This document shows positions 1-64,000 of a stretch of DNA of 64,000 nt, piece after piece (position 1 is the stretch's first letter; the number at the start of each line of letters is the position of its first letter). The translations under genes were made by a program, and so were the position numbers. The DNA comes from [Flavobacterium] thermophilum (GTDB taxonomy: Bacteria > Bacillota > Bacilli > Bacillales > Anoxybacillaceae). Under the pieces are notes generated by a model that was given only the letters and a program-made list of their open reading frames with translations, was not told the origin of the DNA and searched no databases. Location of the stretch: NCBI GenBank assembly GCA_900450595.1, contig UGGS01000001.1:682001-746000 (forward strand), read 5' to 3'.

Positions 1-381
1 GAAGCGGAAGCGCTGACCGGCACGGCCATCCGCACGATGGATGACCGCCGCGAAGCGGCGCGCCGTCTGCACCGGATGGGCGCCCGCTACGTCGTGATTA
101 AAGGCGGCCATGATGACGACGGCGAGGAAACGGTCGATTTGCTGTATAATGGAGACGGATTTTCGTATTTTAAAAGCAAGCGGATCGACACGCGCCATAC
201 GCACGGGACCGGTTGTACGTTCGCGGCGGCGATTGCAGCTGAACTGGCGAAAGGGCGCCACCCCGCTGATGCTGTGGCAACGGCGAAGGCGTTTGTACAA
301 TCGGCGATTGCCCATCCGCTCGGCATCGGCCAAGGCCACGGGCCGACGAACCATTGGGCGTATCGGCAATATGGGGAGTGA
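1..381 (+). CDS. thiD: hydroxymethylpyrimidine/phosphomethylpyrimidine kinase, 3' part
   Basis: The reading frame is open from the window edge, so only the C-terminal ~126 residues are present. ThiD phosphorylates HMP and HMP-P to make HMP-PP for thiamine synthesis in the cytosol. The visible part carries the ribokinase-fold signature: a VVIKGGH strand, then [21 protein letters not shown], the anion-hole and catalytic Asp/Gly-rich loop typical of ThiD. The stop is 5 nt before the thiE start, so the two genes form one operon. The upstream part and any TPP riboswitch lie outside the window. Confidence 0.93.
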
Positions 382-386
382 GACGG

Positions 387-1055
387 GTGGCGCGCATCAC
401 AAGCGAAGAAATGAAAGAGCGGTTGGCGGTGTACTTTATTATGGGAACCCCAAACAGTGAGAAGCCGGCGGAGCAGGTGCTCGAGGAAGCGCTTGACGGC
501 GGCGTGACGCTGTTTCAATTTCGCGAAAAAGGACCGGGCGCTTTCAAAGGAGAAGACAAAGCGGCGCTCGCCCAAAGATTGCAGCGTCTTTGCCGCACTT
601 ATGGCGTGCCGTTTATCGTCAACGATGACGTCGAGCTGGCTATGGCCATCGATGCCGACGGTGTCCACGTCGGCCAAGATGATGAAGACGCGCGGCGCGT
701 GCGGGAGAAAATCGGTGATAAAATTTTAGGCGTTTCCGCCCACAACGTCGAAGAAGCGATGGCGGCGATGGCGGCAGGGGCTGATTACATCGGCGTCGGC
801 CCGATTTATCCAACCCGCTCAAAGGATGATGCGAACGAAGCGCAAGGCCCCGATATTCTTCGCCGCCTCCGCGAAGCGGGGATTACGATTCCGATTGTCG
901 CCATCGGCGGCATTACGGCTGACAATGCAAGAGAGGTGATGGAGGCCGGAGCGGACGGGGTGTCGGTCATCAGCGCCATCGCGTCATCTCCGTCGCCTAA
1001 AGCCGCCGCTTCTCGTTTATTGGAGGCGGTGCGGGCTGCCCGTGTGAAACGGTGA
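387..1055 (+). CDS. thiE: thiamine-phosphate synthase
   Basis: ThiE joins HMP-PP to the thiazole phosphate to make thiamine phosphate. The protein is a 222-residue TIM barrel. Motifs are FREKGPG near the N-terminus, [24 protein letters not shown] (substrate and Mg2+ binding), [20 protein letters not shown] and IVAIGGIT. The GTG start at 387 is chosen because a GGGGAG box lies 9 nt upstream and the N-terminus [13 protein letters not shown] matches the family; an in-frame upstream start at 354 lies inside thiD. It follows thiD by 5 nt. An IS begins 23 nt past its stop, inside what was probably its terminator. Confidence 0.95.
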
Positions 1056-1077
1056 CCATCAAACAGACAAGACAAAA

Positions 1078-2871
1078 GGGGCTGACCCAAAAGTCCGCCA
1101 AAAAGCGGACTTTTGGAGTCAGCCCTCTCTGGTTTTTGTATATTTTACCAAACGGAACAAAATTCCGACTCTGTTCTCCCCCTCATTTACGCCACCAAGG
1201 ACAATTGCTTGTCCCTAGCGGCTTTTTTGAGAAGATTGTGGGCAGCACAAACCAGCCCCCATTCGATGGAAACTTTTTGGAGGCCTCGCAGGACAAAGCG
1301 ACGAAACCCGCGATTTTGTTTGATTTGCCCAAATACACTCTCAATGTCGGTTTGGCGTTGGCGGTATCGGGCTTGCCCTTCTTCACTCTCCAACCGTTCG
1401 CGGGCTTTCTGTTTTTGTTCATGATAGACGGGGTTCCATTGCGTGGTTCGTCCATACTTGGAAGTCGTGCAGGCCGAACGGAACGGACATCCTTCGCATT
1501 CATGGCATTGGTAGTGTCGGGTGACCGAGGTGTATCCTGATTCCGTGGTCTGTTTCGAAGTTCCGGTGCGAACCAGCTTTTTCCCATTGGCGCAAATCCA
1601 AACGTCTTCTTCTTCCACATAGGTCCAATTCTGCTGATGATGCGGATTTTTCTTGACCTTGCGCGTGTTCTCCTTCTCATACGTATGGTACTTGATCAAG
1701 GCCGATATGTGCTTCTCTTCCAGCTTCACGTAGTTCTCTTCCGAGCCATAAGCCGCGTCAGCGATCAAACGTTCGGGTTCCACGCCGTACTTCTCTCGAA
1801 CGGTCTCCAAATGCGGGAGAAGACAACGAGTGTCGCCCGGCCTCTGATGAAGGGAATACCCCAAAATAAATTGGCCGGAAGAACCCACCTGTACGTTATA
1901 GGCCGGCTTGAGCTGGCCGTTTCGCATGTGATCCTCCTTCAACCGCATGAAGGTGGCATCCACATCGGTCTTGGAATAGCTGTTGCGATCCCCGCATACA
2001 TGGAGTTGGTGTTCATACTTTTCACTGCGGGGCAAGTAGTCCTCCTTCATCTTCTTGATGGCCTTCTTCAACGGTTGGTTGTCCGGCTCGGCCTCCAACC
2101 GTTTTTCCCACTCCTCGGTTTTCTTTCGGATTTCTTCTGACGTAAAGGCCGGCGAAGGGTCGATGTCTTCCGCCTTTTCTTCTTCCACGATCGCCTCGAT
2201 CTGGGCAATCAGCCGATCGACATTGGCTTGGAGTTTCTCCTGGTACTTCTCAGCCGATTTGCGCCAAACGAAGGTGTACCGGTTGGCATTCGCTTCAATT
2301 TTCGTTCCATCCACAAAATAATCTTCCATCTTGACATAGCCGTCGGCCACGAGCAGCGTGATCATTTCCCGGAACAGGTCGTCAATCAGGTCTTTCATCC
2401 GCTCCGAACGAAACCGATTGATGGAGCGGAAGTCCGGCTTTTGAAATCCACTTAGCCACATGAGGGGAAGGTGGACTTCGAGCTGCCGTGCAATCTCACG
2501 GCCATGATACATTTTTTGGGTGTAAGCGTAAAGGAGAATTTTGGTCATCATTTTCGGATGATAGGCGGAGGCGCCCCCTCCTTTGTAGTAAGCAAGAAAC
2601 GTCTCCATCGGGATGCGTTCAACCATCTCATGAACCACGTGGGCCATGTTATCCCGTGGAATGAGATCGGCGATGTTGCTTGGCAAAGAGAGGTTGTCCA
2701 TAGTATACTCTTTAAAGGAAATATGATCATGTTTCATAAAAGAATCGCCCTTCTTTCGGTGGTAGTGGTTTTGGTGACTCTATTCTACCAGAAAAAAGGG
2801 CGATTCTCCTATATTTGAGGCAAAAAAGTGGGGGCTGATCCCAAAACGCATTCGCGTTTTGGGTCAGCCCC
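1078..2871 (-). mobile_element. IS1182-family insertion sequence, copy 1 (1794 bp)
   Basis: The ends are defined by comparison with the second copy at 36756-38549: identity stops exactly at these bases. The terminal inverted repeat is GGGGCTGACCCAAAA at both tips. Each tip is also part of its own palindrome: the left end pairs through GTCCGC/GCGGAC (1078-1125), the right end through AAAACGC/GCGTTTT (2831-2871). No direct target repeat is seen (aaaa on the left, tttt on the right). The flanks AAGACAAAA and TTTTTGCGTCTT are complementary, so the element sits in the middle of a hairpin, apparently the terminator between convergent thiE and the acyltransferase gene. Two base differences from copy 2 were noticed (2702 and 2808). 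Confidence 0.95.
1187..2737 (-). CDS. IS1182-family DDE transposase
   Basis: The protein has 516 residues and is identical in translation to the copy at 36865-38415. It has an N-terminal DUF772-type DNA-binding region (YHPKMMTKILLYAYTQKMYHGREIA), a first catalytic Asp in YFVDGTKIEANANRYTF, a second in IADAAYGSEENY, and the Glu in TDIESVFGQIKQNRGFRRF, the usual DDE layout of the family. A C-terminal Cys cluster (CHECEGCPFRSAC) is also typical. The start at 2737 gives MKHDHISFKEYTMDNLSLP; a start at the later Met (MDNLSLP) is possible. The frame is intact, so the copy may be active. Confidence 0.95.
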   Translation of the reverse strand: MKHDHISFKEYTMDNLSLPSNIADLIPRDNMAHVVHEMVERIPMETFLAYYKGGGASAYHPKMMTKILLYAYTQKMYHGREIARQLEVHLPLMWLSGFQKPDFRSINRFRSERMKDLIDDLFREMITLLVADGYVKMEDYFVDGTKIEANANRYTFVWRKSAEKYQEKLQANVDRLIAQIEAIVEEEKAEDIDPSPAFTSEEIRKKTEEWEKRLEAEPDNQPLKKAIKKMKEDYLPRSEKYEHQLHVCGDRNSYSKTDVDATFMRLKEDHMRNGQLKPAYNVQVGSSGQFILGYSLHQRPGDTRCLLPHLETVREKYGVEPERLIADAAYGSEENYVKLEEKHISALIKYHTYEKENTRKVKKNPHHQQNWTYVEEEDVWICANGKKLVRTGTSKQTTESGYTSVTRHYQCHECEGCPFRSACTTSKYGRTTQWNPVYHEQKQKARERLESEEGQARYRQRQTDIESVFGQIKQNRGFRRFVLRGLQKVSIEWGLVCAAHNLLKKAARDKQLSLVA

Positions 2872-2908
2872 TTTTTGCGTCTTAAGAAGCCGTCTGCCGC
2901 CACCTCGG

Positions 2909-3877
2909 CTACCGCCATTCAAGCAGCGGCCGCACGAGCCGGACGACCGGCCGGCTGCCGAGAACGAGCATAACGGCGACCGACAGCGCGAGCAGAAGCG
3001 GATAGCCGTGCACATCCATAATAAAATCCGTAAACGGCGTTTCGTGCAAATATTTTAAAATAAACCCGTGCAAGATATAGATGTAAAACGTGCGCGCCCC
3101 AAGCACGGAAAACGAGAAGCGCCGGCTCGGGATGAGCGACAGAAAGCCAAACATCATGAGCAGGCTCGCCCCATAAATGGCAAGGCGGCCCGCCGCGCCG
3201 GCCGGCTCCGACACGCCGAGCGTATCGTATGACTTTGAGCCGTACAACCAGTCTTGCGGCAAGTCTGGAAACCCGAAATGAATGAGCACAAACATGCCAG
3301 TCAGCACAAACAGCGAAGCGACGCGCACCGGTGCGGCAAACAGGCGCTCGATCGCCGGCTTTGGCGTGAAAAACCCGAGCAAAAAGAACGGGAAAAACGT
3401 GAGCGTTCTTGACAAGCTCAGCCATTTTTCCGCTTCCATCATCCCGCCGGCCAAGCCGAGAAGAAGCGCCATCGGCAGCGCGATCCGCTTCGGCAGCCGG
3501 CCGAACCATAACAGCAGCACGTTCCAGCTGAACAGGCTGAGCAAAAACCATAGGCTCCAATGCGGGGTCAACAAGTCAAGTTCCAACGACTGTTTGTCGT
3601 ACAGGAAGAAGTAGTAGACCGAGTACAGCAGCTGGAACAGAACGTACGGAATGAGCAGCTTTTTCGTAATTTTTTGCAAGTAGCCGTGTTCATAGAACTT
3701 TTTGGCGAAATAGCCGGAAATGAAAATGAACGCCGGCATATGGAAAAAGAAAATCCACGTATACAAGCTGTGCACCCATAAGACGCCGTCAATGTACGGG
3801 CGCAGAAAGTGGCCAAACACGACAAGGAGCATCAACGCACACTTCGCGTTGTCAAAATAATAGTCCCGCTCCTTCAC
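2909..3877 (-). CDS. acyltransferase family 3 membrane protein
   Basis: This 322-residue integral membrane protein belongs to the acyltransferase-3 / fucose 4-O-acetylase-like family, which moves acetyl or other acyl groups onto extracytoplasmic sugars or polymers. The N-terminus shows the family pattern YYFDNAKCALMLLVVFGHFLRPY, with the conserved His after the first membrane segment, followed by FFFHMPAFIFISGYFAKKF. About ten hydrophobic segments follow. The GTG start is preceded by GGAGGAAACACT. Its acceptor cannot be told from sequence. It converges on thiE, and the IS between them has split the shared terminator hairpin. Confidence 0.85.
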   Translation of the reverse strand: MKERDYYFDNAKCALMLLVVFGHFLRPYIDGVLWVHSLYTWIFFFHMPAFIFISGYFAKKFYEHGYLQKITKKLLIPYVLFQLLYSVYYFFLYDKQSLELDLLTPHWSLWFLLSLFSWNVLLLWFGRLPKRIALPMALLLGLAGGMMEAEKWLSLSRTLTFFPFFLLGFFTPKPAIERLFAAPVRVASLFVLTGMFVLIHFGFPDLPQDWLYGSKSYDTLGVSEPAGAAGRLAIYGASLLMMFGFLSLIPSRRFSFSVLGARTFYIYILHGFILKYLHETPFTDFIMDVHGYPLLLALSVAVMLVLGSRPVVRLVRPLLEWR

Positions 3878-4002
3878 AGTGTTTCCTCCTTTCTAACACA
3901 TCAATTCGAATCATACTTCTTCTTTTTGGGGGAGTCAACCGCAGAAACATGCCGGAAAGCGGCTGTCCATGCAACAGTTTGACAAAGAAAGGTGATGATT
4001 GG

Positions 4003-4164
4003 GTGAAAAACGACCGCCGCGAAACGGACGATATGACGCAGTTATTGCAAATCATCAACGCCAAAGGGGACGAAGGGGAATTGAACGCCATCGTCTGCAA
4101 CGATGAATTGTTTTGGAAAAGCTTGCGGGCGCAGGCGGAAGACAGTGCAAAAGGAGGCGAATAA
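4003..4164 (+). CDS. small hypothetical protein upstream of sspH
   Basis: A 53-residue acidic protein (MKNDRRETDDMTQLLQ...) starting at GTG 4003, with AAAGGTGAT as ribosome-binding site. An upstream in-frame start at 3949 has no such site. It ends 3 nt before sspH, so the two are probably co-transcribed and the protein may be spore-related. I do not recognise a family. Confidence 0.6.
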   Translation: MKNDRRETDDMTQLLQIINAKGDEGELNAIVCNDELFWKSLRAQAEDSAKGGE

Positions 4165-4167
4165 GAA

Positions 4168-4347
4168 ATGGAGTTGCTGCGGGCGAAACGGATCGCCGAG
4201 GCCGGGGAGATCGTCCCGGTGACGTATGAAGGAAAACGGGTGATCATTCAGCACGTCGATGAAGGGCGGGAAATGGCGCGCATTTATTTTGCAGATGAGC
4301 CGGAACGCGAGCAAGACGTACCGGTGCGCCTGCTTGAAGAGCTGTAG
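4168..4347 (+). CDS. sspH: H-type small acid-soluble spore protein
   Basis: A 59-residue protein, [17 protein letters not shown]..., with the H-type SASP pattern: RAKxIAEA near the start, [15 protein letters not shown] in the middle, [17 protein letters not shown], and LEEL at the end. SspH is a minor DNA-associated protein of the spore core made in the forespore. A strong AAAGGAGGCG site lies 8 nt before the ATG. It is too short to appear in a 60-residue ORF scan but is clear in the sequence. It forms a two-gene unit with the preceding small ORF. Confidence 0.9.
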
Positions 4348-4388
4348 GCGCCGGGCAAGTTGTCGTTGTTTTGTCAAGAGAAAGCCGA

Positions 4389-4417
4389 TGACACTCCTTA
4401 TTCGAATCTGATATAAT
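4389..4417 (+). promoter_or_regulatory. sigma-A type promoter of tatA
   Basis: TGACAC (4389-4394), 17-nt spacer, TATAAT (4412-4417), about 40 nt before the tatA start. Confidence 0.7.
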
Positions 4418-4455
4418 AACGAAAGAAATGACGCTTGAACATTGGAGTGAGCAAT

Positions 4456-4626
4456 ATGAACATCGGGTTTGGAGAAATTGCGCTCATCGTCTTTTTCGCA
4501 TTGCTCATTTTCGGGCCGAAAAAGCTGCCGGAGTTAGGGCAAGCGGCTGGAAAAACGCTGCGTGAATTCAAAAACGCGACAAAGGGCATCATTGACGACG
4601 ACGAGGCGACAAAAGCGCAAAAATAA
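4456..4626 (+). CDS. tatA: twin-arginine translocase subunit TatA/TatE
   Basis: A 56-residue protein starting MNIGFGEIALIVFFALLIFGPKKLPELGQAAGK: one N-terminal membrane helix, the FGPKKLPELG hinge, an amphipathic helix, and a short acidic tail (IIDDDEATKAQK). This is the standard TatA architecture, in which oligomers form the pore for folded Tat substrates. The start at 4456 is chosen over an in-frame upstream codon at 4435 because GGAGTGA precedes it. No tatC lies nearby, so the partner is encoded elsewhere. It has its own promoter and terminator. Confidence 0.93.
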   Translation: MNIGFGEIALIVFFALLIFGPKKLPELGQAAGKTLREFKNATKGIIDDDEATKAQK

Positions 4627-4660
4627 GAGGTTGGGCGAGAGCCTAGCCTCTTATTTTTTG
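4624..4660 (+). terminator. intrinsic terminator after tatA
   Basis: AATAAGAGG pairs with CCTCTTATT, followed by a T-run; it begins at the tatA stop codon. Confidence 0.8.
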
Positions 4661-4779
4661 CTTTGTCGGCCATTGTTCTCTCGCCGCAAAAAAAAAAAGA
4701 CAAGCTCTGCTGACAAGCGCCATATACATATACGGAGGTGCGTTCGTTCGTTGCAATCAGCCGGTGGCGGAGGGGAGTC

Positions 4780-5358
4780 ATGATGATCAAAAAAATGGCG
4801 GCGGTGATCGTCGGCAGCCTGTTGCTTGGCGTTGGCATCAACGTCTTTTTCGTCCCTCACCATTTGCTTGATGGGGGAATGATCGGGCTCGGATTGATCG
4901 CCAAATATGTCTGGAACGTGCAAGCCGGATTGACGATGATCGTCTTGAGCGTTCCGCTTTACGTGGCGGCTTGGTTTTACTACCGCCCGTTTTTTTACAA
5001 CAGTTTGCACGGTCTTTTGTTTTCCTCTTGGATGATTGACGTATTGTCGGTGTTGCGCGGCGTGGTGGCGCTCGATCCATTGTGGAGTGCCATGATCGGC
5101 GGAATCTTGGTTGGTGCAGGCATCGGGTTGATGCTGCGTGAGGAGACAAGCACGGGCGGCACCGACTTGCTCGCCCAGTTTATCGCGCGGCTGACGAACT
5201 GGAACGTTGGGGTCGTTATTTTTGTGATTGATGCGTGCATCATTTCAGCTGGAAGCTTGATCATCGACTCCGTGCCGTTTGTCCACTCGCTTGTCGTTGT
5301 CACGGTTGTCGGGGCGGTGACAACGATGTTGACGCACGAAAAAACGATGGGGGTGTAA
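4780..5358 (+). CDS. YitT/DUF161-family membrane protein, short form
   Basis: This 193-residue protein has about five or six membrane segments and the YitT-family N-terminus (GVGINVFFVPHHLLDGGMIGLGLI...), as well as the EETSTGGTDLLAQ motif typical of the family. Usual YitT proteins are ~280 residues with a C-terminal DUF2179 cytosolic domain; this one ends after the membrane part, as in the short family members. The start at ATG 4780 is preceded by GGAGGGGAG. Function unknown in general; a transport or membrane-homeostasis role has been supposed for the family. Confidence 0.8.
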   Translation: MMIKKMAAVIVGSLLLGVGINVFFVPHHLLDGGMIGLGLIAKYVWNVQAGLTMIVLSVPLYVAAWFYYRPFFYNSLHGLLFSSWMIDVLSVLRGVVALDPLWSAMIGGILVGAGIGLMLREETSTGGTDLLAQFIARLTNWNVGVVIFVIDACIISAGSLIIDSVPFVHSLVVVTVVGAVTTMLTHEKTMGV

Positions 5359-5378
5359 TCCAGTCCCCACCGTTTTTT
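5338..5378 (+). terminator. intrinsic terminator overlapping the YitT-type gene end
   Basis: AAAACG..TGGGG pairs with CCCCA..CGTTTT, then TT; the stop codon lies in the loop. Confidence 0.7.
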
Positions 5379-5535
5379 CATGGCCATTCCCCGACTGTCC
5401 GCTGTCATGATCAAGACGGAAAGGGAGGCGGTTATGGAACTTGAGCGTTCGAGCCTGCAACGCTTCGTTGAGATGGCGTCATTCCGTTGCAACGGGCGGC
5501 ATGCAGGCTGTTCCAGATGGAAGGCGGGCGCTTGT

Positions 5536-6900
5536 TCACGGTTTCGCCAGCTCGAGGGCACGATAGACGTTGATAAGTCCGTAGCCATAATACGGATCTT
5601 TTCCTCTCTCGCCTAAGTCATCAGCGCTTTCCAAAATAATGCTGCGCACTTCATCATTCGAAAGCCGCGGGTTGACGGAACGAATCAAGGCGGCGAGCGC
5701 CGCGACGTGGGGAGCGGCCATCGACGTGCCGGAAAGAGCGGCGTACTGATGGCCGGCAAATGTGCTGGCAATGTTCGTCCCGGGCGCCACCACATCGATG
5801 TACTCGCCATAATTGGAATACAAAGCGTAGGATAGATCCGGGTCGACGGCCCCGACGCTGATCACTTCCGGATACGCGGCCGGAAAGCTCGGCTGTGATG
5901 TGCTGTCGTTGCCGGAGGCGGCGACAAGCACGACATCATGGGCGTCGGCGTAGCGGATCGCCTCTTCAAGCACCGAGGATGGTTGGTAGTTGCCAAGGCT
6001 TAAATTGATGACCTTTGCCCCGTGGTCGACCGCCCAGCGGATGCCTTTCGCCACGTCGATGCTCGTTCCATAGCCGTCCGCATTTAATGCTTTGACGGCC
6101 ATGATCGGGTTGAACCATGTTATGCCGGCGACTCCTTCGTCGTTGTTCGGCTGTGAGGCGATAATGCCAGCGACATGGGTGCCATGGCCATTTTCGTCAT
6201 TCGGAGAGCGGTCGTCGGCCAATACGTTGTATCCGGGACCAAGGCGGCGGATTAAATCGGGATGGGTCAAATCGACCCCGCTGTCAATGATGGCGACAGG
6301 CACGGTTTGTTTGCCGCGCGACAACGTCCAGCCGGCTTCGGTATGAATGGCCGGCAAATTCCATTGGTAGCGGGCGTAAAACGAATCGTTCGGCGTCTCG
6401 ACCGGCCGGGAAAGGTCGTTTTGCATATAAATGTAGTTCGGCTCGCAATACTCGACTGTTGGGAGGGTGCGGAAATAGCGGCGCATATCCTCGTACGTCT
6501 GTTCGTGCGAACGGAAAACAAACACGTGATCCAGCCGCTTGACAAGCTGGCCGCGGATGGCGGCTTCCATCCGTGTAAGGTGGCGGTGATCCGGCGGAGT
6601 TTGAAAACGGACTGCAATTTCATTGTAAAAATAGTGGCTTCGGTCGCCGCGTTCGTTATGGCGAATTTCCCGAATGCGCGGATGCGCGTTCAGCTGCTCT
6701 TTAAGCTGTTCTCCGGCGTTGAGGCTGTCTAAGGCGACGATCGTCGGATGGGTGCGCGCGTCGTTTGTGTCAAACGGCTCAAGGCGCGGCGGAACCGGGA
6801 CGTTTTCTTGCGGCGCCGGCCGGGTGAAACTGACCACGGCGGCAACGACGAGGGCGACGGCGGCGCCGAGGGCGGCCCATATCGTGTATCGGCGATTCAT
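5536..6900 (-). CDS. S8 (subtilisin-like) serine protease, membrane-anchored or secreted
   Basis: A 454-residue protein. An N-terminal hydrophobic segment (IWAALGAAVALVVAAVV) is a signal or anchor. It is followed by a ~130-residue propeptide-like region and a subtilase domain with the full triad: Asp in VAIIDSGVDLTHPDL, His in NGHGTHVAGIIAS, Ser in LSGTSMAAPHVAALAALI, and the oxyanion Asn in VAASGNDS. The start at 6900 is set by an excellent AAGGAGGTG site. It is likely an extracytoplasmic protease with autoprocessing of the prodomain. The 3' neighbour is convergent, and 5380-5535 holds nothing I recognise. Confidence 0.93.
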   Translation of the reverse strand: MNRRYTIWAALGAAVALVVAAVVSFTRPAPQENVPVPPRLEPFDTNDARTHPTIVALDSLNAGEQLKEQLNAHPRIREIRHNERGDRSHYFYNEIAVRFQTPPDHRHLTRMEAAIRGQLVKRLDHVFVFRSHEQTYEDMRRYFRTLPTVEYCEPNYIYMQNDLSRPVETPNDSFYARYQWNLPAIHTEAGWTLSRGKQTVPVAIIDSGVDLTHPDLIRRLGPGYNVLADDRSPNDENGHGTHVAGIIASQPNNDEGVAGITWFNPIMAVKALNADGYGTSIDVAKGIRWAVDHGAKVINLSLGNYQPSSVLEEAIRYADAHDVVLVAASGNDSTSQPSFPAAYPEVISVGAVDPDLSYALYSNYGEYIDVVAPGTNIASTFAGHQYAALSGTSMAAPHVAALAALIRSVNPRLSNDEVRSIILESADDLGERGKDPYYGYGLINVYRALELAKP

Positions 6901-6947
6901 GTGGTTCACCTCCTTGTTGTTAGGATGGGCGAATGGAGGGCAAATCA

Positions 6948-6987
6948 TGAAAAATGGGATTCCACTTGCAGCGGGCGAATCCCATTT
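6948..6987 (-). terminator. terminator of the CotF-like gene
   Basis: On the minus strand AAATGGGATTC pairs with GAATCCCATTT and is followed by a T-run (plus-strand A-run at 6950-6954). Confidence 0.75.
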
Positions 6988-6993
6988 GTGCGT

Positions 6994-7523
6994 TCAGCGG
7001 CCGGCTGATTGCAACACTTGCTGCGCCGTTTGCATATCGACGCGCAGCTGCTCTTGGACGTTGGTCGGATGATAGTATCCTTTGTTGATCATGTATTGGC
7101 TAATTTGCTCGTGAAACGCAATCGCGTCATTTAACTTCCCTCCGAAAGAAGTCTCCTACTTCTAAACGTGAAGGTGCGCCAGCACCAGTGAAAGTGGGAG
7201 ATGAATGTCGGTTGGCGTTAGCCAACGAATAGGATAGAATATGGCTAGAACGGACACCTTCGGAACGAAGGGAAGCGTAAAGGGTTCTTGTGTGTGGCTT
7301 ACCGTTCGGCGAACACGCACAAGTCGCTTGAAGCCCCCACCTCCAAGCGAAGCGTAGGTGGTGGGTAGTTCACATGTTGCTTCAGCGTATTGCGCACTTC
7401 CGGGGTTGTTGCTTCGGCAATGGCCATTGCGCACGCTTTGATCGCACTTTTCGCCCCAATGAGATAGTCGGCGGCGATCATTTGATCATTGAATACGCCG
7501 GTCGGCGTCATCGTTGCCTGCAT
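6994..7523 (-). pseudogene. CotF-like spore coat protein gene interrupted by a small IS200/IS605-like element
   Basis: The N-terminal half (7523-7374, MQATMTPTGVFNDQMIAADYL...) and the C-terminal half (7134-6994, LNDAIAFHEQISQYMI..., ending QSAGR) belong to the CotF-type coat family, which is ferritin-like and helical. They are separated by 239 bp. Removing exactly 7135-7373 rejoins them in frame as ...NTLKQH-LNDAIAFHEQ..., a 96-residue protein of the normal family size. An AGGAGGGACAACG site precedes the start. With the insert in place the protein would end in unrelated residues (VNYPPPTLRL...), so the gene is probably inactive, but its frame could be restored by precise excision. Confidence 0.85.
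7135..7373 (+). mobile_element. 239-bp non-autonomous IS200/IS605-like element (PATE type)
   Basis: There is no transposase gene and no target duplication. The left junction follows TTTAA (7130-7134) and the right end finishes in TTCAC after a hairpin (CCCACCT...AGGTGGTGGG, 7336-7364), as in IS605/tnpB elements of Geobacillus. Subterminal hairpins are present on the left (GAAGT/ACTTC; GGTGC/GCACC), as well as an internal GGTTGGC/GCCAAC stem. The right part may correspond to the omega-RNA region of a tnpB element that has lost its gene. Orientation is given with the TTCAC end on the right. Confidence 0.75.
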
Positions 7524-7543
7524 CGTTGTCCCTCCTCCGTTCG

Positions 7544-7695
7544 TTACGATAATAAGTTTTGCAAGTCGCGGATGTGCTGCTCTGTTTTTTGCATGTCTTG
7601 TTGAATGAGCGATTTCAGCTGCGGGCCGCTCGCCATTAGACTATTTGTTGTCGCACACGTCGTGCTGATCGCTTTTGGGGATGTTTTCCTTGCAA
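7544..7695 (-). pseudogene. small coat-associated protein gene, probably frameshifted
   Basis: The C-terminal part NSLMASGPQLKSLIQQDMQKTEQHIRDLQNLLS resembles the small partner ORFs found before CotF-like genes in Bacillaceae, and it stops 21 nt before the next gene. No good start lies in its frame. A TTG at 7695 with a GAGGAA site 5 nt upstream opens MQGKHPQK in another frame, and a one-base slip at the CCCCAAAA run (7673-7680 region) would join it to AISTTCATTNSL. I read it as a frameshifted gene. A sequencing error at the homopolymer, or initiation at a rare codon, would also explain it. Confidence 0.45.
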
Positions 7696-7742
7696 TGACG
7701 TTCCTCGGATTGTCCACACTAACGGACAAGGAGGGACAATCG

Positions 7743-7883
7743 ATGAACGAAACGTGTTTCTATTGCTAATGCGAGTGCGACGACAACGTGCATTACGTCT
7801 CGTTCCATGCGAACGATGAAGAACGCGAGGAAGCGCTTTGTCCGGAATGTTACCAAGAATGGCTGCAGGGCATGAAAGGCTAA
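7743..7883 (+). pseudogene. small CxxC...CxxC protein gene with an in-frame TAA
   Basis: A strong AAGGAGGGACAATCG site precedes the ATG. The frame reads MNETCFYC, stop, CECDDNVHYVSFHANDEE..., CPECYQEWLQGMKG, giving a 46-residue treble-clef-like protein with two Cys pairs if the ninth codon is ignored. A single-base change (GAA, CAA or AAA to TAA) explains the stop. I cannot name the family. It is divergent from the decayed coat genes and ends at a strong terminator. Confidence 0.6.
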
Positions 7884-7919
7884 AAAACCGCACCGGTTCG
7901 GTTACGGTGCGGTTTTTTC
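7882..7919. terminator. bidirectional intrinsic terminator
   Basis: AAAAAACCGCACCG pairs with CGGTGCGGTTTTTT; it serves both the preceding plus gene and the convergent minus gene. Confidence 0.9.
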
Positions 7920-8255
7920 TGCGAGCGGAGGGGTGGTGACGACATCGGACAAGTCGCTCTCTTCGTCATAAGAACGATACACGGCTGCTTTGGTCCGCGG
8001 AGCGTGAAGAGACAACGATAAAATGCGCTCGTTCCCGTTGTGGGCGACTTTTGTTTCCATCCTCAGCGCCGCATCCGCCAGTGTCAGCGAGTAAAAGCGG
8101 TACGTCAAACCGAGCCAAGTGCGCTCGGACCGGACGGTGTCCGGATGATGGCGGATCAGCTCCGCCAGCTCGGCAAACGAATGGTTTTCCCGCTGAAGCC
8201 ATTCGCGAATGGCGGCTGCCGTCTGTTCCAGCAAATGTTTCCATGACGGTGTCAT
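7902..8255 (-). CDS. hypothetical protein (117 aa)
   Basis: The N-terminal half looks helical (MTPSWKHLLEQTAAAIREWLQRENHSFAELAELI) and the C-terminal half contains a beta-rich stretch (TWLGLTYRFYSLTLADAALRMETKVA). The start at 8255 is preferred because AAGG lies 9 nt upstream; two Met codons just before it are alternatives. No family recognised. It lies downstream of the histidine kinase gene in the same direction (46-nt gap) and may be co-transcribed. Its end overlaps the terminator. Confidence 0.7.
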   Translation of the reverse strand: MTPSWKHLLEQTAAAIREWLQRENHSFAELAELIRHHPDTVRSERTWLGLTYRFYSLTLADAALRMETKVAHNGNERILSLSLHAPRTKAAVYRSYDEESDLSDVVTTPPLAEKTAP

Positions 8256-8301
8256 CGACATCATCCTTTTTTACATCCAGCATGCCCATTTTCGCCCTTT
8301 G

Positions 8302-9405
8302 TTATGCGGGCAGGCGGATGGAAAACGTCGTCATGTCTTCATCGGATGAACAGCGGATATCTCCGCCATGGTCTTCAATCACTTTTTTGCAAATGTACAA
8401 CCCGATGCCGGTTCCGAGTTTTTTCGTCGTAAAAAACGGCTCGAAAATCGTTTCCACAATGTCGGCCGGAATGGACGGACCGTTGTTGGCGATTTCGATG
8501 ATGGTGCTTCCGTCTTGGCAACGGGCGGCGATGTTGATCCGCCGCGGTTTTTCCCTCTCTTTCAACGCTTCGATCGAGTTGAGCAAAATATTTACCAGCA
8601 CCTGGCGCAGCTGATCTTTATAGGCAAATATATGTATGGATTCATCGATCGCCACCGAAAGGTCGACATCGCTGTCGACGATCGTGGCGTATAAAAACTC
8701 GATAATTTCCTCCAACAGCTGGCAAAGCGAAAACGTTTCCTTTTCGCTTTCAACAATTTCTTTGCGTGAGGCATGCAAAAATTGCGAAATGCGAAATTTC
8801 AGCTGCTGCAACTCATGGTCGATAATGTCTAAATAAGGAAGATGCGGATGCTCAAACTTCAATAATTGAATAAAACCAATAATAGCCGTAAGCGGATTGC
8901 GAAACTCATGGACAAAACTCGATGACATTTGTCCGAGCAGCGTCAGCCGGTCTTGATGCGATCTGGCAATGAGCGCATTTTTCTCATGCAGCTCCTTTTC
9001 TTTTAACTCATTGTATTTGGTGACCGCATGAAACAAAAACTGGTCAAACAGCTCGTTCAAATGGTCGATGAGCGGGGACAGCTCGTCGACCGGCAGCGGC
9101 GCGGCGAGCGCGTGGTTGATGGCGAGCCGCCTCCCAAGGTTGACGTTGTAGACGAGAACGCCGATGCCGACATTCATTTCCGCACGTTCTTTCGCGATTT
9201 TGTTGGCTAACCGTTCGACCGTCTCGCTAGATAGCGACCGCAACAGCGCTTCTTTGACCAGCTCAAACACTGCTAAGCCGTTTTGTTCGACATGATCGAT
9301 GTATTTGTCATCGTCGGCAATTTTCATTTGCTGCCGCCAATAGGCGAGGAAGTCCGGCAAATGGGTTTCCAAATGGGTGACAAGCTGCTGTGCGGCAGAT
9401 GCCAA
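8302..9405 (-). CDS. sensor histidine kinase of the sporulation-kinase type
   Basis: A cytosolic 367-residue kinase without membrane segments. Residues 1-145 form an all-helical sensor region (HLPDFLAYWRQQMKI...) resembling the N-terminal domain of some Bacillaceae sporulation kinases. The kinase core follows: H-box with the phosphorylated His in SSFVHEFRNPLTAIIGFIQLL, N-box QVLVNILLNSIEAL, G1 IEIANNGPSIP, F-box IFEPFFTTK, G2 GTGIGLYICKKVIEDHGG. No response regulator is adjacent, as is usual for kinases that feed the Spo0F phosphorelay; that role is an inference. The start is uncertain: TTG 9405 fits the GAGGTG site best, GTG 9414 is possible. Confidence 0.88.
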   Translation of the reverse strand: MASAAQQLVTHLETHLPDFLAYWRQQMKIADDDKYIDHVEQNGLAVFELVKEALLRSLSSETVERLANKIAKERAEMNVGIGVLVYNVNLGRRLAINHALAAPLPVDELSPLIDHLNELFDQFLFHAVTKYNELKEKELHEKNALIARSHQDRLTLLGQMSSSFVHEFRNPLTAIIGFIQLLKFEHPHLPYLDIIDHELQQLKFRISQFLHASRKEIVESEKETFSLCQLLEEIIEFLYATIVDSDVDLSVAIDESIHIFAYKDQLRQVLVNILLNSIEALKEREKPRRINIAARCQDGSTIIEIANNGPSIPADIVETIFEPFFTTKKLGTGIGLYICKKVIEDHGGDIRCSSDEDMTTFSIRLPA

Positions 9406-9526
9406 CAAAGCCACCTCGCTTTCTGTCGTTTATTTTTATTATAATTGGGAACATCGAACTAGAACAGAGGGAAAATGGCTGCATATCCGAGAAAACTAGT
9501 TTCCTTCCGCGAAAAAGGCGGGTGGT

Positions 9527-9556
9527 TTGAACAAAAACGGAAAAATCATTTATAAT
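9527..9556 (+). promoter_or_regulatory. sigma-A type promoter of the cysteine synthase homologue
   Basis: TTGAAC (9527-9532), 18-nt spacer, TATAAT (9551-9556). Confidence 0.7.
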
Positions 9557-9598
9557 GAATGGGACGAATAAATATTTTGCAAAAGGTTGGGGACGATC

Positions 9599-10522
9599 GT
9601 GAAATTGTATGACTCGATTTTAGATTTGATCGGTGGCACGCCGATCGTGAAGCTCAACCGTCTCCCGGATCGGGAGGGAGCGGACGTATATATAAAACTC
9701 GAATCGTTCAACCCAGGCGGCAGCGTCAAAGATCGGCCGGCTTGGGAAATGATCCGCCGGGCAGAGGCGGAAGGGAAAATTACGCCTGGAAAAAGCACGA
9801 TCATCGAACCGACGTCCGGCAACACCGGCATCGGGTTGGCCATGGTGTGCGCCGCCCGCGGGTATCGCTGCATCATCACGATGCCCGACAATGCGACGGT
9901 GGAGCGGGTGAAAATTTTAAAGGCGTACGGAGCCGAAGTTTATTTGACGCCGGCGGAGAAGCGGATGCAAGGGGCAATTGATGAAGCGAACCGGCTGGCT
10001 GGCGAAATCCCTGACAGCTTCATTCCGATGCAGTTTGAAAATCCGGCCAATCCGGATGCGCATCGGCATACGACGGCGGTGGAAATTTACGAGGCGTTTG
10101 ATGGGCGGCTCGATGCGTTCGTGCTCACCGCCGGCACCGGCGGGACGGTGACGGGAACAGGGGAGGAACTGAAAAAGCGCATCCCAAATTTGCGCATTTA
10201 CGTCGTTGAACCGTACGGTTCGCCGGTGTTGTCGGGCGGGAAGCCGGGGCCGCACAAAATTCCCGGCACGGGTCCGGGGTTTATCCCGAAAATTTTAAAC
10301 CGCTCGATTTACGATGACATTTTTTTGATCAAAGATGAGGATGCCCAGCAAATGGCGCGCCAACTGGCGGCCAAGGAAGGCATTTTGGTCGGCGCCTCAG
10401 CGGCGGCGAGCGCTTATTACGCCATCAAAGTGGCAAAACAGCTCCCGAAAGGCGCACGCGTCCTTTGCATGGCGCCCGATTCCGGCGAGCGGTATTTGTC
10501 ATCCGATTTATTCGCCGATTAA
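9599..10522 (+). CDS. PLP-dependent cysteine synthase family protein
   Basis: This 307-residue fold-type II PLP enzyme resembles O-acetylserine sulfhydrylases. The PLP lysine is in NPGGSVKDRPA, the substrate loop is EPTSGNTGIGLA, the phosphate loop is GTGGTVTGTG, and the C-terminal Ser-containing segment is APDSGERYLSS. It is closer to the YtkP-like branch than to CysK. It would make cysteine from O-acetylserine and sulfide, or a related beta-replacement. The GTG start at 9599 gives MKLYDSILDLIGGTPIVKL; the TTG at 9587 is less likely. It has its own promoter and terminator. Confidence 0.88.
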   Translation: MKLYDSILDLIGGTPIVKLNRLPDREGADVYIKLESFNPGGSVKDRPAWEMIRRAEAEGKITPGKSTIIEPTSGNTGIGLAMVCAARGYRCIITMPDNATVERVKILKAYGAEVYLTPAEKRMQGAIDEANRLAGEIPDSFIPMQFENPANPDAHRHTTAVEIYEAFDGRLDAFVLTAGTGGTVTGTGEELKKRIPNLRIYVVEPYGSPVLSGGKPGPHKIPGTGPGFIPKILNRSIYDDIFLIKDEDAQQMARQLAAKEGILVGASAAASAYYAIKVAKQLPKGARVLCMAPDSGERYLSSDLFAD

Positions 10523-10576
10523 GCGGACGTCGATCGACGAAAAAAGCGAGGATTTCTTGCCTTTCATTGGGAAGTG

Positions 10577-10616
10577 AAGCATTCCTCTCTGCAAAACAAA
10601 GAGGAATGCTTTTGTT
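10577..10616 (+). terminator. intrinsic terminator after the cysteine synthase homologue
   Basis: AAGCATTCCTCT pairs with AGAGGAATGCTT, then TTG. Confidence 0.85.
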
Positions 10617-10619
10617 TGA

Positions 10620-10826
10620 TCGTTTGCCGGTGTGGAGAACAAAAAAACCGACCGGTCGTTCTTGATGAAGGATGACAATCGGCTTTCTTTCTGGTTCCTT
10701 GGCGCATGCGTTGAGCGCCTCAGCGGGGAGTGCGGTGAATCGTTGCTGTTCTTTTGGCAGATCGAACGAGCGCAGCGCTGCGTCATGGTCGGAATGATAA
10801 AAACAGTGACGGATTTCATGAACCAT
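10620..10826 (-). pseudogene. GNAT acetyltransferase gene, 5' remnant
   Basis: The frame starts at ATG 10826 behind GGAGGAATTCGAA and codes for about 67 residues of a GNAT N-acetyltransferase N-terminus (FDLPKEQQRFTALPAEALNAC..., then KPIVILHQERPVGFFVLH). The conserved acetyl-CoA motif that should follow is missing. Homology stops where the neighbouring terminator begins, and the frame then runs antisense into the cysteine-synthase gene. It is therefore a truncated gene left by a deletion. Confidence 0.7.
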
Positions 10827-10841
10827 TTCGAATTCCTCCAT

Positions 10842-11122
10842 CGATGACGGCAGGAACGCTTGTGGAGATGGGCCGGCAATTGCCGGTGATGTTGCGGACA
10901 GCGTTCATCGCTTTGGCGCCGGGGGGTATGGATCAAATGGGGATTTTGGCGCGGGAAGCGCATGCCGATCTTGCTGTTGTGACAAGTTATCAAATGTTCC
11001 GCATTTTTTTCATTTTGCTTGTCGTTCCGCCGGTGCTGAAAAAATGGTTTGCCGCCCGCTGGTTTCGATCGATTGAACGATGGGTCATGCCGTCTGCGTC
11101 AATCCAAAAGAAAGGGCTGTGA
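10842..11122 (+). pseudogene. AbrB-family membrane transporter gene, 3' remnant
   Basis: Only the last ~90 residues of an AbrB/ammonia-monooxygenase-like membrane protein are left. The segment LRTAFIALAPGGMDQMGILAREAHADLAVV, then the final helix YQMFRIFFILLVVPPVLKKWF, is the typical C-terminal repeat end. The full protein is about 350 residues with ten helices. No upstream part and no ribosome-binding site are present. It abuts the GNAT remnant at 10826-10845, so both may be scars of one deletion. Confidence 0.7.
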
Positions 11123-11170
11123 CAAGAAACAAATATATGCTAAACTAGAAAGAAAAAGGAGGGGGTTGCC

Positions 11171-11809
11171 ATGAACCATTCGACCGTTTATCGTCCGCAC
11201 AGCCCGGTGGCGAAGTTGGCGGTTTCCTTTTTAGCGGCGCTGGCTGTTGCGACCGCAGGGCTGTATGCCGGGCAATGGGTGCCGGCCGGGATGTACTTGC
11301 CGCTCTATGGCTTGGAACTCATTTTGCTTTTGGTGATGATCTTCGCCCGCCGCAAAAAAGCGGTCGGCTATCCGCTCATGTTTGCGTTTATGTTTGTCTC
11401 GGGGGCGACGCTCTATCCGCTCATCGGCTATTACATTTCCATCATTGGCGCCGCGGCGGTGTTCAAAGCGTTTGCCCTAGCGGTTGTCTCGTTTACGGGT
11501 GTTGCCATTTATGCGGCGAGAACGAAAGAAGATTTTTCGTTCCTCGGCGGATTTTTGATGCTTGGCGCGTTTGCGCTCCTTGGCCTATTGATCATTCAAT
11601 GGTTCATCCCGTTCTCGAGCGTCGGGCAAATGGGAGTGGCGGCGCTAGGGATTTTGATTTTCCTTGGCTTTACGATTTACGACATCAACCGCTTAGCCCG
11701 CTACGGCTTTACGGAAGCGGACATTCCGATGATTGTCGTCAATATTTACCTTGATTTCATCAACTTGTTTGTCTACATTTTGCGTTTTTTCGCCAGCGAT
11801 GAAGATTGA
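11171..11809 (+). CDS. yetJ: Bax inhibitor-1 / YetJ family calcium-leak membrane protein
   Basis: A 212-residue protein with seven membrane segments, the BI-1 (TMBIM) fold. B. subtilis YetJ is a pH-sensitive Ca2+ leak channel whose gate is an Asp pair; the matching aspartates here are in FTIYDINRLARYG and NIYLDFINLFVYILRFF. Length and ending (FFASDED) fit the bacterial family. The ATG is preceded by AAAAAGGAGGGGG. It is a single gene with its own terminator. Confidence 0.9.
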   Translation: MNHSTVYRPHSPVAKLAVSFLAALAVATAGLYAGQWVPAGMYLPLYGLELILLLVMIFARRKKAVGYPLMFAFMFVSGATLYPLIGYYISIIGAAAVFKAFALAVVSFTGVAIYAARTKEDFSFLGGFLMLGAFALLGLLIIQWFIPFSSVGQMGVAALGILIFLGFTIYDINRLARYGFTEADIPMIVVNIYLDFINLFVYILRFFASDED

Positions 11810-11812
11810 GCG

Positions 11813-11847
11813 CCAAAAAGGGCTGCCAAAAGGAGCAGCCCTTTTTC
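11813..11847 (+). terminator. intrinsic terminator after yetJ
   Basis: AAAAAGGGCTGC pairs with GCAGCCCTTTTT around a short loop. Confidence 0.9.
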
Positions 11848-11987
11848 TATGACGATGGCACAGATCAAAGCGGCAAGTCGAAATGGTGCGGCTGTTTTTT
11901 TACGGCATGAAAGGTGAAACGCGGTGAGGCAGGAATCGGCAAATGGTGGGGCGAATAAAAGAAAGAAATGGAGAAGAAAGGGGCCTC

Positions 11988-12788
11988 ATGATGAAGTTTG
12001 CCGTCAATGTTTCGACGATTTTCACGGAAGCGCCGTTTCTTGCCCGGTTTGCCAAGGCGAAGCAGCACGGGTTTTCGCACGTTGAGTGCCAGTTTCCGTA
12101 CGCTGCGGCGCCTGAGGCGGTTGCCGCTGAACTGGAGGAATACGGGCTGTCGCTCGTTACGATCAACTTGCCGGCCGGCGATTGGGAAAAGGGGGAGCGC
12201 GGACTGGCGATTCTTCCCGGCCGTCATGACGATTTCCGCCGTGCGCTTGAGGAAGGGGTGCGCTATGCGCTCGCGCTTGGCGCGCCGCGTCTTCATTGCA
12301 TGGCTGGAGTGGTTCCGGCCGATTTGCCGCGGGAACGGGCGAAAGAAATATACATGCGCCGCTTGGATGAGGCGGCCGCTGCGCTCGGCGTCCACGGTTT
12401 GACGCTGACGATTGAACCGATCAATCCGTTCGATATGCCGGGCTACTTTTTAACGGATATTGATGAAGCCGTGGCCATCATTCGTGCTCTTGGCAGGGCA
12501 AATGTGAAAGTGCAATACGACATCTACCATATGGCGCGGCTTGGGCGCGATGTGACAGCGACGTTTGCGGCCTATGAACCATTGATTGACCATGTGCAAT
12601 TTGCCGATGCCCCCGGGCGGCATGAGCCGGGGACGGGAGCGCTTCCGTATCGCGAGATTTTCGCATTTTTGCAAGAGCAAGGCTACAATGGAGCGATTGG
12701 ACTTGAGTACATTCCATCAGGGAAAAGCAGCGAAAGTTTTGCCTGGTATGAGGAATACCGCGGAATGAAAGGGGGAGGCGGACGATGA
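11988..12788 (+). CDS. hyi: hydroxypyruvate isomerase family protein
   Basis: This 266-residue xylose-isomerase-like TIM barrel interconverts hydroxypyruvate and tartronate semialdehyde. Motifs are the metal/substrate residues in LTIEPINPFDMPGYFL, the VQYDIYHMARLG strand (metal-binding Asp and His), HVQFADAPGRHEPGTGALPY and GLEYIPSGKSSES, all standard for Hyi. ATG 11988 or 11991 follows GAAAGGGG; the longer ORF from 11943 has no site. Its stop overlaps the next start by 4 nt (ATGA), so it is translationally coupled to tartronate semialdehyde reductase. Confidence 0.9.
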   Translation: MMKFAVNVSTIFTEAPFLARFAKAKQHGFSHVECQFPYAAAPEAVAAELEEYGLSLVTINLPAGDWEKGERGLAILPGRHDDFRRALEEGVRYALALGAPRLHCMAGVVPADLPRERAKEIYMRRLDEAAAALGVHGLTLTIEPINPFDMPGYFLTDIDEAVAIIRALGRANVKVQYDIYHMARLGRDVTATFAAYEPLIDHVQFADAPGRHEPGTGALPYREIFAFLQEQGYNGAIGLEYIPSGKSSESFAWYEEYRGMKGGGGR

Positions 12789-13681
12789 TGCGCGTCGGCT
12801 TTATCGGATTGGGCGTGATGGGATCGCGCATGGCGAAGCGGCTGCTTGAAGCGGGATTCAATGTTACGGTGTACAACCGCACGCCGGAAAAAGCGGCACC
12901 GCTGGTGGAACGCGGCGCCCGGCCGGCTGTGACAGCAGCAGAACTGGCCGGTGAAGCGGATATCATTTGCACGTGTTTATCGATGCCGGATGATGTCATC
13001 GAAGTGTATACAGGTGAAGGCGGCGTCCTCAGCGTGGCCCGGCCTGGGACGATTTGTCTTGATTTTACGACCGTCGGCCCGAAAACAAGCCGATTTGTCG
13101 CCCGGCGCGCCGACAAGCGCGGCGTCGCCTATTTGGATGCGCCAGTAAGCGGCGGTCCGGAAGGGGCGGAGCAAGGGGCGCTGACAATCATGGTCGGCGG
13201 AGCGAAAGAAGCATGGGAGCAGGTGCGCCCACTGCTTCAGGCGTTGGGAAAAACGGTCGAATATTTAGGGGAAAGCGGCGCCGGCAGCGCGGCGAAAGTG
13301 ATCAATCAGTACTTGGTTGCTGTCCATTCCGTCGCCGCGGCGGAAGCGATGGTCGCTGGCGTCGCTTATGGGCTTGATGCCGGGAAGCTGTATCGGCTGT
13401 TAAAAGAAAGCTACGGAGACAGCCGGATGCTGCGCCGCCATATGGAGCAGTTCGTGCTGCCGCGTCAATTCACTCCTGGCGGGGCGGTGAAGTATGTGCA
13501 CAAGGACGTGCGCCTGGCGAACGAGTTGATGGACGAGATCGGCCTTGGCCGCCGCCTCGGCATGCAGGCGGAAGAAGCGTTTGCCGAAGCGGTCGCCGCA
13601 GGCCTTGCCGATTTGGATATGTCAGCGGTCATCCAGCCGCTCGAACAGCGGGTCAAGGTGACAGTGGAAGAGACAGAATGA
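12785..13681 (+). CDS. garR: 2-hydroxy-3-oxopropionate (tartronate semialdehyde) reductase
   Basis: A 298-residue beta-hydroxyacid dehydrogenase. It has the NAD(P) Rossmann motif VGFIGLGVMGSRMAKRL, the substrate motif YLDAPVSGGPEGAEQGALTIMVGG, the catalytic Lys in GSAAKVINQYLVA, and KDVRLANELMDEIG near the end. It reduces tartronate semialdehyde to glycerate. Together with hyi it forms the glycerate branch of glyoxylate metabolism, though no glyoxylate carboligase (gcl) is present in this window. A start at the second Met (12788) is equally possible. Also named glxR in other genomes. Confidence 0.88.
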   Translation: MMRVGFIGLGVMGSRMAKRLLEAGFNVTVYNRTPEKAAPLVERGARPAVTAAELAGEADIICTCLSMPDDVIEVYTGEGGVLSVARPGTICLDFTTVGPKTSRFVARRADKRGVAYLDAPVSGGPEGAEQGALTIMVGGAKEAWEQVRPLLQALGKTVEYLGESGAGSAAKVINQYLVAVHSVAAAEAMVAGVAYGLDAGKLYRLLKESYGDSRMLRRHMEQFVLPRQFTPGGAVKYVHKDVRLANELMDEIGLGRRLGMQAEEAFAEAVAAGLADLDMSAVIQPLEQRVKVTVEETE

Positions 13682-13783
13682 ACAAAATGGTTGATGAATT
13701 CAAAAAATTGTTGAAAAAATGCATGATCAATGATTTAATAGAGGTAGCGGCACCCTCGCTGCGCGGGGAGCCGTTCACCTTGC

Positions 13784-13811
13784 CGAAACGCCAGATGCGT
13801 TTCGTTTTTTT
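13784..13811 (+). terminator. intrinsic terminator between garR and glcE
   Basis: CGAAACGC, loop CAGAT, GCGTTTCG, then seven T. It ends the hyi-garR transcript 54 nt before glcE. A promoter-like TTGAAA-17-TTTAAT (13711-13739) lies upstream of it, so it could also act as an attenuator for glcE. Confidence 0.75.
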
Positions 13812-13824
13812 AAACTATGAAAAA

Positions 13825-13850
13825 GAAACATTGTTTCCTATCGCGAAACA
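13825..13850 (+). promoter_or_regulatory. palindromic operator of the glcEFD operon
   Basis: GAAACATTGTTTC (13825-13837) is a perfect palindrome around a central base. A further GAAACA lies at 13845-13850, exactly 20 bp from the first. The same arrangement with the same 20-bp step is found before glcB at 18057-18082. A -10-like TAAACT (13811-13816) lies just upstream. The candidate regulator is the IclR-family protein at 22624. Confidence 0.75.
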
Positions 13851-13864
13851 AAGGAGGGGCAACG

Positions 13865-15187
13865 ATGCTCTCGTTGACATGGCTGGATGAGTTAAGCGCG
13901 CTTTTGCGCCCCGGACAAATCGAAGTGAACGAATCCCCGCACCCCCTCGGCAACAGCGGGGCGGCGACCGTTTATCCGCAAACGGAAGACGAGATCGCCG
14001 CCGTGCTCCGCTATGCCGACCGCCAAGGCAAAAAGGTCGTCATCGCCGGCCGCGGCACGAAACGGGGGTTCGGCGGGCAACGGGAACAGGCAGACATCTT
14101 GTTGTCGTTGGAACACTATACCGGCATTGTCGAACATGCGGCCGCTGATATGACGGTCACCGTGAAGGCAGGAACGAAATTTGGCGATTTGCAGCGCGCG
14201 CTCGCCCCGTATCGGCAAAAGGTCGCCTTAGATCCGTTTTGGCCGGAGGAAGCGACGATCGGCGGAGTGATTGCGGCCAACGACAGCGGACCGAAGCGTC
14301 TCGGCTACGGGTCGGCGCGCGATTCCGTCATCGGGATGCGCATCGTGTACCCAGATGGGACGATCATCCGTTCAGGCGGCAAAGTCGTGAAAAACGTCGC
14401 CGGCTACGATATGAACAAGCTGTTCATTGGAGCGATGGGGACGCTCGGCGTGTTGAGCGAGATTACGCTCAAGCTTCGACCGCTGCCAAAATATGAAAGT
14501 GTTGTTTTATTGTCGTTTCCAACCGGCGATGTTCATGATATTCGCTCGTTTGCGGTTTCCTTCCTTGATACGATGATGGAGCCGGTTTGCTTTGAACTGC
14601 TTAACCCGGCGCTTTCCGAGCGGCTGACGGGACGGCCGGTTTATACGCTTGTGATCGGGTTTGAAGATGTGGAAAACGCCGTCCATTACCAAGAACAATG
14701 GGTGGAACGGCTGCGGCCGAAAATGGCGGAAATGTCCATTTTAGCTGCTGAGGAGGCTTCCGCCTTTTGGCAGGCGTTTTATACAGCGGCGCCGAACGGG
14801 CGCCTGGCGTTGGCGAAAAACGGCGTGGAAGCGGCGGTGAAAATCGGCGTCGTCAACTTGGATGTGCTCGCCGTCTTGCGGGAAAGCGTTCTCATCGCTG
14901 ATCGCTGCCACGTCCGTCTTGAGGCGCACGGTGGATTGGGCCATGGGCTTTGCCAGGTGTATGTACACGGAAGCGAAGAAGGGGTGTTGGCGGCCATTGA
15001 GGAGCTGCGTCAGGCAGCGGTTCGCCTTGGCGGCTATGCGATCGTGAAACATTTGCCATTTTCGCTGCGCCAGCGCGTTGACGTTTGGGGCGGAAAGCCT
15101 TCGTACTTTTTCTTGCTCGAAGGCATTAAGCGAAAAGTGGATCCAAACAAAACGGTCAACGATCAGCGCTTTATTGGGGGGATTTAA
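13865..15187 (+). CDS. glcE: glycolate oxidase, FAD-binding subunit GlcE
   Basis: A 440-residue FAD-linked oxidase of the PCMH/VAO type. The FAD-binding part includes VVIAGRGTKRGFGGQ, TIGGVIAANDSGPKRLGYGSARDSVIGMRIVYPDG and VVKNVAGYDMNKLFIGAMGTLGVLSEITLKLRPLP. GlcE pairs with GlcD and GlcF to oxidise glycolate to glyoxylate and pass electrons to the membrane quinone pool. The start at 13865 follows AGGAGGGGCAACG; an upstream start at 13817 would put the operator inside the gene. glcF follows after 2 nt. Confidence 0.93.
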   Translation: MLSLTWLDELSALLRPGQIEVNESPHPLGNSGAATVYPQTEDEIAAVLRYADRQGKKVVIAGRGTKRGFGGQREQADILLSLEHYTGIVEHAAADMTVTVKAGTKFGDLQRALAPYRQKVALDPFWPEEATIGGVIAANDSGPKRLGYGSARDSVIGMRIVYPDGTIIRSGGKVVKNVAGYDMNKLFIGAMGTLGVLSEITLKLRPLPKYESVVLLSFPTGDVHDIRSFAVSFLDTMMEPVCFELLNPALSERLTGRPVYTLVIGFEDVENAVHYQEQWVERLRPKMAEMSILAAEEASAFWQAFYTAAPNGRLALAKNGVEAAVKIGVVNLDVLAVLRESVLIADRCHVRLEAHGGLGHGLCQVYVHGSEEGVLAAIEELRQAAVRLGGYAIVKHLPFSLRQRVDVWGGKPSYFFLLEGIKRKVDPNKTVNDQRFIGGI

Positions 15188-15189
15188 TC

Positions 15190-16548
15190 ATGAGCACGAT
15201 AATCAATGAACGGACGGACAGCCCGGCGTGTGCGACCGCGAGCCTCGGCAACTACCGATTTCCCGACTTGCCGGACCCGAGCAAGTGGGCTGATTGCGTC
15301 CACTGCGGCATGTGCTTGGAGTCGTGTCCGACGTATGAACAAACCGGCCAAGAGCAGCACTCTCCGCGCGGCCGCGTCCATTTGATGAAATCGGTCGGCG
15401 AAGGAAGGCTTGAGTTGACGCCTGATTTGCTCGATCCGATTTTTACGTGCCTCGATTGCCGTGCCTGCACGACGGCTTGCCCGGCCGATGTCGATGTCGG
15501 TGGGCTCATTGAACAAGTGCGCGGCCAGCTCCGCCAGGCGGTTCCGCTCACCGGTTGGAAGGCGCTTGTCAGCGACGTTTTCTTAAAAGGCATTTTTCCG
15601 CATCCGTCGCGCCTCGATTGGCTCGGCCGCCTGCTGAAATGGTACCAAAAAAGCGGCTTGCAGACGGCGGCGCGCAAAACGGGGCTGCTCAAGGTGATGC
15701 CGGACCATTTGGCCGAAATGGAGGCGATTTTGCCGGCCGTCGGTACGCCGGTGCGGAAAAAGTATCAACACCAGCCGCTCATTAAGGCGAAAGGGGAAAC
15801 GAAGCGGACGGTTGCCGTTTTGACCGGATGCGTCATGGATGTGATGTTTAGTGATATTAACGAAGCGACGATCCGTGTGTTGACCCATAACGGCAACGAT
15901 GTCGTCATCGTCCCGGACCAGACGTGCTGCGGGGCGCTCCATGTGCACGCCGGCGACCGGGAAACGGGCCGGAAGCTCGCCAAGCAAAACATCGAGGCGT
16001 TTCAAGATGTCGACCATGTCATTGTCAACGCCGCCGGCTGCGGCTGCATGTTGAAAGAGTACCCGGAATTGTTCCGCGATGACCCGGAATGGCATGAAAA
16101 GGCGGAGCAATTTGCCGCCAAAGTTGAGGATGTGTCCAAATTTTTGCATGACACGGGCTTCAAAGCGCCGAAAGCCGAACTGAACGTGCGCCTCACCTAC
16201 CATGATGCGTGTCACCTTGCCCATGGCCAGGGCATCCGCCAAGAGCCGCGCGCTTTGATTGAAAGCATTCCAGGGGTGGAAATGGTCGCCATGCCAAACG
16301 CCGATCGTTGCTGCGGCAGCGCCGGCATTTACAACCTCACCCATCCGGAGATGGCGCAGGCGGTGCTTGAGAGCAAAATGCAAAACGTGCCGCAAGAGGT
16401 GGAACTCATTTCCATGGGCAATCCGGGCTGCATGCTGCAAATGGCGCTTGGCGTGAAAAAATACGGGCGAAGCCAAAAAATCGTCCATACGGTGCAGCTG
16501 CTCGATTGGGCGTACCAAAAAGAAGAAGGGAAGGACGTGCGCATATGA
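15190..16548 (+). CDS. glcF: glycolate oxidase, iron-sulfur subunit GlcF
   Basis: This 452-residue protein has two [4Fe-4S] ferredoxin motifs near the N-terminus (CVHCGMCLESCP and CLDCRACTTACP). Two CCG-type cysteine-rich domains follow in the C-terminal half (NAAGCGCMLKEYP; NADRCCGSAGIYN and the second at NPGCMLQMALG, with an earlier TCCGALHVHAG). It passes electrons from the flavin subunits to quinone. Operon order is glcE-glcF-glcD, with the stop overlapping glcD by 4 nt. Confidence 0.94.
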   Translation: MSTIINERTDSPACATASLGNYRFPDLPDPSKWADCVHCGMCLESCPTYEQTGQEQHSPRGRVHLMKSVGEGRLELTPDLLDPIFTCLDCRACTTACPADVDVGGLIEQVRGQLRQAVPLTGWKALVSDVFLKGIFPHPSRLDWLGRLLKWYQKSGLQTAARKTGLLKVMPDHLAEMEAILPAVGTPVRKKYQHQPLIKAKGETKRTVAVLTGCVMDVMFSDINEATIRVLTHNGNDVVIVPDQTCCGALHVHAGDRETGRKLAKQNIEAFQDVDHVIVNAAGCGCMLKEYPELFRDDPEWHEKAEQFAAKVEDVSKFLHDTGFKAPKAELNVRLTYHDACHLAHGQGIRQEPRALIESIPGVEMVAMPNADRCCGSAGIYNLTHPEMAQAVLESKMQNVPQEVELISMGNPGCMLQMALGVKKYGRSQKIVHTVQLLDWAYQKEEGKDVRI

Positions 16549-17993
16549 GAAAACGGCTGATTGCAACGAACGATCCGCACATTCAGGCGCTCGCCCGCAT
16601 TGTCGGCGAAACGGCAATTTTGTACCGGAAGGAAGATTTAATGGCGTACGACTGCGACGGATTTACCGTCCACCGCCATCTGCCAAGGGCGGTCGTATTC
16701 CCGAACAGCACGGAGCAAGTGGCGGCGGTCGTCAAGTACTGCCATGAGCATGACCTTCCGTTTCTCGCCCGCGGCGCCGGCACGGGGCTAAGCGGCGGGG
16801 CGATTCCGCTAAACGGCGAAGTCGTGATCAGCCTGACGCGGATGAAGCGGCTTTTGCACGTCGATTTGGAAAACCGGCGCGCCGTCGTCGAGCCGGGGTT
16901 CGTCAATTTAAAATTGACAAACTCGGTTGCCCACCGCGGCTACTACTATGCGCCCGATCCGTCAAGCCAATACTGCTGCACGATCGGCGGCAACGTCGCG
17001 GAAAACGCCGGCGGCGCCCATTGCTTGAAATATGGGGTGACGACGAACCATATTTTGGGGCTTGAAGTTGTCCTGCCGAACGGCGAAGTGATTGAAATCG
17101 GCGCAAACGGCGTCCCCGACCCGCCCGGCTACGATTTGCTCGGGTTGTTGACCGGATCGGAAGGAACGCTTGGCATCGTGACAAAAATCACCGTCCGTTT
17201 GTTGAAAAATCCCGAGGCCAAACAGACGGTGCTCGCCTATTTTGACGAAGTGGAAGATGCGAGCCAGACCGTCTCCGACATCATTTCCGCCGGGATTGTG
17301 CCGGCGGCGCTGGAGATGATGGACCAGACGGCCATCGAGGCGGTTGAAGCGGCCGCGTTTCCAGTCGGCCATCCGAAAGACATCGCCGCGCTGTTGCTCA
17401 TTGAAGTGGACGGCATTTCCGCCGGGATCGACGAACAAATCAACGATATTTTAACGATTTGCCGCCGCCACCATGTGCGCGAAGTGAAAGTCGCCCAGTC
17501 AGAGGAAGAGCGGGCGCGCTGGTGGGCGAACCGGAAAACCGGCTTTGGCGCCATGGGGGCGATTTCGCCGGATTATTTAGTGCAAGACGGCGTCATTCCG
17601 CGCAGCCGGCTGCCGGAAGTGTTGAACGAAATCGCCAACATCAGCCGCAAATACGGGCTTCGGATTGCGAATATTTTCCATGCTGGAGACGGCAATTTGC
17701 ACCCGCTTGTGTTGTTTGATGCGAGCAAGCCTGGGGAGACAGAGCGGGCGCTTGCCGCCGGAAGCGAATGCCTCAAGGCGTGTGCAGCGGTCGGCGGATC
17801 GATCACCGGCGAACATGGCGTTGGCATTGAGAAAAAAGAAGAGATGCGCTTCATCTTCACTGACGAGGAAATTTTGGCGCAAACGGCCATCCGCGACGTG
17901 TTTAACCCGAAAAACTTGCTCAACGCCGGCAAGCTGTTTCCGACGCCGGGGCGGTGCGTAGAGACAAAACGGATACCGTCCGCAGTAAAATGA
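16545..17993 (+). CDS. glcD: glycolate oxidase subunit GlcD
   Basis: A 482-residue FAD-linked oxidase. The FAD domain shows LPFLARGAGTGLSGGAIPL, TIGGNVAENAGGAHCLKYGVT and GLLTGSEGTLGIVTKITVRLL. The C-terminal domain has the metal/substrate His residues in IANIFHAGDGNLHPLVLFD and GGSITGEHGVGIEKKE, and ends RDVFNPKNLLNAGKLFP. This is the catalytic subunit for D-lactate/glycolate-type substrates. ATG 16545 overlaps the glcF stop. No clear terminator lies between it and the glcB promoter. Confidence 0.94.
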   Translation: MRKRLIATNDPHIQALARIVGETAILYRKEDLMAYDCDGFTVHRHLPRAVVFPNSTEQVAAVVKYCHEHDLPFLARGAGTGLSGGAIPLNGEVVISLTRMKRLLHVDLENRRAVVEPGFVNLKLTNSVAHRGYYYAPDPSSQYCCTIGGNVAENAGGAHCLKYGVTTNHILGLEVVLPNGEVIEIGANGVPDPPGYDLLGLLTGSEGTLGIVTKITVRLLKNPEAKQTVLAYFDEVEDASQTVSDIISAGIVPAALEMMDQTAIEAVEAAAFPVGHPKDIAALLLIEVDGISAGIDEQINDILTICRRHHVREVKVAQSEEERARWWANRKTGFGAMGAISPDYLVQDGVIPRSRLPEVLNEIANISRKYGLRIANIFHAGDGNLHPLVLFDASKPGETERALAAGSECLKACAAVGGSITGEHGVGIEKKEEMRFIFTDEEILAQTAIRDVFNPKNLLNAGKLFPTPGRCVETKRIPSAVK

Positions 17994-18010
17994 AAATTTT
18001 GCAAAAATGA

Positions 18011-18039
18011 TTGCCAGTCATTTCGTTTCATGGTATCAT
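18011..18039 (+). promoter_or_regulatory. sigma-A type promoter of glcB
   Basis: TTGCCA (18011-18016), 17-nt spacer, TATCAT (18034-18039). The operator palindrome begins about 11 nt past the expected start site. Confidence 0.65.
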
Positions 18040-18056
18040 CTTTTTAGATGAATTGA

Positions 18057-18082
18057 GAAACAGTGTTTCGTAATAAGAAACA
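18057..18082 (+). promoter_or_regulatory. palindromic operator of glcB
   Basis: GAAACAGTGTTTC (18057-18069) plus a third half-site GAAACA at 18077-18082. This is the same layout as before glcE, down to the 7-nt gap. Its place just downstream of the promoter fits repression by roadblock or occlusion. Confidence 0.75.
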
Positions 18083-18102
18083 AAAAGGGGGAGAACCGAA
18101 CG

Positions 18103-20286
18103 ATGGCTGATTACGTACAAGTCGGGACGATTCAAGTGGCGAAAGTGTTTTATGAGTTTGTCAACGAGGAGCTTCTGCCGAACAGCGGGTTGGATCAAGA
18201 CAAGTTTTGGCGCGATTTCGGCGCGCTCATCGCCGATTTGACGCCGCGCAACAAAGAGCTGCTGGCGCGCCGCGATGAGATCCAGCAACAATTGAATGAG
18301 TGGCATAAAGCGCACCGCGGCCGCTTCAATTTTGACGAGTATAAAGCGTTTTTAACCGAAATCGGCTATTTGGAGCCGGAAGTTGAGGACTTCGAAATTA
18401 CGACAGAAAATGTGGATGATGAAATTGCCGTGCAGGCCGGGCCGCAGCTCGTCGTGCCGCTCACAAACGCCCGTTATGCGCTGAACGCCGCCAATGCCCG
18501 CTGGGGCAGCTTATATGACGCGCTGTACGGCACTGACGCCATCAGCGAAGAAGACGGCGCCTCACGCGGTTCGTCGTACAACCCGGTGCGTGGGGCGAAA
18601 GTCATCGCCTACGGACGGCAGTTTTTGGATGAGGCGGTGCCACTTGCCGAATATTCCCATCAAGACGCAGTCCAATACGCGGTCGTGGACGGGCGGCTCG
18701 TCGTGACGGTTGAAGGAGGGGCGACGACAGGGCTGAAAGAGCCGGAAACATTCGTCGGCTTCCAAGGCGACCCGCAACATCCGACAGCGGTGTTGCTGAA
18801 GAACAATGGTCTTCACATTGAAATTCAAATCGACCGCGAGCATCCGGTCGGCAAAACGGACAAAGCCGGCATTAAAGACATTGTGCTCGAAGCGGCGGTC
18901 ACAACGATCATGGACGGCGAAGATTCGGTGGCGGCCGTTGATGCCGAAGACAAAGTGCTTGTCTACCGCAACTTGTTCGGCCTCATCAAAGGCGATTTGA
19001 CGGCGACGTTTGAGAAAAACGGCAAGCTGATGACGCGGGCGTTAAACCCGGATCGCGTCTATGAAATGCCGGATGGCGGAAAGCTTGTGCTGCCGGGCCG
19101 TTCGCTTATGTTCGTGCGCAACGTTGGGCACTTAATGACGAACAACGCGATTTTGCATGCGAATGGCGAAGAAGTGCATGAAGGGATCATCGATGCCGTC
19201 ATTACGAGCTTGATCATGAAACACTCGCTCATCGGCAATACGCGCTATTTGAACTCGCGCAAAGGCTCGATTTACATCGTCAAGCCGAAAATGCACGGAT
19301 CGGCGGAAGTGGCGTTTGCCAACGAGCTGTTTGACCGTGTCGAAGACATGCTCGGCCTCGAGCGGAATACGATTAAAATCGGCGTGATGGACGAGGAGCG
19401 CCGCACGTCGCTCAACTTGAAAAACTGCATCTACCAAGTGCGCGACCGCATCGTCTTCATCAACACCGGCTTCCTCGACCGGACGGGCGACGAGATTCAT
19501 ACATCGATGGAAGCGGGGCCGATGCTGCGCAAAAACGAGATGAAATCATCGACTTGGCTGCAGGCGTATGAAAAATCGAACGTCGCCGTTGGGCTTGCCG
19601 CCGGCTTCCGCGGCCGGGCGCAAATCGGCAAAGGGATGTGGGCGATGCCGGATTTGATGGCCGAAATGCTGAAGCAAAAAGGAGCGCAGCTCAAAGCAGG
19701 CGCCAATACGGCATGGGTGCCGTCGCCGACAGCGGCCACGCTCCATGCGCTTCATTACCATCAAGTGAACGTCTCCGCTGTGCAAAGCGAACTGGCGAAC
19801 GATCGGAACGATTATCGCGACGACATGTTGCAAATCCCGGTCGTTGACCATCCGCAATGGACAGCGGAAGAGATTCAAGAAGAGCTCGACAACAACTGCC
19901 AAAGCATTTTAGGCTATGTCGTCCGCTGGGTCGATCAAGGAATCGGCTGCTCGAAAGTGCCGGACATCCATAACATTGGGCTGATGGAAGACCGGGCGAC
20001 GCTCCGCATTTCGAGCCAAATTCTCGCCAACTGGCTCCACCATGGCATTTGCACGAAAGAGCAAGTGCTTGAAGCGCTTAAGCGAATGGCGAAAGTCGTC
20101 GACGAACAAAACGCCGGCGATCCGAACTATCGGCCGATGGCGCCGAACTACGATGATTCGGTGGCCTTCCAAGCGGCGTGCGACCTCGTGTTCCTCGGCT
20201 ATGAACAGCCAAACGGCTACACGGAGCCGATTTTGCACCGCCGCCGCCAAGAGGCAAAAGCAAAATTCGCGGCTGTGCAGCAATAA
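18103..20286 (+). CDS. glcB: malate synthase G
   Basis: This 727-residue enzyme is the length of the G isoform (AceB-type enzymes are ~530). It condenses glyoxylate with acetyl-CoA to malate. Visible landmarks are the N-terminal clasp, MVSLMKHSL-like [67 protein letters not shown], the catalytic region [24 protein letters not shown], and the C-terminal SCSK-type loop [29 protein letters not shown]. It is placed right after glcEFD and shares their operator, so it probably removes the glyoxylate made by glycolate oxidase. Confidence 0.95.
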
Positions 20287-20302
20287 GCAAACGCGGAATC
20301 GA

Positions 20303-20334
20303 GGGGCAAGGGCGGCATCGCCCTTGTTCCTTCC
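20303..20334 (+). terminator. likely terminator after glcB
   Basis: CAAGGGCG pairs with CGCCCTTG, followed by a T-rich but interrupted run. Confidence 0.55.
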
Positions 20335-20469
20335 TTATATAAATCAGAAAATTCAATAAATGGTAAGAAGGGAGGCCGCTCCTAGTTGCTACTGGCCGGT
20401 TGCGGAACCGAACGCAGCCAAAAAGGCGGCACGAGAAGACGAGCTCAGGTTAGTAGCCAGGAACTGGAT
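20335..20469 (+). other. long leader before the malic enzyme gene
   Basis: These 135 nt contain a GAAGGGAGG box, many G/C-rich short repeats, and an open frame in phase with malic enzyme from TTG 20386. No known riboswitch consensus was matched (T-box, purine, SAM, TPP, glycine, ykkC and c-di-GMP were considered). The gene's own ribosome-binding site (AGGA, 20460 region) is weak. Confidence 0.35.
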
Positions 20470-21687
20470 ATGGAACAGTTAAGGGAAAAAGCATTGCTTG
20501 TCCATCGGCAGGCAAAAGGAAAATTGTCCGTCGAGCTGAAAGTGCCGGTCGTGGATATGAATGACTTAAGCGTCATTTATTCGCCGGGTGTGGCAGAGCC
20601 GTGCAAAGAAATTTCCGCCAATGAAGAGGAGATTTATCATTACACGGTAAAAGGCAATTTCGTTGCCGTTGTCTCAAACGGCACCGCTGTGCTCGGGCTT
20701 GGCAATATCGGCGCGCGGGCAGCGCTTCCGGTGATGGAGGGGAAAGCCGCCTTGTTTAAAGCGTTCGCCGGCATTGACGCCGTGCCGCTTTGTCTCGACA
20801 CGGAAGACCCGGATGAGTTTGTCCAGGCCGTCAAACTGCTCGAACCGGCGTTTGGGGGCATCAATTTGGAAGATATCGCGGCGCCGGCCTGTTTTATGAT
20901 TGAGGAGCGGCTGCGCCAAGAAATGGCTATTCCGGTGTTCCATGATGATCAGCATGGCACAGCGATCGTCGTGGCTGCCGGGCTGACGAACGCGTTGAAA
21001 GTGGTCGGCAAGCGGCTCGCCGATTGCCGGATCGTCATCAACGGCGCCGGAGCGGCCGGGGTGGCGATTGCCAAGCTGCTGCTGTCAATGGGAGTCGGCG
21101 ACCTCATTATGTGCGACACGAAAGGGGCCATTTACGAAGGTCGTCCGCACGGCATGAACGCGCTAAAAGAAGACTTGGCGAAACAAACAAACAGGGAGCG
21201 CGCGGCCGGAACGCTCGCGGACGTGATCAAGGGCGCCGACGTATTTATCGGCGTTTCGGCTGCCGGCGCGTTGACGCCGGCGATGGTCCGGACAATGAAC
21301 CGCGGCGCGATCGTGTTTGCGCTCGCCAATCCGGTGCCGGAAATTATGCCGGATGAGGCAAAGGCCGCCGGCGCCGCCATCGTGGCAACCGGCCGGTCGG
21401 ATTTGCCGAACCAAGTGAACAATGTGCTCGCCTTCCCCGGCGTCTTCCGCGGCGCGCTCGATGTGCGGGCGCGAGAAATCAATGAGGCGATGAAAATAGC
21501 GGCGGCCGACGCCATCGCCGGGCTCATCCAGCCGGAAGAGTTAACCGAGGAGTACGTCATTCCCAACCCGTTTGATCAGCGCGTCGTCGCAGCGGTCGCT
21601 TCCGCCGTCGCCCGCGCAGCGATGGAAACCGGGGTGGCGCGGAACATTGCGAAGCATGAGGAGAAAAATCGCGTCAGAGAGGGGTAA
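20470..21687 (+). CDS. malic enzyme (NAD(P)-dependent, small bacterial type)
   Basis: A 405-residue malic enzyme similar in length to B. subtilis YtsJ. The N-terminal domain has AKGKLSVELKVPV and SVIYSPGVAEPCKEI. The catalytic part has NLEDIAAPACFMIEERLRQ and VFHDDQHGTAIVVAAGLTNAL. The nucleotide-binding fold is IVINGAGAAGVAIAKLLL followed by MCDTKGAIYEGR. It decarboxylates malate to pyruvate, a plausible exit for malate made by glcB. MEQLREKALLVHRQ at 20470 fits family N-termini; the in-frame extension from 20386 (with a chance LLAGCG lipobox look-alike) does not. Confidence 0.9.
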   Translation: MEQLREKALLVHRQAKGKLSVELKVPVVDMNDLSVIYSPGVAEPCKEISANEEEIYHYTVKGNFVAVVSNGTAVLGLGNIGARAALPVMEGKAALFKAFAGIDAVPLCLDTEDPDEFVQAVKLLEPAFGGINLEDIAAPACFMIEERLRQEMAIPVFHDDQHGTAIVVAAGLTNALKVVGKRLADCRIVINGAGAAGVAIAKLLLSMGVGDLIMCDTKGAIYEGRPHGMNALKEDLAKQTNRERAAGTLADVIKGADVFIGVSAAGALTPAMVRTMNRGAIVFALANPVPEIMPDEAKAAGAAIVATGRSDLPNQVNNVLAFPGVFRGALDVRAREINEAMKIAAADAIAGLIQPEELTEEYVIPNPFDQRVVAAVASAVARAAMETGVARNIAKHEEKNRVREG

Positions 21688-21694
21688 CTTGTCG

Positions 21695-22477
21695 ATGAAA
21701 TTTGCTCGTTTTTTCGCTGATGGGACCGTTCGCGCCGGCGTAGTGAGCGGCGCGGTCATCCGCGAAATCGAAGGTGATGTGTTTGGTGATTGGGACTATA
21801 CGGGAAGCGTGTTTCGCTGCGACGACGTTGCATTCGCAGCGCCGCTTGTGCCGCGCCATGTGATCGGCATCGGCGCCAACTATGTGGCGTCAAGCGAGCA
21901 GCGGCCGGCGGAGCTTCCGGACATCCCTGTCTTTTTCTTTAAACCGTCCTCATCGGTCATCGGCCCGGAAGCGGATATCGTCATTCCTGCCGGCGTGCGC
22001 GAGGTCAAATTTGAATCGGAACTGGCTGTTGTCATCGGCAAACAGGCGAAATGCGTGAGCGAAGAAGATGTCTGGGCGCATATTTTCGGCTATACGGTCG
22101 CCAATGACGTCACCGCGCCGCAATTTTTCCATCCTGATGGGCATTGGACGGTCGGAAAATCGTTTGATACGTTCACGCCGCTCGGCCCGGTCATTGAAAC
22201 GGAGCTTGACCCGCTGGCGGTGTCGGTGAAAGCGCGCGTAAACGGCGTCGAAAAACAAAACAGCCCGACAGAGCTCATGATCGTTTCGATCAGCAAAATG
22301 ATCTCCTATTTGTCCCATGTCATGACGCTGCAGCCGGGCGATGTCATTTTAACCGGAAGCCCGGTCGGCGCCGAGCTGGTCGGCCCGGGAACAGTCATTG
22401 AGTGTGAAGTGGACGGCATCGGCACGCTCCGCAATACGTTCGTCGCCGCCAAAGCGCCGGCTGTTTCCGCTTCGTAA
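21695..22477 (+). CDS. fumarylacetoacetate hydrolase (FAH) family protein
   Basis: A 260-residue FAH-fold protein, 7 nt after malic enzyme and probably in its operon. The metal-binding acids are seen in VKFESELAVVIGKQ (E-x-E) and YTVANDVTAPQFF (D), with further family motifs GIGANYVASSEQ, FFFKPSSSVIGP, VGKSFDTFTPLGPVI and MTLQPGDVILTGSPVG. Members include oxaloacetate decarboxylases, acylpyruvases and 2-hydroxyhepta-2,4-diene-1,7-dioate isomerases. In this setting an oxaloacetate/acylpyruvate-type activity is attractive but unproven. The start follows AGAGAGGGG. Confidence 0.85.
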   Translation: MKFARFFADGTVRAGVVSGAVIREIEGDVFGDWDYTGSVFRCDDVAFAAPLVPRHVIGIGANYVASSEQRPAELPDIPVFFFKPSSSVIGPEADIVIPAGVREVKFESELAVVIGKQAKCVSEEDVWAHIFGYTVANDVTAPQFFHPDGHWTVGKSFDTFTPLGPVIETELDPLAVSVKARVNGVEKQNSPTELMIVSISKMISYLSHVMTLQPGDVILTGSPVGAELVGPGTVIECEVDGIGTLRNTFVAAKAPAVSAS

Positions 22478-22561
22478 AGATGAGGGTTTGCTGCCAGCGA
22501 AGGGGGCGCGCATGCCCCATTGCTGCCGGACGGTGCGTTTGCGGGATTCGGTTTTGCCTGC

Positions 22562-22590
22562 CTGCAAACGCTCGGTCGTTCGTGTATAAT
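22562..22590 (+). promoter_or_regulatory. promoter of the IclR regulator gene
   Basis: CTGCAA (22562-22567), 17-nt spacer, TATAAT (22585-22590). No copy of the GAAACA palindrome was seen here, so autoregulation through that site is not suggested. Confidence 0.6.
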
Positions 22591-22623
22591 AGCGGGCGGA
22601 GAGAACAAATTGAGGTGAAGGCA

Positions 22624-23409
22624 ATGGAAAAAGAAAATATAGTGAAATCTGTAAGTCGGGCGTTGCAAATTATTGACATCGTCAGTGCGAAAAAAGACGG
22701 GCTAGGCGTGACGGAAATCGCGAAACAAATGGACATTAACAAAAGTTCCGTCTACCGCATTTTAACGACGCTCGCCCAATACGGCTACATCGAGCAGCAT
22801 CCGGAAACAGAGCGGTACAAGCTTGGCTACAAGTTTTTGGAAATCAGCTCGAAACTGCTTGACTCGATTGATTTGCGCCAAGAGGCGAAGCCATATTTGC
22901 GCGAGCTCGAAAAAGAAACGAACGAGGTCATCCACCTCGTCGTCTATGATCAAGGGGAAGTCATTTATATTGAAAAATTGGAAGGAACGGAGACGCTGCG
23001 CATGCACTCCAAAGTCGGCAAGCGGGCTCCGATGCATTGCACGGCCGTTGGCAAGGCGATTTTAGCCAGCTTGCCGCCGGCTGTCGCCGCCGAGATCATC
23101 GACCGGAAAGGGTTGCCCAGACATACCGATTGGACGATCACCGACCGCGAGGCGTTTTTCCGCGAGCTTGACACCATTCGGCAAAACGGATATGCGCTTG
23201 ACTTGGAAGAAAACGAGTACGGTATCCGATGTGTTGCCGTTCCGATTTTTGACTATACTGGCGGCGTCGTCGCGGCGATCAGCGTTTCCGGCCCGACGAT
23301 CCGCATGACGGATGACCGCATCATGAGGCTTGCTGCGCGCATGCGCCAAATCGGCAAAGAACTCTCCGCCCGGCTCGGCCATCGGCCGATTCATTCCGTC
23401 CAGCCGTAA
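22624..23409 (+). CDS. IclR-family transcriptional regulator
   Basis: A 261-residue regulator. Residues 1-70 form the winged helix (SVSRALQIIDIVSAKKDGLGVTEIAKQMDINKSSVYRILTTLAQYGYI). Residues ~80-255 form the GAF-like effector domain with IHLVVYDQGEVIYIEKLEG, MHCTAVGKAILASL and GIRCVAVPIFDYTGGVVAAISVSGP. IclR proteins bind small acids and commonly control glyoxylate and aromatic pathways. As the only regulator in the block, it is the best candidate for the operators at 13825 and 18057. The ATG at 22624 follows TTGAGGTGAAGGCA. Confidence 0.92.
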   Translation: MEKENIVKSVSRALQIIDIVSAKKDGLGVTEIAKQMDINKSSVYRILTTLAQYGYIEQHPETERYKLGYKFLEISSKLLDSIDLRQEAKPYLRELEKETNEVIHLVVYDQGEVIYIEKLEGTETLRMHSKVGKRAPMHCTAVGKAILASLPPAVAAEIIDRKGLPRHTDWTITDREAFFRELDTIRQNGYALDLEENEYGIRCVAVPIFDYTGGVVAAISVSGPTIRMTDDRIMRLAARMRQIGKELSARLGHRPIHSVQP

Positions 23410-23426
23410 CGGCTGGGCGTTTTGTT
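23400..23426 (+). terminator. intrinsic terminator after the iclR-type gene
   Basis: CCAGCCGT-A-ACGGCTGG, then GCGTTTTG. Its first arm lies in the last codons of the gene. Confidence 0.7.
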
Positions 23427-23581
23427 TTGCGGCGCGAACGGCCGGCGGGGCATGGCGGACGGAAGGGCATGCAGCCGAGCCGTGTTGCGCTTCGCTTCCC
23501 GAAAGCCGCCCGCTTTTCGCCGCGTTTTGCTAGTGCAAACGGCAATGATGCATGTAAAATAGAAACGAGGTGATTGGCAAC

Positions 23582-25858
23582 GTGAACAAACAGACGCTTT
23601 CCGAGTGGATCGAACAGCTTCGCCAGGACCCGAACGTCGTTCATTGGCATGAAATTGAGCCGAAAGAAGCCGACACAGTTCCGTTTCCGACCGAATTGAA
23701 TCCGCGGCTGCGCGCGGCGCTTGAAGCGCGCGGCATCGCCTCGCTTTACACGCACCAGGCGTCAGCGTATGAGGCGGTGCGAAGCGGGCGGAACGTCGTC
23801 GCGGTGACGCCGACGGCATCCGGCAAAACGCTCTGCTACAATTTGCCTGTGCTGCAAGCGATCGCGGAGGCGCCGGAAAGCCGCGCTCTTTACTTGTTTC
23901 CGACCAAGGCGCTCGCCCAAGATCAAAAAAACGAATTACATGAAATCATCGCCGAGATGGGAACGCCGATTTACAGCTATACATACGACGGCGATACGGT
24001 GCCGGCGCTGCGGCAAAAAATCCGCCAGGCCGGCCATATTGTCATCACCAACCCGGACATGCTCCATACCGCCATTTTGCCGCACCATACGAAATGGATG
24101 TCGCTGTTTGAACAGTTGCGCTACGTCGTCATCGACGAACTGCATACATACCGCGGCGTGTTCGGCAGCCATGTCGCGAACGTCATCCGCCGCCTAAAGC
24201 GGATTTGCGCCTTTTACGGCAGCCGGCCGGCATTTATTTGCACCTCGGCGACGATCGCCAATCCGCAGGAGTTGGCTGAGCGGCTGATTGGCGAACCGGT
24301 GGCGCTGATTGACAACAACGGGGCGCCGCGCGGACGGAAACATATCGTGTTTTACAATCCGCCGGTCGTCGAGCGGACGATGAACGTCCGTCAAAGTGCG
24401 ACGAAAACGGCGGTCGAACTGGCGCGGCAGCTTTTACGCAACCACATTCCGACGATTGTGTTCGCCCGCAGCCGCGTCCGCGCCGAACTTATCTTAAGCC
24501 ATTTGCAGGCGGCGGTGAAGGGGCGGATTGGGGAAACGATGGTCCGCGGCTACCGCGGCGGCTACTTGCCGAACGAACGGCGCGCGATTGAAAAGGGGCT
24601 GCGCAGCGGGGACATTATCGGGGTGGTCAGCACAAACGCGCTCGAGCTTGGCGTTGATATCGGCCAGCTGCAGGCGTGCATTCTCGCTGGCTACCCAGGA
24701 ACGATTGCCAGCACGTGGCAGCAAGCCGGCCGCGCCGGCCGCCGCCATGGCGATTCGCTCGTGATTATGGTGGCCGGTTCAAGTCCGCTTGACCAGTACA
24801 TCGCCGCCCATCCGGAATACTTCTTCGCCCGCTCGCCGGAAACAGCCCGCATCAATCCGGATAATATGCTCATTTTAGTCGACCATCTTAAATGCGCCGC
24901 GTACGAGCTTCCGTTTCGGCGCGGCGAGACGTTTGGCGGAGTCGAGGTCGAAGAAGTGCTCGATTTTTTGGCTGAGCAGGGGGTGCTTTATGAGCGCGGC
25001 GGCCGCTGGCATTGGATGAGCGAAGCGTTTCCGGCGCAAAACATTAGTTTGCGCTCTGCGGCGCAGGAAAATGTCGTCATTATCGATGTTTCTGACACCG
25101 CCCGCCATCGTGTCATCGGTGAGATGGATCGCTTCAGCGCGATGACGCTGCTCCATGAAGAAGCGATCTATTTGCACGAAGGGACGCAATACCAAGTTGA
25201 GCAGCTTGATTGGGAGGAGAAAAAAGCGTACGTCCGTCAAGTGGATGTCGAATATTTCACCGATGCCAATCTGGCCGTGCAGCTTGAAGTGCTGTCTGAA
25301 GACCGTACTGCCGAACGAGGAGCGATGGCCGTCAAGTACGGCGATGTATCGGTCCGGGCGATGGCGACGATGTTTAAAAAGTTGAAACTGTCGACGTTTG
25401 AAAACATCGGATCAGGGCCGATCCGCCTGCCGGAAGAAACGCTTCATACGTCGGCGGCATGGCTCGAATGGATGGAAGTGCCGCCGCGGTTTTCCCCGGC
25501 GTTGTTTGAGCACATTCTGGTGGGCATCGCCAACGTGCTTGGCCATCTCGTGCCGATGTTTGTCATGTGCGACCGCTCGGATATTCATGTTGTGCCGCAG
25601 CTGAAGGCGCCGCACTCCGGACGGCCGACCATTTTCCTTTATGACCGCTATCCGGGCGGCATCGGTTTATCGGAAGCGCTGTTTGAGCGGTATGAACAAA
25701 TGCTGGCGAAAGTGAAAGAGTGGGTGGAGCGCTGTCCGTGTGCGGATGGCTGTCCATCGTGCATCGGTGCTCTTGATGCGGCAGGGATGCCGGTCAAGCA
25801 TGAATTGGTGCAGTTTTTAGCTGAACAACTCGCTGTGCGGAGCGGTTCCTCGGCTTAG
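23582..25858 (+). CDS. mrfA: DEAD/DEAH-box DNA helicase MrfA (YprA)
   Basis: A 758-residue SF2 helicase. It shows Q-motif-like YTHQASAYEAV, Walker A TPTASGKTLCYNLP, motif Ia FPTKALAQDQ, DEAH-type box VIDELHTYRG, SAT TSATIANP, and motif VI QQAGRAGRRHGDS. The C-terminal DUF1998 (MZB) zinc site is CPCADGCPSC. In B. subtilis MrfA works with MrfB in a UvrA-independent pathway that repairs mitomycin C damage. The GTG start at 23582 lies after GAGGTGATT. yprB follows after 67 nt, as in Bacillus. Confidence 0.95.
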   Translation: MNKQTLSEWIEQLRQDPNVVHWHEIEPKEADTVPFPTELNPRLRAALEARGIASLYTHQASAYEAVRSGRNVVAVTPTASGKTLCYNLPVLQAIAEAPESRALYLFPTKALAQDQKNELHEIIAEMGTPIYSYTYDGDTVPALRQKIRQAGHIVITNPDMLHTAILPHHTKWMSLFEQLRYVVIDELHTYRGVFGSHVANVIRRLKRICAFYGSRPAFICTSATIANPQELAERLIGEPVALIDNNGAPRGRKHIVFYNPPVVERTMNVRQSATKTAVELARQLLRNHIPTIVFARSRVRAELILSHLQAAVKGRIGETMVRGYRGGYLPNERRAIEKGLRSGDIIGVVSTNALELGVDIGQLQACILAGYPGTIASTWQQAGRAGRRHGDSLVIMVAGSSPLDQYIAAHPEYFFARSPETARINPDNMLILVDHLKCAAYELPFRRGETFGGVEVEEVLDFLAEQGVLYERGGRWHWMSEAFPAQNISLRSAAQENVVIIDVSDTARHRVIGEMDRFSAMTLLHEEAIYLHEGTQYQVEQLDWEEKKAYVRQVDVEYFTDANLAVQLEVLSEDRTAERGAMAVKYGDVSVRAMATMFKKLKLSTFENIGSGPIRLPEETLHTSAAWLEWMEVPPRFSPALFEHILVGIANVLGHLVPMFVMCDRSDIHVVPQLKAPHSGRPTIFLYDRYPGGIGLSEALFERYEQMLAKVKEWVERCPCADGCPSCIGALDAAGMPVKHELVQFLAEQLAVRSGSSA

Positions 25859-25925
25859 CGCCAACCGCGCCCTGCGGCGCAGCTTCCCGGTCATCGAGAC
25901 TGGACGGAAAGGAAGGGCGAGACGG

Positions 25926-27188
25926 ATGAAGCCAAAGCTGTCGCAATGGAAAGAATTGCTTGCCGCCCGGCATAAAAAGGAGAACGATGAAGAAAAAGAA
26001 GAGGAGAAACCGGACGGACGACCTGTGACGGACGTGCCGTATGCCGACGTTTGGCGGGAGTACGGCGCCAAGCCGTATTGGTTTGCCGGCGATTACTGCC
26101 TCATTCGGGAAACGGTGTATCCGCTTGACTATCAGCACGGCCGCTATCGGCTCGGAGCGCTGTATGAAGTGCACGAAAGATGGCAGGAAGCGCCGTTTTC
26201 CCATCCGCTCTCGTGCCGCGGCTTTGCCGTTAGCGACTTATTCTTTTTTGACACGGAGACGATGGGGCTTTCAAGCGGAGCGGGAAATGTCATGTTTTTG
26301 CTCGGCCATGCCCGCTTTGCCGGCGATTGCGTCATCGTCCGCCAGCATTTTTTGCCGCATCCCGGAGCGGAAGTGGCGCTGTATCAAAGTTTCTTATCCG
26401 ATGTCAACTATACGACGCTTGTTACGTACAATGGAAAAGCGTTCGACTGGCCGCGGCTGAAAACGCGCCATGCCCTTGTCCGTGACATGGTGCCGAAGCT
26501 GCCCGCGTTCGGTCATTTTGATTTGTATCACGCCGCCCGCCGATTATGGAAAGGCCGGCTCGATTCGCTGCGGTTGGCTGAAGTGGAGCGGCACATTCTC
26601 TATGTCGAGCGGGGCGATGATGTGCCCGGTTTTTTGGCGCCGATGATGTACCAAGCGTTTTTGCAAACGCCCCATCCCGACCGGATCATGCCCGTTTTGC
26701 GCCATAATGAGCAAGACGTGTTGTCGCTCATCGTGTTATACATTCATTTGTCGATTCAGCTGCTTGACGCAAACCAACTCACCGATCCAGGCGAACAGCT
26801 GGCCGCCGCCCGCTGGTTGGAAACGGTCGGGGAGACGGCGGCCGCGCGGGGCGTCTATGAACAGGCGGGCGCCGGGCAGGCGAAAGAAGCGCATATGGCG
26901 AAGTGGCAACTGTCGCTTTTATATCGGAAGGAAAAACGGTATGACGAGGCGGCGGCGCTTTGGCGCGACTTATTGGAGTGTGGCGTCTATTGGAAGATGA
27001 AAGCGGGCCTTGAGCTGGCGAAAGCGTACGAACATTATTTCCGTGACCTTGATGAAGCGCACCGTTATGCCGTTATGGCATATGAAGCGTGGCGGTCGCT
27101 CGCTAGGATGAGCCGACAACATAGCGAGAAAGAAGAAGCGGAATGGCGCAGGCGGCTCGCGCGGCTTGAACGCAAGAAAAACGGGTGA
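25926..27188 (+). CDS. mrfB: RNase H-like exonuclease MrfB (YprB)
   Basis: This 420-residue protein has a DEDD-type exonuclease domain: first acids in LFFFDTETMGLSSGAGNVMFLLG, then VTYNGKAFDWPRLKTRH, the FDLYHAARRLWKGR region, and the last Asp in HNEQDVLSLIVLYIHLS. A helical TPR-like region forms the last ~130 residues. It is the partner of MrfA in mitomycin repair. A lysine/glutamate-rich stretch (ARHKKENDEEKEEEKPDGR) near the N-terminus is likely disordered. Confidence 0.93.
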   Translation: MKPKLSQWKELLAARHKKENDEEKEEEKPDGRPVTDVPYADVWREYGAKPYWFAGDYCLIRETVYPLDYQHGRYRLGALYEVHERWQEAPFSHPLSCRGFAVSDLFFFDTETMGLSSGAGNVMFLLGHARFAGDCVIVRQHFLPHPGAEVALYQSFLSDVNYTTLVTYNGKAFDWPRLKTRHALVRDMVPKLPAFGHFDLYHAARRLWKGRLDSLRLAEVERHILYVERGDDVPGFLAPMMYQAFLQTPHPDRIMPVLRHNEQDVLSLIVLYIHLSIQLLDANQLTDPGEQLAAARWLETVGETAAARGVYEQAGAGQAKEAHMAKWQLSLLYRKEKRYDEAAALWRDLLECGVYWKMKAGLELAKAYEHYFRDLDEAHRYAVMAYEAWRSLARMSRQHSEKEEAEWRRRLARLERKKNG

Positions 27189-27267
27189 GAACGAGAACTC
27201 GCCCATTTCCCTGGCAAGCGCAAAATATGACAGAAAACGAAAATGTTTCGTCTTTTTGTTGTGAATC

Positions 27268-27296
27268 TTGTAGAAAAAAGAAAAAACGTGTACAAT
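27268..27296 (+). promoter_or_regulatory. sigma-A type promoter before a 27-residue ORF
   Basis: TTGTAG (27268-27273), 17-nt spacer, TACAAT (27291-27296), about 40 nt before ATG 27339. Confidence 0.6.
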
Positions 27297-27338
27297 GGCA
27301 TCGGAATGAACGAAAACGATGGCAGGGAGAAGAAGACG

Positions 27339-27422
27339 ATGCGGAGCATGTACAAAAAAATTTTGTATCTCTTTTTTATTGTCGTCGGTTTGACGTTTGT
27401 CGTGTTCAATTATATCTATTAA
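27339..27422 (+). CDS. putative 27-residue single-span membrane peptide
   Basis: It reads MRSMYKKILYLFFIVVGLTF and ends VVFNYIY: a basic N-terminus and one hydrophobic helix. GGGAGAAGAAG precedes the ATG, and a good promoter lies in place. No homologue is known to me. The following 200 nt (27423-27630) hold only the cotD promoter. Confidence 0.5.
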   Translation: MRSMYKKILYLFFIVVGLTFVVFNYIY

Positions 27423-27560
27423 TGAACGTCAGAGAGGCCGGCGCCGCATAACGGATTCAAAAAGACGAATGACGATGCCAAAACGTCCGAAGCACCGGGG
27501 GCGAGAGAGCCGGTAGATTGTTGGCGCGAATGGCTCTTCAAAATGGGTGTTTATACTAGT

Positions 27561-27588
27561 ACGAGTCCACTCCGTTCATCATAGGCTA
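27561..27588 (+). promoter_or_regulatory. sigma-K type promoter of cotD
   Basis: AC (27561-27562), 17-nt spacer, CATAGGCTA (27580-27588), matching the mother-cell sigma-K pattern AC...CATAnnnTA. Confidence 0.65.
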
Positions 27589-27630
27589 GTATTGTCAAGC
27601 AACAGCTTAAATTGATGAAAGGAGAGGAAT

Positions 27631-27879
27631 ATGATGCATTGCCTGCCGAATGTAACGGCGCCGATCGTTCATCCGCCTCGTTGCAACGTTTTGCATCATT
27701 TCGAAGCAACGATTGTGCCGCATATCCATCCATCGCATACGACGCATGTTTATCATCACCTGTATGAACATCAACATTATTTCCCGCATACGGAATCGGC
27801 GGTGGCTCAGGCTGCCAATCGCCATCTGTACTGCCCGGGTCCGGGACCAATGCCATTTCCGCCGTTTCCGTTGCGATAG
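27631..27879 (+). CDS. cotD: spore coat protein D
   Basis: An 82-residue His- and Pro-rich protein with the CotD patterns APIVHPPRCNVLHHF, TIVPHIHPSHTTHVYHH and HQHYFPHTESAV. CotD is an inner-coat protein made late in the mother cell, which agrees with the sigma-K-like promoter. The start is the ATG ATG pair at 27631/27634 after GAAAGGAGAGG. Position next to yprB and gpsB matches B. subtilis; ypsA, which lies between cotD and gpsB there, is absent here. Confidence 0.93.
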   Translation: MMHCLPNVTAPIVHPPRCNVLHHFEATIVPHIHPSHTTHVYHHLYEHQHYFPHTESAVAQAANRHLYCPGPGPMPFPPFPLR

Positions 27880-27887
27880 TAAGGGCC

Positions 27888-27923
27888 AAAAACAGAAGCC
27901 GCTTTGTCGGCTTCTGTTTTTTT
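27888..27923 (+). terminator. intrinsic terminator after cotD
   Basis: AAAAACAGAAGCC pairs with GGCTTCTGTTTTT. Confidence 0.9.
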
Positions 27924-28114
27924 ACGGATGGAAAACGCCGGCAGCCGGCGGCGTTTGGGCGGGAGGACGGCGTTTCGGCGCCGCCGGGAAGTCTGCGTGG
28001 GCGCCATGCGGCTTCCCGATCGATGCGGCAAGCCAACCGTCAATTGACAACCGGCTGAATTTCTGAAAAAATAAAGAGAAGATGATCGTTGAATGCGGAT
28101 TGAGGTGAAAAGCC

Positions 28115-28411
28115 ATGTCAGCCAATCGCGTAAAACTAACGCCGAAAGACATTTTAGAAAAGGAATTTAAGGTAAGCATACGGGGGTACAACCAAGACGA
28201 AGTGGATCAATTTTTGGATCTCATTATTAAAGATTATGAAGCATTTCAGCAAGAAATTGACGAGTTGCGCCAGGAAAACGCCCGGCTGAAGCGGCAAGTC
28301 GAGGAGCTTCAAAAACGGCCGGCGATGTCGGCGGGAACGACGAACTACGACATTTTGCAGCGCCTTTCCAACTTAGAAAAGCATGTGTTTGGCCGGAAAC
28401 TGTATGAATAA
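28115..28411 (+). CDS. gpsB: cell-division cycle protein GpsB
   Basis: This 98-residue DivIVA-like protein has the membrane-binding N-terminus ([36 protein letters not shown]), a coiled coil to about residue 68, and a C-terminal trimerising segment ([16 protein letters not shown]). GpsB shuttles penicillin-binding proteins between side wall and septum. TTGAGGTGAAAAGCC precedes the ATG, and TTGACA at 28044 with a weak -10 is a possible promoter. The rnpB gene follows, as in Bacillus. Confidence 0.96.
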
Positions 28412-28458
28412 CCAGCCGGCAGGGCGAAGTTGATGCAGGGATTTCTAATTTTTTCTTC

Positions 28459-28487
28459 TTGATTCTCACACCAAGATCAGCTATACT
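28459..28487 (+). promoter_or_regulatory. promoter of rnpB
   Basis: TTGATT (28459-28464), 17-nt spacer, TATACT (28482-28487), placing the start of transcription near 28494-28503. Confidence 0.75.
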
Positions 28488-28501
28488 GTAAGATGCTCGC
28501 A

Positions 28502-28921
28502 GCGTTAATCATGCTCGGGTAATCGCTGCGGCCGGTTTCGGCCGTAGAGGAAAGTCCATGCTCGCACGGTGCTGAGATGCCCGTAGTGTTCGTGCCTAGC
28601 GAATCCATAAGCTAGGGCAGCCTGGCTTCGGCTGGGCTGACGGCGGGGAAAGAACCTACGTCCCGGCTCGGGATATGGTTCGATTACCCTGAAAGTGCCA
28701 CAGTGACGGAGCTCTAAGGGAAACCTTAGAGGTGGAACGCGGTAAACCCCACGAGCGAGAAACCCAAATGATGGTAGGGGCACCTTCCCGAAGGAAATGA
28801 ACGGAGGGAAGGACAGGCGGCGCATGCAGCCTGTAGATAGATGATTACCGCCGGAGTACGAGGCGCAAAGCCGCTTGCAGTACGAAGGTACAGAACATGG
28901 CTTATAGAGCATGATTAACGT
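28502..28921 (+). ncRNA. rnpB: RNase P RNA, Bacillus (B) type
   Basis: This is the catalytic RNA of tRNA 5' processing. Recognisable conserved pieces are GGGTAATCGCTGCGG at the 5' side, GAGGAAAGTCCATGCTCGC, the GAACCCAAAT-like GAGAAACCCAAATG, ACAGGCGGCGCATG... and the 3' GGCTTATAGAGC. The 5' GTTAATCATGCTC (28504-28516) pairs with GAGCATGATTAAC (28907-28919) to close P1. Length ~420 nt fits the B type. No RNA polymerase terminator lies inside. Confidence 0.97.
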
Positions 28922-28936
28922 GGTGATGGCATCATG

Positions 28937-28967
28937 AAAAGCCCTCCTGCATGAAGGAGGGCTTTTC
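28937..28967 (+). terminator. intrinsic terminator after rnpB
   Basis: AAAAGCCCTCC pairs with GGAGGGCTTTT. Confidence 0.9.
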
Positions 28968-29042
28968 TTGTATCGGTTGTTTTGCAGGATGGTTATACTT
29001 GGAGATGAAATACATATTGCCTGCCAGAATAGGGGGAAGCGG

Positions 29043-30179
29043 ATGGAGCGATTTTCAATCATTGCCACGGCCGCGATGGGGCTCGAAGCGGTTGTGGCGG
29101 ATGAAGTGCGCCGGCTTGGCTACGAATGCCAAGTGGAAAACGGCAAGGTGATGTTTGAAGGTGATGCGGCTGCGATTTGCCGCGCCAATCTTTGGCTGCG
29201 CACTGCCGACCGTGTGAAGCTCAAAATCGGCGAGTTTCGGGCGACGACGTTTGAAGAGTTGTTTGAGCAGACGAAGGCGCTGCCATGGGCTGATTATTTG
29301 CCGAAAGACGCCTCGTTCCCTGTTATTGGAAAATCAGTGAAATCAACGTTGTTCAGCGTCTCCGATTGCCAAGCCATCGTCAAAAAAGCGGTTGTTGAAA
29401 GCCTAAAGGAGCGCTATCGGCTGTCGTGGTTTCCTGAAACAGGGGCGCTCTACCGCATCGAAGTGGCGCTCCATAAGGACATCGCCACCTTGACGATCGA
29501 TGCGAGCGGCGCCGGGCTGCACAAGCGCGGCTATCGTCTCCGCCAAGGGGAAGCGCCGCTCAGAGAGACGCTCGCCGCCGCCTTGGTGCTGCTGACCAAC
29601 TGGACGCCGGACCGCCCGTTTGTTGACCCGTTTTGCGGCTCGGGCACGATCGCCATTGAGGCAGCGCTCATCGGCCAAAACATTGCCCCTGGATTCAACC
29701 GCGACTTTGTTTCCGAACAATGGCCGTGGATCGGGAAACAAGTGTGGGAGCGCGCGCGCGAAGAAGCAGAAGCGCTGGCCCGCTATGACCAGCCTTTGGA
29801 TATTATCGGGATGGACATCGATCCGCACATGGTGGAAACCGCCAAGGCGAACGCGGCGGAAGCAGGGCTTGCCGATTTATTGTCGTTTCGAGTCGGGCGG
29901 GCGGAGCAGTTTCGGACGGACAAGCGGTACGGAGTGATTGTCGGCAATCCGCCGTATGGGGAGCGGCTTGGCGAACGCCGGGAAGTGGAAGCGCTCTATC
30001 GCGCCATCGGCCGCGCCTACGCCTCTTTGGATACGTGGTCGGTCTATATCTTAACCGCCCACCGCGGCTTTGAAACGCATTACGGCCGACCGGCAACCAA
30101 ACGGCGCAAGCTGTTTAACGGCTTTATCGAAACGCATTACTACCAATATTGGGGGCCGCGGCCGCCGCGTGAAGGCTAG
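29043..30179 (+). CDS. ypsC: THUMP-domain rRNA methyltransferase (RlmL-like, YpsC)
   Basis: A 378-residue class I methyltransferase. An N-terminal ferredoxin-like plus THUMP region (residues 1-160) is followed by the catalytic fold: FVDPFCGSGTIAIEAALIGQNIAPG (SAM motif I with the DPFCGSGT signature), IIGMDIDPHMVETAKANA, and the N6/N2-methylase motif VGNPPYGERLG. The family makes m2G in 23S rRNA (RlmK/L). The start follows GGGGGAAGCGG; the longer frame from 28968 overlaps the rnpB terminator. The rnpB-ypsC neighbourhood is conserved in Bacillus. Confidence 0.92.
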   Translation: MERFSIIATAAMGLEAVVADEVRRLGYECQVENGKVMFEGDAAAICRANLWLRTADRVKLKIGEFRATTFEELFEQTKALPWADYLPKDASFPVIGKSVKSTLFSVSDCQAIVKKAVVESLKERYRLSWFPETGALYRIEVALHKDIATLTIDASGAGLHKRGYRLRQGEAPLRETLAAALVLLTNWTPDRPFVDPFCGSGTIAIEAALIGQNIAPGFNRDFVSEQWPWIGKQVWERAREEAEALARYDQPLDIIGMDIDPHMVETAKANAAEAGLADLLSFRVGRAEQFRTDKRYGVIVGNPPYGERLGERREVEALYRAIGRAYASLDTWSVYILTAHRGFETHYGRPATKRRKLFNGFIETHYYQYWGPRPPREG

Positions 30180-30229
30180 AAGTTGACTTCTCGGCGGCGA
30201 TCCATCATAATATTGTCTTGTTATTGGGA

Positions 30230-30261
30230 ATAAGCGCGCAACAAACTTGTTGCGCGCTTAT
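30230..30261 (+). other. perfect palindrome after ypsC
   Basis: A 14-15 bp perfect stem (ATAAGCGCGCAACA / TGTTGCGCGCTTAT) with a tiny loop and no T-run on either side. It may be a factor-independent pause, an mRNA-stabilising hairpin or a protein site. Confidence 0.6.
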
Positions 30262-30309
30262 GCATGATGATGCCGGGGGAGTTTATGCCAATTTGGAGGG
30301 GTGGCGGCG

Positions 30310-32247
30310 ATGAGCCATGATCGTTATCCATTTACAGTAGAAAAAAACGAAAACTTCTTTGACAAGCTCAGCCAATGGATCGGCGATGTTTTTTACGATA
30401 TTTTGCCAGAGGCCGGGTTTGAGCTGCGCGATGAGCAAATTTATATGGCGTTCCAGCTCGAGCGCGCGTTTCGCGAGAAAAAGGTGATGTTTGCCGAAGC
30501 CGGGGTCGGCACGGGAAAAACGATCGTCTATTTGCTGTATGCGATTTGTTACGCCCGCTACACTGGCAAGCCGGCCATCATCGCCTGCGCGGATGAGACA
30601 TTGATCGAGCAGCTCGTCAAAAAAGAAGGGGATATCGCCAAATTGTCCGATGTGCTTGGACTGCATATCGACGTCCGGCTGGCCAAATCGCCGGATCAAT
30701 ATTTATGTTTAAATAAGCTCGAAGAAGTCACGACATATGATGACGAGGATATCGAATTATACGAGCGAATTTTTGATGAGCTTCCGGCATTCGTCCACGA
30801 TAATAAACCGATGCAGTCGTTTTACCGCTATGGCGACCGGAAGGAATACGCCCATTTGAGTGATGAGCAGTGGAAAAAAATCGCCTGGGACCCGTTTCAG
30901 GATTGTTTTACATGTGAAAAGCGGCACCGCTGCGGCCAGACGCTTTGGCGCGATTATTATCGAAAAGCGACGGATTTGATCGTCTGTTCGCACGATTTTT
31001 ATATGGAACACGTCTGGACGTATGAGGCGCGCAAGCGGGAAGGCCAGCTGCCGCTGTTGCCGGAGGCGAGCTGCGTCGTGTTCGATGAGGGGCATTTGCT
31101 TGAGTTTGCCGCGCAAAAGGCGCTGACGTACCGGATGAAAGAGACGACGCTTGAGATGCTGCTGACAAGGCTGCTCGAAAACGACATCCGTGAACAGCTC
31201 GCTTATTTAATTGAGGAGACGTTGGAGACGAGCGCGCGCTTTTTTGCGGAATTGAAAGCGTGCGCGAAAGACGTTCCCGGATCGAACCGGAAAGAAATTT
31301 CGCCGTCGCCCGCCCTGCAGCAATGGGCGAAGCAGCTGCACAGGCAAATCGTTGAAATCGGCAATGAGCTTGTGTTTGAAAGCGAGACGTATACGATCGA
31401 CCATTATCAGCTGAACATCGTGGACGAATATTTGGATCAAATTCAATATTCGCTCGACTTGTTTTTGACGAACGCCGATGCGATCACATGGCTTGAGTCA
31501 TCGCGCCAAGAGGCGACTTTGGTCGTCATGCCGCGCACCGTGCAGGAAGTGCTGCGCGAAAAAGTGTTCAGCAAACGAATGCCGTTTATCTTTTCATCGG
31601 CGACGCTGTCGAGTGGAAAATCGTTTGCCTATATTGCCCAAAGCTTGGGCATTGATGACTATTTGTCGTTCAGCGTGCCATCGCCGTTTGATTACGATGA
31701 GCAAATGACAATTTATATGCCGACGTTCCGCGCCGGCGAGACGCTGTTTGCGGAAAAATATCGCTATGCGCTCGAAAAATTGCGCGAAACCGGCGGCCGG
31801 GCGCTCATCTTGTTCCCGACGCGCGAAGAGCTGCTCCAATTTAAAGAAGAAGCGGCCGATGAACCGTTTTCGTTCTTGTTTGAGGGAGACCGTGAAATCA
31901 GCGATTTGGTCGCCGAGTTTCAGCGCAATGAGGAGACCGTGCTTTGTTCGGAACATTTATGGGAAGGGCTTGACATCCCGGGGCCGTCATTGTCAAACGT
32001 CATCATTTGGTCGCTTCCGTATCCGCCGAACGATCCGGTGTTTCAGGCGAAACGGAAGGCATACCGTGATCCGTTTTGGAGCGTTGATGTGCCGTACATG
32101 CTGCTCCGCCTCCGTCAAGGGGTCGGGCGGCTCATCCGCACCCGCGACGATCGCGGCATCGTCTCCATTTTTGTCACTGACCGCGACGATGCGCAAGTCA
32201 TCCAAGCGGTCAAAGAGGTGCTGCCGATAGCGGTGAGGGAAGAATAA
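30310..32247 (+). CDS. ypvA: DinG/XPD-type ATP-dependent DNA helicase YpvA
   Basis: A 645-residue SF2 helicase. Walker A is EAGVGTGKTIVYLLYA. The iron-sulfur type cysteine cluster between motifs I and II includes CFTCEKRHRCGQ. The DEAH-like box is VFDEGHLLEFAA, with SSATLSSGKSF and, at the end, RLRQGVGRLIRTRDDRG (motif VI). ATG 30310 lies 8 nt after GGAGGGG. B. subtilis YpvA is the homologue, also next to ypwA. The exact DNA substrate is not known from sequence. Confidence 0.92.
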   Translation: MSHDRYPFTVEKNENFFDKLSQWIGDVFYDILPEAGFELRDEQIYMAFQLERAFREKKVMFAEAGVGTGKTIVYLLYAICYARYTGKPAIIACADETLIEQLVKKEGDIAKLSDVLGLHIDVRLAKSPDQYLCLNKLEEVTTYDDEDIELYERIFDELPAFVHDNKPMQSFYRYGDRKEYAHLSDEQWKKIAWDPFQDCFTCEKRHRCGQTLWRDYYRKATDLIVCSHDFYMEHVWTYEARKREGQLPLLPEASCVVFDEGHLLEFAAQKALTYRMKETTLEMLLTRLLENDIREQLAYLIEETLETSARFFAELKACAKDVPGSNRKEISPSPALQQWAKQLHRQIVEIGNELVFESETYTIDHYQLNIVDEYLDQIQYSLDLFLTNADAITWLESSRQEATLVVMPRTVQEVLREKVFSKRMPFIFSSATLSSGKSFAYIAQSLGIDDYLSFSVPSPFDYDEQMTIYMPTFRAGETLFAEKYRYALEKLRETGGRALILFPTREELLQFKEEAADEPFSFLFEGDREISDLVAEFQRNEETVLCSEHLWEGLDIPGPSLSNVIIWSLPYPPNDPVFQAKRKAYRDPFWSVDVPYMLLRLRQGVGRLIRTRDDRGIVSIFVTDRDDAQVIQAVKEVLPIAVREE

Positions 32248-32367
32248 GTTCTTCCCTTTTTCTTTTTGCAGCCGAAGCGGATATTTCCCGATGCGTCAGC
32301 AGGAAAATGTCCCCTTGTTATGGAAATGATGATACGGCCAGCAAAAACAGTGGGAGGATGGGGCTCG

Positions 32368-33870
32368 ATGAAGCGAATGGAAGAACAATTTTTGGAATAT
32401 GTCAAAAAAATGATGGGATACCATGAGGCGATCGGCCTCATGTATTGGGATTTGCGGACCGGGGCTCCGAAGAAAGGAGTCGGACAGCGCTCGGAAGTGA
32501 TCGGCATGCTGTCGGCGGAAGCGTTCCAAATGTCGATATCCGAAGAGATGGCGGCGTTTATCGCCAAACTGTCAGCCAAAGGGGTGTATGAACAGCTTGG
32601 TGAAGTGACGCAGCGCACGCTCGATGAGTGTAAAAAAGAATATGAGCGCAATAAAAAAATTCCCGTTGCCGAATACAAGGAGTATGTAGTGCTTCGCTCC
32701 AAAGCGGAAAGCGTCTGGGAAGAGGCGAAAGCAACCGCTGATTTTTCCCGTTTTCGCCCGTACTTGGAGCGAATCATCGAGTTTCAGCGCCGTTTTATCG
32801 AGTACTGGGGATATGAAGGGCATCCGTACAACACGCTGCTTGATCAATATGAGCCGGGCATGACGGTCGAGCTGCTCGATCAGCTGTTCGGCCGGCTGCG
32901 TGAACGCATCGTTCCGCTTGTACAAGCCGTTGCCGCCGCCCCAAATAAGCCGGATACGTCGTTTTTGTTTGCTGCGTTTCCGAAAGAACGGCAACGGGCG
33001 TTTCTTTTGGAGCTGCTTCCGGAACTCGGCTATGACTTTGGCAAAGGGCGGCTTGATGAGACGGTTCATCCGTTTGCGATCGGATTGAACCCAAACGATG
33101 TGCGCATTACGACGCGCTACGACGAACGCGATTTTCGCACCGCCATCTTCGGGACGATTCATGAGTGCGGCCATGCCCTGTATGAACAACATATTTCCGA
33201 AACGCTTGTCGGCACGCCGCTTTGCGGTGGGGCATCGATGGGTATTCACGAGTCGCAGTCACTGTTTTTCGAAAATATGGTCGGCCGCCACTATTCATTT
33301 TGGAAGCGGCATTATTCACGTCTTTCGCAATACGCGCCATCGCAGTTTGCCGGCGTTTCGCTGGATGCGTTTTACCGGGCGATCAATGAGGTGAAGCCGT
33401 CGTTGATTCGTATTGAGGCTGACGAACTGACGTATCCGCTTCACATTATTGTTCGGTATGAAATAGAAAAGCAGCTGTTTGCTGGAGAGATTGAAGCTGC
33501 TGATTTGCCGGATGTATGGAACGAGAAATACGAACAGTATCTCGGCATCCGCCCGTACAACGATTCGGTCGGTGTTTTACAGGACGTCCATTGGTCGGGC
33601 GGCAGCTTCGGCTATTTTCCGTCGTACGCGCTTGGCTATATGTACGCGGCGCAATTCAAACAAGCGCTTGAAAAAGAGCTGGATGTTGCCCGATTGCTTG
33701 AGGAAGGGAACATCACACCGATTCGTGAATGGCTGACCGCCAACGTTCACCGGTTCGGCAAAACGAAAAAGCCGCTCGACCTCGTGCGCGATGCGACGGG
33801 CGAACCGCTGAAAGCCGATTACCTCATTCAATATTTGGAAGAAAAATATAAGGCGATTTACTGCTTATAA
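32368..33870 (+). CDS. ypwA: M32 family metallocarboxypeptidase (YpwA, carboxypeptidase Taq type)
   Basis: This 500-residue, mostly helical zinc carboxypeptidase has the HEXXH site in FGTIHECGHALYEQH and the third zinc ligand (Glu) in MGIHESQSLFFENMVGR. It also carries the M32 motifs HPFAIGLNPNDVRITTRY and IRIEADELTYPLHIIVRYEIE, and GLMYWDLRTGAPKKG near the N-terminus. It trims C-terminal residues from peptides. Length equals B. subtilis YpwA (501). ATG 32368 follows GGAGGATGGGG. Confidence 0.95.
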   Translation: MKRMEEQFLEYVKKMMGYHEAIGLMYWDLRTGAPKKGVGQRSEVIGMLSAEAFQMSISEEMAAFIAKLSAKGVYEQLGEVTQRTLDECKKEYERNKKIPVAEYKEYVVLRSKAESVWEEAKATADFSRFRPYLERIIEFQRRFIEYWGYEGHPYNTLLDQYEPGMTVELLDQLFGRLRERIVPLVQAVAAAPNKPDTSFLFAAFPKERQRAFLLELLPELGYDFGKGRLDETVHPFAIGLNPNDVRITTRYDERDFRTAIFGTIHECGHALYEQHISETLVGTPLCGGASMGIHESQSLFFENMVGRHYSFWKRHYSRLSQYAPSQFAGVSLDAFYRAINEVKPSLIRIEADELTYPLHIIVRYEIEKQLFAGEIEAADLPDVWNEKYEQYLGIRPYNDSVGVLQDVHWSGGSFGYFPSYALGYMYAAQFKQALEKELDVARLLEEGNITPIREWLTANVHRFGKTKKPLDLVRDATGEPLKADYLIQYLEEKYKAIYCL

Positions 33871-33871
33871 A

Positions 33872-33908
33872 CGAATCCCCCCTCTTTAGCAGCGAAGAGG
33901 GGGGATGG
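33872..33908. terminator. hairpin between convergent ypwA and cbaA
   Basis: AATCCCCCCTCTT pairs with AAGAGGGGGGAT. Confidence 0.7.
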
Positions 33909-33910
33909 CT

Positions 33911-35560
33911 TTACCATAGTTTGTATCCTTTCGACCCCGGCGGGGCGTTTTGGATAATGTCGATCAGCGGCACCGTATACGCGATCAAAATAAGCGCAAC
34001 GACAAGGCTGATCCAAAGTTTCCAGTTTTCAAGCGCCAGTGCGGCCCGTTCATACGGAGCAGCTGCCTCGGCGACCGGAAATTCCGTTTCGCCTTTCGGG
34101 GCGAAAAATGCCAAGTTGATGACGATGACGAGAATGAGAATGATGCCGATGAATAAGATCGTTCCACCGACAGCTTGTGCGATTTGATACGGAATCCATT
34201 CGAGCGCCTGCGGCGAATTGCCGTACGTCGAGAACGCTGAACGTCTTGGCGCTCCAAGCAAGCCGGCAAAATGCATCGAGCCGGACATAAACGTCATCCC
34301 AACGGCCCAAACGATCGTTTGAATGATGGCGAGGCGGTTCATCGCCTTCGTCATCACCCGGCCGGTCAAATGCGGGATGAGCCAATACGATGCGCCAAAA
34401 AACGTTAACACAACCGTCGTGGCAACGGTCAAATGGAAGTGGCCGGTCACCCAAATCGTGTTATGGACGACTTGGTTGAGTTGATGCGAGGCGTTAATAA
34501 TCCCGCCGGTGCCGGCCGGAATGAAAAACAGCATCCCGACAAATGGCGCGAAAAAGCGCGCATCTCCCCACGGCAATTTCCGCCACCAGCCAAACAAGCC
34601 GGTTGCCCCTTGCGAGCGGCCATATGATTCAAACGTCGCAAACATGGCAAACGCGGTCATGAGCGACGGAATGATGACCATAAACGTCAAGACGACTTGC
34701 ACGTACTTCCAAAACGGCGAAATCCCTGGCTCTAGCAATTGATGGTGAAAGCCGACTGGAATCGAAAACAGCAAAAACAAGATAAATGCCAGCCGTGCGA
34801 GCGAATCAGAGAAGATTTTGCCGCCGATCACTTTCGGAATGACGGCGTACCAAACCATATACGCCGGCAATAGCCAGAAGTAGACGAGCGGATGCCCGAA
34901 ATACCAAAACAGCGTCCGGCTCAAGAGCACGTTCACCCGATCCGTGAGCCCAAGCGACCACGGAATAAGCTGAAAGACGACGGTCGCAGCGACACCGAGC
35001 GTGCAGACGAGCCATAATACCATATTTGTCACCGACATAAATGTCAACAGCGGGCTCGCTTCGCCGCGGTGCGCCTTCCGCCAGCGCGCGTAATGGGCAA
35101 ACATTCCAAAACCGCTCACCCAGCTGCCGACGACGACGAGCGCCAAGCCGATGTAAAAGCCAGCGTGCGCCTGAAGCGGTGCGTAAAACGTATATAAGAC
35201 AGATGCTTGGCCGGTTAGGATGAAAAAGGCTGTGCAGGCCGTCCCTGCCGTCATCATCCAAAAACCGATCCAGCCGAGCCGGCGCGAACCGTCCGAGAGC
35301 GATCCGGTCGTGCGGCTGACCGCGGCGAACTGAAAGCCGATAATGAAAAACGTCGTCAGCACAAGCCCAAGCAAGACGCCGTGCGTCGTCAAAATCGTGT
35401 AATAGCTGATCCCAGCCGGCAGTTCAAACTTGCCGGAACGGACGAGCGTTTGCAACAGGCCGGCGAAGCCGCCTAATGCGAGAGCAACAAAAGCGACAGC
35501 TAAATGCGCCAGCGCCAGTTTGGCGTCGCGGCGATCGACTTTTTCCAACGATTGTACCAT
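33911..35560 (-). CDS. cbaA: b(o/a)3-type cytochrome c oxidase subunit I
   Basis: A 549-residue haem-copper oxidase subunit with about 13 membrane helices. Haem and copper ligands are seen: low-spin haem His in LTTHGVLLGLVLTTFF, Cu-B region WYFGHPLVYFWLLPAYMVWY with the His-Tyr spacing of the ba3 family, and HQLNQVVHNTIWVTGHFHLTVATT carrying the remaining His ligands. It reduces O2 to water with electrons from cytochrome c. It is the 3' gene of a three-gene minus-strand operon and fits the thermophilic Bacillaceae b(o/a)3 oxidase. Confidence 0.94.
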   Translation of the reverse strand: MVQSLEKVDRRDAKLALAHLAVAFVALALGGFAGLLQTLVRSGKFELPAGISYYTILTTHGVLLGLVLTTFFIIGFQFAAVSRTTGSLSDGSRRLGWIGFWMMTAGTACTAFFILTGQASVLYTFYAPLQAHAGFYIGLALVVVGSWVSGFGMFAHYARWRKAHRGEASPLLTFMSVTNMVLWLVCTLGVAATVVFQLIPWSLGLTDRVNVLLSRTLFWYFGHPLVYFWLLPAYMVWYAVIPKVIGGKIFSDSLARLAFILFLLFSIPVGFHHQLLEPGISPFWKYVQVVLTFMVIIPSLMTAFAMFATFESYGRSQGATGLFGWWRKLPWGDARFFAPFVGMLFFIPAGTGGIINASHQLNQVVHNTIWVTGHFHLTVATTVVLTFFGASYWLIPHLTGRVMTKAMNRLAIIQTIVWAVGMTFMSGSMHFAGLLGAPRRSAFSTYGNSPQALEWIPYQIAQAVGGTILFIGIILILVIVINLAFFAPKGETEFPVAEAAAPYERAALALENWKLWISLVVALILIAYTVPLIDIIQNAPPGSKGYKLW

Positions 35561-35561
35561 G

Positions 35562-36032
35562 TTACTCCACCACCTTAATGCGCGCCGTCATCATATGGTG
35601 GCCGGCGCCGCAATATTCATTGCAGAGAATCGTATATTCGCCGGGCTCATCAAACGTCGTCGTCAAACTGTTGACGTAGCCAGGTTCGACCATCATGTTG
35701 ATGTTTGTTCCTGGAATTTGAAATCCATGGATCACATCCTTCGAGGTGACGTTAATCGTCACTTTCGCTCCTTTTGGAATTTCGATGGTATTTGGCGTAA
35801 AGGAAAACGCCGCGACAACAATGTTTAGTTCGTACTCGTTATTTCCTTTTTTGACAAGCCCAGGCTGATTGAATGGCGGGGTCGTGTCCACTTTCTCTGG
35901 ATCGATCGTCGTCAGGCAGCTTGGCGGCTGCTGTCCGGCAGCGAAAGCGCTCACGCCGACGACGGTTAAAAAGACAACGAGACAGCCGATGCCGAACGTC
36001 AGCCAAATTTTTTCGTATTTATGAATGTGCAT
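35562..36032 (-). CDS. cbaB: b(o/a)3-type cytochrome c oxidase subunit II
   Basis: A 156-residue protein with one N-terminal membrane helix (LTFGIGCLVVFLTVVGVSAFA) and an outward-facing cupredoxin domain. CuA ligands are in VIHGFQIPG (His) and LCNEYCGAGHHMM (Cys-x3-Cys-x3-His-x2-Met). It takes electrons from cytochrome c and hands them to subunit I. It ends 1 nt before cbaA, so translation is coupled. Confidence 0.95.
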   Translation of the reverse strand: MHIHKYEKIWLTFGIGCLVVFLTVVGVSAFAAGQQPPSCLTTIDPEKVDTTPPFNQPGLVKKGNNEYELNIVVAAFSFTPNTIEIPKGAKVTINVTSKDVIHGFQIPGTNINMMVEPGYVNSLTTTFDEPGEYTILCNEYCGAGHHMMTARIKVVE

Positions 36033-36053
36033 ATCCAGTCCCTCCCTTGCCGC

Positions 36054-36215
36054 TTACAGGCGGTGTAAAAATAACAAGTAGACGCTGACCCAGGCGAAAA
36101 TGATGAAAAAGCCGAGCAAAAACACAGACGCCAGCGTGCCGCTGAGCGCCGGCTCTTTTTCCTTTTTTGTTTGCCGGGCCATTGCCGTCGGTTTTGTCCG
36201 CTCTGGTTTGGCCAT
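36054..36215 (-). CDS. small subunit (IIa-like) of the cytochrome oxidase
   Basis: A 53-residue single-helix protein: a basic N-terminal part (MAKPERTKPTAMARQTKKEKE), then SGTLASVFLLGFFIIFAWVSVYLLFLHRL. Its place 21 nt before cbaB and its size match the subunit IIa / CbaC position in ba3 oxidase operons. The ATG at 36215 follows GAGGAGGGATGAAAGG. Confidence 0.7.
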   Translation of the reverse strand: MAKPERTKPTAMARQTKKEKEPALSGTLASVFLLGFFIIFAWVSVYLLFLHRL

Positions 36216-36304
36216 CCTTTCATCCCTCCTCGTGCGTTTTGGATTCATCCCCCATAACGTTGACAGGCAGGTGCGCCAAGCGCGAGTTTCCCTGCTTTGA
36301 CACT

Positions 36305-36347
36305 ATCATAACCGTACAAAACGGCCGCAACAGTGACTTTTCTCACA
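36305..36347 (-). promoter_or_regulatory. oxidase operon promoter with an Fnr-like box
   Basis: Minus strand: TGTGA-GAAAAG-TCACT (36347-36332), CTGTTG (36333-36328), 17 nt, TATGAT (36310-36305). The box matches TGTGA-N6-TCACA in 9 of 10 positions, and its centre lies about 41.5 bp before the predicted start site, the class II activator position. The rest of 36216-36513 shows nothing else. Confidence 0.6.
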
Positions 36348-36513
36348 AAAACAACACAAGAAGTTTGAACAAATGGTGACGATTGTGAACAATGTAGGAA
36401 AAGGGCGGGAAGGAAAAAGGCGGCGGATCCGTCTGATGAGGGACAGCGGCAACGGTTTTGTCCCGGACAGAACCGGAACGAAGATAGCTGACGGCAAAGG
36501 AGGGTAAAAACGA

Positions 36514-36597
36514 ATGATTAATTATTTTTTTTATTTAATGTTCGTTTTTTTATTAAAAACCGCTTCTCATCCGCTGCCTTCCATGGTATACTGCTAG
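36514..36597 (+). CDS. putative 27-residue hydrophobic peptide
   Basis: AAAGGAGGG lies 8 nt before the ATG. The frame reads MINYFFYLMFVFLLKTASHP and ends LPSMVYC. Its last codons overlap the -10 of the riboswitch promoter. The T-rich middle also pairs with flanking A-rich sequence as a possible terminator, so the open frame may be fortuitous. Confidence 0.3.
   Translation: MINYFFYLMFVFLLKTASHPLPSMVYC
36564..36592 (+). promoter_or_regulatory. promoter of the purine riboswitch transcript
   Basis: TTCTCA (36564-36569), 17-nt spacer, TATACT (36587-36592). Confidence 0.55.
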
Positions 36598-36616
36598 TAA
36601 CTGAATCACGCTGACT

Positions 36617-36687
36617 CACTCATATAATCGCAAGAATACGGCTTGCGAGTCTCTACCAGCCGACCGTAAATCGGCTGACTATGAGTG
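36617..36687 (+). promoter_or_regulatory. guanine-class purine riboswitch aptamer
   Basis: P1 is CACTCATA (36617-36624) with TATGAGTG (36680-36687). The core has the consensus pieces TATAATCGC, GAATACGGC, AGTCTCTACC and GACTATGAG. P2 is GCAAG/CTTGC and P3 is AGCCGA/TCGGCT. The specificity base in GACTATG is C, which selects guanine/hypoxanthine over adenine. In Bacillus this aptamer turns off xpt-pbuX by forming a terminator when guanine binds. Here the terminator is split by an IS and the genes lie 1.9 kb further on. Confidence 0.93.
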
Positions 36688-36741
36688 GCAATGTCGGAAG
36701 GGAGTCGGCCATGGCCGCTTTGCGCCTTCTGTTTGCTTTTG

Positions 36742-36755
36742 GCTTAAAAGACATT
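36742..36755 (+). other. left half of the split riboswitch terminator
   Basis: GCTTAAAAGACA plus TT of the loop. It is complementary to TGTTTTTTAAGC at 38553-38564; the 1794-bp element sits in the 5-nt loop (TT|CGG). Confidence 0.8.
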
Positions 36756-38549
36756 GGGGCTGACCCAAAAGTCCGCCAAAAAGCGGACTTTTGGAGTCAG
36801 CCCTCTCTGGTTTTTGTATATTTTACCAAACGGAACAAAATTCCGACTCTGTTCTCCCCCTCATTTACGCCACCAAGGACAATTGCTTGTCCCTAGCGGC
36901 TTTTTTGAGAAGATTGTGGGCAGCACAAACCAGCCCCCATTCGATGGAAACTTTTTGGAGGCCTCGCAGGACAAAGCGACGAAACCCGCGATTTTGTTTG
37001 ATTTGCCCAAATACACTCTCAATGTCGGTTTGGCGTTGGCGGTATCGGGCTTGCCCTTCTTCACTCTCCAACCGTTCGCGGGCTTTCTGTTTTTGTTCAT
37101 GATAGACGGGGTTCCATTGCGTGGTTCGTCCATACTTGGAAGTCGTGCAGGCCGAACGGAACGGACATCCTTCGCATTCATGGCATTGGTAGTGTCGGGT
37201 GACCGAGGTGTATCCTGATTCCGTGGTCTGTTTCGAAGTTCCGGTGCGAACCAGCTTTTTCCCATTGGCGCAAATCCAAACGTCTTCTTCTTCCACATAG
37301 GTCCAATTCTGCTGATGATGCGGATTTTTCTTGACCTTGCGCGTGTTCTCCTTCTCATACGTATGGTACTTGATCAAGGCCGATATGTGCTTCTCTTCCA
37401 GCTTCACGTAGTTCTCTTCCGAGCCATAAGCCGCGTCAGCGATCAAACGTTCGGGTTCCACGCCGTACTTCTCTCGAACGGTCTCCAAATGCGGGAGAAG
37501 ACAACGAGTGTCGCCCGGCCTCTGATGAAGGGAATACCCCAAAATAAATTGGCCGGAAGAACCCACCTGTACGTTATAGGCCGGCTTGAGCTGGCCGTTT
37601 CGCATGTGATCCTCCTTCAACCGCATGAAGGTGGCATCCACATCGGTCTTGGAATAGCTGTTGCGATCCCCGCATACATGGAGTTGGTGTTCATACTTTT
37701 CACTGCGGGGCAAGTAGTCCTCCTTCATCTTCTTGATGGCCTTCTTCAACGGTTGGTTGTCCGGCTCGGCCTCCAACCGTTTTTCCCACTCCTCGGTTTT
37801 CTTTCGGATTTCTTCTGACGTAAAGGCCGGCGAAGGGTCGATGTCTTCCGCCTTTTCTTCTTCCACGATCGCCTCGATCTGGGCAATCAGCCGATCGACA
37901 TTGGCTTGGAGTTTCTCCTGGTACTTCTCAGCCGATTTGCGCCAAACGAAGGTGTACCGGTTGGCATTCGCTTCAATTTTCGTTCCATCCACAAAATAAT
38001 CTTCCATCTTGACATAGCCGTCGGCCACGAGCAGCGTGATCATTTCCCGGAACAGGTCGTCAATCAGGTCTTTCATCCGCTCCGAACGAAACCGATTGAT
38101 GGAGCGGAAGTCCGGCTTTTGAAATCCACTTAGCCACATGAGGGGAAGGTGGACTTCGAGCTGCCGTGCAATCTCACGGCCATGATACATTTTTTGGGTG
38201 TAAGCGTAAAGGAGAATTTTGGTCATCATTTTCGGATGATAGGCGGAGGCGCCCCCTCCTTTGTAGTAAGCAAGAAACGTCTCCATCGGGATGCGTTCAA
38301 CCATCTCATGAACCACGTGGGCCATGTTATCCCGTGGAATGAGATCGGCGATGTTGCTTGGCAAAGAGAGGTTGTCCATGGTATACTCTTTAAAGGAAAT
38401 ATGATCATGTTTCATAAAAGAATCGCCCTTCTTTCGGTGGTAGTGGTTTTGGTGACTCTATTCTACCAGAAAAAAGGGCGATTCTTCTATATTTGAGGCA
38501 AAAAAGTGGGGGCTGATCCCAAAACGCATTCGCGTTTTGGGTCAGCCCC
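36756..38549 (-). mobile_element. IS1182-family insertion sequence, copy 2 (1794 bp)
   Basis: Same length and terminal repeats as the copy at 1078-2871; the only differences noticed are at 38380 and 38486. No target duplication (catt on the left, cggt on the right). It is inserted in the loop of the intrinsic terminator that belonged to the purine riboswitch. Its right-end palindrome (38509-38549) followed by GGTGTTTTTT could itself stop transcription. Confidence 0.96.
36865..38415 (-). CDS. IS1182-family DDE transposase, copy 2
   Basis: 516 residues with the same amino-acid sequence as the product of the copy at 1187-2737; the one noticed coding difference (38380) is synonymous. DDE residues and the C-terminal Cys cluster are as described there. 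It is transcribed against the direction of xpt, so it should not drive that gene. Confidence 0.95.
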   Translation of the reverse strand: MKHDHISFKEYTMDNLSLPSNIADLIPRDNMAHVVHEMVERIPMETFLAYYKGGGASAYHPKMMTKILLYAYTQKMYHGREIARQLEVHLPLMWLSGFQKPDFRSINRFRSERMKDLIDDLFREMITLLVADGYVKMEDYFVDGTKIEANANRYTFVWRKSAEKYQEKLQANVDRLIAQIEAIVEEEKAEDIDPSPAFTSEEIRKKTEEWEKRLEAEPDNQPLKKAIKKMKEDYLPRSEKYEHQLHVCGDRNSYSKTDVDATFMRLKEDHMRNGQLKPAYNVQVGSSGQFILGYSLHQRPGDTRCLLPHLETVREKYGVEPERLIADAAYGSEENYVKLEEKHISALIKYHTYEKENTRKVKKNPHHQQNWTYVEEEDVWICANGKKLVRTGTSKQTTESGYTSVTRHYQCHECEGCPFRSACTTSKYGRTTQWNPVYHEQKQKARERLESEEGQARYRQRQTDIESVFGQIKQNRGFRRFVLRGLQKVSIEWGLVCAAHNLLKKAARDKQLSLVA

Positions 38550-38570
38550 CGGTGTTTTTTAAGCTTTTTT
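38550..38570 (+). other. right half of the split riboswitch terminator
   Basis: CGG of the loop, then TGTTTTTTAAGC (38553-38564) and a T-run, ending 19 nt before the xpt start. Confidence 0.8.
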
Positions 38571-38588
38571 ATTTTGGAGGGGATTGGC

Positions 38589-39176
38589 ATGCGCGAATTG
38601 CTCGAAAAAATTGCCGCTGAAGGAGAGGTGCTGGCCGGCGGGGTGCTGAAAGTCGACCGCTTCTTAAACCATCAAGTCGACCCGCATTTGATGAAGCGGA
38701 TTGGGGAGGAGTTCGCCGCCAAGTTTCACTGTGAGCGGCCGACGAAAGTGCTGACGCTTGAGTCATCGGGCATCAGCCCGGCACTTATGGCTGCCTATGA
38801 ACTTGGCGTTCCTCTTGTCGTTGCCCGCAAGCGGCGGCCAGTGACGATGGCCGACGATGTATACCGCGCGGAAGTATATTCGTTTACGAAGCAGGAGACG
38901 AACGAGATCGTTGTTTCCCGTTCGTTGCTTAACAGCGGTGACCGGGTGCTCATTATCGATGACTTTTTAGCCAACGGCCAGGCAGCGCTTGGAATGACGG
39001 AGATTGTCCAACAAGCCGGCGCGGTTGTCGCCGGCATCGGCATCGTCATTGAAAAGGCGTTTCAAGACGGCGGGCGATTGCTTCGTGCGCGCGGCTTCCG
39101 CGTCGTATCGCTCGCCTGCATCGCGTCGCTTGATGGTGGTGTCATTCAATTTGCTGACGAGGTGATGAGTCAATGA
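38589..39176 (+). CDS. xpt: xanthine phosphoribosyltransferase
   Basis: A 195-residue type I phosphoribosyltransferase that converts xanthine to XMP with PRPP. The PRPP-binding motif is [17 protein letters not shown], and the N-terminus [32 protein letters not shown] and [26 protein letters not shown] are family hallmarks. ATG 38589 follows TTGGAGGGGATTGGC. It overlaps pbuX by 4 nt. The usual riboswitch control is broken by the IS just upstream, so expression now depends on what transcription crosses or starts within the IS end. Confidence 0.96.
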
Positions 39177-40480
39177 AGATGAAATGGTGGCAAGTTGGAT
39201 CACTCGGCATCCAACACGTATTGGCGATGTACGCCGGGGCGATCGTCGTTCCGCTTATCGTCGGCGGGGCGTTGCATTTGACGAGCGAACAGCTGACGTA
39301 TTTAGTGGCCATTGACTTATTGACGTGCGGCATTGCGACGTTTTTGCAAGCGTGGAAAAACAAGTGGTTTGGCATCGGCTTGCCGGTTATGCTTGGCTGC
39401 ACATTTACGGCGGTCGGGCCGATGATCGCTATTGGCGGACAGTACGGGATGCCGGCAGTGTATGGGGCGATCCTCTGCGCCGGAGCGGTTGTGGTGCTCA
39501 TCAGTCCGTATTTCGGCAAGTTGCGGACGTTGTTTCCGCCAGTTGTCACCGGCTCGGTCGTGACCATTATTGGCTTGACGCTCATCCCGGCGGCGGTGAA
39601 CAACATGGCCGGCGGGCAAGGGGCAAAAGACTTCGGCGATCCGGCCAACTTGGCGCTGTCATTTGGCGTCCTGGCGCTGATTATCTTGCTGTATCGTTGT
39701 TTTACAGGATTCATCCGCTCGATCTCTGTTTTGCTTGGCATGGCAGCCGGAACGTTTGCCGCGGCCATGATGGGAAAAGTGGACTGGACGCCGGTTGCGG
39801 AAGCGTCATGGCTTCACTGGCCGACGTTGTTTTACTTTGGCGCCCCGACGTTTCATGGGTCTGCTGTTTTCACCATGGTGCTCGTCGCGATCGTCAGCCT
39901 TGTCGAATCGACCGGCGTTTACTTTGCTTTGTCGGACATTTGCCGCCGCCGGCTGACCGATGACGATTTGGCGGGCGGCTACCGCGCTGAAGGATTGGCC
40001 ATCATCATCGGCGGGCTGTTGAACGCATTTCCGTATACGACGTATTCGCAAAACGTCGGACTTGTTCAGCTATCGGGCGTGAAAACGCGCAATGTCATTT
40101 ACGCTGCCGCGGCGTTTCTTGTCCTGCTTGGATTTGTGCCGAAAATCGCCGCCGTGGCGACAATCATCCCAGCGCCGGTTTTAGGCGGGGCCATGCTCGC
40201 TATGTTTGGCACGGTCATCGCCTACGGCGTGAAAATGTTAAGCCAAGTCGATTTGGCTATGCAAGAAAACTTGCTGATCATTGCTTGCTCGGTCGGCATA
40301 GGGCTTGGGGTGACGGCGGTGCCGAACTTGTTTGCTGAGCTTCCGGCGGGCCTGCGCATTTTGACGGACAGCGGCATCGTCGCCGGCGGCCTCACCGCCA
40401 TCCTTTTAAATGCCGTCTTCCATTTCGGCAAGGCGAGAAAATCGGCTGCACTGCCGTTGCAGGAACAAAAAATTTCATAA
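39173..40480 (+). CDS. pbuX: xanthine permease
   Basis: A 435-residue NCS2 nucleobase transporter with 12-14 helices. Motifs are [47 protein letters not shown], the substrate-binding signature [19 protein letters not shown] [19 protein letters not shown], and [23 protein letters not shown]. It imports xanthine for xpt, and its start overlaps the xpt stop (ATGA). No clear terminator was found before 40600. Confidence 0.95.
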
Positions 40481-40631
40481 TCGTGTTGATCGCTTTTATA
40501 GCCATCTTCGTTTTCTGGCCGCTGCTCGGAAAATGGGGATGGCTTTTTTGTCGGCGTGTCGATTGGCGGTGAAAACGATAGAAATTGGTAGAAGTATGAT
40601 GGTATAATGGAAAGCGAAAGGGGGTGAAACG

Positions 40632-41705
40632 ATGGATGAATGGGTGGAGCGCCTTTTCGATGAGCTGCGGCAAATACGGAATCAGATGGCGACCAAACAG
40701 GATGTTGTGCGGGTGAATGATCGCATCGATCGGCTTGAACAAACGGTGAGCGCGACGAAAGAGGATGTTGCGCGGTTAAATGGACGCGTCGGGCAACTCG
40801 AAGAGACCGTGGCAGCGACGAGAGAAGACGTTGTCCGGATGAATGATCGCATCGGGCGGCTTGAGCAGACCGTGGCAGCGACGAGAGAAGACGTCGCAGC
40901 GCTGGATGAGCGCATCGGGACTATCGAGCGGACGATGGCAACGAAAGAGGATGTCGCAACGCTGGATGGGCGCATCGGGACTATCGAGCGGACGATGGCA
41001 ACGAAAGAGGATGTCGCAGCGCTGGATGAGCGCATCGGGACTATCGAGCGGATGATGGCAACGAAAGAGGATGTCGCAACGCTGGATGGGCGCATCGGGA
41101 CTATCGAGCGGACGATGGCAACGAAAGAGGATGTCGCAGCGCTGGATGAGCGCATCGGGACTATCGAGCGGACGATGGCAACGAAAGAGGATGTCGCAAC
41201 GCTGGATGAGCGCATCGGGACTATCGAGCGGACGATGGCAACGAAAGAGGATGTCGCAGCGCTGGATGAGCGCATCGGGACTATCGAGCGGACGATGGCA
41301 ACGAAAGAGGATGTCGCAGCGCTGGATGGGCGCATCGGGACTATCGAGCGGACGATGGCAACGAAAGAGGATGTCGCAACGCTGGATGGGCGCATCGGGC
41401 AACTCGAAGAGACCGTGGCGGCTAACAGAGACGACATTGCGGCGCTCGACAGCCGGATTGGGCGCATGGAACAAACGATGGCGACGAAAGAGGACGTTGC
41501 CGAATTGCCGTTTATTCGCCAAGCTGTCGTGGAAACGTTAGAAACGCTCCGTGAAATTCCGGCAATGAAACAAACCCTCACAGAAACGCAACAAAAAGTC
41601 AATGAAGTCATTGCCGGACAAGCCCGGCAAGAGCTCGTGCTTCAATCCCTCGCCTTGCACTTGCTTGAGCATGAAAGCGAAATCCGCGCACTCAAAGCGA
41701 AGTAA
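40632..41705 (+). CDS. coiled-coil protein built of 20-residue repeats
   Basis: This 357-residue soluble protein has no signal or membrane segment. The N-terminus (MDEWVERLFDELRQIRNQMATKQD) leads into repeats of the type EDVAALDERIGTIERTMATK. The outer repeats are 21 residues (three heptads) and more diverged; the eight central ones are 20 residues and nearly identical. The C-terminal ~80 residues (LPFIRQAVVETLETLREIPAMKQ...) are non-repetitive but also helical. It is preceded by AAAGGGGGTGAAACG. Function unknown; it could be a rod-like scaffold. There is no counterpart at this place in B. subtilis. Confidence 0.88.
   Translation: MDEWVERLFDELRQIRNQMATKQDVVRVNDRIDRLEQTVSATKEDVARLNGRVGQLEETVAATREDVVRMNDRIGRLEQTVAATREDVAALDERIGTIERTMATKEDVATLDGRIGTIERTMATKEDVAALDERIGTIERMMATKEDVATLDGRIGTIERTMATKEDVAALDERIGTIERTMATKEDVATLDERIGTIERTMATKEDVAALDERIGTIERTMATKEDVAALDGRIGTIERTMATKEDVATLDGRIGQLEETVAANRDDIAALDSRIGRMEQTMATKEDVAELPFIRQAVVETLETLREIPAMKQTLTETQQKVNEVIAGQARQELVLQSLALHLLEHESEIRALKAK
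40921..41400 (+). repeat. 60-bp tandem repeat, eight units
   Basis: Eight consecutive 60-bp units are almost identical. Variation is nearly confined to gcagc/gcaac and gatgag/gatggg, giving AALDE, ATLDG, AALDE, ATLDG, AALDE, ATLDE, AALDE, AALDG type alternation. A single gatgatggca variant occurs at 41051. The unit is in frame in all forward phases, so no stop arises in two other frames. Confidence 0.97.
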
Positions 41706-41753
41706 CCAACAAACATCTCGATGTACATCCTCGCTTATAACCGCTTTCCTGGA

Positions 41754-41786
41754 AAAAACAGGCCGGCTTTGTCCGCGCCTGTTTTT
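41754..41786 (+). terminator. intrinsic terminator after the coiled-coil gene
   Basis: AAAAACAGGC pairs with GCCTGTTTTT. Confidence 0.85.
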
Positions 41787-41914
41787 GCATGCCACAACCA
41801 AAGGATCCATCAGCTGTTCTTGAAAAAATGGGTGCACCCATGCACTTTCCGCTGTATACTGACCGGCCTGTTGCGCATCCTAATAGAAAAAGAGGAACAG
41901 ACCGAGGTGTTTGT

Positions 41915-42013
41915 ATGCCGGTTCTTTTATCCGTCGGCACAGCCACGATGCCGTATACGGCCGCCCAAGACGAGGTGAAGCAGCATGTTTCCAGCCTGTT
42001 TTCCGGGCGAATG
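41915..42013 (+). pseudogene. type III polyketide synthase (bpsA) 5' remnant
   Basis: ATG 41915 follows CCGAGGTG. About 33 residues (MPVLLSVGTATMPYTAAQDE..., ending SSLFSGRM) match the N-terminus of bacterial chalcone-synthase-like enzymes. The frame then continues into unrelated residues and stops at 42061. The remaining ~330 residues, with the catalytic Cys, are gone. In B. subtilis bpsA lies between pbuX and bpsB, exactly this position. Confidence 0.7.
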
Positions 42014-42024
42014 GCGCGCGTCCC

Positions 42025-42450
42025 TCTCGGGGTTGGCCGCTTTTGTTCCCGCTTTTTTTAGCGGGGCAAGGGCTGCGGGTGTGGACGATTTTGTCGCTCG
42101 GCCGCTTTTGGAATGCGAAAATTTTGATTGTGCCCAACCGCCCTGTTGTAAAAAAAGGGCCGTATCGATGGATCCGCCACCCGAACTATGCCGTTGTCGC
42201 GTTGGAGATTGCGTTGCTGCCGCTGTTGTTTCAAGCGCATATGACCGCTCTTTTGTTTTCGCTCCTAAACGCTCTCATGTTGTCCGTCCGCATCTCGACA
42301 GAAGAGAGGGCGTTGGCTGCGCTCACCGATTACCGTGAGGCCTTTTGGTTGCGGCCGCGCTTCGTGCCGCCGCTGAGGGGAGAACGGGCGTGCGTTTCCG
42401 GCAGTGCACAAGCAAAACAAAGACAGCCGGCTGTGAAACGGTCCCATTGA
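42025..42450 (+). pseudogene. bpsB (ypbQ) isoprenylcysteine-methyltransferase-like gene, 3' remnant
   Basis: From about 42034 the frame codes for the C-terminal two-thirds of a BpsB/YpbQ-type protein: WPLLFPLFLAGQGLRVWTIL, GRFWNAKILIVPNRPVV, the conserved GPYRWIRHPNYAVVALE, and STEERALAALTDYREAF. The N-terminal membrane part is missing. The bpsA remnant lies directly upstream in another frame. BpsB methylates alkylpyrones made by BpsA, so the pathway is lost here. Confidence 0.7.
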
Positions 42451-42599
42451 CGCCAATGGCTCGCCGGCTGCGGGCCGGGGAAAAACATTCATCCCGCTGA
42501 ACGAACCGGCGGGATTTTTTTGTTTTCCTATTGGGAAACGGGGCGAAATACAGTAAAATGAATGTAAATGACATTGACGGAAACAAAGGGGTTTTGGTC

Positions 42600-45500
42600 A
42601 TGGGGAATATTGTGATCGAGCGGCCGCCATTGCGGCCGTGGCTGGCGAAAATGATGAATATGCACGACCGGCTTCAGCAAGCCGGCGACAACGAAAATGC
42701 CGATAAAGTGAAGCAGCTGATCGAAAAAACGGCAGCCGGCGAGCTGGTCATCGCCTTTTGCGGCCATTTTTCCGCCGGAAAATCAAGTTTGATCAACGCG
42801 TTGCTCGGCGAGCCGCTGCTGCCGTCGAGTCCGATTCCGACGAGTGCCAATCTTGTGAAAGTGAAAGCCGGTCCGGACTGCGTGCGCGTCTTTTATCATG
42901 ATGATCCGCCGGTTGAATATGAGCCGCCGTACGATCCGGAGCTGATCCGCGCCCAATGCCGGGACGGGGAGACGATTGAGTGGATCGAAATCAGCCGCGA
43001 AACGGGCGCCATCCCCCCGGGAGTGGCCATCTTGGACACGCCGGGCATCGATTCGACCGATGACGCCCACCGGCTGGCCACCGAGTCGGCGCTTCATTTG
43101 GCGGACGTCGTCTTTTATGTCATGGATTACAACCATGTACAGGCGGAGCTAAACTTTCAATTTACGAAACAATTAACAGATGAAGGAAAAATCGTGTATT
43201 TAGTGGTGAACCAAATCGACAAACATCGCGAGGACGAACTGCCGTTTGCGGCGTTTCGCGCTTCGGCGGCCGAGGCGTTCCGGCGTTGGGGGGTCGAAGC
43301 GGCCCGCTTGTTTTTTCTATCATTAAAAGACCCAGCCCATCCAGAGAATGAGTGGCAGGAGTTGACGGCTTGTTTGCGCCGCTTGGTTGCTGACAAAGAC
43401 GAATGGCTTCTTCGCGGCGCAGAAGCGGGATTGAGGCGGATTGCCGCCCGCCATCTTGAACAGCTTCGCGCGCGGCATGAGCTGCTTGAGCAGGAGTTTA
43501 AAGCGCGCCTCGAGGCGCTTGGCGGGGCTGGCAGTGAAGCCGAGGCCATGCAGGAGCTCGGGCGCTTGGAAGCTGAGCTTGCTGATTGGCAAACGGCGCG
43601 GGCGCGGGCGGAGGAAGCGTTTCGCGCTGAGCTTGACCGCGTGCTGCAAAATGCCTATTTAATGCCGTTTGAGACGAGGGAGCGGGCGGAAGCGTACTTG
43701 CAGGCGATGCAGCCGAATTTCAAAGTGGGCCTGCTGTTTGCAAAGACCAAAACGGAGCAAGAACGCGAGCGGCGGCTTGAGGCGTTTTACGAAAGCGTCA
43801 AAGCGCAGGCGGCGGCGCAAATCGAGTGGCATGTCCGCCAGCTTCTTCTCCGGTTCGGGAACGAGTGGCACGCCGACGGCGCCTGGCTCGGCCAGTGCCA
43901 GCAATGGACGGCGGATTGGGATCAGACGCTGCTTTCAAGCCTTGTCAAGCAGGGGGCGGAAGCAAGCGGTGCGGCGCTATTAAACTATACGGATGAGGTG
44001 GCGATGGCGCTGAAAAAACGATACCGCGACGTGGCGCTCGCCTTGTTTGCCGGGCTCGCGGCGCAAATTGCCGAGCGGGCGGCTGCTCAAGCGAAAGCGC
44101 TAGAAGGCCGGCTTTCGGCAGCACGCGAAAAAGCGGAGCTCATCGCCCGCCTTGCCGGCTTGAAAGCGGAAGAGGAGGAGCGCCAACGCGCGCTCGAGCG
44201 GTTGATTGCCGCTTCGGGCGATGAGGTTGTGCTCGATGAAGAGCGCCTCGCTGCGCTGACGGCGCCGCCTCATTTCCAGAAAGTGCGCCATGCGCAAGCG
44301 GCAGAGCGGCCAGCAACAACGAAACCGGCTGTGAATCATCCCGCCGCTCAAGAGCAAGCGCTCAGTCGGGAAGCGGTGGAAGGAGCGGCAGAAGAGAGCG
44401 CGGACGGGCGGCGCGCTTTGGCGGCGAGTGGAAAGCAACGGAGCGATGAGGCGGCTGATCGGCTCGAGGAGGCGGCCGCCTGGCTCGAGCGGACCGATTT
44501 GTTACGCCGGTTCGTCGGCCCGTTGCGCGACAAGGCGCGCCGGCTTCGCGAGCGGGCCTTTACGGTCGCGTTGTTCGGCGCCTTCAGCGCCGGCAAATCG
44601 TCGCTGGCCAACGCCTTGCTTGGGGAGCCGCTTTTGCCGTCTTCGCCGAACCCGACGACGGCCGCCATCAGCAAAATCGCTCCGCCCGACCGGGAGCATC
44701 CGCACGGAACGGCGGTTGTCAAAGTGAAGGACGAGGCGCAAATATGGGCTGATGTGCAAGCCTCGCTTCGCCAGTTCGGCTGCGAGGCGAAGTCGTGGGA
44801 TGAAGCGCTCCGCCATTGCGCCCGCCTTGCCGAATCCGGGGCTGAGCGTCCGGCGCAAAAGCCGCATCTCGCCTTTTTGGCGGCTGCCGCCGCCGGATAT
44901 GAGCGGATGAAAAACCGGTTCGGGACGAGGCTGTCGATCGGATTTGCGGAGCTTGAGGCATATGTCGCCGATGAGGCGGTGTCGTGTTTCCTTGATGAAG
45001 TCGTGTTGTATGCCGATTGCCCGCTCACCCGCCAAGGGGTGACGCTTGTCGATACGCCGGGCGTCGATTCATTAAACGCCCGCCATACCGGGGTGGCGTT
45101 CCATTATATGAAGCACGCCGATGCGCTGCTGTTTGTCACGTATTACAACCACGCGTTCTCGAAGGCAGACCGGGAGTTTTTGCTGCAGCTCGGGCGCGTC
45201 AAAGATGCGTTTTCGCTTGATAAAATGTTTTTCATCATCAATGCGGCTGATTTGGCCCAGTCGAAAGAGGAGCTTGATGCGGTCGTTTCCTATATGAATG
45301 GCGAACTCGCTCGCTTTGGCATCCGCTTCCCGCGCCTTTATGCGCTCTCAAGCCGCCTGGCGCTGGCGGAAAAAACGGGGACGAACCCCGGGCCGTGCGG
45401 CACCTTGACAGACTCCGGCCTGCCCGCCTTTGAAGCGGACTTTTTCCGCTTTTTGACAGAAGAGCTTGCGGAGGTGGCCGTCCAAAGCGCTTATGCCGAG

Positions 45501-46349
45501 CTTGGGCGGGCGCGGCAGGCGGCAGAGGAATTCGCGCGCGCCGCCGGGCAGAGCGAGGCGGAAAAAGCGGCGAAACGCCAATCGCTTGAAGCGGCGCGTG
45601 CACAGATGCACGCCGTGCTCGCCGCCGCCGGCGACGCCTACGGCCGCCAGGCGCTCAGCCAAGAAGCCGACGAGCTTTTGTATTACGTGAAACAGCGCGT
45701 CTTCTTCCGCTTGAACGATACGTTCAAAGAGGCGTTCAATCCGGCGGTGCTCCGCGACGACCAAGGCCCGGCGCGTCGGGCGCTCGAGCGTTGCCTCGAC
45801 GAACTGCTCGCATCGGTCGGCTTTGATTTGGCGCAAGAGCTGCGGGCGACGAGCCTGCGCATCGAATCGTTTTTGCACAAGCGGCTCGCCGAACAGTTTC
45901 ATCGCCTTTGCGGCGAGCTCCGCCGGTTTGACGAAGCGCTCGCGCTCACGCCGCCGGAGGCGTTCGCCTTCTCGGCGCCGGAGTTTGTCGACGCTCTTGG
46001 CGATGTCGACCGGGCGCGGTTTCACAAGGCGCTTTCGTTATATAAAAACGCGAAGTCGTTTTTTGAACGTGATGAAAAACGGCGGATGAAGGAAGAAATC
46101 GAAGCGGCGCTCGCCGAACCGGTCGGCCGCTATTTAGCCGAACAAAAAGAGCGGCTGCTTGATGCGTACGCCGGGCAATACGAGGCGGCGATTGCTGCGC
46201 TGTCGGCCGCGCTCGCCGATCAAGTCGACAGCTATATGGACGGCTTAATGGCGGCGCTTGCGGAGGCGGCCGACCATGAGGCGCTCAGTCGGATTGAAGC
46301 GGCGCTTGGCCGCCTTTTGCCGGAAGAGGGCAAGGGGGCGCGCCGATGA
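42600..46349 (+). CDS. dynA: dynamin-like membrane-remodelling GTPase (double dynamin)
   Basis: A 1249-residue protein with two fused dynamin modules. The first GTPase (from residue ~40) has GHFSAGKSSLINALLGE, switch SPIPTSANLV, DTPGIDST and VNQID. The second (from ~655) has GAFSAGKSSLANALLGEPLLPSSPNPTTAAI, DTPGVDSL and IINAADLAQSK. Long helical bundles follow each. B. subtilis DynA (YpbR) has the same double layout and tethers and fuses membranes, helping against phages and pore formers. ATG 42600 follows AAAGGGG. Very rich in Ala/Glu/Arg. It overlaps the next gene by 4 nt. Confidence 0.95.
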   Translation: MGNIVIERPPLRPWLAKMMNMHDRLQQAGDNENADKVKQLIEKTAAGELVIAFCGHFSAGKSSLINALLGEPLLPSSPIPTSANLVKVKAGPDCVRVFYHDDPPVEYEPPYDPELIRAQCRDGETIEWIEISRETGAIPPGVAILDTPGIDSTDDAHRLATESALHLADVVFYVMDYNHVQAELNFQFTKQLTDEGKIVYLVVNQIDKHREDELPFAAFRASAAEAFRRWGVEAARLFFLSLKDPAHPENEWQELTACLRRLVADKDEWLLRGAEAGLRRIAARHLEQLRARHELLEQEFKARLEALGGAGSEAEAMQELGRLEAELADWQTARARAEEAFRAELDRVLQNAYLMPFETRERAEAYLQAMQPNFKVGLLFAKTKTEQERERRLEAFYESVKAQAAAQIEWHVRQLLLRFGNEWHADGAWLGQCQQWTADWDQTLLSSLVKQGAEASGAALLNYTDEVAMALKKRYRDVALALFAGLAAQIAERAAAQAKALEGRLSAAREKAELIARLAGLKAEEEERQRALERLIAASGDEVVLDEERLAALTAPPHFQKVRHAQAAERPATTKPAVNHPAAQEQALSREAVEGAAEESADGRRALAASGKQRSDEAADRLEEAAAWLERTDLLRRFVGPLRDKARRLRERAFTVALFGAFSAGKSSLANALLGEPLLPSSPNPTTAAISKIAPPDREHPHGTAVVKVKDEAQIWADVQASLRQFGCEAKSWDEALRHCARLAESGAERPAQKPHLAFLAAAAAGYERMKNRFGTRLSIGFAELEAYVADEAVSCFLDEVVLYADCPLTRQGVTLVDTPGVDSLNARHTGVAFHYMKHADALLFVTYYNHAFSKADREFLLQLGRVKDAFSLDKMFFIINAADLAQSKEELDAVVSYMNGELARFGIRFPRLYALSSRLALAEKTGTNPGPCGTLTDSGLPAFEADFFRFLTEELAEVAVQSAYAELGRARQAAEEFARAAGQSEAEKAAKRQSLEAARAQMHAVLAAAGDAYGRQALSQEADELLYYVKQRVFFRLNDTFKEAFNPAVLRDDQGPARRALERCLDELLASVGFDLAQELRATSLRIESFLHKRLAEQFHRLCGELRRFDEALALTPPEAFAFSAPEFVDALGDVDRARFHKALSLYKNAKSFFERDEKRRMKEEIEAALAEPVGRYLAEQKERLLDAYAGQYEAAIAALSAALADQVDSYMDGLMAALAEAADHEALSRIEAALGRLLPEEGKGARR

Positions 46350-46534
46350 GTCGGTTTCACGCCTGTGCGACATGCGTTCATTACGGCATTGAAAAACGGG
46401 ACGGCAGGCTGTATACGTATTGCCGCCGGCTCGGCTATGAGACGAAGCCAAACTATCGGTTCAACTGCTGGACGCCAAAACCGAACGTCCGGCGTTTGAT
46501 GGAAAAAGAAGAAGGAAAGGAAGAATCCCATTGA
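46346..46534 (+). CDS. small cysteine-containing protein
   Basis: A 62-residue protein with Cys residues in CATCVHYG, TYCRRLG and NCWTPKP, a possible zinc site. It ends in a charged tail. It overlaps dynA (ATGA) and ypbS by 4 nt each, so it is part of the dynA operon. I do not recognise a named family. Confidence 0.75.
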   Translation: MSRFHACATCVHYGIEKRDGRLYTYCRRLGYETKPNYRFNCWTPKPNVRRLMEKEEGKEESH

Positions 46535-46797
46535 GCGAAGTACATCACGCCATCACCGCCCATGTCAACAAACAGCACGCCATCTTAAAGCGGTTTGCCG
46601 CCCTTGAGCTCGAGCGCGAGCGGCGCATCGATGAGGCGGTTGAACGGTGCCGCCGCGGCGAGCCGTTTACGGTCGAGGCGATCAATGAAGTGACGAAACA
46701 AATGAACGAGCTGGCCGCCGGCGGCCTCGTGCCGGCGCGCCGCTATGTAACGCCAGAGATGGTGCGCGACTACGTGCGCCGGCTTGAAGAGAAGTAA
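46531..46797 (+). CDS. ypbS: DUF2533 family protein YpbS
   Basis: An 88-residue helical protein (VHHAITAHVNKQHAILKRFAALELERE...NEVTKQMNELA) matching B. subtilis YpbS, which also lies just downstream of dynA. Function unknown; the conserved linkage suggests a link to the dynamin. Confidence 0.85.
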   Translation: MSEVHHAITAHVNKQHAILKRFAALELERERRIDEAVERCRRGEPFTVEAINEVTKQMNELAAGGLVPARRYVTPEMVRDYVRRLEEK

Positions 46798-46886
46798 CGC
46801 ACACAGCCAAAGCGTTGGCATTGGCTGCCCGGCTGCCGGCCTGTAAGCAGACCGGGCTGATGAAAACGAAAGAGGGGGGAGAAACA

Positions 46887-47735
46887 ATGGTGTCTCTCGT
46901 TTCCCACGAATGGCTGTTGGCGCATTTGTCCGATGAAACCATCCGCATTGTTGATTGCCGGTTTTGGCTTGGCGATCCGGCTAAAGGGGCGTCTCTTTAC
47001 CGGGAAGACCATATTCCCGGAGCGGTGTATATGGACTTAGAGCGCGACTTGTCGGGCCCGGTCGGAGAGCACGGAGGCCGCCATCCGCTTCCATCAGCCG
47101 CCCAAGCGGCGGACGTGTTTAGCCGGGCCGGCATTGACGACACGACGACGGTCATCGCCTACGATGACCAAGACGGGGCCATGGCCGCGCGCTGTTGGTG
47201 GCTGCTCCGGTATTTCGGCCATGCGCGCGCATACGTGTTGGATGGCAACTACAGCGAATGGAAACGAAAAGGAAATCCGGTGACGCGCGCCATTTCAGCT
47301 GTGCCGCCGCGGCGGTTTCAGCCGCGTCCGGACCGATCATGGCTCGCGACGGTCGAGGATGTGCGAGCCGCCGTTCGCGACCGTGCAGCGGTGCTCATTG
47401 ATTCCCGCGAGTGGAAGCGGTATGCCGGGTTGGAGGAGCCGATCGACCGCCGGGCCGGCCGCATTCCCGGGGCGGTGCACCGATTTTGGAAAGACGGGGT
47501 GACGGAAGGAGGCTACTGGAAAAGCGCGGCTGAACAAGCGGACCGGTTCGCCGGCCTTGACCGCGAAGCCTCCATTATCGTCTATTGCGGCTCCGGCGTC
47601 ACCGCTTGTCCAAACGTGCTCGCCCTAAAAGAAGCCGGCTACCGCAACGTCCGACTGTATGTCGGCAGCTTCAGCGACTGGATTTCCTATCCCGATCATC
47701 CGGTTGAAACGGACCACCCGTCCTCGGACGCCTAG
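46887..47735 (+). CDS. tandem-rhodanese sulfurtransferase
   Basis: A 282-residue protein with two rhodanese domains. The second has the active-site loop IVYCGSGVTACPN (catalytic Cys); CGSGVT loops are typical of the thiosulfate/3-mercaptopyruvate sulfurtransferase branch. The first domain keeps REDHIPGAVYMDLERDLSG but has no catalytic Cys, as usual. It moves sulfane sulfur to thiophilic acceptors such as cyanide or thiols. ATG 46887 follows AGGGGGGAGAAACA. Confidence 0.92.
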   Translation: MVSLVSHEWLLAHLSDETIRIVDCRFWLGDPAKGASLYREDHIPGAVYMDLERDLSGPVGEHGGRHPLPSAAQAADVFSRAGIDDTTTVIAYDDQDGAMAARCWWLLRYFGHARAYVLDGNYSEWKRKGNPVTRAISAVPPRRFQPRPDRSWLATVEDVRAAVRDRAAVLIDSREWKRYAGLEEPIDRRAGRIPGAVHRFWKDGVTEGGYWKSAAEQADRFAGLDREASIIVYCGSGVTACPNVLALKEAGYRNVRLYVGSFSDWISYPDHPVETDHPSSDA

Positions 47736-47816
47736 TTTCGAAATTGTTTCGCGCATCGTTTTTCTCCGGCAACGCATACTATGTGTGAACCGTTGAAACA
47801 AAAAGGAGGCGAGTGC

Positions 47817-47966
47817 ATGGGACGGACCAAACTTGGCAACGCCAACGCCCAACGGAACAACAACGCCAAAAAGAAAAACGGCTTCAATGAATGGACGAGC
47901 GAGTTTGCTTCGTACGCCGAGGTGGAAGCCGAGAAACTGAAAAACGACCATAAAAACATCCGTTAA
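47817..47966 (+). CDS. small basic protein (49 aa)
   Basis: An Asn/Lys-rich protein (MGRTKLGNANAQRNNNAKKK..., ending EKLKNDHKNIR), with AAAGGAGGCGAGTGC before the ATG. The composition is like minor spore proteins, but I cannot assign it. Its terminator was hit by the IS at 47984. Confidence 0.65.
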   Translation: MGRTKLGNANAQRNNNAKKKNGFNEWTSEFASYAEVEAEKLKNDHKNIR

Positions 47967-47972
47967 TGACGA

Positions 47973-47983
47973 GGGCTCGCCCC
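47973..47983 (+). repeat. 11-bp target duplication, left copy
   Basis: GGGCTCGCCCC, repeated at 49557-49567 on the other side of the IS. The original uninterrupted site, ACGA-GGGCTCGCCCC-TCGTTTTTT, is an intrinsic terminator (ACGAGGG/CCCTCGT). Confidence 0.9.
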
Positions 47984-49556
47984 CATACCCATCAAGTTAA
48001 GAATTTTGGTCTTTGTGCATCGTCAAAAACATGGTATCCTTTCTAACGAACACTCCACGTTAGAAAGGATTTTTTTCATGGAAAAACAAATGAAAGCATG
48101 GATTCAAACCATTCGTCAACTCTTTTCTCCCGAAGAATTAACCCGTCTCGCACGGAAAACAGGCTTTATCCGGCGGCAGCGTTCGTTAACGGCGGAAGCC
48201 TTTCTGACTCTCTGTGCATGGGGAGATGGCTCACTGGCCAAACAGTCGCTTCAGCGGTTGTGTGCGGCCTTGACGCTTTGGCATGGCTGTTCCCTTTCAA
48301 GCGAAGGCTTGAATCAGCGTTTTACCGATCGGGCCGTGGCATTTTTGCGAGAAGTGTTTTTCCTTCTCCTCCTGCATCAACGTCCATTGCTTTTGTCAGC
48401 CATGGAGACCTATCGAACTTGTTTTACCCGCCTGCGGATTTTGGACTCAACCAGCTTTTTGGTTCCCGCTGACTATGGGGAAGACTATCGAGGTTCCGTT
48501 TCGTCGGGGGTGAAAATTCAGTTTGAATATGACTTGTTATCCGGCGCCTGCCTTCAGCTATGCGTTCAATCGGCCAATGACTCGGACGCTCGTTTTGCCT
48601 ATCATGCCCAGCATACGATTTTACCGAATGACCTATGTATTCGGGATTTGGGCTTTTTCTCCGTTGCCGCACTGGCCGAGATCGACGCCCGCGGAGCGTA
48701 TTATATTACTCGGCTCCGTTCCGATATGAAAGTGTATATCAAGGAGAATGGCCAGTGGAAGGAATGGGATTGGGAATCTCTTGGGAATCAATTAAAGGAA
48801 GGGGAATCAGTAGAAATGGAACATGTATACATCGGGCATGAGCGTTTGTATATCCCACGCTTGATTTTTCGACGTTTGACGGCGGAAGAATGGCAAAAAC
48901 GGATGGCGTATGTGCGAAAAAGGGAAAAAAGAAAAGGGAAGGCACTGACACGCCAAACCCTCGAACAAAAGAAATACCACATCTTACTGACGAATTTACC
49001 ACAAGAGTCGTTTGATGGTCAACAGGTTTATGAGCTCTATTCCCTGCGCTGGCAAATTGAATTGTTGTTTAAAGCCTGGAAATCCGTATTTGATTTGGAG
49101 AAAGTCAAGGAGATGAAAAAAGAACGTTTCGAATGCCATTTATACGGGACGTTGATTGCCATTTTGGTCACCCAGACGTTTCTGTTTCAAGCTCGGATGT
49201 ATTGGCATCAAAAGGAAGACATTGAAATCAGTGAACGGAAAGCGCTCGATCTTCTCCAATCGTATTGGCACCAGTTGCTTTTGCGTTCGCATATGGCGGA
49301 AATCAACCTTTTCTCTCTCCTTTCCCTGTTACGAAAACATGCCAAGAAAGGTCGAAGGAAAGGGGAAGAAACGGCATCAGATATCTTAACGAAATTAGAG
49401 ATATGGTAGAATTAGATATGGATATAAATACCAAATACCCCTCTTCTGGAGGGGTATTTGGTATGCCCAATAATGGATGTGATCCCCATCATTCACTGCG
49501 GGGATGAACACGAGTATCGTCTTAAAAATTTTATACCGCTAAACTTGACGGGTATG
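47984..49556 (+). mobile_element. IS4-family (IS231-like) insertion sequence, 1573 bp
   Basis: Terminal inverted repeats are CATACCCATCAAGTTAAG (left) and CATACCCGTCAAGTTTAG (right, inverted). An 11-bp direct target repeat flanks it, which fits the IS231 group of IS4. It is inserted within a terminator hairpin. A transcript of its own ends at a CCAAATACCCC/GGGGTATTTGG hairpin (49431-49463). Confidence 0.93.
48078..49409 (+). CDS. IS4-family transposase
   Basis: A 443-residue DDE transposase. The first Asp is in RILDSTSFLVP and the second in CIRDLGFFSVAALAEIDARGAYYITRLRSD. The IS4 YREK signature is YSLRWQIELLFKAWKS. The start at 48078 follows GAAAGGA; the longer frame from 48006 lacks a site. 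Intact, and single copy in this window. Confidence 0.95.
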   Translation: MEKQMKAWIQTIRQLFSPEELTRLARKTGFIRRQRSLTAEAFLTLCAWGDGSLAKQSLQRLCAALTLWHGCSLSSEGLNQRFTDRAVAFLREVFFLLLLHQRPLLLSAMETYRTCFTRLRILDSTSFLVPADYGEDYRGSVSSGVKIQFEYDLLSGACLQLCVQSANDSDARFAYHAQHTILPNDLCIRDLGFFSVAALAEIDARGAYYITRLRSDMKVYIKENGQWKEWDWESLGNQLKEGESVEMEHVYIGHERLYIPRLIFRRLTAEEWQKRMAYVRKREKRKGKALTRQTLEQKKYHILLTNLPQESFDGQQVYELYSLRWQIELLFKAWKSVFDLEKVKEMKKERFECHLYGTLIAILVTQTFLFQARMYWHQKEDIEISERKALDLLQSYWHQLLLRSHMAEINLFSLLSLLRKHAKKGRRKGEETASDILTKLEIW

Positions 49557-49567
49557 GGGCTCGCCCC
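49557..49567 (+). repeat. 11-bp target duplication, right copy
   Basis: GGGCTCGCCCC, followed by TCGTTTTTT, the tail of the disrupted terminator. Confidence 0.9.
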
Positions 49568-49688
49568 TCGTTTTTTCGTCCTTAGACGTCAACGTTGGCA
49601 AACACAAACGTATGTGCTATAATGATGGGCAGAGCGGCGGAGGGCGCTGGATGGAAGAAAGGGCGCCGGCCGGCAGGGAGGGAAATGC

Positions 49689-50216
49689 GTGCGGAAATGG
49701 TTCGTCGTCCTATTGTTTTTGGCCGTTGCCGGCTATGGTCTTTGGAATGCGATGGCTGCCGGGAACGAACAGGAAACAGACGAAATAGAAAGCGGCCCGG
49801 GCATCGGCCAGACGGCCCCTGATTTGACGCTGCCGACGCTTGGCGGCAAAGCCGTCCGGCTGTCTGATTTGCGCGGCAAAGCGGTTGTCCTCAACTTTTG
49901 GACGTCGTGGTGTCCGCCGTGCAAAAAGGAAATGCCGGAGCTTGAGGCGTTTTACAAGCAGCACGGCCGCGAAGTCATGTTGCTTGCCGTCCATTTGACG
50001 ACGCAAGATACGCTCGATAATGCGGAGCGATTTGCGAAAGACAAAAAACTGACGTTGCCCGTCGCCTTGGATGTGCGCGGCGAAGCGCTTCGTCAATATC
50101 GAATCCAAACGATTCCAACGACGTATATTATCGATCCAAACGGCGTCATTCGGCGAAAAATTGTCGGCCCGGTGACGGCGAAGCGGCTCGAGCAGGAAAC
50201 AGCGCTTTTTCGTTGA
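49689..50216 (+). CDS. membrane-anchored thioredoxin-like thiol-disulfide protein (ResA/TlpA type)
   Basis: A 175-residue protein with an N-terminal signal/anchor (WFVVLLFLAVAGYGLWNAMAAG), then an AhpC-TSA/ResA-like domain: GQTAPDLTLPTLGGKAVRLSDLRGK, the redox centre FWTSWCPPCKKEMPELE, and the cis-Pro region IQTIPTTYIIDPNGVI. It acts outside the membrane, probably in cytochrome maturation, spore or general disulfide reduction. The GTG start at 49689 follows GGGAGGGAAATGC. Confidence 0.9.
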   Translation: MRKWFVVLLFLAVAGYGLWNAMAAGNEQETDEIESGPGIGQTAPDLTLPTLGGKAVRLSDLRGKAVVLNFWTSWCPPCKKEMPELEAFYKQHGREVMLLAVHLTTQDTLDNAERFAKDKKLTLPVALDVRGEALRQYRIQTIPTTYIIDPNGVIRRKIVGPVTAKRLEQETALFR

Positions 50217-50338
50217 GCAGATGGCTGCAGCGAAAGGCGCTTTCTTCGTGGTTCGTTATTTTTCAAAAAGTTGTCATAATTTTTATCTTTTTTGGGCATG
50301 AATAAGATTACAATATAAATGAGGGGAGGTTGATAGCG

Positions 50339-50470
50339 ATGAGACGATCCCGCAAAATGACTCTCCAAGAATTGATCAGCGAGAACAAACGGCAATTGTT
50401 GAACGACCGGGAAGCGCTCGAGAAAATCGAGAAAAAGCTGGAAGAGCGGATGCTCAAGAAAGCAGAATAA
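50339..50470 (+). CDS. FbpB-like small basic protein
   Basis: A 43-residue basic, helical protein ([20 protein letters not shown]..., ending [13 protein letters not shown]) resembling the Fur-regulated basic protein FbpB family of Bacillus, which helps the FsrA sRNA in the iron-sparing response. GGGGAGGTTGATAGCG precedes the ATG. No clear Fur box was seen in the AT-rich upstream 100 nt, so iron control is not shown. Confidence 0.6.
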
Positions 50471-50525
50471 CCCATGCATAGCGGTCCTCCGGGCGGACAG
50501 ACTAGATGGCGAGGAGGCGAAGATG

Positions 50526-50669
50526 ATGAGCAATCCGAAAGGAAGCCGCAAACATTTTGTTCCCAACCATATCGGAACACAGCCTCGCGCCGCTGGAGGA
50601 AACAAAGGCAAACAAATGCAAGATCAATCCGGCCAGCATGCTCAAGTCATCCAAACGAAGGGTGAGTAG
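50526..50669 (+). CDS. sspN: small acid-soluble spore protein N
   Basis: A 47-residue protein with the SspN signature [21 protein letters not shown] and the conserved end VIQTKGE. AGGAGG lies 8 nt before ATG 50526; the ATG at 50523 is also possible. It sits directly before tlp, as in B. subtilis, where the pair is forespore-expressed. Confidence 0.9.
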
Positions 50670-50699
50670 CTGGAAAATCTTGTAAAGGAGGAAGCCTAT

Positions 50700-50930
50700 A
50701 TGCCGCGTCCGAAACCGGATGACCGCAGCGACAATGTTGAGAAGCTGCAAGAGATGGTGCAAAACACCATTGAAAATATTGAAAAAGCCGAAGAAACGAT
50801 GCAGTTTGCTTCCCCGGAAGAGCGGGAGAAAATTCGCGAGAAAAACCGCCGCCGCGAAGAAGCGATCGCGGCCATGCGCGCGGAAATTAAAGACGAAGCC
50901 GCTGCACGGGAGCACGGCTACCAATCATGA
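50700..50930 (+). CDS. tlp: small acid-soluble spore protein Tlp
   Basis: A 76-residue, highly charged helical protein with the family core KPDDRSDNVEKLQEMVQNTI, then ENIEKAEETMQFASPEE and REKNRRREEAI. GTAAAGGAGGAAGCCTAT precedes the ATG. Second gene of the sspN-tlp unit. Confidence 0.94.
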   Translation: MPRPKPDDRSDNVEKLQEMVQNTIENIEKAEETMQFASPEEREKIREKNRRREEAIAAMRAEIKDEAAAREHGYQS

Positions 50931-51042
50931 CAAAGCTGCCCCGATGCGGGCGGCTTTGTTTTTTGGGTTGCCGCTTGAGCGGCCGGACGGACAAATGGTA
51001 ACATAAAGGAGAAGCCCGGCAAAAAATGGAGGGAGAACGAAC

Positions 51043-51459
51043 ATGAAAGTGGCAGAAAAACAAATTGAAGTGCGTTATGCGGAAACAGACCAAATGGGCG
51101 TCGTCTACCACGCGAACTATTTAGTTTGGATGGAAGTCGGGCGTACGGAATTGATCAAACAGCTTGGCTTTCATTATGCCGACATGGAGAAAGAAGGCAT
51201 CATTTCGCCTGTTGTCGATTTGCAAGTGTCGTACAAAAAGCCGCTTCGTTATGGGGAAACGGCGACCGTCCGCACATGGATTGACGCTTACGACGGCATC
51301 CGCGTCACATACGGCTACGAAATTGTTGCCCCGGACGGCGAGGTGGCCGTGACCGGCAAATCGCAGCACGTTTGCGTCAAGCGCGATACGTTTCGGCCGA
51401 TCGTCATCCGCAAATATTTTCCCGAGTGGCATGAAGCGTATGAGCGGGCGAAACGATAA
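51043..51459 (+). CDS. yneP: YbgC-type acyl-CoA thioesterase (YneP)
   Basis: A 138-residue hot-dog thioesterase. The signature is VRYAETDQMGVVYHANYLVWMEVGRTELI (4-hydroxybenzoyl-CoA thioesterase type with the catalytic Asp), then VSYKKPLRYGETATVRTWI. The position after tlp and before yneQ matches B. subtilis. GGAGGGAGAACGAAC precedes the ATG. Confidence 0.92.
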   Translation: MKVAEKQIEVRYAETDQMGVVYHANYLVWMEVGRTELIKQLGFHYADMEKEGIISPVVDLQVSYKKPLRYGETATVRTWIDAYDGIRVTYGYEIVAPDGEVAVTGKSQHVCVKRDTFRPIVIRKYFPEWHEAYERAKR

Positions 51460-51473
51460 AGGGGAGCGGTGCG

Positions 51474-51791
51474 ATGGCGTTTGGCATTCGCCGGCAGGAG
51501 CTTGCGGCATGGAAAGAAAAAGTGAAGCGCGGCGAAATCGCCTTTTTGACCCATTATTGGCATGATGAACGGTTTCCGCACTGCACGACGGTGACGAAAG
51601 TCGGCTGCGCCGATGTCGAAAAACTTGCCGCCTGGGGGAGGCAATACGGGCTGAAGGAAGAGTGGATGGACCGGCGCAACGAGTTTCCGCATTTCGATTT
51701 GCTTGGGGAGACGCAGGTGCGCATTTTGCGGCAAGAAGGCCGGCTTCATGAGCTGGAACGATTCACGAAACGGGGGAAGAAGGAGTCATGA
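51474..51791 (+). CDS. yneQ: YneQ family protein
   Basis: A 105-residue protein (FGIRRQELAAWKEKVKRGEI..., then HYWHDERFPHCTTVTKVGCAD) corresponding to B. subtilis YneQ in sequence pattern and place. Function unknown. AGGGGAGCGGTGCG precedes the ATG, and it overlaps the next gene by 4 nt. Confidence 0.85.
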   Translation: MAFGIRRQELAAWKEKVKRGEIAFLTHYWHDERFPHCTTVTKVGCADVEKLAAWGRQYGLKEEWMDRRNEFPHFDLLGETQVRILRQEGRLHELERFTKRGKKES

Positions 51792-52195
51792 TCGATTTGG
51801 CTGCTGTAAAAGAAATGGCGAAACATACGTTAATCGAGACGCTCGGCATCGATATCATCGAGCTTGGCGAAGGGCGCGTCGTGGCGACGATGCCGGTCGA
51901 CCATCGCACGCATCAGCCGGCCGGGCTGTTGCACGGCGGAGCGTCGGTTGCCTTGGCCGAGACGGTGGCGAGCATCGGCGCGTACGCGCTTGTGGACCCC
52001 AACACGGAAAACGTCGTTGGATTGGAAATCAACGCCAATCACGTCCGCGCCGTTCGCCGCGGGACGGTGACGGCGACAGGGACGGTGTTGCACCGCGGCC
52101 GGACGACGATGGTTTGGGATGTGCGCATTACGGACGAACAAGGGGAGCTCGTCTGCATCTCCCGCTGCACGATCGCCATTATTCGAAAAAGCTAG
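51788..52195 (+). CDS. PaaI-type hot-dog thioesterase
   Basis: A 135-residue hot-dog protein with GLLHGGASVALAETVASIGA, the active-site helix of the PaaI/YdiI/YuxO group, and NANHVRAVRRGTVTATGTVLHRGRTTMVWDV. This branch includes DHNA-CoA hydrolases of menaquinone synthesis, which is one possibility. It is translationally coupled to yneQ (ATGA) and has a short terminator (GCTAGCG...CGGCTAGCTTTTTT) at its end. Confidence 0.85.
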   Translation: MIDLAAVKEMAKHTLIETLGIDIIELGEGRVVATMPVDHRTHQPAGLLHGGASVALAETVASIGAYALVDPNTENVVGLEINANHVRAVRRGTVTATGTVLHRGRTTMVWDVRITDEQGELVCISRCTIAIIRKS

Positions 52196-52220
52196 CGTCA
52201 CGGCTAGCTTTTTTCGCTGG

Positions 52221-52511
52221 TTAATGGAGCAAAAACACCGGTTCGCCGCTTTTTTCGTCCAAATCCACCGTCAAATCGCGGCCGTCAAAATACCATTGGT
52301 CGCTGTCTTCGACAAAAAACGTCACGCCGTCAACCGTTGTCTGCGCCGCTGGCTCTCCTGCCGGCTCGTCTTTCGCCATGCCGAGCGAAAACCCTTTTTG
52401 CACGGTGCTGCATCCCCCGTAGCGGGCGAAAAAGCGGATCGCATCGCCTGGCTTCAGCCCGAGCTCCCGCTTGTACCAATCAAACGCTTTTTTGGTAATG
52501 ATGATGTTCAT
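52221..52511 (-). CDS. yneR: HesB/IscA-like protein YneR
   Basis: A 96-residue HesB-fold protein (MNIIITKKAFDWYKRELGLK, then IRFFARYGGCSTVQKGFSLGM). A Cys is kept in GGCS, but the C-terminal Cys-Gly-Cys of A-type Fe-S carriers is absent (ends SGEPVFLLH), so a carrier role is doubtful. Orthologue position next to yneQ fits YneR. TGAGGAGGGGAAGCC precedes the start. Confidence 0.88.
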   Translation of the reverse strand: MNIIITKKAFDWYKRELGLKPGDAIRFFARYGGCSTVQKGFSLGMAKDEPAGEPAAQTTVDGVTFFVEDSDQWYFDGRDLTVDLDEKSGEPVFLLH

Positions 52512-52693
52512 GGCTTCCCCTCCTCACTTGTATATTATAAGCGAATGGAAAACAGCCGGTAAAATGATTGTGTGAACATTGGCTGACAATTTCAGGACAA
52601 AGCGTTTCCACAAAGTGGCGTCGTCCTCCTCCGGAGCAGCTTGAGTAAAATGGCGGCTGGCGGCAAACAGTAAAGACAAAGGGGGTGAGGACG

Positions 52694-52840
52694 GTGGGCA
52701 AAAAACGGATGTTCCCGCTCAGCTACGAATCGGATGGCGTGATGGGAAAAACGGGCAAACCACAACCGCACCGTTCGGACCGCCGGCAAACAGACAAACA
52801 ATCGCCTGACTTTTTCAACACGACGCCGTCAAGCGAATAA
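52694..52840 (+). CDS. small hypothetical protein (48 aa)
   Basis: GTG start behind AAAGGGGGTGAGGAC. It reads MGKKRMFPLSYESDGVMGKT... and ends SPDFFNTTPSSE, polar and probably disordered. The good ribosome-binding site supports it. No family recognised. Confidence 0.6.
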   Translation: MGKKRMFPLSYESDGVMGKTGKPQPHRSDRRQTDKQSPDFFNTTPSSE

Positions 52841-52888
52841 CGGGCCGCGGCAGGCAATGGTTGAACATGGCGCCGCTTTCTTGAATAA

Positions 52889-52913
52889 AGTAGCCAGTAG
52901 GCTGCTTTTTTTC
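52889..52913 (+). terminator. intrinsic terminator
   Basis: AGTAGCC-agta-GGCTGCT, then TTTTTT. Confidence 0.8.
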
Positions 52914-52985
52914 ATGGCAACTACTATACAAACAGGCCGGTCCGCGTTATCATTACTTGAGGGACATCTTTTTCGAAAGGAGTGG

Positions 52986-53089
52986 CGTTTTCGTATATGA
53001 GTAGTTCGAGTCCGAACGAACCGGAACCGGAATATAGCGGGGAACGCGGCCTGTTCCTTTTTCCGCCCGCTGCTCATCATACGAAAACG
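52986..53089 (+). promoter_or_regulatory. predicted three-way-junction leader RNA before corA
   Basis: CGTTTTCGTAT-a-TGAG (52986-53001) pairs with CTCA-tc-ATACGAAAACG (53073-53089). Enclosed are the hairpins GTTCG/CGAAC (53004-53017) and AGCGGG/CCCGCT (53036-53071), the latter with an inner GGAAC/GTTCC. A further hairpin AGGAAG...CTTCCT (53105-53127 region) precedes the ribosome-binding site. It does not match the M-box or other Mg2+ leaders known to me. A 44-codon frame from 52998 runs through it, with a poorly spaced site. Confidence 0.5.
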
Positions 53090-53150
53090 AGCTCCGGACG
53101 GAAAGGAAGAGGCGCCGCCTTCCTCGCATGAAAAGGAGGAAGGATGCCAG

Positions 53151-54089
53151 ATGATGAAAATGTATTTGTCCGATGCGAGCGGCAAAATGCGCGAAATTGA
53201 CCGGATCGAAAACGGCTGCTGGATCAATCTCGTCGCTCCGACCGAGGACGAAATTCGCTACATCGCCCACCATTTGGACATTCCGATCGATTCGATCAAA
53301 GACGCGTTGGATGATGAGGAGCGGTCGCGCGTCGAAAAGGAAGACAACCATGTGCTCATTATCGTCGACATTCCGATTGTCGCCCATGATGAAGTGGACG
53401 GCCCGATTTACGAGACGATTCCGATCGGCATGATCATTACGAACACGTGTTTTATTACGGTTTGTTTGCAGGAGAATCCGATTTTTGAAGAATTCTCCAA
53501 AAACAAAATCAAAAACTTTTACACGTTTATGAAGACGCGGTTTGCGTTGCAAATGCTGTACATGATTTCCACGTATTATTTGCGCTACTTGAAGCAAATC
53601 AACCGGCGGACGAGCGAAATTGAAAAAGAGCTGCACCAGTCGATGAAAAACAAAGAGCTGTTTTCGCTCCTTAGCATGGAAAAAAGCTTAGTCTACTTTA
53701 TGACGTCGCTCAAGGCGAACAACATCGTCATGGAGCGGCTTATGCGCCTCAACTATTTGCGCATGTACGAAGATGACCAAGATTTGCTGCAAGACGTCAT
53801 TATTGAAAACAAGCAGGCGATTGAAATGGCGGAAGTATACAGCAGCATTTTAAGCGGCATGATGGATGCGTTCGCTTCGGTCATCTCGAACAACTTAAAC
53901 ATTGTGATGAAGTTTTTGACCGCCATTACGATCGTCATTTCGCTGCCGACGATGGTGGCGAGCTTCTACGGTATGAACGTACCGATTCCGTACCAACACT
54001 CTCCGTACGCCTTTTTGATCGCGATGGCGCTCGCCGGTTCACTGTCAGCGGCGACGGCGTACATCTTTTGGAAAAAGCGATACTTTTGA
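53151..54089 (+). CDS. corA: CorA-family magnesium/cobalt transporter
   Basis: A 312-residue CorA/MIT protein: an N-terminal cytosolic alpha/beta domain, a long helix (to ~250), then two C-terminal membrane helices with the signature loop FYGMNVPIPYQHSPYAF between them and a basic end (FWKKRYF). It forms pentameric divalent-cation channels, and B. subtilis has the similar YfjQ. The start is ATG 53151 or 53154, after AAGGAGGAAGG. The structured leader upstream suggests regulation at the RNA level. Confidence 0.93.
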   Translation: MMKMYLSDASGKMREIDRIENGCWINLVAPTEDEIRYIAHHLDIPIDSIKDALDDEERSRVEKEDNHVLIIVDIPIVAHDEVDGPIYETIPIGMIITNTCFITVCLQENPIFEEFSKNKIKNFYTFMKTRFALQMLYMISTYYLRYLKQINRRTSEIEKELHQSMKNKELFSLLSMEKSLVYFMTSLKANNIVMERLMRLNYLRMYEDDQDLLQDVIIENKQAIEMAEVYSSILSGMMDAFASVISNNLNIVMKFLTAITIVISLPTMVASFYGMNVPIPYQHSPYAFLIAMALAGSLSAATAYIFWKKRYF

Positions 54090-54102
54090 CGGCCGGCGGA
54101 AC

Positions 54103-54135
54103 AACGGCTGCCCTATTGTTCGGGCAGCCGTTTTT
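54103..54135. terminator. bidirectional terminator between corA and the DUF502 gene
   Basis: AACGGCTGCCC pairs with GGGCAGCCGTT, then TTT. It overlaps the 3' end of the convergent gene. Confidence 0.85.
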
Positions 54136-54709
54136 GCGTTCTTGCCGCCACTCCGCCGGAGAGGATAAACTTCATCGCCTCTTCCGGCGCCATGTCGATG
54201 ACTTCAACTTGTTCTTTTGGAACGAGGAGCGTCAGCCCCGCAACTTGAAACGTCTGCGGAACATAGACGGCCACATAATCGGCCAGCGGATCGTGCCAGG
54301 AGCCGACGTCATCCATCGTAATGAAGCCGAGGCATTTCCAGCCGCTTTCCGGCAGCGTGACGAGCACGACTTTGGAAAACGACCGTTTTTCCCCGATCAA
54401 AGAGGCGATCGTATCTTTGGCGACCGAATAAACCGTTTTCATCAAGGGAATGCTTTCAAGCAACCGGTCGATCAGTCGAATGAGGCGGCCGCTCACGTAT
54501 TGCGTCGATAGCCAACCGCAGACGGTAATCAGCGCGACAGTCGCCAATAGGCCTAGGCCGGGAATGTAGCGGCCATCCAAATACGGACGGACGTATTGGC
54601 CAAGCAGCCCATCCAAAACGGTGAACACTTTGTAGCACACATAGACGGCGAGTAAAATTGGCACGATCGTCAACATGCCGTTTAGGAAATTTTTGGCCAA
54701 AAAGCGCAT
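54113..54709 (-). CDS. DUF502 family membrane protein
   Basis: A 198-residue protein with two N-terminal membrane helices (MLTIVPILLAVYVCYKVF and LGLLATVALITVCGWLS). It also has the DUF502 pattern IPLMKTVYSVAKDTIASL, VVLVTLPESGWKCLGFIT and VYVPQTFQVAGLTLLVPKEQV. Function unknown. AGGGGAGCAAACGG precedes the start. Confidence 0.88.
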   Translation of the reverse strand: MRFLAKNFLNGMLTIVPILLAVYVCYKVFTVLDGLLGQYVRPYLDGRYIPGLGLLATVALITVCGWLSTQYVSGRLIRLIDRLLESIPLMKTVYSVAKDTIASLIGEKRSFSKVVLVTLPESGWKCLGFITMDDVGSWHDPLADYVAVYVPQTFQVAGLTLLVPKEQVEVIDMAPEEAMKFILSGGVAARTQKRLPEQ

Positions 54710-54881
54710 CCGTTTGCTCCCCTTTCCTTCATTCTCTTTGGCGCGGAGCTCCCCACTTCGATCGACGGAAACAAGCGGGAAGCTGCTCCTTTCCTACCAT
54801 ACCAGTTTTTCTTTTTGCCGACAACGCTTTTAAAATCTCGAACATTTATAAGTGAAAATGGTAAAAAGTTCGTATTTTACC

Positions 54882-54910
54882 TTGACGAACCGCCTCGTAT
54901 TCCGTATACT
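54882..54910 (+). promoter_or_regulatory. promoter of the flavoprotein gene
   Basis: TTGACG (54882-54887), 17-nt spacer, TATACT (54905-54910). Confidence 0.8.
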
Positions 54911-54927
54911 TTCCAAGTGGAATACGA
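54895..54927 (+). promoter_or_regulatory. 9-bp inverted repeat around the flavoprotein promoter
   Basis: TCGTATTCC (54895-54903) and GGAATACGA (54919-54927) flank the -10. A related TCGTATTTT lies at 54870. It is probably an operator for an unknown regulator. Confidence 0.6.
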
Positions 54928-54945
54928 AAAGTGGGGGATGGCGCA

Positions 54946-56385
54946 ATGAACAACCATTACGATGTCATCGTGGTCGGCGCCGGGCCGGCTGGCATTTTCA
55001 CCTGTTACGAACTGACGCTGAAACTGCCTGGGGCGAACGTGCTTTTGATTGATAAAGGGCATGATATATACCGGCGCAACTGTCCGATTTTGCAGAAAAA
55101 AATTGAGAAATGCCCGCCGCCGGCCGGCAAAAAAGACTATGCCGGCTGCGTGCCGGCCTGTTCGATTACGAACGGGTTCGGCGGGGCCGGAGCGTACTCG
55201 GATGGCAAATTCAACATCACGAGCGAATTCGGCGGTTGGATGACCGATTATTTGCCTGCCTCAACCGTGCTTGACCTCATCCGTTATGTGGATGAGATCA
55301 ACTTAAAACATGGGGCGACGACATCGATTACCGACCCGATGACCGACAAAGTGAAAGAGATTGAGCGGCGCGCGTATGCCGCCGGGCTGAAGCTGCTGCG
55401 CGCCTATGTCCGCCATTTGGGCACGGAGCAAAACTTAGAAATTTTAAAAAGCATTTTTGAGTATTTGCGCGAGCGGATTGCGATGCGCTTTCAGACGGAA
55501 GTGGACGATATTTTGACGGAGCGGACGGAAAGCGGCCATGTTGTCAAAGGAGTAGTGCTGAAAAACGGCGAAACGCTGACGGCGGAAAAAGTCGTCATCG
55601 CCCCGGGGCGCGACGGCTCGGTTTGGCTGAGCAAAGTGTTGCGCAAACGCCGCTTGCGGATGATCAACAACCAAGTGGACATTGGGGTGCGCGTCGAGAC
55701 ATCGAACATCGTCATGCAGGAAATCAACGAGCATTTGTATGAGGGGAAGTTTATTTTCAATACGTCGGTCGGGACGCAAGTGCGGACGTTTTGCAGCAAT
55801 CCGTCCGGGCATGTTGTCGTCGAAAACCATTCCGGCATTATGCTCGCCAACGGACACGCCTACAAAGACCCGAAACTTGGCAGCAACAACACGAACTTTG
55901 CCCTTCTTGTTTCACATAAGTTTTCCGATCCGTTTGACAAGCCGAACGAATACGCCCATGAAATTTCCCGGCTGGCGAACGCCTTGTCCAACGGCGGCAT
56001 CATCGTGCAAAAATATGGCGACATTTTAAAAGGACGGCGATCGACGGAAAAGCGGATTAAAGAAGGATTTATTGAACCAACGCTAAAAGAGGCGGTGCCG
56101 GGCGATTTAGGCCTCGTTTTGCCGTACAACACGATGAAAAGCTTGATTGAGATGACGGAAGCGCTCAATCACGTCACCCCGGGGCTGGCGTCGGAACATA
56201 CGCTCTTTTATGGCGTCGAGGCGAAGTTTTATTCGGCGCGCCCGAAGCTAAACGACCGGTTTGAAACAGAAATTGCTGGGCTGTACGTTGGCGGCGACGG
56301 CGCCGGCATTACGCGCGGCCTCGCCCAAGCGAGCGCTTGCGGCGTCTGGATCGCCCGCGACATCGTCGAGAAATTGACGCATTAG
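54946..56385 (+). CDS. FAD-dependent oxidoreductase (geranylgeranyl-reductase/HI0933-like class)
   Basis: A 479-residue protein. The N-terminal Rossmann FAD motif is VIVVGAGPAGIFTCYELTL, followed by LLIDKGHDI. A Cys-rich stretch NCPILQKKIEKCPPPAGKKDYAGCVPAC follows, then GFGGAGAYSDGKFNITSEFGGW. The C-terminal FAD-contact motif is IAGLYVGGDGAGITRGLAQASACGVWIARDI. This class is annotated only as FAD-dependent proteins; the substrate is unknown. The start is ATG 54946 after GTGGGGGATGGCGCA. A strong promoter with an inverted repeat suggests specific regulation. Confidence 0.85.
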   Translation: MNNHYDVIVVGAGPAGIFTCYELTLKLPGANVLLIDKGHDIYRRNCPILQKKIEKCPPPAGKKDYAGCVPACSITNGFGGAGAYSDGKFNITSEFGGWMTDYLPASTVLDLIRYVDEINLKHGATTSITDPMTDKVKEIERRAYAAGLKLLRAYVRHLGTEQNLEILKSIFEYLRERIAMRFQTEVDDILTERTESGHVVKGVVLKNGETLTAEKVVIAPGRDGSVWLSKVLRKRRLRMINNQVDIGVRVETSNIVMQEINEHLYEGKFIFNTSVGTQVRTFCSNPSGHVVVENHSGIMLANGHAYKDPKLGSNNTNFALLVSHKFSDPFDKPNEYAHEISRLANALSNGGIIVQKYGDILKGRRSTEKRIKEGFIEPTLKEAVPGDLGLVLPYNTMKSLIEMTEALNHVTPGLASEHTLFYGVEAKFYSARPKLNDRFETEIAGLYVGGDGAGITRGLAQASACGVWIARDIVEKLTH

Positions 56386-56400
56386 GTGAGGAACCGAGGG

Positions 56401-56431
56401 CAGGCCCCTTCAAACGGGGGCCTGTTTTTTT
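56401..56431 (+). terminator. intrinsic terminator after the flavoprotein gene
   Basis: CAGGCCCC pairs with GGGGCCTG, then TTTTTTT. Confidence 0.9.
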
Positions 56432-56480
56432 GCTGTCTGCCTGGGGACGGATTAAAAAGTAAACTGAAATGAAAATATAG

Positions 56481-56510
56481 TTGACAAATATGCGGCTGGT
56501 CCGTTACGAT
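56481..56510 (+). promoter_or_regulatory. promoter of bioB
   Basis: TTGACA (56481-56486), 18-nt spacer, TACGAT (56505-56510). No convincing BirA-type operator was found. Confidence 0.65.
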
Positions 56511-56542
56511 AAATGTAATGATATGGAAAGGGGAGAGGAGAG

Positions 56543-57541
56543 ATGGCAAACTGGCTGGTGTTGGCCGAGCAAGTGTTGGGAGGCCACGAGCTGACCGATG
56601 AGGAAGCATTGGCGATATTGGATTGTCCGGATGAGGAGTTGCTCCTTTTGCTGCAAGGGGCGTACCGGATTCGCTCCGCCTATTATGGAAACAAAGTGAA
56701 GCTGAACATGATCATCAACGCCAAATCCGGCCTCTGTCCGGAAAACTGCGGCTACTGTTCGCAGTCCGCCGTATCGACGGCGCCGGTGAAAACGTATAAA
56801 ATGGTCGACAAAGAGACGTTGTTGCGCGGCGCGGAAGAAGCACACCGTTTGCGCATTGGGACGTACTGCATCGTCGCCAGCGGCCGGGGGCCGAGCGATA
56901 AAGAGATCGACACCGTTGTGTCCGCGGTCAAGGAAATTAAAGAGCGGTTCGGGCTGAAAGTGTGCGCCTGCCTTGGGATCTTAAAGCCGGAGCAGGCGGC
57001 CCGGCTGAAAGAGGCGGGGGTGGATCGCTACAATCATAACATCAACACATCGAAGCAGCACCATCCGAACATTACGACGTCCCATACATACGACGATCGG
57101 GTGCGGACGGTGGAAACGGTGAAAGAAGCTGGTCTTTCGCCTTGTTCCGGCGTCATCATCGGCATGAAAGAAACGAAGCGGGATGTCGTCGATATGGCGC
57201 GCAGCCTGCGGGCGCTCGACGCGGATTCCATTCCGGTCAACTTTTTGCATGCGATCGACGGAACGCCGCTGGCTGGCACGAACGAATTAAACCCGCGTTA
57301 CTGTTTGAAGGTGCTGGCCCTTTTTCGCTATATGAATCCAACCAAAGAAATCCGCATCGCCGGCGGGCGAGAAGTGAATTTGCGCTCCCTTCAGCCGCTC
57401 GGGCTGTATGCCGCCAACTCGATTTTTGTCGGCGACTATTTGACGACGGCCGGGCAGGAAAAGGCGGCCGATTATCAAATGCTTGAAGATCTCGGATTTG
57501 AAATTGAATTTGCCCCAGCACCGCCCGCCGGGGTGGTGTAA
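56543..57541 (+). CDS. bioB: biotin synthase
   Basis: A 332-residue radical-SAM enzyme that inserts sulfur into dethiobiotin. The [4Fe-4S] motif is SGLCPENCGYCSQS. The [2Fe-2S] ligands are expected at VCACLG and near SPCSGVIIG, with Arg in EIRIAGGREVNLR. YNHNINTSKQHHPNITTSHTYDDR is the typical substrate segment. It stands alone; other bio genes are not in the window. GGGGAGAGGAGAG precedes the ATG. A MITE begins 8 nt past its stop. Confidence 0.96.
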   Translation: MANWLVLAEQVLGGHELTDEEALAILDCPDEELLLLLQGAYRIRSAYYGNKVKLNMIINAKSGLCPENCGYCSQSAVSTAPVKTYKMVDKETLLRGAEEAHRLRIGTYCIVASGRGPSDKEIDTVVSAVKEIKERFGLKVCACLGILKPEQAARLKEAGVDRYNHNINTSKQHHPNITTSHTYDDRVRTVETVKEAGLSPCSGVIIGMKETKRDVVDMARSLRALDADSIPVNFLHAIDGTPLAGTNELNPRYCLKVLALFRYMNPTKEIRIAGGREVNLRSLQPLGLYAANSIFVGDYLTTAGQEKAADYQMLEDLGFEIEFAPAPPAGVV

Positions 57542-57549
57542 CGGTTGAC

Positions 57550-57702
57550 GGGGCTGACTCAAAAGTCCCTTTTTGATGAAATGTAACCGAAGTATGTGAA
57601 AGAGACCACCTCTGAAATCCTCGGTTTTACCGGGTTTTTCGTGGTGGTCTATTTTTCTATGTCGCCCCAGATAGGAGCATTACCGCTCTTTTGGGTCAGC
57701 CC
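57550..57702 (+). mobile_element. 153-bp MITE, copy A
   Basis: Ends GGGGCTGACTCAAAAG and CTTTTGGGTCAGCCC are inverted and nearly identical to the tips of the IS1182-family element in this window. Inside, AGACCACC...GGTGGTCT forms a large hairpin. There is no coding capacity. The second copy, inverted, is at 62649-62801. Confidence 0.9.
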
Positions 57703-57903
57703 TTTTTCATATGGCTAGTCCGGGATCGGTCATTGGAAACGGCCTCTAGAAGGACGGGGATTTTATGGAAACAGCGGCCCGATGGTTGGCATGAAACGCG
57801 AACGTGGCGCGTACGATGGCAATACAAGCGGCAAAAAAAGCTTCACAAACAGAAAAAAGCTCATTATAATAGCAACAAAGAGAAAGGAAGAGGATGGGGA
57901 AAC

Positions 57904-58122
57904 ATGGCAAGATCGTTTTATCGTTACTTATTGCGCTTCCGCCACGGGTGTGAAGAAGATCCAATCGTCCGGTTTGCGAACGGGGCGTACGATGACCACA
58001 GCTTTCCAAAAGGATCGGCCGACTACGAGGAGCTCAGCGGGTATTTGGAGGTGCATGGCGATTATTTGGAAAGCATGGTTCTCTTTGATGAACTATGGGA
58101 GCAGTTTTTACACGAAGCATAA
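57904..58122 (+). CDS. yozE: YozE family (UPF0346) protein
   Basis: A 72-residue helical protein, MARSFYRYLLRFRHGCEEDP..., with the family stretch FANGAYDDHSFPKGSADYEE and the end YLESMVLFDELWEQFL. AAGGAAGAGGATGGGG precedes the ATG; longer frames upstream run through the MITE. YozE is a SAM-like small domain of unknown role. Confidence 0.9.
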   Translation: MARSFYRYLLRFRHGCEEDPIVRFANGAYDDHSFPKGSADYEELSGYLEVHGDYLESMVLFDELWEQFLHEA

Positions 58123-58190
58123 CATGGAAGAGGGTTTTGCTCCGAATATTGACAGCGCTTTCAATCGTTTTTCCGCGCTGGCAAAGGTGT

Positions 58191-58243
58191 CCACCCTTGT
58201 ATGCATGCATATACTATACTAACCATTTGTTCAACAAGGGTGG
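58191..58243 (+). promoter_or_regulatory. 10-bp inverted repeat spanning the yodN promoter/RBS
   Basis: CCACCCTTGT (58191-58200) and ACAAGGGTGG (58234-58243) enclose TATACTATACT (58210-58220). The right arm contains the Shine-Dalgarno region of yodN. Confidence 0.55.
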
Positions 58244-58252
58244 GAGATGCCA

Positions 58253-58897
58253 ATGAGCGCGCCGAAACGCCCGAAATTTTCCGTCGGCGACATCGTCATC
58301 AATACATTGTACGGAACGGTCGGAACGATCACCGATATTCAGCAAGTAGACGGCACGTTTTTGTACGAAATCAACCATGGCCATAGCCTGTTTGCTGAGC
58401 AGACGCTCGTGTTGTTGTCTGAATTTACCGGCGATTTGTGGATTGCCGAAGAAATTGAAATTGAGCTGCCGTTTTTCCTTGGCGAAATTGTCCGCGTCCG
58501 CGATTATGACGGCCAATTGTTCAAAGTCGTTGGAGTGCGGACAGAAATTTACCGCTATTATGGGGAAGGATGGGAAGAGACGATTTATGAATTGAAACGG
58601 CTGACGGACGGCTGGGAAATTGAAGTCCATCTCGAAGATATGATTCCGCTGGCCGATGGGGACGGAACGTCCGTCACGCTCGTGCAAGATATCGTGATCG
58701 CCGCGCCGATGAAGGCCTCGATCGCGCTGCCGCCCGCTGGCGGCGAAAAGAGTGGGCCGTCGGTTGACGACCTGCTTGATATGTACAATGACTACAAAGC
58801 GCTGTATGAATGGTTCGGCGATGACCAATACAAACGAATGATGGAAACGGTTGTTCAACGGTTGCAAACGATTGTAAACTACCATAATAGGAACTGA
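58253..58897 (+). CDS. yodN: YodN-like protein
   Basis: A 214-residue protein, mostly beta in the N-terminal part (FSVGDIVINTLYGTVGTITDIQQVDGTFLYEIN, an SH3/KOW-like start), then ELPFFLGEIVRVRDYDGQLFKVVGVR. A helical C-terminus follows (DDLLDMYNDYKALYEWFGDDQYKRMM). It matches the yozD-yodN neighbourhood of B. subtilis. Function unknown. ATG 58253 is preferred to 58247 because of the spacing to GGGTGGGAG. Confidence 0.75.
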   Translation: MSAPKRPKFSVGDIVINTLYGTVGTITDIQQVDGTFLYEINHGHSLFAEQTLVLLSEFTGDLWIAEEIEIELPFFLGEIVRVRDYDGQLFKVVGVRTEIYRYYGEGWEETIYELKRLTDGWEIEVHLEDMIPLADGDGTSVTLVQDIVIAAPMKASIALPPAGGEKSGPSVDDLLDMYNDYKALYEWFGDDQYKRMMETVVQRLQTIVNYHNRN

Positions 58898-59001
58898 CAA
58901 AGAACAAAGAGAAAGTAGGGAATGCCGGCGAAGAGGACGAACGCAGCCATTCTGTTAACAATTGTTTCCATTATTTTATCTGCAATCGTCAGCTTGTCCA
59001 T
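58879..59001 (-). CDS. putative 40-residue membrane peptide
   Basis: Minus-strand ATG with a GGAGGCGG site 6 nt upstream. It reads MDKLTIADKIMETIVNRMAA, then FVLFAGIPYFLFVLCQFLLW, a short amphipathic start and one membrane helix. It overlaps the 3' end of yodN by 19 nt. Confidence 0.45.
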   Translation of the reverse strand: MDKLTIADKIMETIVNRMAAFVLFAGIPYFLFVLCQFLLW

Positions 59002-59135
59002 TTTGTTCCGCCTCCGTATTTTTTTGTTTTATTGGTACATATGGTATGAAGGAAGCGGAAAAAGTAGTACAACATGATTTTTGACATAAAACGGAAGGCG
59101 GCGACATACAACATTACAAAGGGGGGCGAGATGGA

Positions 59136-59315
59136 GTGAAGGAGATTGAAGTGATTATTGATACGGAGGAGATCGCCGAATTTTTTTACCAACAGCTCAT
59201 CCGCCGCGGCTTTGTGCCGACGCAGGAGGAACTGGAAGAGCTCGCGGATATTACGTTTGACTATTTGCTGGAAAAATGCATTATCGACGAAGAGATTGAT
59301 GTCGACGACGAGTAA
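59136..59315 (+). CDS. yozD: YozD family protein
   Basis: A 59-residue acidic protein, MKEIEVIIDTEEIAEFFYQQ..., with ELADITFDYLLEKCIIDEEID, matching B. subtilis YozD almost throughout. The GTG start at 59136 follows GGGGGGCGAG. Function unknown. Confidence 0.9.
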   Translation: MKEIEVIIDTEEIAEFFYQQLIRRGFVPTQEELEELADITFDYLLEKCIIDEEIDVDDE

Positions 59316-59365
59316 CCGTCGTCGTTTTTACAATTACTCGGCCGCCGCGATGGCGGCCGCTTTCA

Positions 59366-59650
59366 TCATGGCCAAATGCCGCTCGTCACTTCTGGGTGGC
59401 GTTCAAAAAACGTGAAATAGGCGGCTGTGCGCGTGATGTTGTTGAGGTTATGCTCCGCCGTTTTCTGCCGAATCATAGCAACGGCCGCCGCCTCGTCGTC
59501 GCTCGGGCGTTCGCACCTTGAAACGGAAAGGCGGTCGGAAAGGCGGTAGAACAAACGAGCATCGGCAATGCGAACGGGATGGCGGTATAAAAATGAGCGG
59601 TAAACGTATTCGAGCGGGCGGCGCAGCACGGTGAGCGGGCGAATCGGCAT
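59366..59650 (-). pseudogene. DUF2515 (YppC-like) gene, 5' remnant
   Basis: The 94-residue frame ends with AMIRQKTAEHNLNNITRTAAYFTFFERHPEV, the start of the DUF2515 domain, and then stops after the unrelated TSGIWP. Full-length family proteins are over 300 residues. No good ribosome-binding site is visible. It is probably a truncated remnant. Confidence 0.55.
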
Positions 59651-59657
59651 CCGGTTT

Positions 59658-59765
59658 ATGGGGATCGGCGATATTGTCTTGATCGACGAAGGGCGGAAAG
59701 GACAGACGTACTACCGCCTCTGCCCGGATGGCTGGAAACGGGTGGAACGCCAGCTTGTCTGTTGA
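59658..59765 (+). CDS. possible 35-residue ORF
   Basis: It reads MGIGDIVLIDEGRKGQTYYR and ends LVC, with a protein-like composition but no ribosome-binding site. It overlaps the putative start region of the opposite-strand remnant only at its edge. Low confidence. Confidence 0.25.
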   Translation: MGIGDIVLIDEGRKGQTYYRLCPDGWKRVERQLVC

Positions 59766-59881
59766 CGGAATATTCAAAAATACAGTCGCCTTCAACCGAT
59801 TGGGGATGGTATAATAGCAATAACATCGAATAAAGCCCGGCCGTTTAGGGAACGGATAAGAAAGGAAAGGGGGCGGATCAG

Positions 59882-60043
59882 ATGGAAGAGCAAAGACAAC
59901 GGCGCGACACGCCGACGGTAGCGCCGGGAATTGACGATGATGAAGTGTTGAACGAAAAGGCGACGGAAGAGGAAATTGAGCGCGGAGACTATACGAAAGT
60001 CGTCACACTGGCGTGGGACGAAGTCGAGCCGTCGGAGCCCTGA
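59882..60043 (+). CDS. small acidic hypothetical protein (53 aa)
   Basis: AAAGGGGGCGGATCAG precedes the ATG, and an extended -10 (TGGTATAAT at 59806-59814) lies 70 nt upstream. It reads MEEQRQRRDTPTVAPGIDDD... and ends WDEVEPSEP. Strongly acidic and probably flexible. It converges with the next minus-strand gene at a shared hairpin. No family recognised. Confidence 0.65.
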   Translation: MEEQRQRRDTPTVAPGIDDDEVLNEKATEEEIERGDYTKVVTLAWDEVEPSEP

Positions 60044-60050
60044 TCGAAAT

Positions 60051-60079
60051 AGAAACCCTTGTGCGGCACAAGGGTTTCT
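60051..60079. terminator. bidirectional hairpin between convergent small genes
   Basis: AGAAACCCTTGTG pairs perfectly with CACAAGGGTTTCT (13 bp, loop CGG). Confidence 0.7.
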
Positions 60080-60088
60080 CCGGGTTTG

Positions 60089-60247
60089 TTACGATTCGGG
60101 ATTGTCGTGATGGCCCGGGCCGTTTTTCCGGCCGCCGGCGGCCGAGTATTCCTTGGCGTGCGCTGCGTCTTCGGCGATCAACGCCTCTTTTGGAATATGG
60201 TTGTTCTTTTTCTGCCCGTTGATGCGGTTGCGATGCTTTTTGCCCAT
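60089..60247 (-). CDS. small basic hypothetical protein (52 aa)
   Basis: AAGGAGGGAAAACG precedes the ATG. It reads MGKKHRNRINGQKKNNHIPK... and ends GPGHHDNPES, rich in Lys, Asn, His and Gly. Such proteins are common minor spore or stationary-phase products in Bacillaceae, but I cannot name it. Confidence 0.65.
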   Translation of the reverse strand: MGKKHRNRINGQKKNNHIPKEALIAEDAAHAKEYSAAGGRKNGPGHHDNPES

Positions 60248-60378
60248 CGTTTTCCCTCCTTGAACTGTCGTTGTCGTTAGTGTATGCGGCAAAAGGGCGG
60301 TTCATCGACGGAAAATGTTTGCAGGCGGCGTCGGGCGGGCGGAGCGGAGACTGAAGGGAACTGGGAGGGGGACGGAAT

Positions 60379-60783
60379 ATGGCCGCATTGGCGCTGGCGC
60401 TGTTGCTGTGCGTCGTCTCGATCGCCGCGTCGCTTTGGCTCAAAGAGCAGGTGGAGCGCGTTTTGTTTCGCTGGAGAAACGTTCCTGTTCTCCATGCGGC
60501 CAATATCGTCATCATTGCGGCCATCGTTGCGGTTGCCTATTATCGGCTGAGCGGCATCGGCGTCTACTTGCGTGATTTGGCCGACATCGATGGATTTTGG
60601 TATGTATTTGCCGGAACAACGCAGCTTGTGCTGCCGCTTTATTTGTTCGCCTGCTGGCTGCTCGCCAGGCGGCGCGGGCGCGAGAAAAAATATACGCGCA
60701 GCAAAGATAAAAAGGTGCTGTATATCAACGAAAGGTATCTTGCGCGCCGCTATCGCGACGATTATCGTTCGAAAACGTCTTAA
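60379..60783 (+). CDS. small integral membrane protein (134 aa)
   Basis: Three membrane segments (ALALALLLCVVSIAASLWL; AANIVIIAAIVAVAYYRL; LVLPLYLFACWLLA) and a very basic C-terminal tail (RRRGREKKYTRSKDKK...RYRDDYRSKTS). GGGAGGGGGACGGAAT precedes the ATG. Function unknown. Confidence 0.75.
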   Translation: MAALALALLLCVVSIAASLWLKEQVERVLFRWRNVPVLHAANIVIIAAIVAVAYYRLSGIGVYLRDLADIDGFWYVFAGTTQLVLPLYLFACWLLARRRGREKKYTRSKDKKVLYINERYLARRYRDDYRSKTS

Positions 60784-60784
60784 A

Positions 60785-60812
60785 AAGGGAGAGCAGCTCT
60801 CCCTTAAAATTT
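60785..60812. terminator. hairpin between convergent genes
   Basis: AAGGGAGAGC pairs with GCTCTCCCTT, followed by AAAATTTT. Confidence 0.75.
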
Positions 60813-60911
60813 TGTTTTTTCTTTTTTGGACGTTGACGGCTGGTTGTTCGCTTTTGAGGATGGATTCGTTTTGTTGGCGTACTCCACCGCCTGCTCAAGT
60901 TTCTTTTTCAC
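60804..60911 (-). CDS. 35-residue Lys/Asn/Ser-rich peptide
   Basis: GTG start behind GGAAAGGAGGAAAGACG. It reads MKKKLEQAVEYANKTNPSSK and ends KEKTKF, hydrophilic. The very strong ribosome-binding site supports translation. It is perhaps a minor spore protein; not assignable. Confidence 0.55.
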   Translation of the reverse strand: MKKKLEQAVEYANKTNPSSKANNQPSTSKKEKTKF

Positions 60912-61068
60912 CGTCTTTCCTCCTTTCCCGCCGTGTGGGCACGAATAGTATGCCCGCCTTTCGCTCAAGCTACTCGAGGCAAGACTGCCATTTTCCGCAA
61001 ACATATGATATGATAAACAAGGGCATGGCCGAACCATAACCGTTCGAAGTCATAAGGAGGAATCGAGT

Positions 61069-61776
61069 TTGAGCGTACATATCGGAGCCAAACAAGGGGA
61101 CATCGCCGAACGCATTTTGCTGCCGGGCGACCCGCTGCGCGCCAAATACATTGCCGAGACGTTTTTGGAAGGGGCGGTGTGCTACAATGAAGTGCGCGGC
61201 ATGTTCGGATTTACGGGGACATACAAAGGGCATCGCGTCTCCGTCCAAGGGACGGGGATGGGAGTGCCGTCCATTTCGATTTATGTCAACGAATTGATCC
61301 AAAGCTATGGAGTAAAGACGCTCATCCGCGTCGGAACATGCGGCGCCATTCAACCGGATGTGCGCGTGCGTGACGTCATTTTGGCGATCGGCGCATCCAC
61401 CGATTCCAACATGAACCGTCTCATTTTCCGCGGCCGCGATTATGCGCCGACGGCGGATTTCCACTTGCTGCGGACGGCATACGACGTTGGAATGGAAAAA
61501 GGATTGGCGCTCAAAGTCGGCAACGTCTTTACCGCCGACATGTTTTACAACGACGAACCAAACTGGGAAACGTGGGCGCGCTACGGCGTATTGGCCGTCG
61601 AGATGGAAACGGCGGCGCTCTATACGTTGGCGGCCAAATTCGGCTGCCGGGCGCTGTCGGTGCTGACGGTCAGCGACCATATTTTAACCGGCGAGGAGAC
61701 GACAGCCGAAGAACGGCAAACGACGTTTAACGAAATGATCGAGGTGGCGCTCGAAGCGGCGGTTCGCAGCAGCTGA
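61069..61776 (+). CDS. deoD: purine nucleoside phosphorylase DeoD
   Basis: A 235-residue hexameric-type phosphorylase cleaving purine (deoxy)nucleosides with phosphate. Motifs are [60 protein letters not shown], the phosphate/ribose region [15 protein letters not shown], and the catalytic Asp in [11 protein letters not shown]. The TTG start follows TAAGGAGGAATCGAG. It precedes yodJ, as in B. subtilis. Confidence 0.96.
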
Positions 61777-61827
61777 TGATGCGGCGGCTGTTCGGTGCGC
61801 CCCGGGAAACAGAAAAGGGGAAGATGA

Positions 61828-62643
61828 ATGAATCAGCGTTGGCAAACGGCGGCGCTTATGTGCCTGTTGCTCGTTGGCTGCCAAACGGGAGGAAGCGGTG
61901 ACGGCGGCGCGGCCGGCCCGCCCGGGCAGCCGCCGGAACATACGGCGCCGCCCAGCATCCATGAACGAGAGGAACCGAACCGGCCGGTTGACCCGGATTT
62001 GCAGCTTGAGGCAAAATATTGGAACGTCATCGAAGTGCGAAACGGACAAAAGGTCATTATGAACCCGGACAACATTTTGGTGCTTGTCAATAAAGAGCAG
62101 TCGCTTCCGTCCGGTTACAAGCCGGCCGATTTGGTTGTGCCGCGCGTGCCGTTTTCGTTTGCCGACCCGAACGCAGAAAAGCGGCATATGCGGGCCGAGG
62201 CGGCCGCCGCGCTCGAAGAAATGTTTGCCGCCGCCCGCCGCGATGGCATTGAGCTCGTCGCGGTGTCCGCTTACCGGTCGTATGAGCGGCAGAAGGCGAT
62301 TTTTGCGGAGGAAGTGCGGCAAAAAGGGGAGGAAAAAGCCGTCCAGGCCGTCGCCCACCCGGGGCAAAGCGAACACCAGACGGGGCTTGCTGTTGACATT
62401 AGCAGCCGGTCGGCCGGCTACCAGCTGACCGAGGCGTTCGGGACGACAAAAGAAGGGCAGTGGGTCGCCGCCCACGCGCATGAATACGGGTTTATCATCC
62501 GCTATCCGAAAGGGAAGGAAGCGGTGACCGGCTATCAATATGAGCCGTGGCATCTTCGCTATGTCGGGCGGAAGGCCGCCGCCGTGATGAAAGAGCGCGG
62601 CATGACAATGGAAGAATATTTTCAAGCGGTAAAAAAAGTGTGA
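61828..62643 (+). CDS. yodJ: D-alanyl-D-alanine carboxypeptidase, VanY/YodJ type lipoprotein
   Basis: A 271-residue protein with a lipoprotein signal (LMCLLLVGCQTG, lipobox LLVGC), a Pro/Gly-rich linker, and a M15B carboxypeptidase domain. Zinc ligands are in SEHQTGLAVDISS (HxxxxxxD) and EPWHLRYVG (the final His), with SAYRSYERQ. It trims the terminal D-Ala of peptidoglycan stem peptides outside the membrane. A MITE begins 5 nt past its stop. Confidence 0.93.
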   Translation: MNQRWQTAALMCLLLVGCQTGGSGDGGAAGPPGQPPEHTAPPSIHEREEPNRPVDPDLQLEAKYWNVIEVRNGQKVIMNPDNILVLVNKEQSLPSGYKPADLVVPRVPFSFADPNAEKRHMRAEAAAALEEMFAAARRDGIELVAVSAYRSYERQKAIFAEEVRQKGEEKAVQAVAHPGQSEHQTGLAVDISSRSAGYQLTEAFGTTKEGQWVAAHAHEYGFIIRYPKGKEAVTGYQYEPWHLRYVGRKAAAVMKERGMTMEEYFQAVKKV

Positions 62644-62648
62644 AGACA

Positions 62649-62801
62649 GGGCTGGCCCAAAAGAGCGGTAATGCTTCTATCTGGCATAATATGAAAAAGT
62701 AGACCACCACGAAAAACCCGGTAAAACCAAGGGTTTCAGAGGTGGTCTCTTTCCCATGCTTCGGTTGCATTTCATCAAAAAGGGGCTTTTGAGTCAGCCC
62801 C
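62649..62801 (-). mobile_element. 153-bp MITE, copy B
   Basis: Inverted relative to copy A at 57550-57702, of equal length and with scattered substitutions. Ends are GGGCTGGCCCAAAAG and CTTTTGAGTCAGCCCC. The flanks GAAGAC and GTTTTC can pair, as at the IS1182-type insertions. Confidence 0.9.
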
Positions 62802-62821
62802 GTTTTCGTTTGTTGCAGCCC

Positions 62822-63520
62822 CTATGCCTCACACCAAAACACGCAGTAGCCGAGCCGGTCGCCAAATTGCGCCGTCAGCTGCTGATGCTTCTGCCACATG
62901 CTCGCCATCTCCGGCGTCGTCGGGAAGGCGATGACGGCCGGCGTCCCTTCTCCCGCCGCCTCCGCCGCCGTTTTGTAAAAGAAATGACGGCAGCGGAATC
63001 CGCTTTGTTCAAGCGTTTTTTTCCATTCGGCGGGCGTCATCAGCCGCTTGAAGCCGTAGAACGCGGCGATCCGCTGCTGCTCGGCGGCGGTGAGCCGCTT
63101 ATGGCATGCTTCGATGCCGATGAACGTGCCTCCTTTCTTCAGCACGCGGCGGATTTCGGCAAGCGCAGCAGGCAGTGAAACAAAGGCGAGCACCGATTCG
63201 GAAAGGACAAGATCAAACGTGCCGGCGGGAAACGGCAGCGATTCGACCGAAGCCTGGTGCAGGCGAACCGGAACCGCCATGGCACCGAAACGCTGCTTCG
63301 CCTTGGCGATCATTTTGGGATGGAGATCGATGGCCGTCACGTCCGCGCCGTACTGTCTAGCGATATACGCCGCTGTCTGCCCTGTGCCGCAGCCGACGTC
63401 AAGCACGGCGGTTGAGCGGTCAATATTAAGTTTACGTAAGATTTGTTTTGTCAACTCAAAACCGCCGGGGTGGGCGCCGTCAATCCCCATGTCCGCCAAC
63501 CAGTCCAAATACGTCATCAT
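62822..63520 (-). CDS. class I SAM-dependent methyltransferase
   Basis: A 232-residue methyltransferase with motif I AVLDVGCGTGQTAAYIARQYGADVTAIDLHPKMI, motif II/III FPAGTFDLVLSESVLAFV, and IRRVLKKGGTFIGIEACH. UbiE/arsenite-methyltransferase-like in outline; the acceptor is unknown. The start ATG 63520 (or 63517) follows AAAAAGGAGAATGCC; the longer frame to 63538 would include that site. Confidence 0.88.
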   Translation of the reverse strand: MMTYLDWLADMGIDGAHPGGFELTKQILRKLNIDRSTAVLDVGCGTGQTAAYIARQYGADVTAIDLHPKMIAKAKQRFGAMAVPVRLHQASVESLPFPAGTFDLVLSESVLAFVSLPAALAEIRRVLKKGGTFIGIEACHKRLTAAEQQRIAAFYGFKRLMTPAEWKKTLEQSGFRCRHFFYKTAAEAAGEGTPAVIAFPTTPEMASMWQKHQQLTAQFGDRLGYCVFWCEA

Positions 63521-63704
63521 GGCATTCTCCTTTTTCACTCAGTTGGTTTATCATATGCCAGAGAGCCGTTTTTTGTCTTTGAGCAAAAAAATTGGCTTGT
63601 CCCTATACTCATGAAAAAAAGCAATTTTGTTGCTATAGACCCAACCGCTATCAAGCTGGTACACTGATACGTGCAAGAACGAGAACGCTAGGTTGGTGAA
63701 TGGA

Positions 63705-64000
63705 GTGGAACGGAAACAACGGGCGGAGGCTGGGGTGTTGTTAAGCCTCTTTATCTATCTTCTGCTGGCAGCCGGCAAGCTTTTGGCCGGGGCGGCAGCC
63801 GGATCGGACGGAGTGAAAGCGGACGGATGGAACAATTTGAGCGATGTGATGGCTTCCGTCGCTGTCTATATCGGCATGAAAATTGCCAAAAAACCGCGCG
63901 ACCGCAATCATCCGTACGGACATTCGCGGGCGGAGAACATTTCGTCGCTGTTGGCCGCCTTTTTCATGATGTCCATCGGTATTGATGTGATTACAGACGG
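63705..64000 (+). CDS. cation diffusion facilitator (CDF) transporter, 5' part
   Basis: The frame runs off the window edge. It has a first helix (VLLSLFIYLLLAAGKLLAGA), the CDF metal site DGVKADGWNNLSDVMASVAVYIG (DG..NN..D), and HPYGHSRAENISSLLAAFFMM. CDF proteins export Zn2+, Mn2+ or similar with proton exchange; the metal cannot be told. GTG 63705 is the likely start; GTG 63696 is an alternative. Confidence 0.88.
   Translation, partial: MERKQRAEAGVLLSLFIYLLLAAGKLLAGAAAGSDGVKADGWNNLSDVMASVAVYIGMKIAKKPRDRNHPYGHSRAENISSLLAAFFMMSIGIDVITD

Follow-up and report, generated by a model that had tools for sequence, protein, structure and literature searches.

An insertion sequence (IS) of the IS1182 family has quite probably exchanged the apical stem-loop of the xpt terminator for itself, in a hairpin swapping that recurs at other sites, and the conditional switch of a guanine riboswitch was thereby lost. 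The DNA analyzed, hereafter the window, is a 64,000-nucleotide stretch covering positions 682001-746000 of contig C1 of assembly G000, the genome of a heat-loving host apparently of the Geobacillus type. Sequence comparison demonstrates, as set out below, that the stem-loop was replaced, that both switch helices are lost and that the exchange recurs elsewhere.

An IS element in place of the apical stem-loop of the xpt terminator

The features of the xpt-pbuX leader and of the element within it are listed here; terminator scores (d) were computed throughout with the d'Aubenton Carafa formula, uncalibrated for Geobacillus.

36501..36599, + strand: native promoter region, with an extended -10 TATACT ending at 36592 and a -35-like TTCTCA at 36564
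36600..36701, + strand: guanine-class purine riboswitch aptamer, intact (RF00167, 87.2 bits, gathering score 37, full model 1-102)
36681..36695, + strand: ATGAGTGGCAATGTC, the 3' strand of P1 plus extension, able to pair with GACATTGCCtgACTCAT in G007 (predicted antiterminator)
36742..36755, + strand: 5' remnant of the terminator stem, GCTTAAAAGACATT, from comparison with relatives
36756..38549, no strand given: IS1182-family IS, 1794 bp, replacing a 25-bp apical stem-loop without target duplication
36756..36804, no strand given: left-end hairpin of the IS, palindrome of ~48 bp, with inward T-rich tail TCTCTGGTTTTT
36865..38415, - strand: transposase, 516 aa (DUF772, DDE_Tnp_1, DDE_Tnp_1_6)
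38497..38565, + strand: predicted chimeric terminator joining the right end of the IS to the 3' arm of the former terminator, with tail TTTTTATTTT and d = 27.4
38508..38550, no strand given: right-end hairpin of the IS, palindrome of ~41 bp, -36.9 kcal/mol
38550..38564, + strand: CGGTGTTTTTTAAGC, left over from the 3' arm of the native terminator stem and followed by T6, from comparison with relatives
38589..39176, + strand: xpt, xanthine phosphoribosyltransferase, intact
39173..40480, + strand: pbuX, xanthine permease, intact

The complete guanine-class aptamer and the 1794-bp IS1182-type element preceding xpt, both recognized in a first-pass annotation of this DNA, were borne out by model matches. 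The GACTAT motif of the aptamer has a C at the specificity position, which we take to be C74. The native promoter matched at 9 of 12 positions in a scan for promoter-like motifs, which returned four sites in 36300-38800 versus a mean of 2.0 (standard deviation 1.4) after shuffling; inverted ACGAA/TTCGT motifs upstream of the xpt promoter resemble a PurR box, and are noted as a candidate. No second close xpt was found in the main contigs of G000, the only other close copy being located on the low-quality contig C5.

The IS ends in the terminal inverted repeats GGGGCTGACCCAAAA and TTTTGGGTCAGCCCC, and its transposase matched the NCBIfam IS1182 model NF033551 with 454.1 bits (cut-off 270). Full-length copies numbered 10 in G000 (one of them on the doubtful contig C5) and five in G007, with 99.8-100% identity, and G012 harbored a single full-length copy with 98% identity; because the full-length copies are near-identical, the element is, to judge from them, recently active. 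A second copy in the window itself, at 1078-2871 (L009), is 99.9% identical and likewise replaces a hairpin.

Thirteen further genomes make up the genus set, and eight of these yielded an aptamer-xpt leader (G001, G002, G006, G007, G008, G009, G011 and G012), all of them from species other than that of the window strain. Among the purine-riboswitch loci fetched from G003, G004, G005, G010 and G013 none matched xpt, and the G005 genome had no RF00167 match. The xpt leader of the eight relatives is nearly invariant and free of the IS, each starting with GCTTAAAAGACATT, which leads into a 25-26-nt apical stem-loop, and continuing with CGGTGTTTTTTAAGC and a run of T's. In the window the apical stem-loop is gone and, by flank alignment, the IS occupies exactly its place. 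GCTTAAAAGACA and TGTTTTTTAAGC, which pair across the IS as had been proposed for the two halves, form, in the eight relatives, the lower part of the terminator stem. The insertion had been assigned to a 5-nt loop; the supposed loop bases proved to be mid-stem, with the 25-26-nt apical stem-loop in that position in the relatives, and the hairpin that all eight carry is longer than the first-pass annotation had deduced. Automatic flank alignment at xpt returned exactly this closed hairpin as the lost segment. This exceeds chance expectation, with 15 of 3000 length-matched segments drawn at random from the window folding as stably. On these comparisons, the 25-bp apical stem-loop is replaced by the IS at xpt, and no target sequence is duplicated.

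On the same footing, both alternative structures of the switch, the antiterminator and the guanine-dependent terminator, are broken at xpt. The computed duplex between ATGAGTGGCAATGTC and GACATTGCCtgACTCAT amounts to -19.5 kcal/mol in G007. In the window, 11 of the 17 bases of GACATTGCCtgACTCAT are gone and six are kept, and the best duplex of ATGAGTGGCAATGTC with this remnant reaches -10.6 kcal/mol. The antiterminated state would be lost as well because the apical stem-loop took these 11 bases with it. The earlier interpretation, in which the IS lies in the regulatory terminator and abolishes its guanine-dependent form, is partly supported. Sequences for both helices are present in all eight relatives, and in the window the alternative antiterminator and terminator helices that follow the aptamer in an xpt-type riboswitch are both broken by the IS.

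The window leader (36600-36755) is 100% identical to that of G007 over 157 bp, whereas xpt is just 86% identical and the promoter region looks clearly diverged. Such identity despite diverged surroundings would reflect either strong constraint or a short recombined tract.

Predicted consequences for xpt-pbuX expression

We propose that the IS recognized the xpt terminator hairpin as DNA and inserted in place of its apical stem-loop, losing 25 bp of the target and duplicating none of it, just as at other sites it swaps hairpins, mostly terminators, for itself. Because both IS ends are hairpins, the A/T tracts left over from the target can turn them into terminators again, and at ordinary gene ends the exchange would be nearly harmless. 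At xpt, the guanine switch was lost because the exchanged hairpin was conditional, resulting in an aptamer without an expression platform, a terminator stem split into halves 1.8 kb apart and a predicted ligand-independent terminator before xpt. Constitutive termination at this point would lead to low xpt-pbuX expression from the native promoter.

We infer that guanine no longer controls xpt; transcription from the native promoter probably ends within the IS, to which it is antisense, or else at the chimeric terminator. The suggestion that the IS right end and the T tract could form a new terminator is upheld by prediction, the extended 69-nt form of the chimeric hairpin (38497-38565) scoring 27.4, whereas the native G007 terminator reaches 28.6. 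Without the extension, the right-end hairpin has a score of -13.0, and xpt (L001) was one of the two sites that failed first-pass terminator scoring (-53 and -8.7), the other being L004. The inward terminator of the IS left end is weak (d = -2.4). Six random 1.89-kb stretches of the window contained three + strand sites above 0, so that a lone site of this kind is no great rarity in the window. Because the chimeric hairpin scores almost like the native terminator, silencing of the native-promoter xpt transcript is our better guess, ahead of constitutive expression.

Constitutive expression would ensue if the IS uncoupled xpt-pbuX from guanine without silencing the genes, by way of read-through or of a promoter internal to the IS. 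We regard this as rather unlikely. The weak left end and the score of the unextended right-end hairpin speak for it, as do the intactness of xpt and pbuX and a promoter-like + strand site within the IS (TTGGCA-18-TATACT at 38358-38387, 10 of 12 matches) that could drive xpt. However, the intactness of the genes may just reflect a recent insertion, the extended hairpin scores near the native terminator, and the transcript would carry ~1.7 kb of antisense, untranslated RNA, which is a substrate for Rho. The locus would represent a natural knock-out of a riboswitch expression platform in which aptamer, promoter and genes were left intact by a hairpin-seeking element.

Recurrence of the hairpin exchange at other IS sites

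Within the genus, 19 independent insertion sites had both flanks available for comparison. Of these, 15 were occupied by full-length copies (nine in G000, five in G007 and one in G012) and four by internally deleted copies of ~0.70-0.88 kb (L074, L075, L085 and L086, in G002, G003 and G004). Empty orthologs were available for 15 of the 19 and none was found for L005, L006, L007 and L075. In all 15 cases, the empty ortholog displayed between the flanks a hairpin-folding segment of 19-33 nt that was absent at the IS copy, and this included three of the four internally deleted copies (L074, L085 and L086). None of the 15 sites showed a target duplication, sequence being lost rather than repeated, and at 11 of them zero flank bases were left unaligned on either side. 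Between 0 and 93 per 3000 random window segments were as stable as the replaced hairpins, the weakest site being L085; the automatically aligned segments were used, superseding a hand-adjusted set. Twelve of the 15 empty-site hairpins (the exceptions being L004, L008 and L099) exceeded a terminator score of 0. The L072 target is a hairpin ~30 bp beyond a tRNA cluster and that of L084 a hairpin ~20 bp downstream of the SRP RNA gene, counted from its 3' end.

Besides tRNAs and the SRP RNA, the purine aptamer was the sole cis-regulator revealed by an Rfam scan of 20 genus loci; 20 wider loci, out of 46 fetched, yielded tRNAs and one DUF805b RNA ~600 bp from the IS end. A single riboswitch target is as expected if hairpins are targeted regardless of their function. 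The window also contains a complete class B RNase P RNA at 28511-28909.

The copy on contig C5 was excluded from the 19 sites, its flanks belonging to two other copies. This contig of G000 (L118, 15,946 bp) has the IS, followed by xpt-pbuX, attached to the sequence that flanks the C1:856985 copy on its left; it has many indels, and stops in its xpt. An ORF in the window at 40632-41705, with about nine tandem 20-aa repeats of the MATKEDVAALDERIGTIERT type, is aligned repeatedly by C5. Two direct IS copies, 138 kb apart, may have recombined to give contig C5 as a tandem duplication or an excised circle, or C5 may be a chimeric low-coverage contig. It is highly improbable that the IS, a repeat present in 10 copies, was placed at xpt by misassembly. 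The other junction of C5 (left flank of L008, IS, xpt) would allow for this in the form of alternative assembly paths, or else of real rearrangements, but both xpt junctions lie within a 2.47-Mb contig, the right junction is present in both C1 and C5, and the 25-bp loss resembles in kind the losses at the 14 remaining sites, which include some in other genomes.

Pairing of the two flanks across the IS proved less informative. Left flanks are commonly A-rich and right flanks T-rich (means of 4.58 A and 5.42 T out of 8), and own-flank pairing is for this reason not above that of mismatched flanks: 6.32 versus 6.33 of 12 positions at the 19 Geobacillus sites (xpt itself, 10), with 5506 of 10000 permutations matching the own-flank value. 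A weak effect was seen in 22 other loci (7.05 versus 6.44; 119 of 10000 permutations). Taken by itself, such pairing would say little, and the argument is carried by the empty sites. It is scarcely credible that the IS entered a loop or some AT-rich site at random, with the loss of the apical stem-loop as a separate event. An AT preference alone would give pairing between A-rich left and T-rich right flanks, and own-flank pairing is no better than mismatched, but all 15 empty orthologs have a junction hairpin that is absent beside the IS.

As to target preference, GG.TGTC occurs in six of the 15 replaced hairpins (L002, L008, L009, L074, L085 and L086) and in none of 30 terminator-like window sites selected with a separate score filter, yielding a one-sided exact p of ~0.0006 (by hand) for a motif chosen post hoc and sets gathered differently. 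A target bias toward GG.TGTC stems is possible. The stricter stem TGTCC..GGACANCC fits four of the 15 targets (L002, L009, L074 and L086) and is found at 21 places in G000 (3.7 Mb; control, 1-2). Hairpins of the form GGTGTCC...GGACACC number 23-45 per genome in all 14 genomes, with a reversed control of 0 in each; they resemble other IS1182 ends, such as GGGTGTCTCAAAAG in L153, and may be older solo ends. A terminator-like hairpin at window position 62782 on the - strand (GGGGCTGACTCAAAAGCCCC, then T5) also resembles an IS1182 end.

IS ends as predicted terminators and comparison with known systems

At 13 of the 15 sites the IS end hairpin, taken together with what remains of the target's tract, had an outward terminator score exceeding 0 on one strand or both, compared with 40 of 300 control insertion points drawn at random from the window. 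Beyond the genus, 26 of the 46 fetched IS1182 loci were inspected by eye. Hairpins at both ends were seen in 18 of the 26 (Anoxybacillus, Alkalicoccus, Pedobacter, Dyadobacter, Paraflavisolibacter, Chitinophaga and two MAGs), many with inner T runs and outer A/T tracts; a simple search found no clear ends or arms in eight (L161, L164, L166, L170, L172, L174, L175 and L177).

Short single-end matches to the IS were present in 13 of the 14 genomes (not in G002). Twenty-four solo-end loci in 10 genomes consist of lone hairpins of ~35-49 bp, mostly with A-rich/T-rich flanks (e.g., L093, L104 and L101), and several are mutually orthologous. The strict pattern GGGCTGA..TCAGCCC matched in 13 of 14 genomes, full IS copies included; as the reversed control gave 0-4 per genome, weight is placed solely on matches whose inner bases are IS-like. 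Seven of 19 solo sites were compared with other species. At five of them (L093, L101, L104, L108 and L109), at least one ortholog had a different hairpin between the same flanks, and orthologs of the other two (L082 and L014) gave no clear reading. Either mini-transposition or deletion between repeats of a full IS would fit the solo ends.

We tentatively raise the broader possibility, on which we would not insist, that IS1182-family elements are mobile terminators, whose structure-reading DDE transposase swaps host terminators and favors end-like hairpins, and whose solo ends (~35-49 bp), generated by deletion or mini-transposition, become host terminators, supplying a good part of those of Geobacillus including GGTGTCC...GGACACC. 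If this were true, the xpt riboswitch would illustrate its cost, regulation being lost when a conditional terminator is swapped. Exchange of one terminator for another is expected to be tolerated at gene ends and to do damage mainly where the terminator is regulatory, and the spread and turnover of bacterial terminator sequences would become testable.

Group IIC introns are also drawn to hairpins; as the title of a 2007 study by Robart has it, the intron reportedly inserts after the hairpin. They are not known to replace it. These introns recognize DNA hairpins such as gene terminators (PMC3898094). Like the IS described here, they are mobile elements that find terminator hairpins, but they differ in being RNA-based retroelements.

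Among small dispersed repeats, SPRITE and BOX of Streptococcus pneumoniae come to mind, SPRITE being terminator-like and one BOX lying between two T-box riboswitches that are reported to work still (PMC3049150). Unlike for the window IS, no hairpin-for-hairpin exchange is described for them in the available portion of that article (PMC3049150). A review deems it conceivable that MITEs act as Rho-independent terminators (PMC10969869); in the part of it at hand, IS1182 has 0 occurrences and no exchange of existing terminators is described (PMC10969869). In the open-access literature, subscription journals being mostly outside its reach, the titles and abstract openings among the matches listed included no IS in a riboswitch terminator and no IS1182 ends or solo ends as replacement or mobile terminators.

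A published precedent is IS1272/TnSha1 of staphylococci, likewise of the IS1182 family, which targets hairpins and causes blunt deletion of the stem-loop without duplication; for targets A to E, RNA-seq confirmed that the hairpins are terminators, and the paper, in the sections accessible, cites a review on palindromic targets in the IS1182 family (PMC4923244). The two elements are alike in transposase family, hairpin target, stem-loop deletion and lack of duplication (PMC4923244), a deleted hairpin stem-loop without duplication being found at all 15 of our sites with an empty ortholog. They differ in that the same sections describe no riboswitch target for IS1272, whereas the window IS lies in a riboswitch terminator, and report no primary sequence consensus, whereas GG.TGTC, noticed post hoc, is shared by six of our 15 targets (PMC4923244). 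Those sections are silent on terminator activity of the IS1272 ends themselves. The insertion mode itself is known from IS1272/TnSha1 and the idea of terminator MITEs is already in print; apparently new are IS-end hairpins that, with the target tract, score as terminators, solo ends located where other species have a different hairpin, and the striking of a riboswitch terminator.
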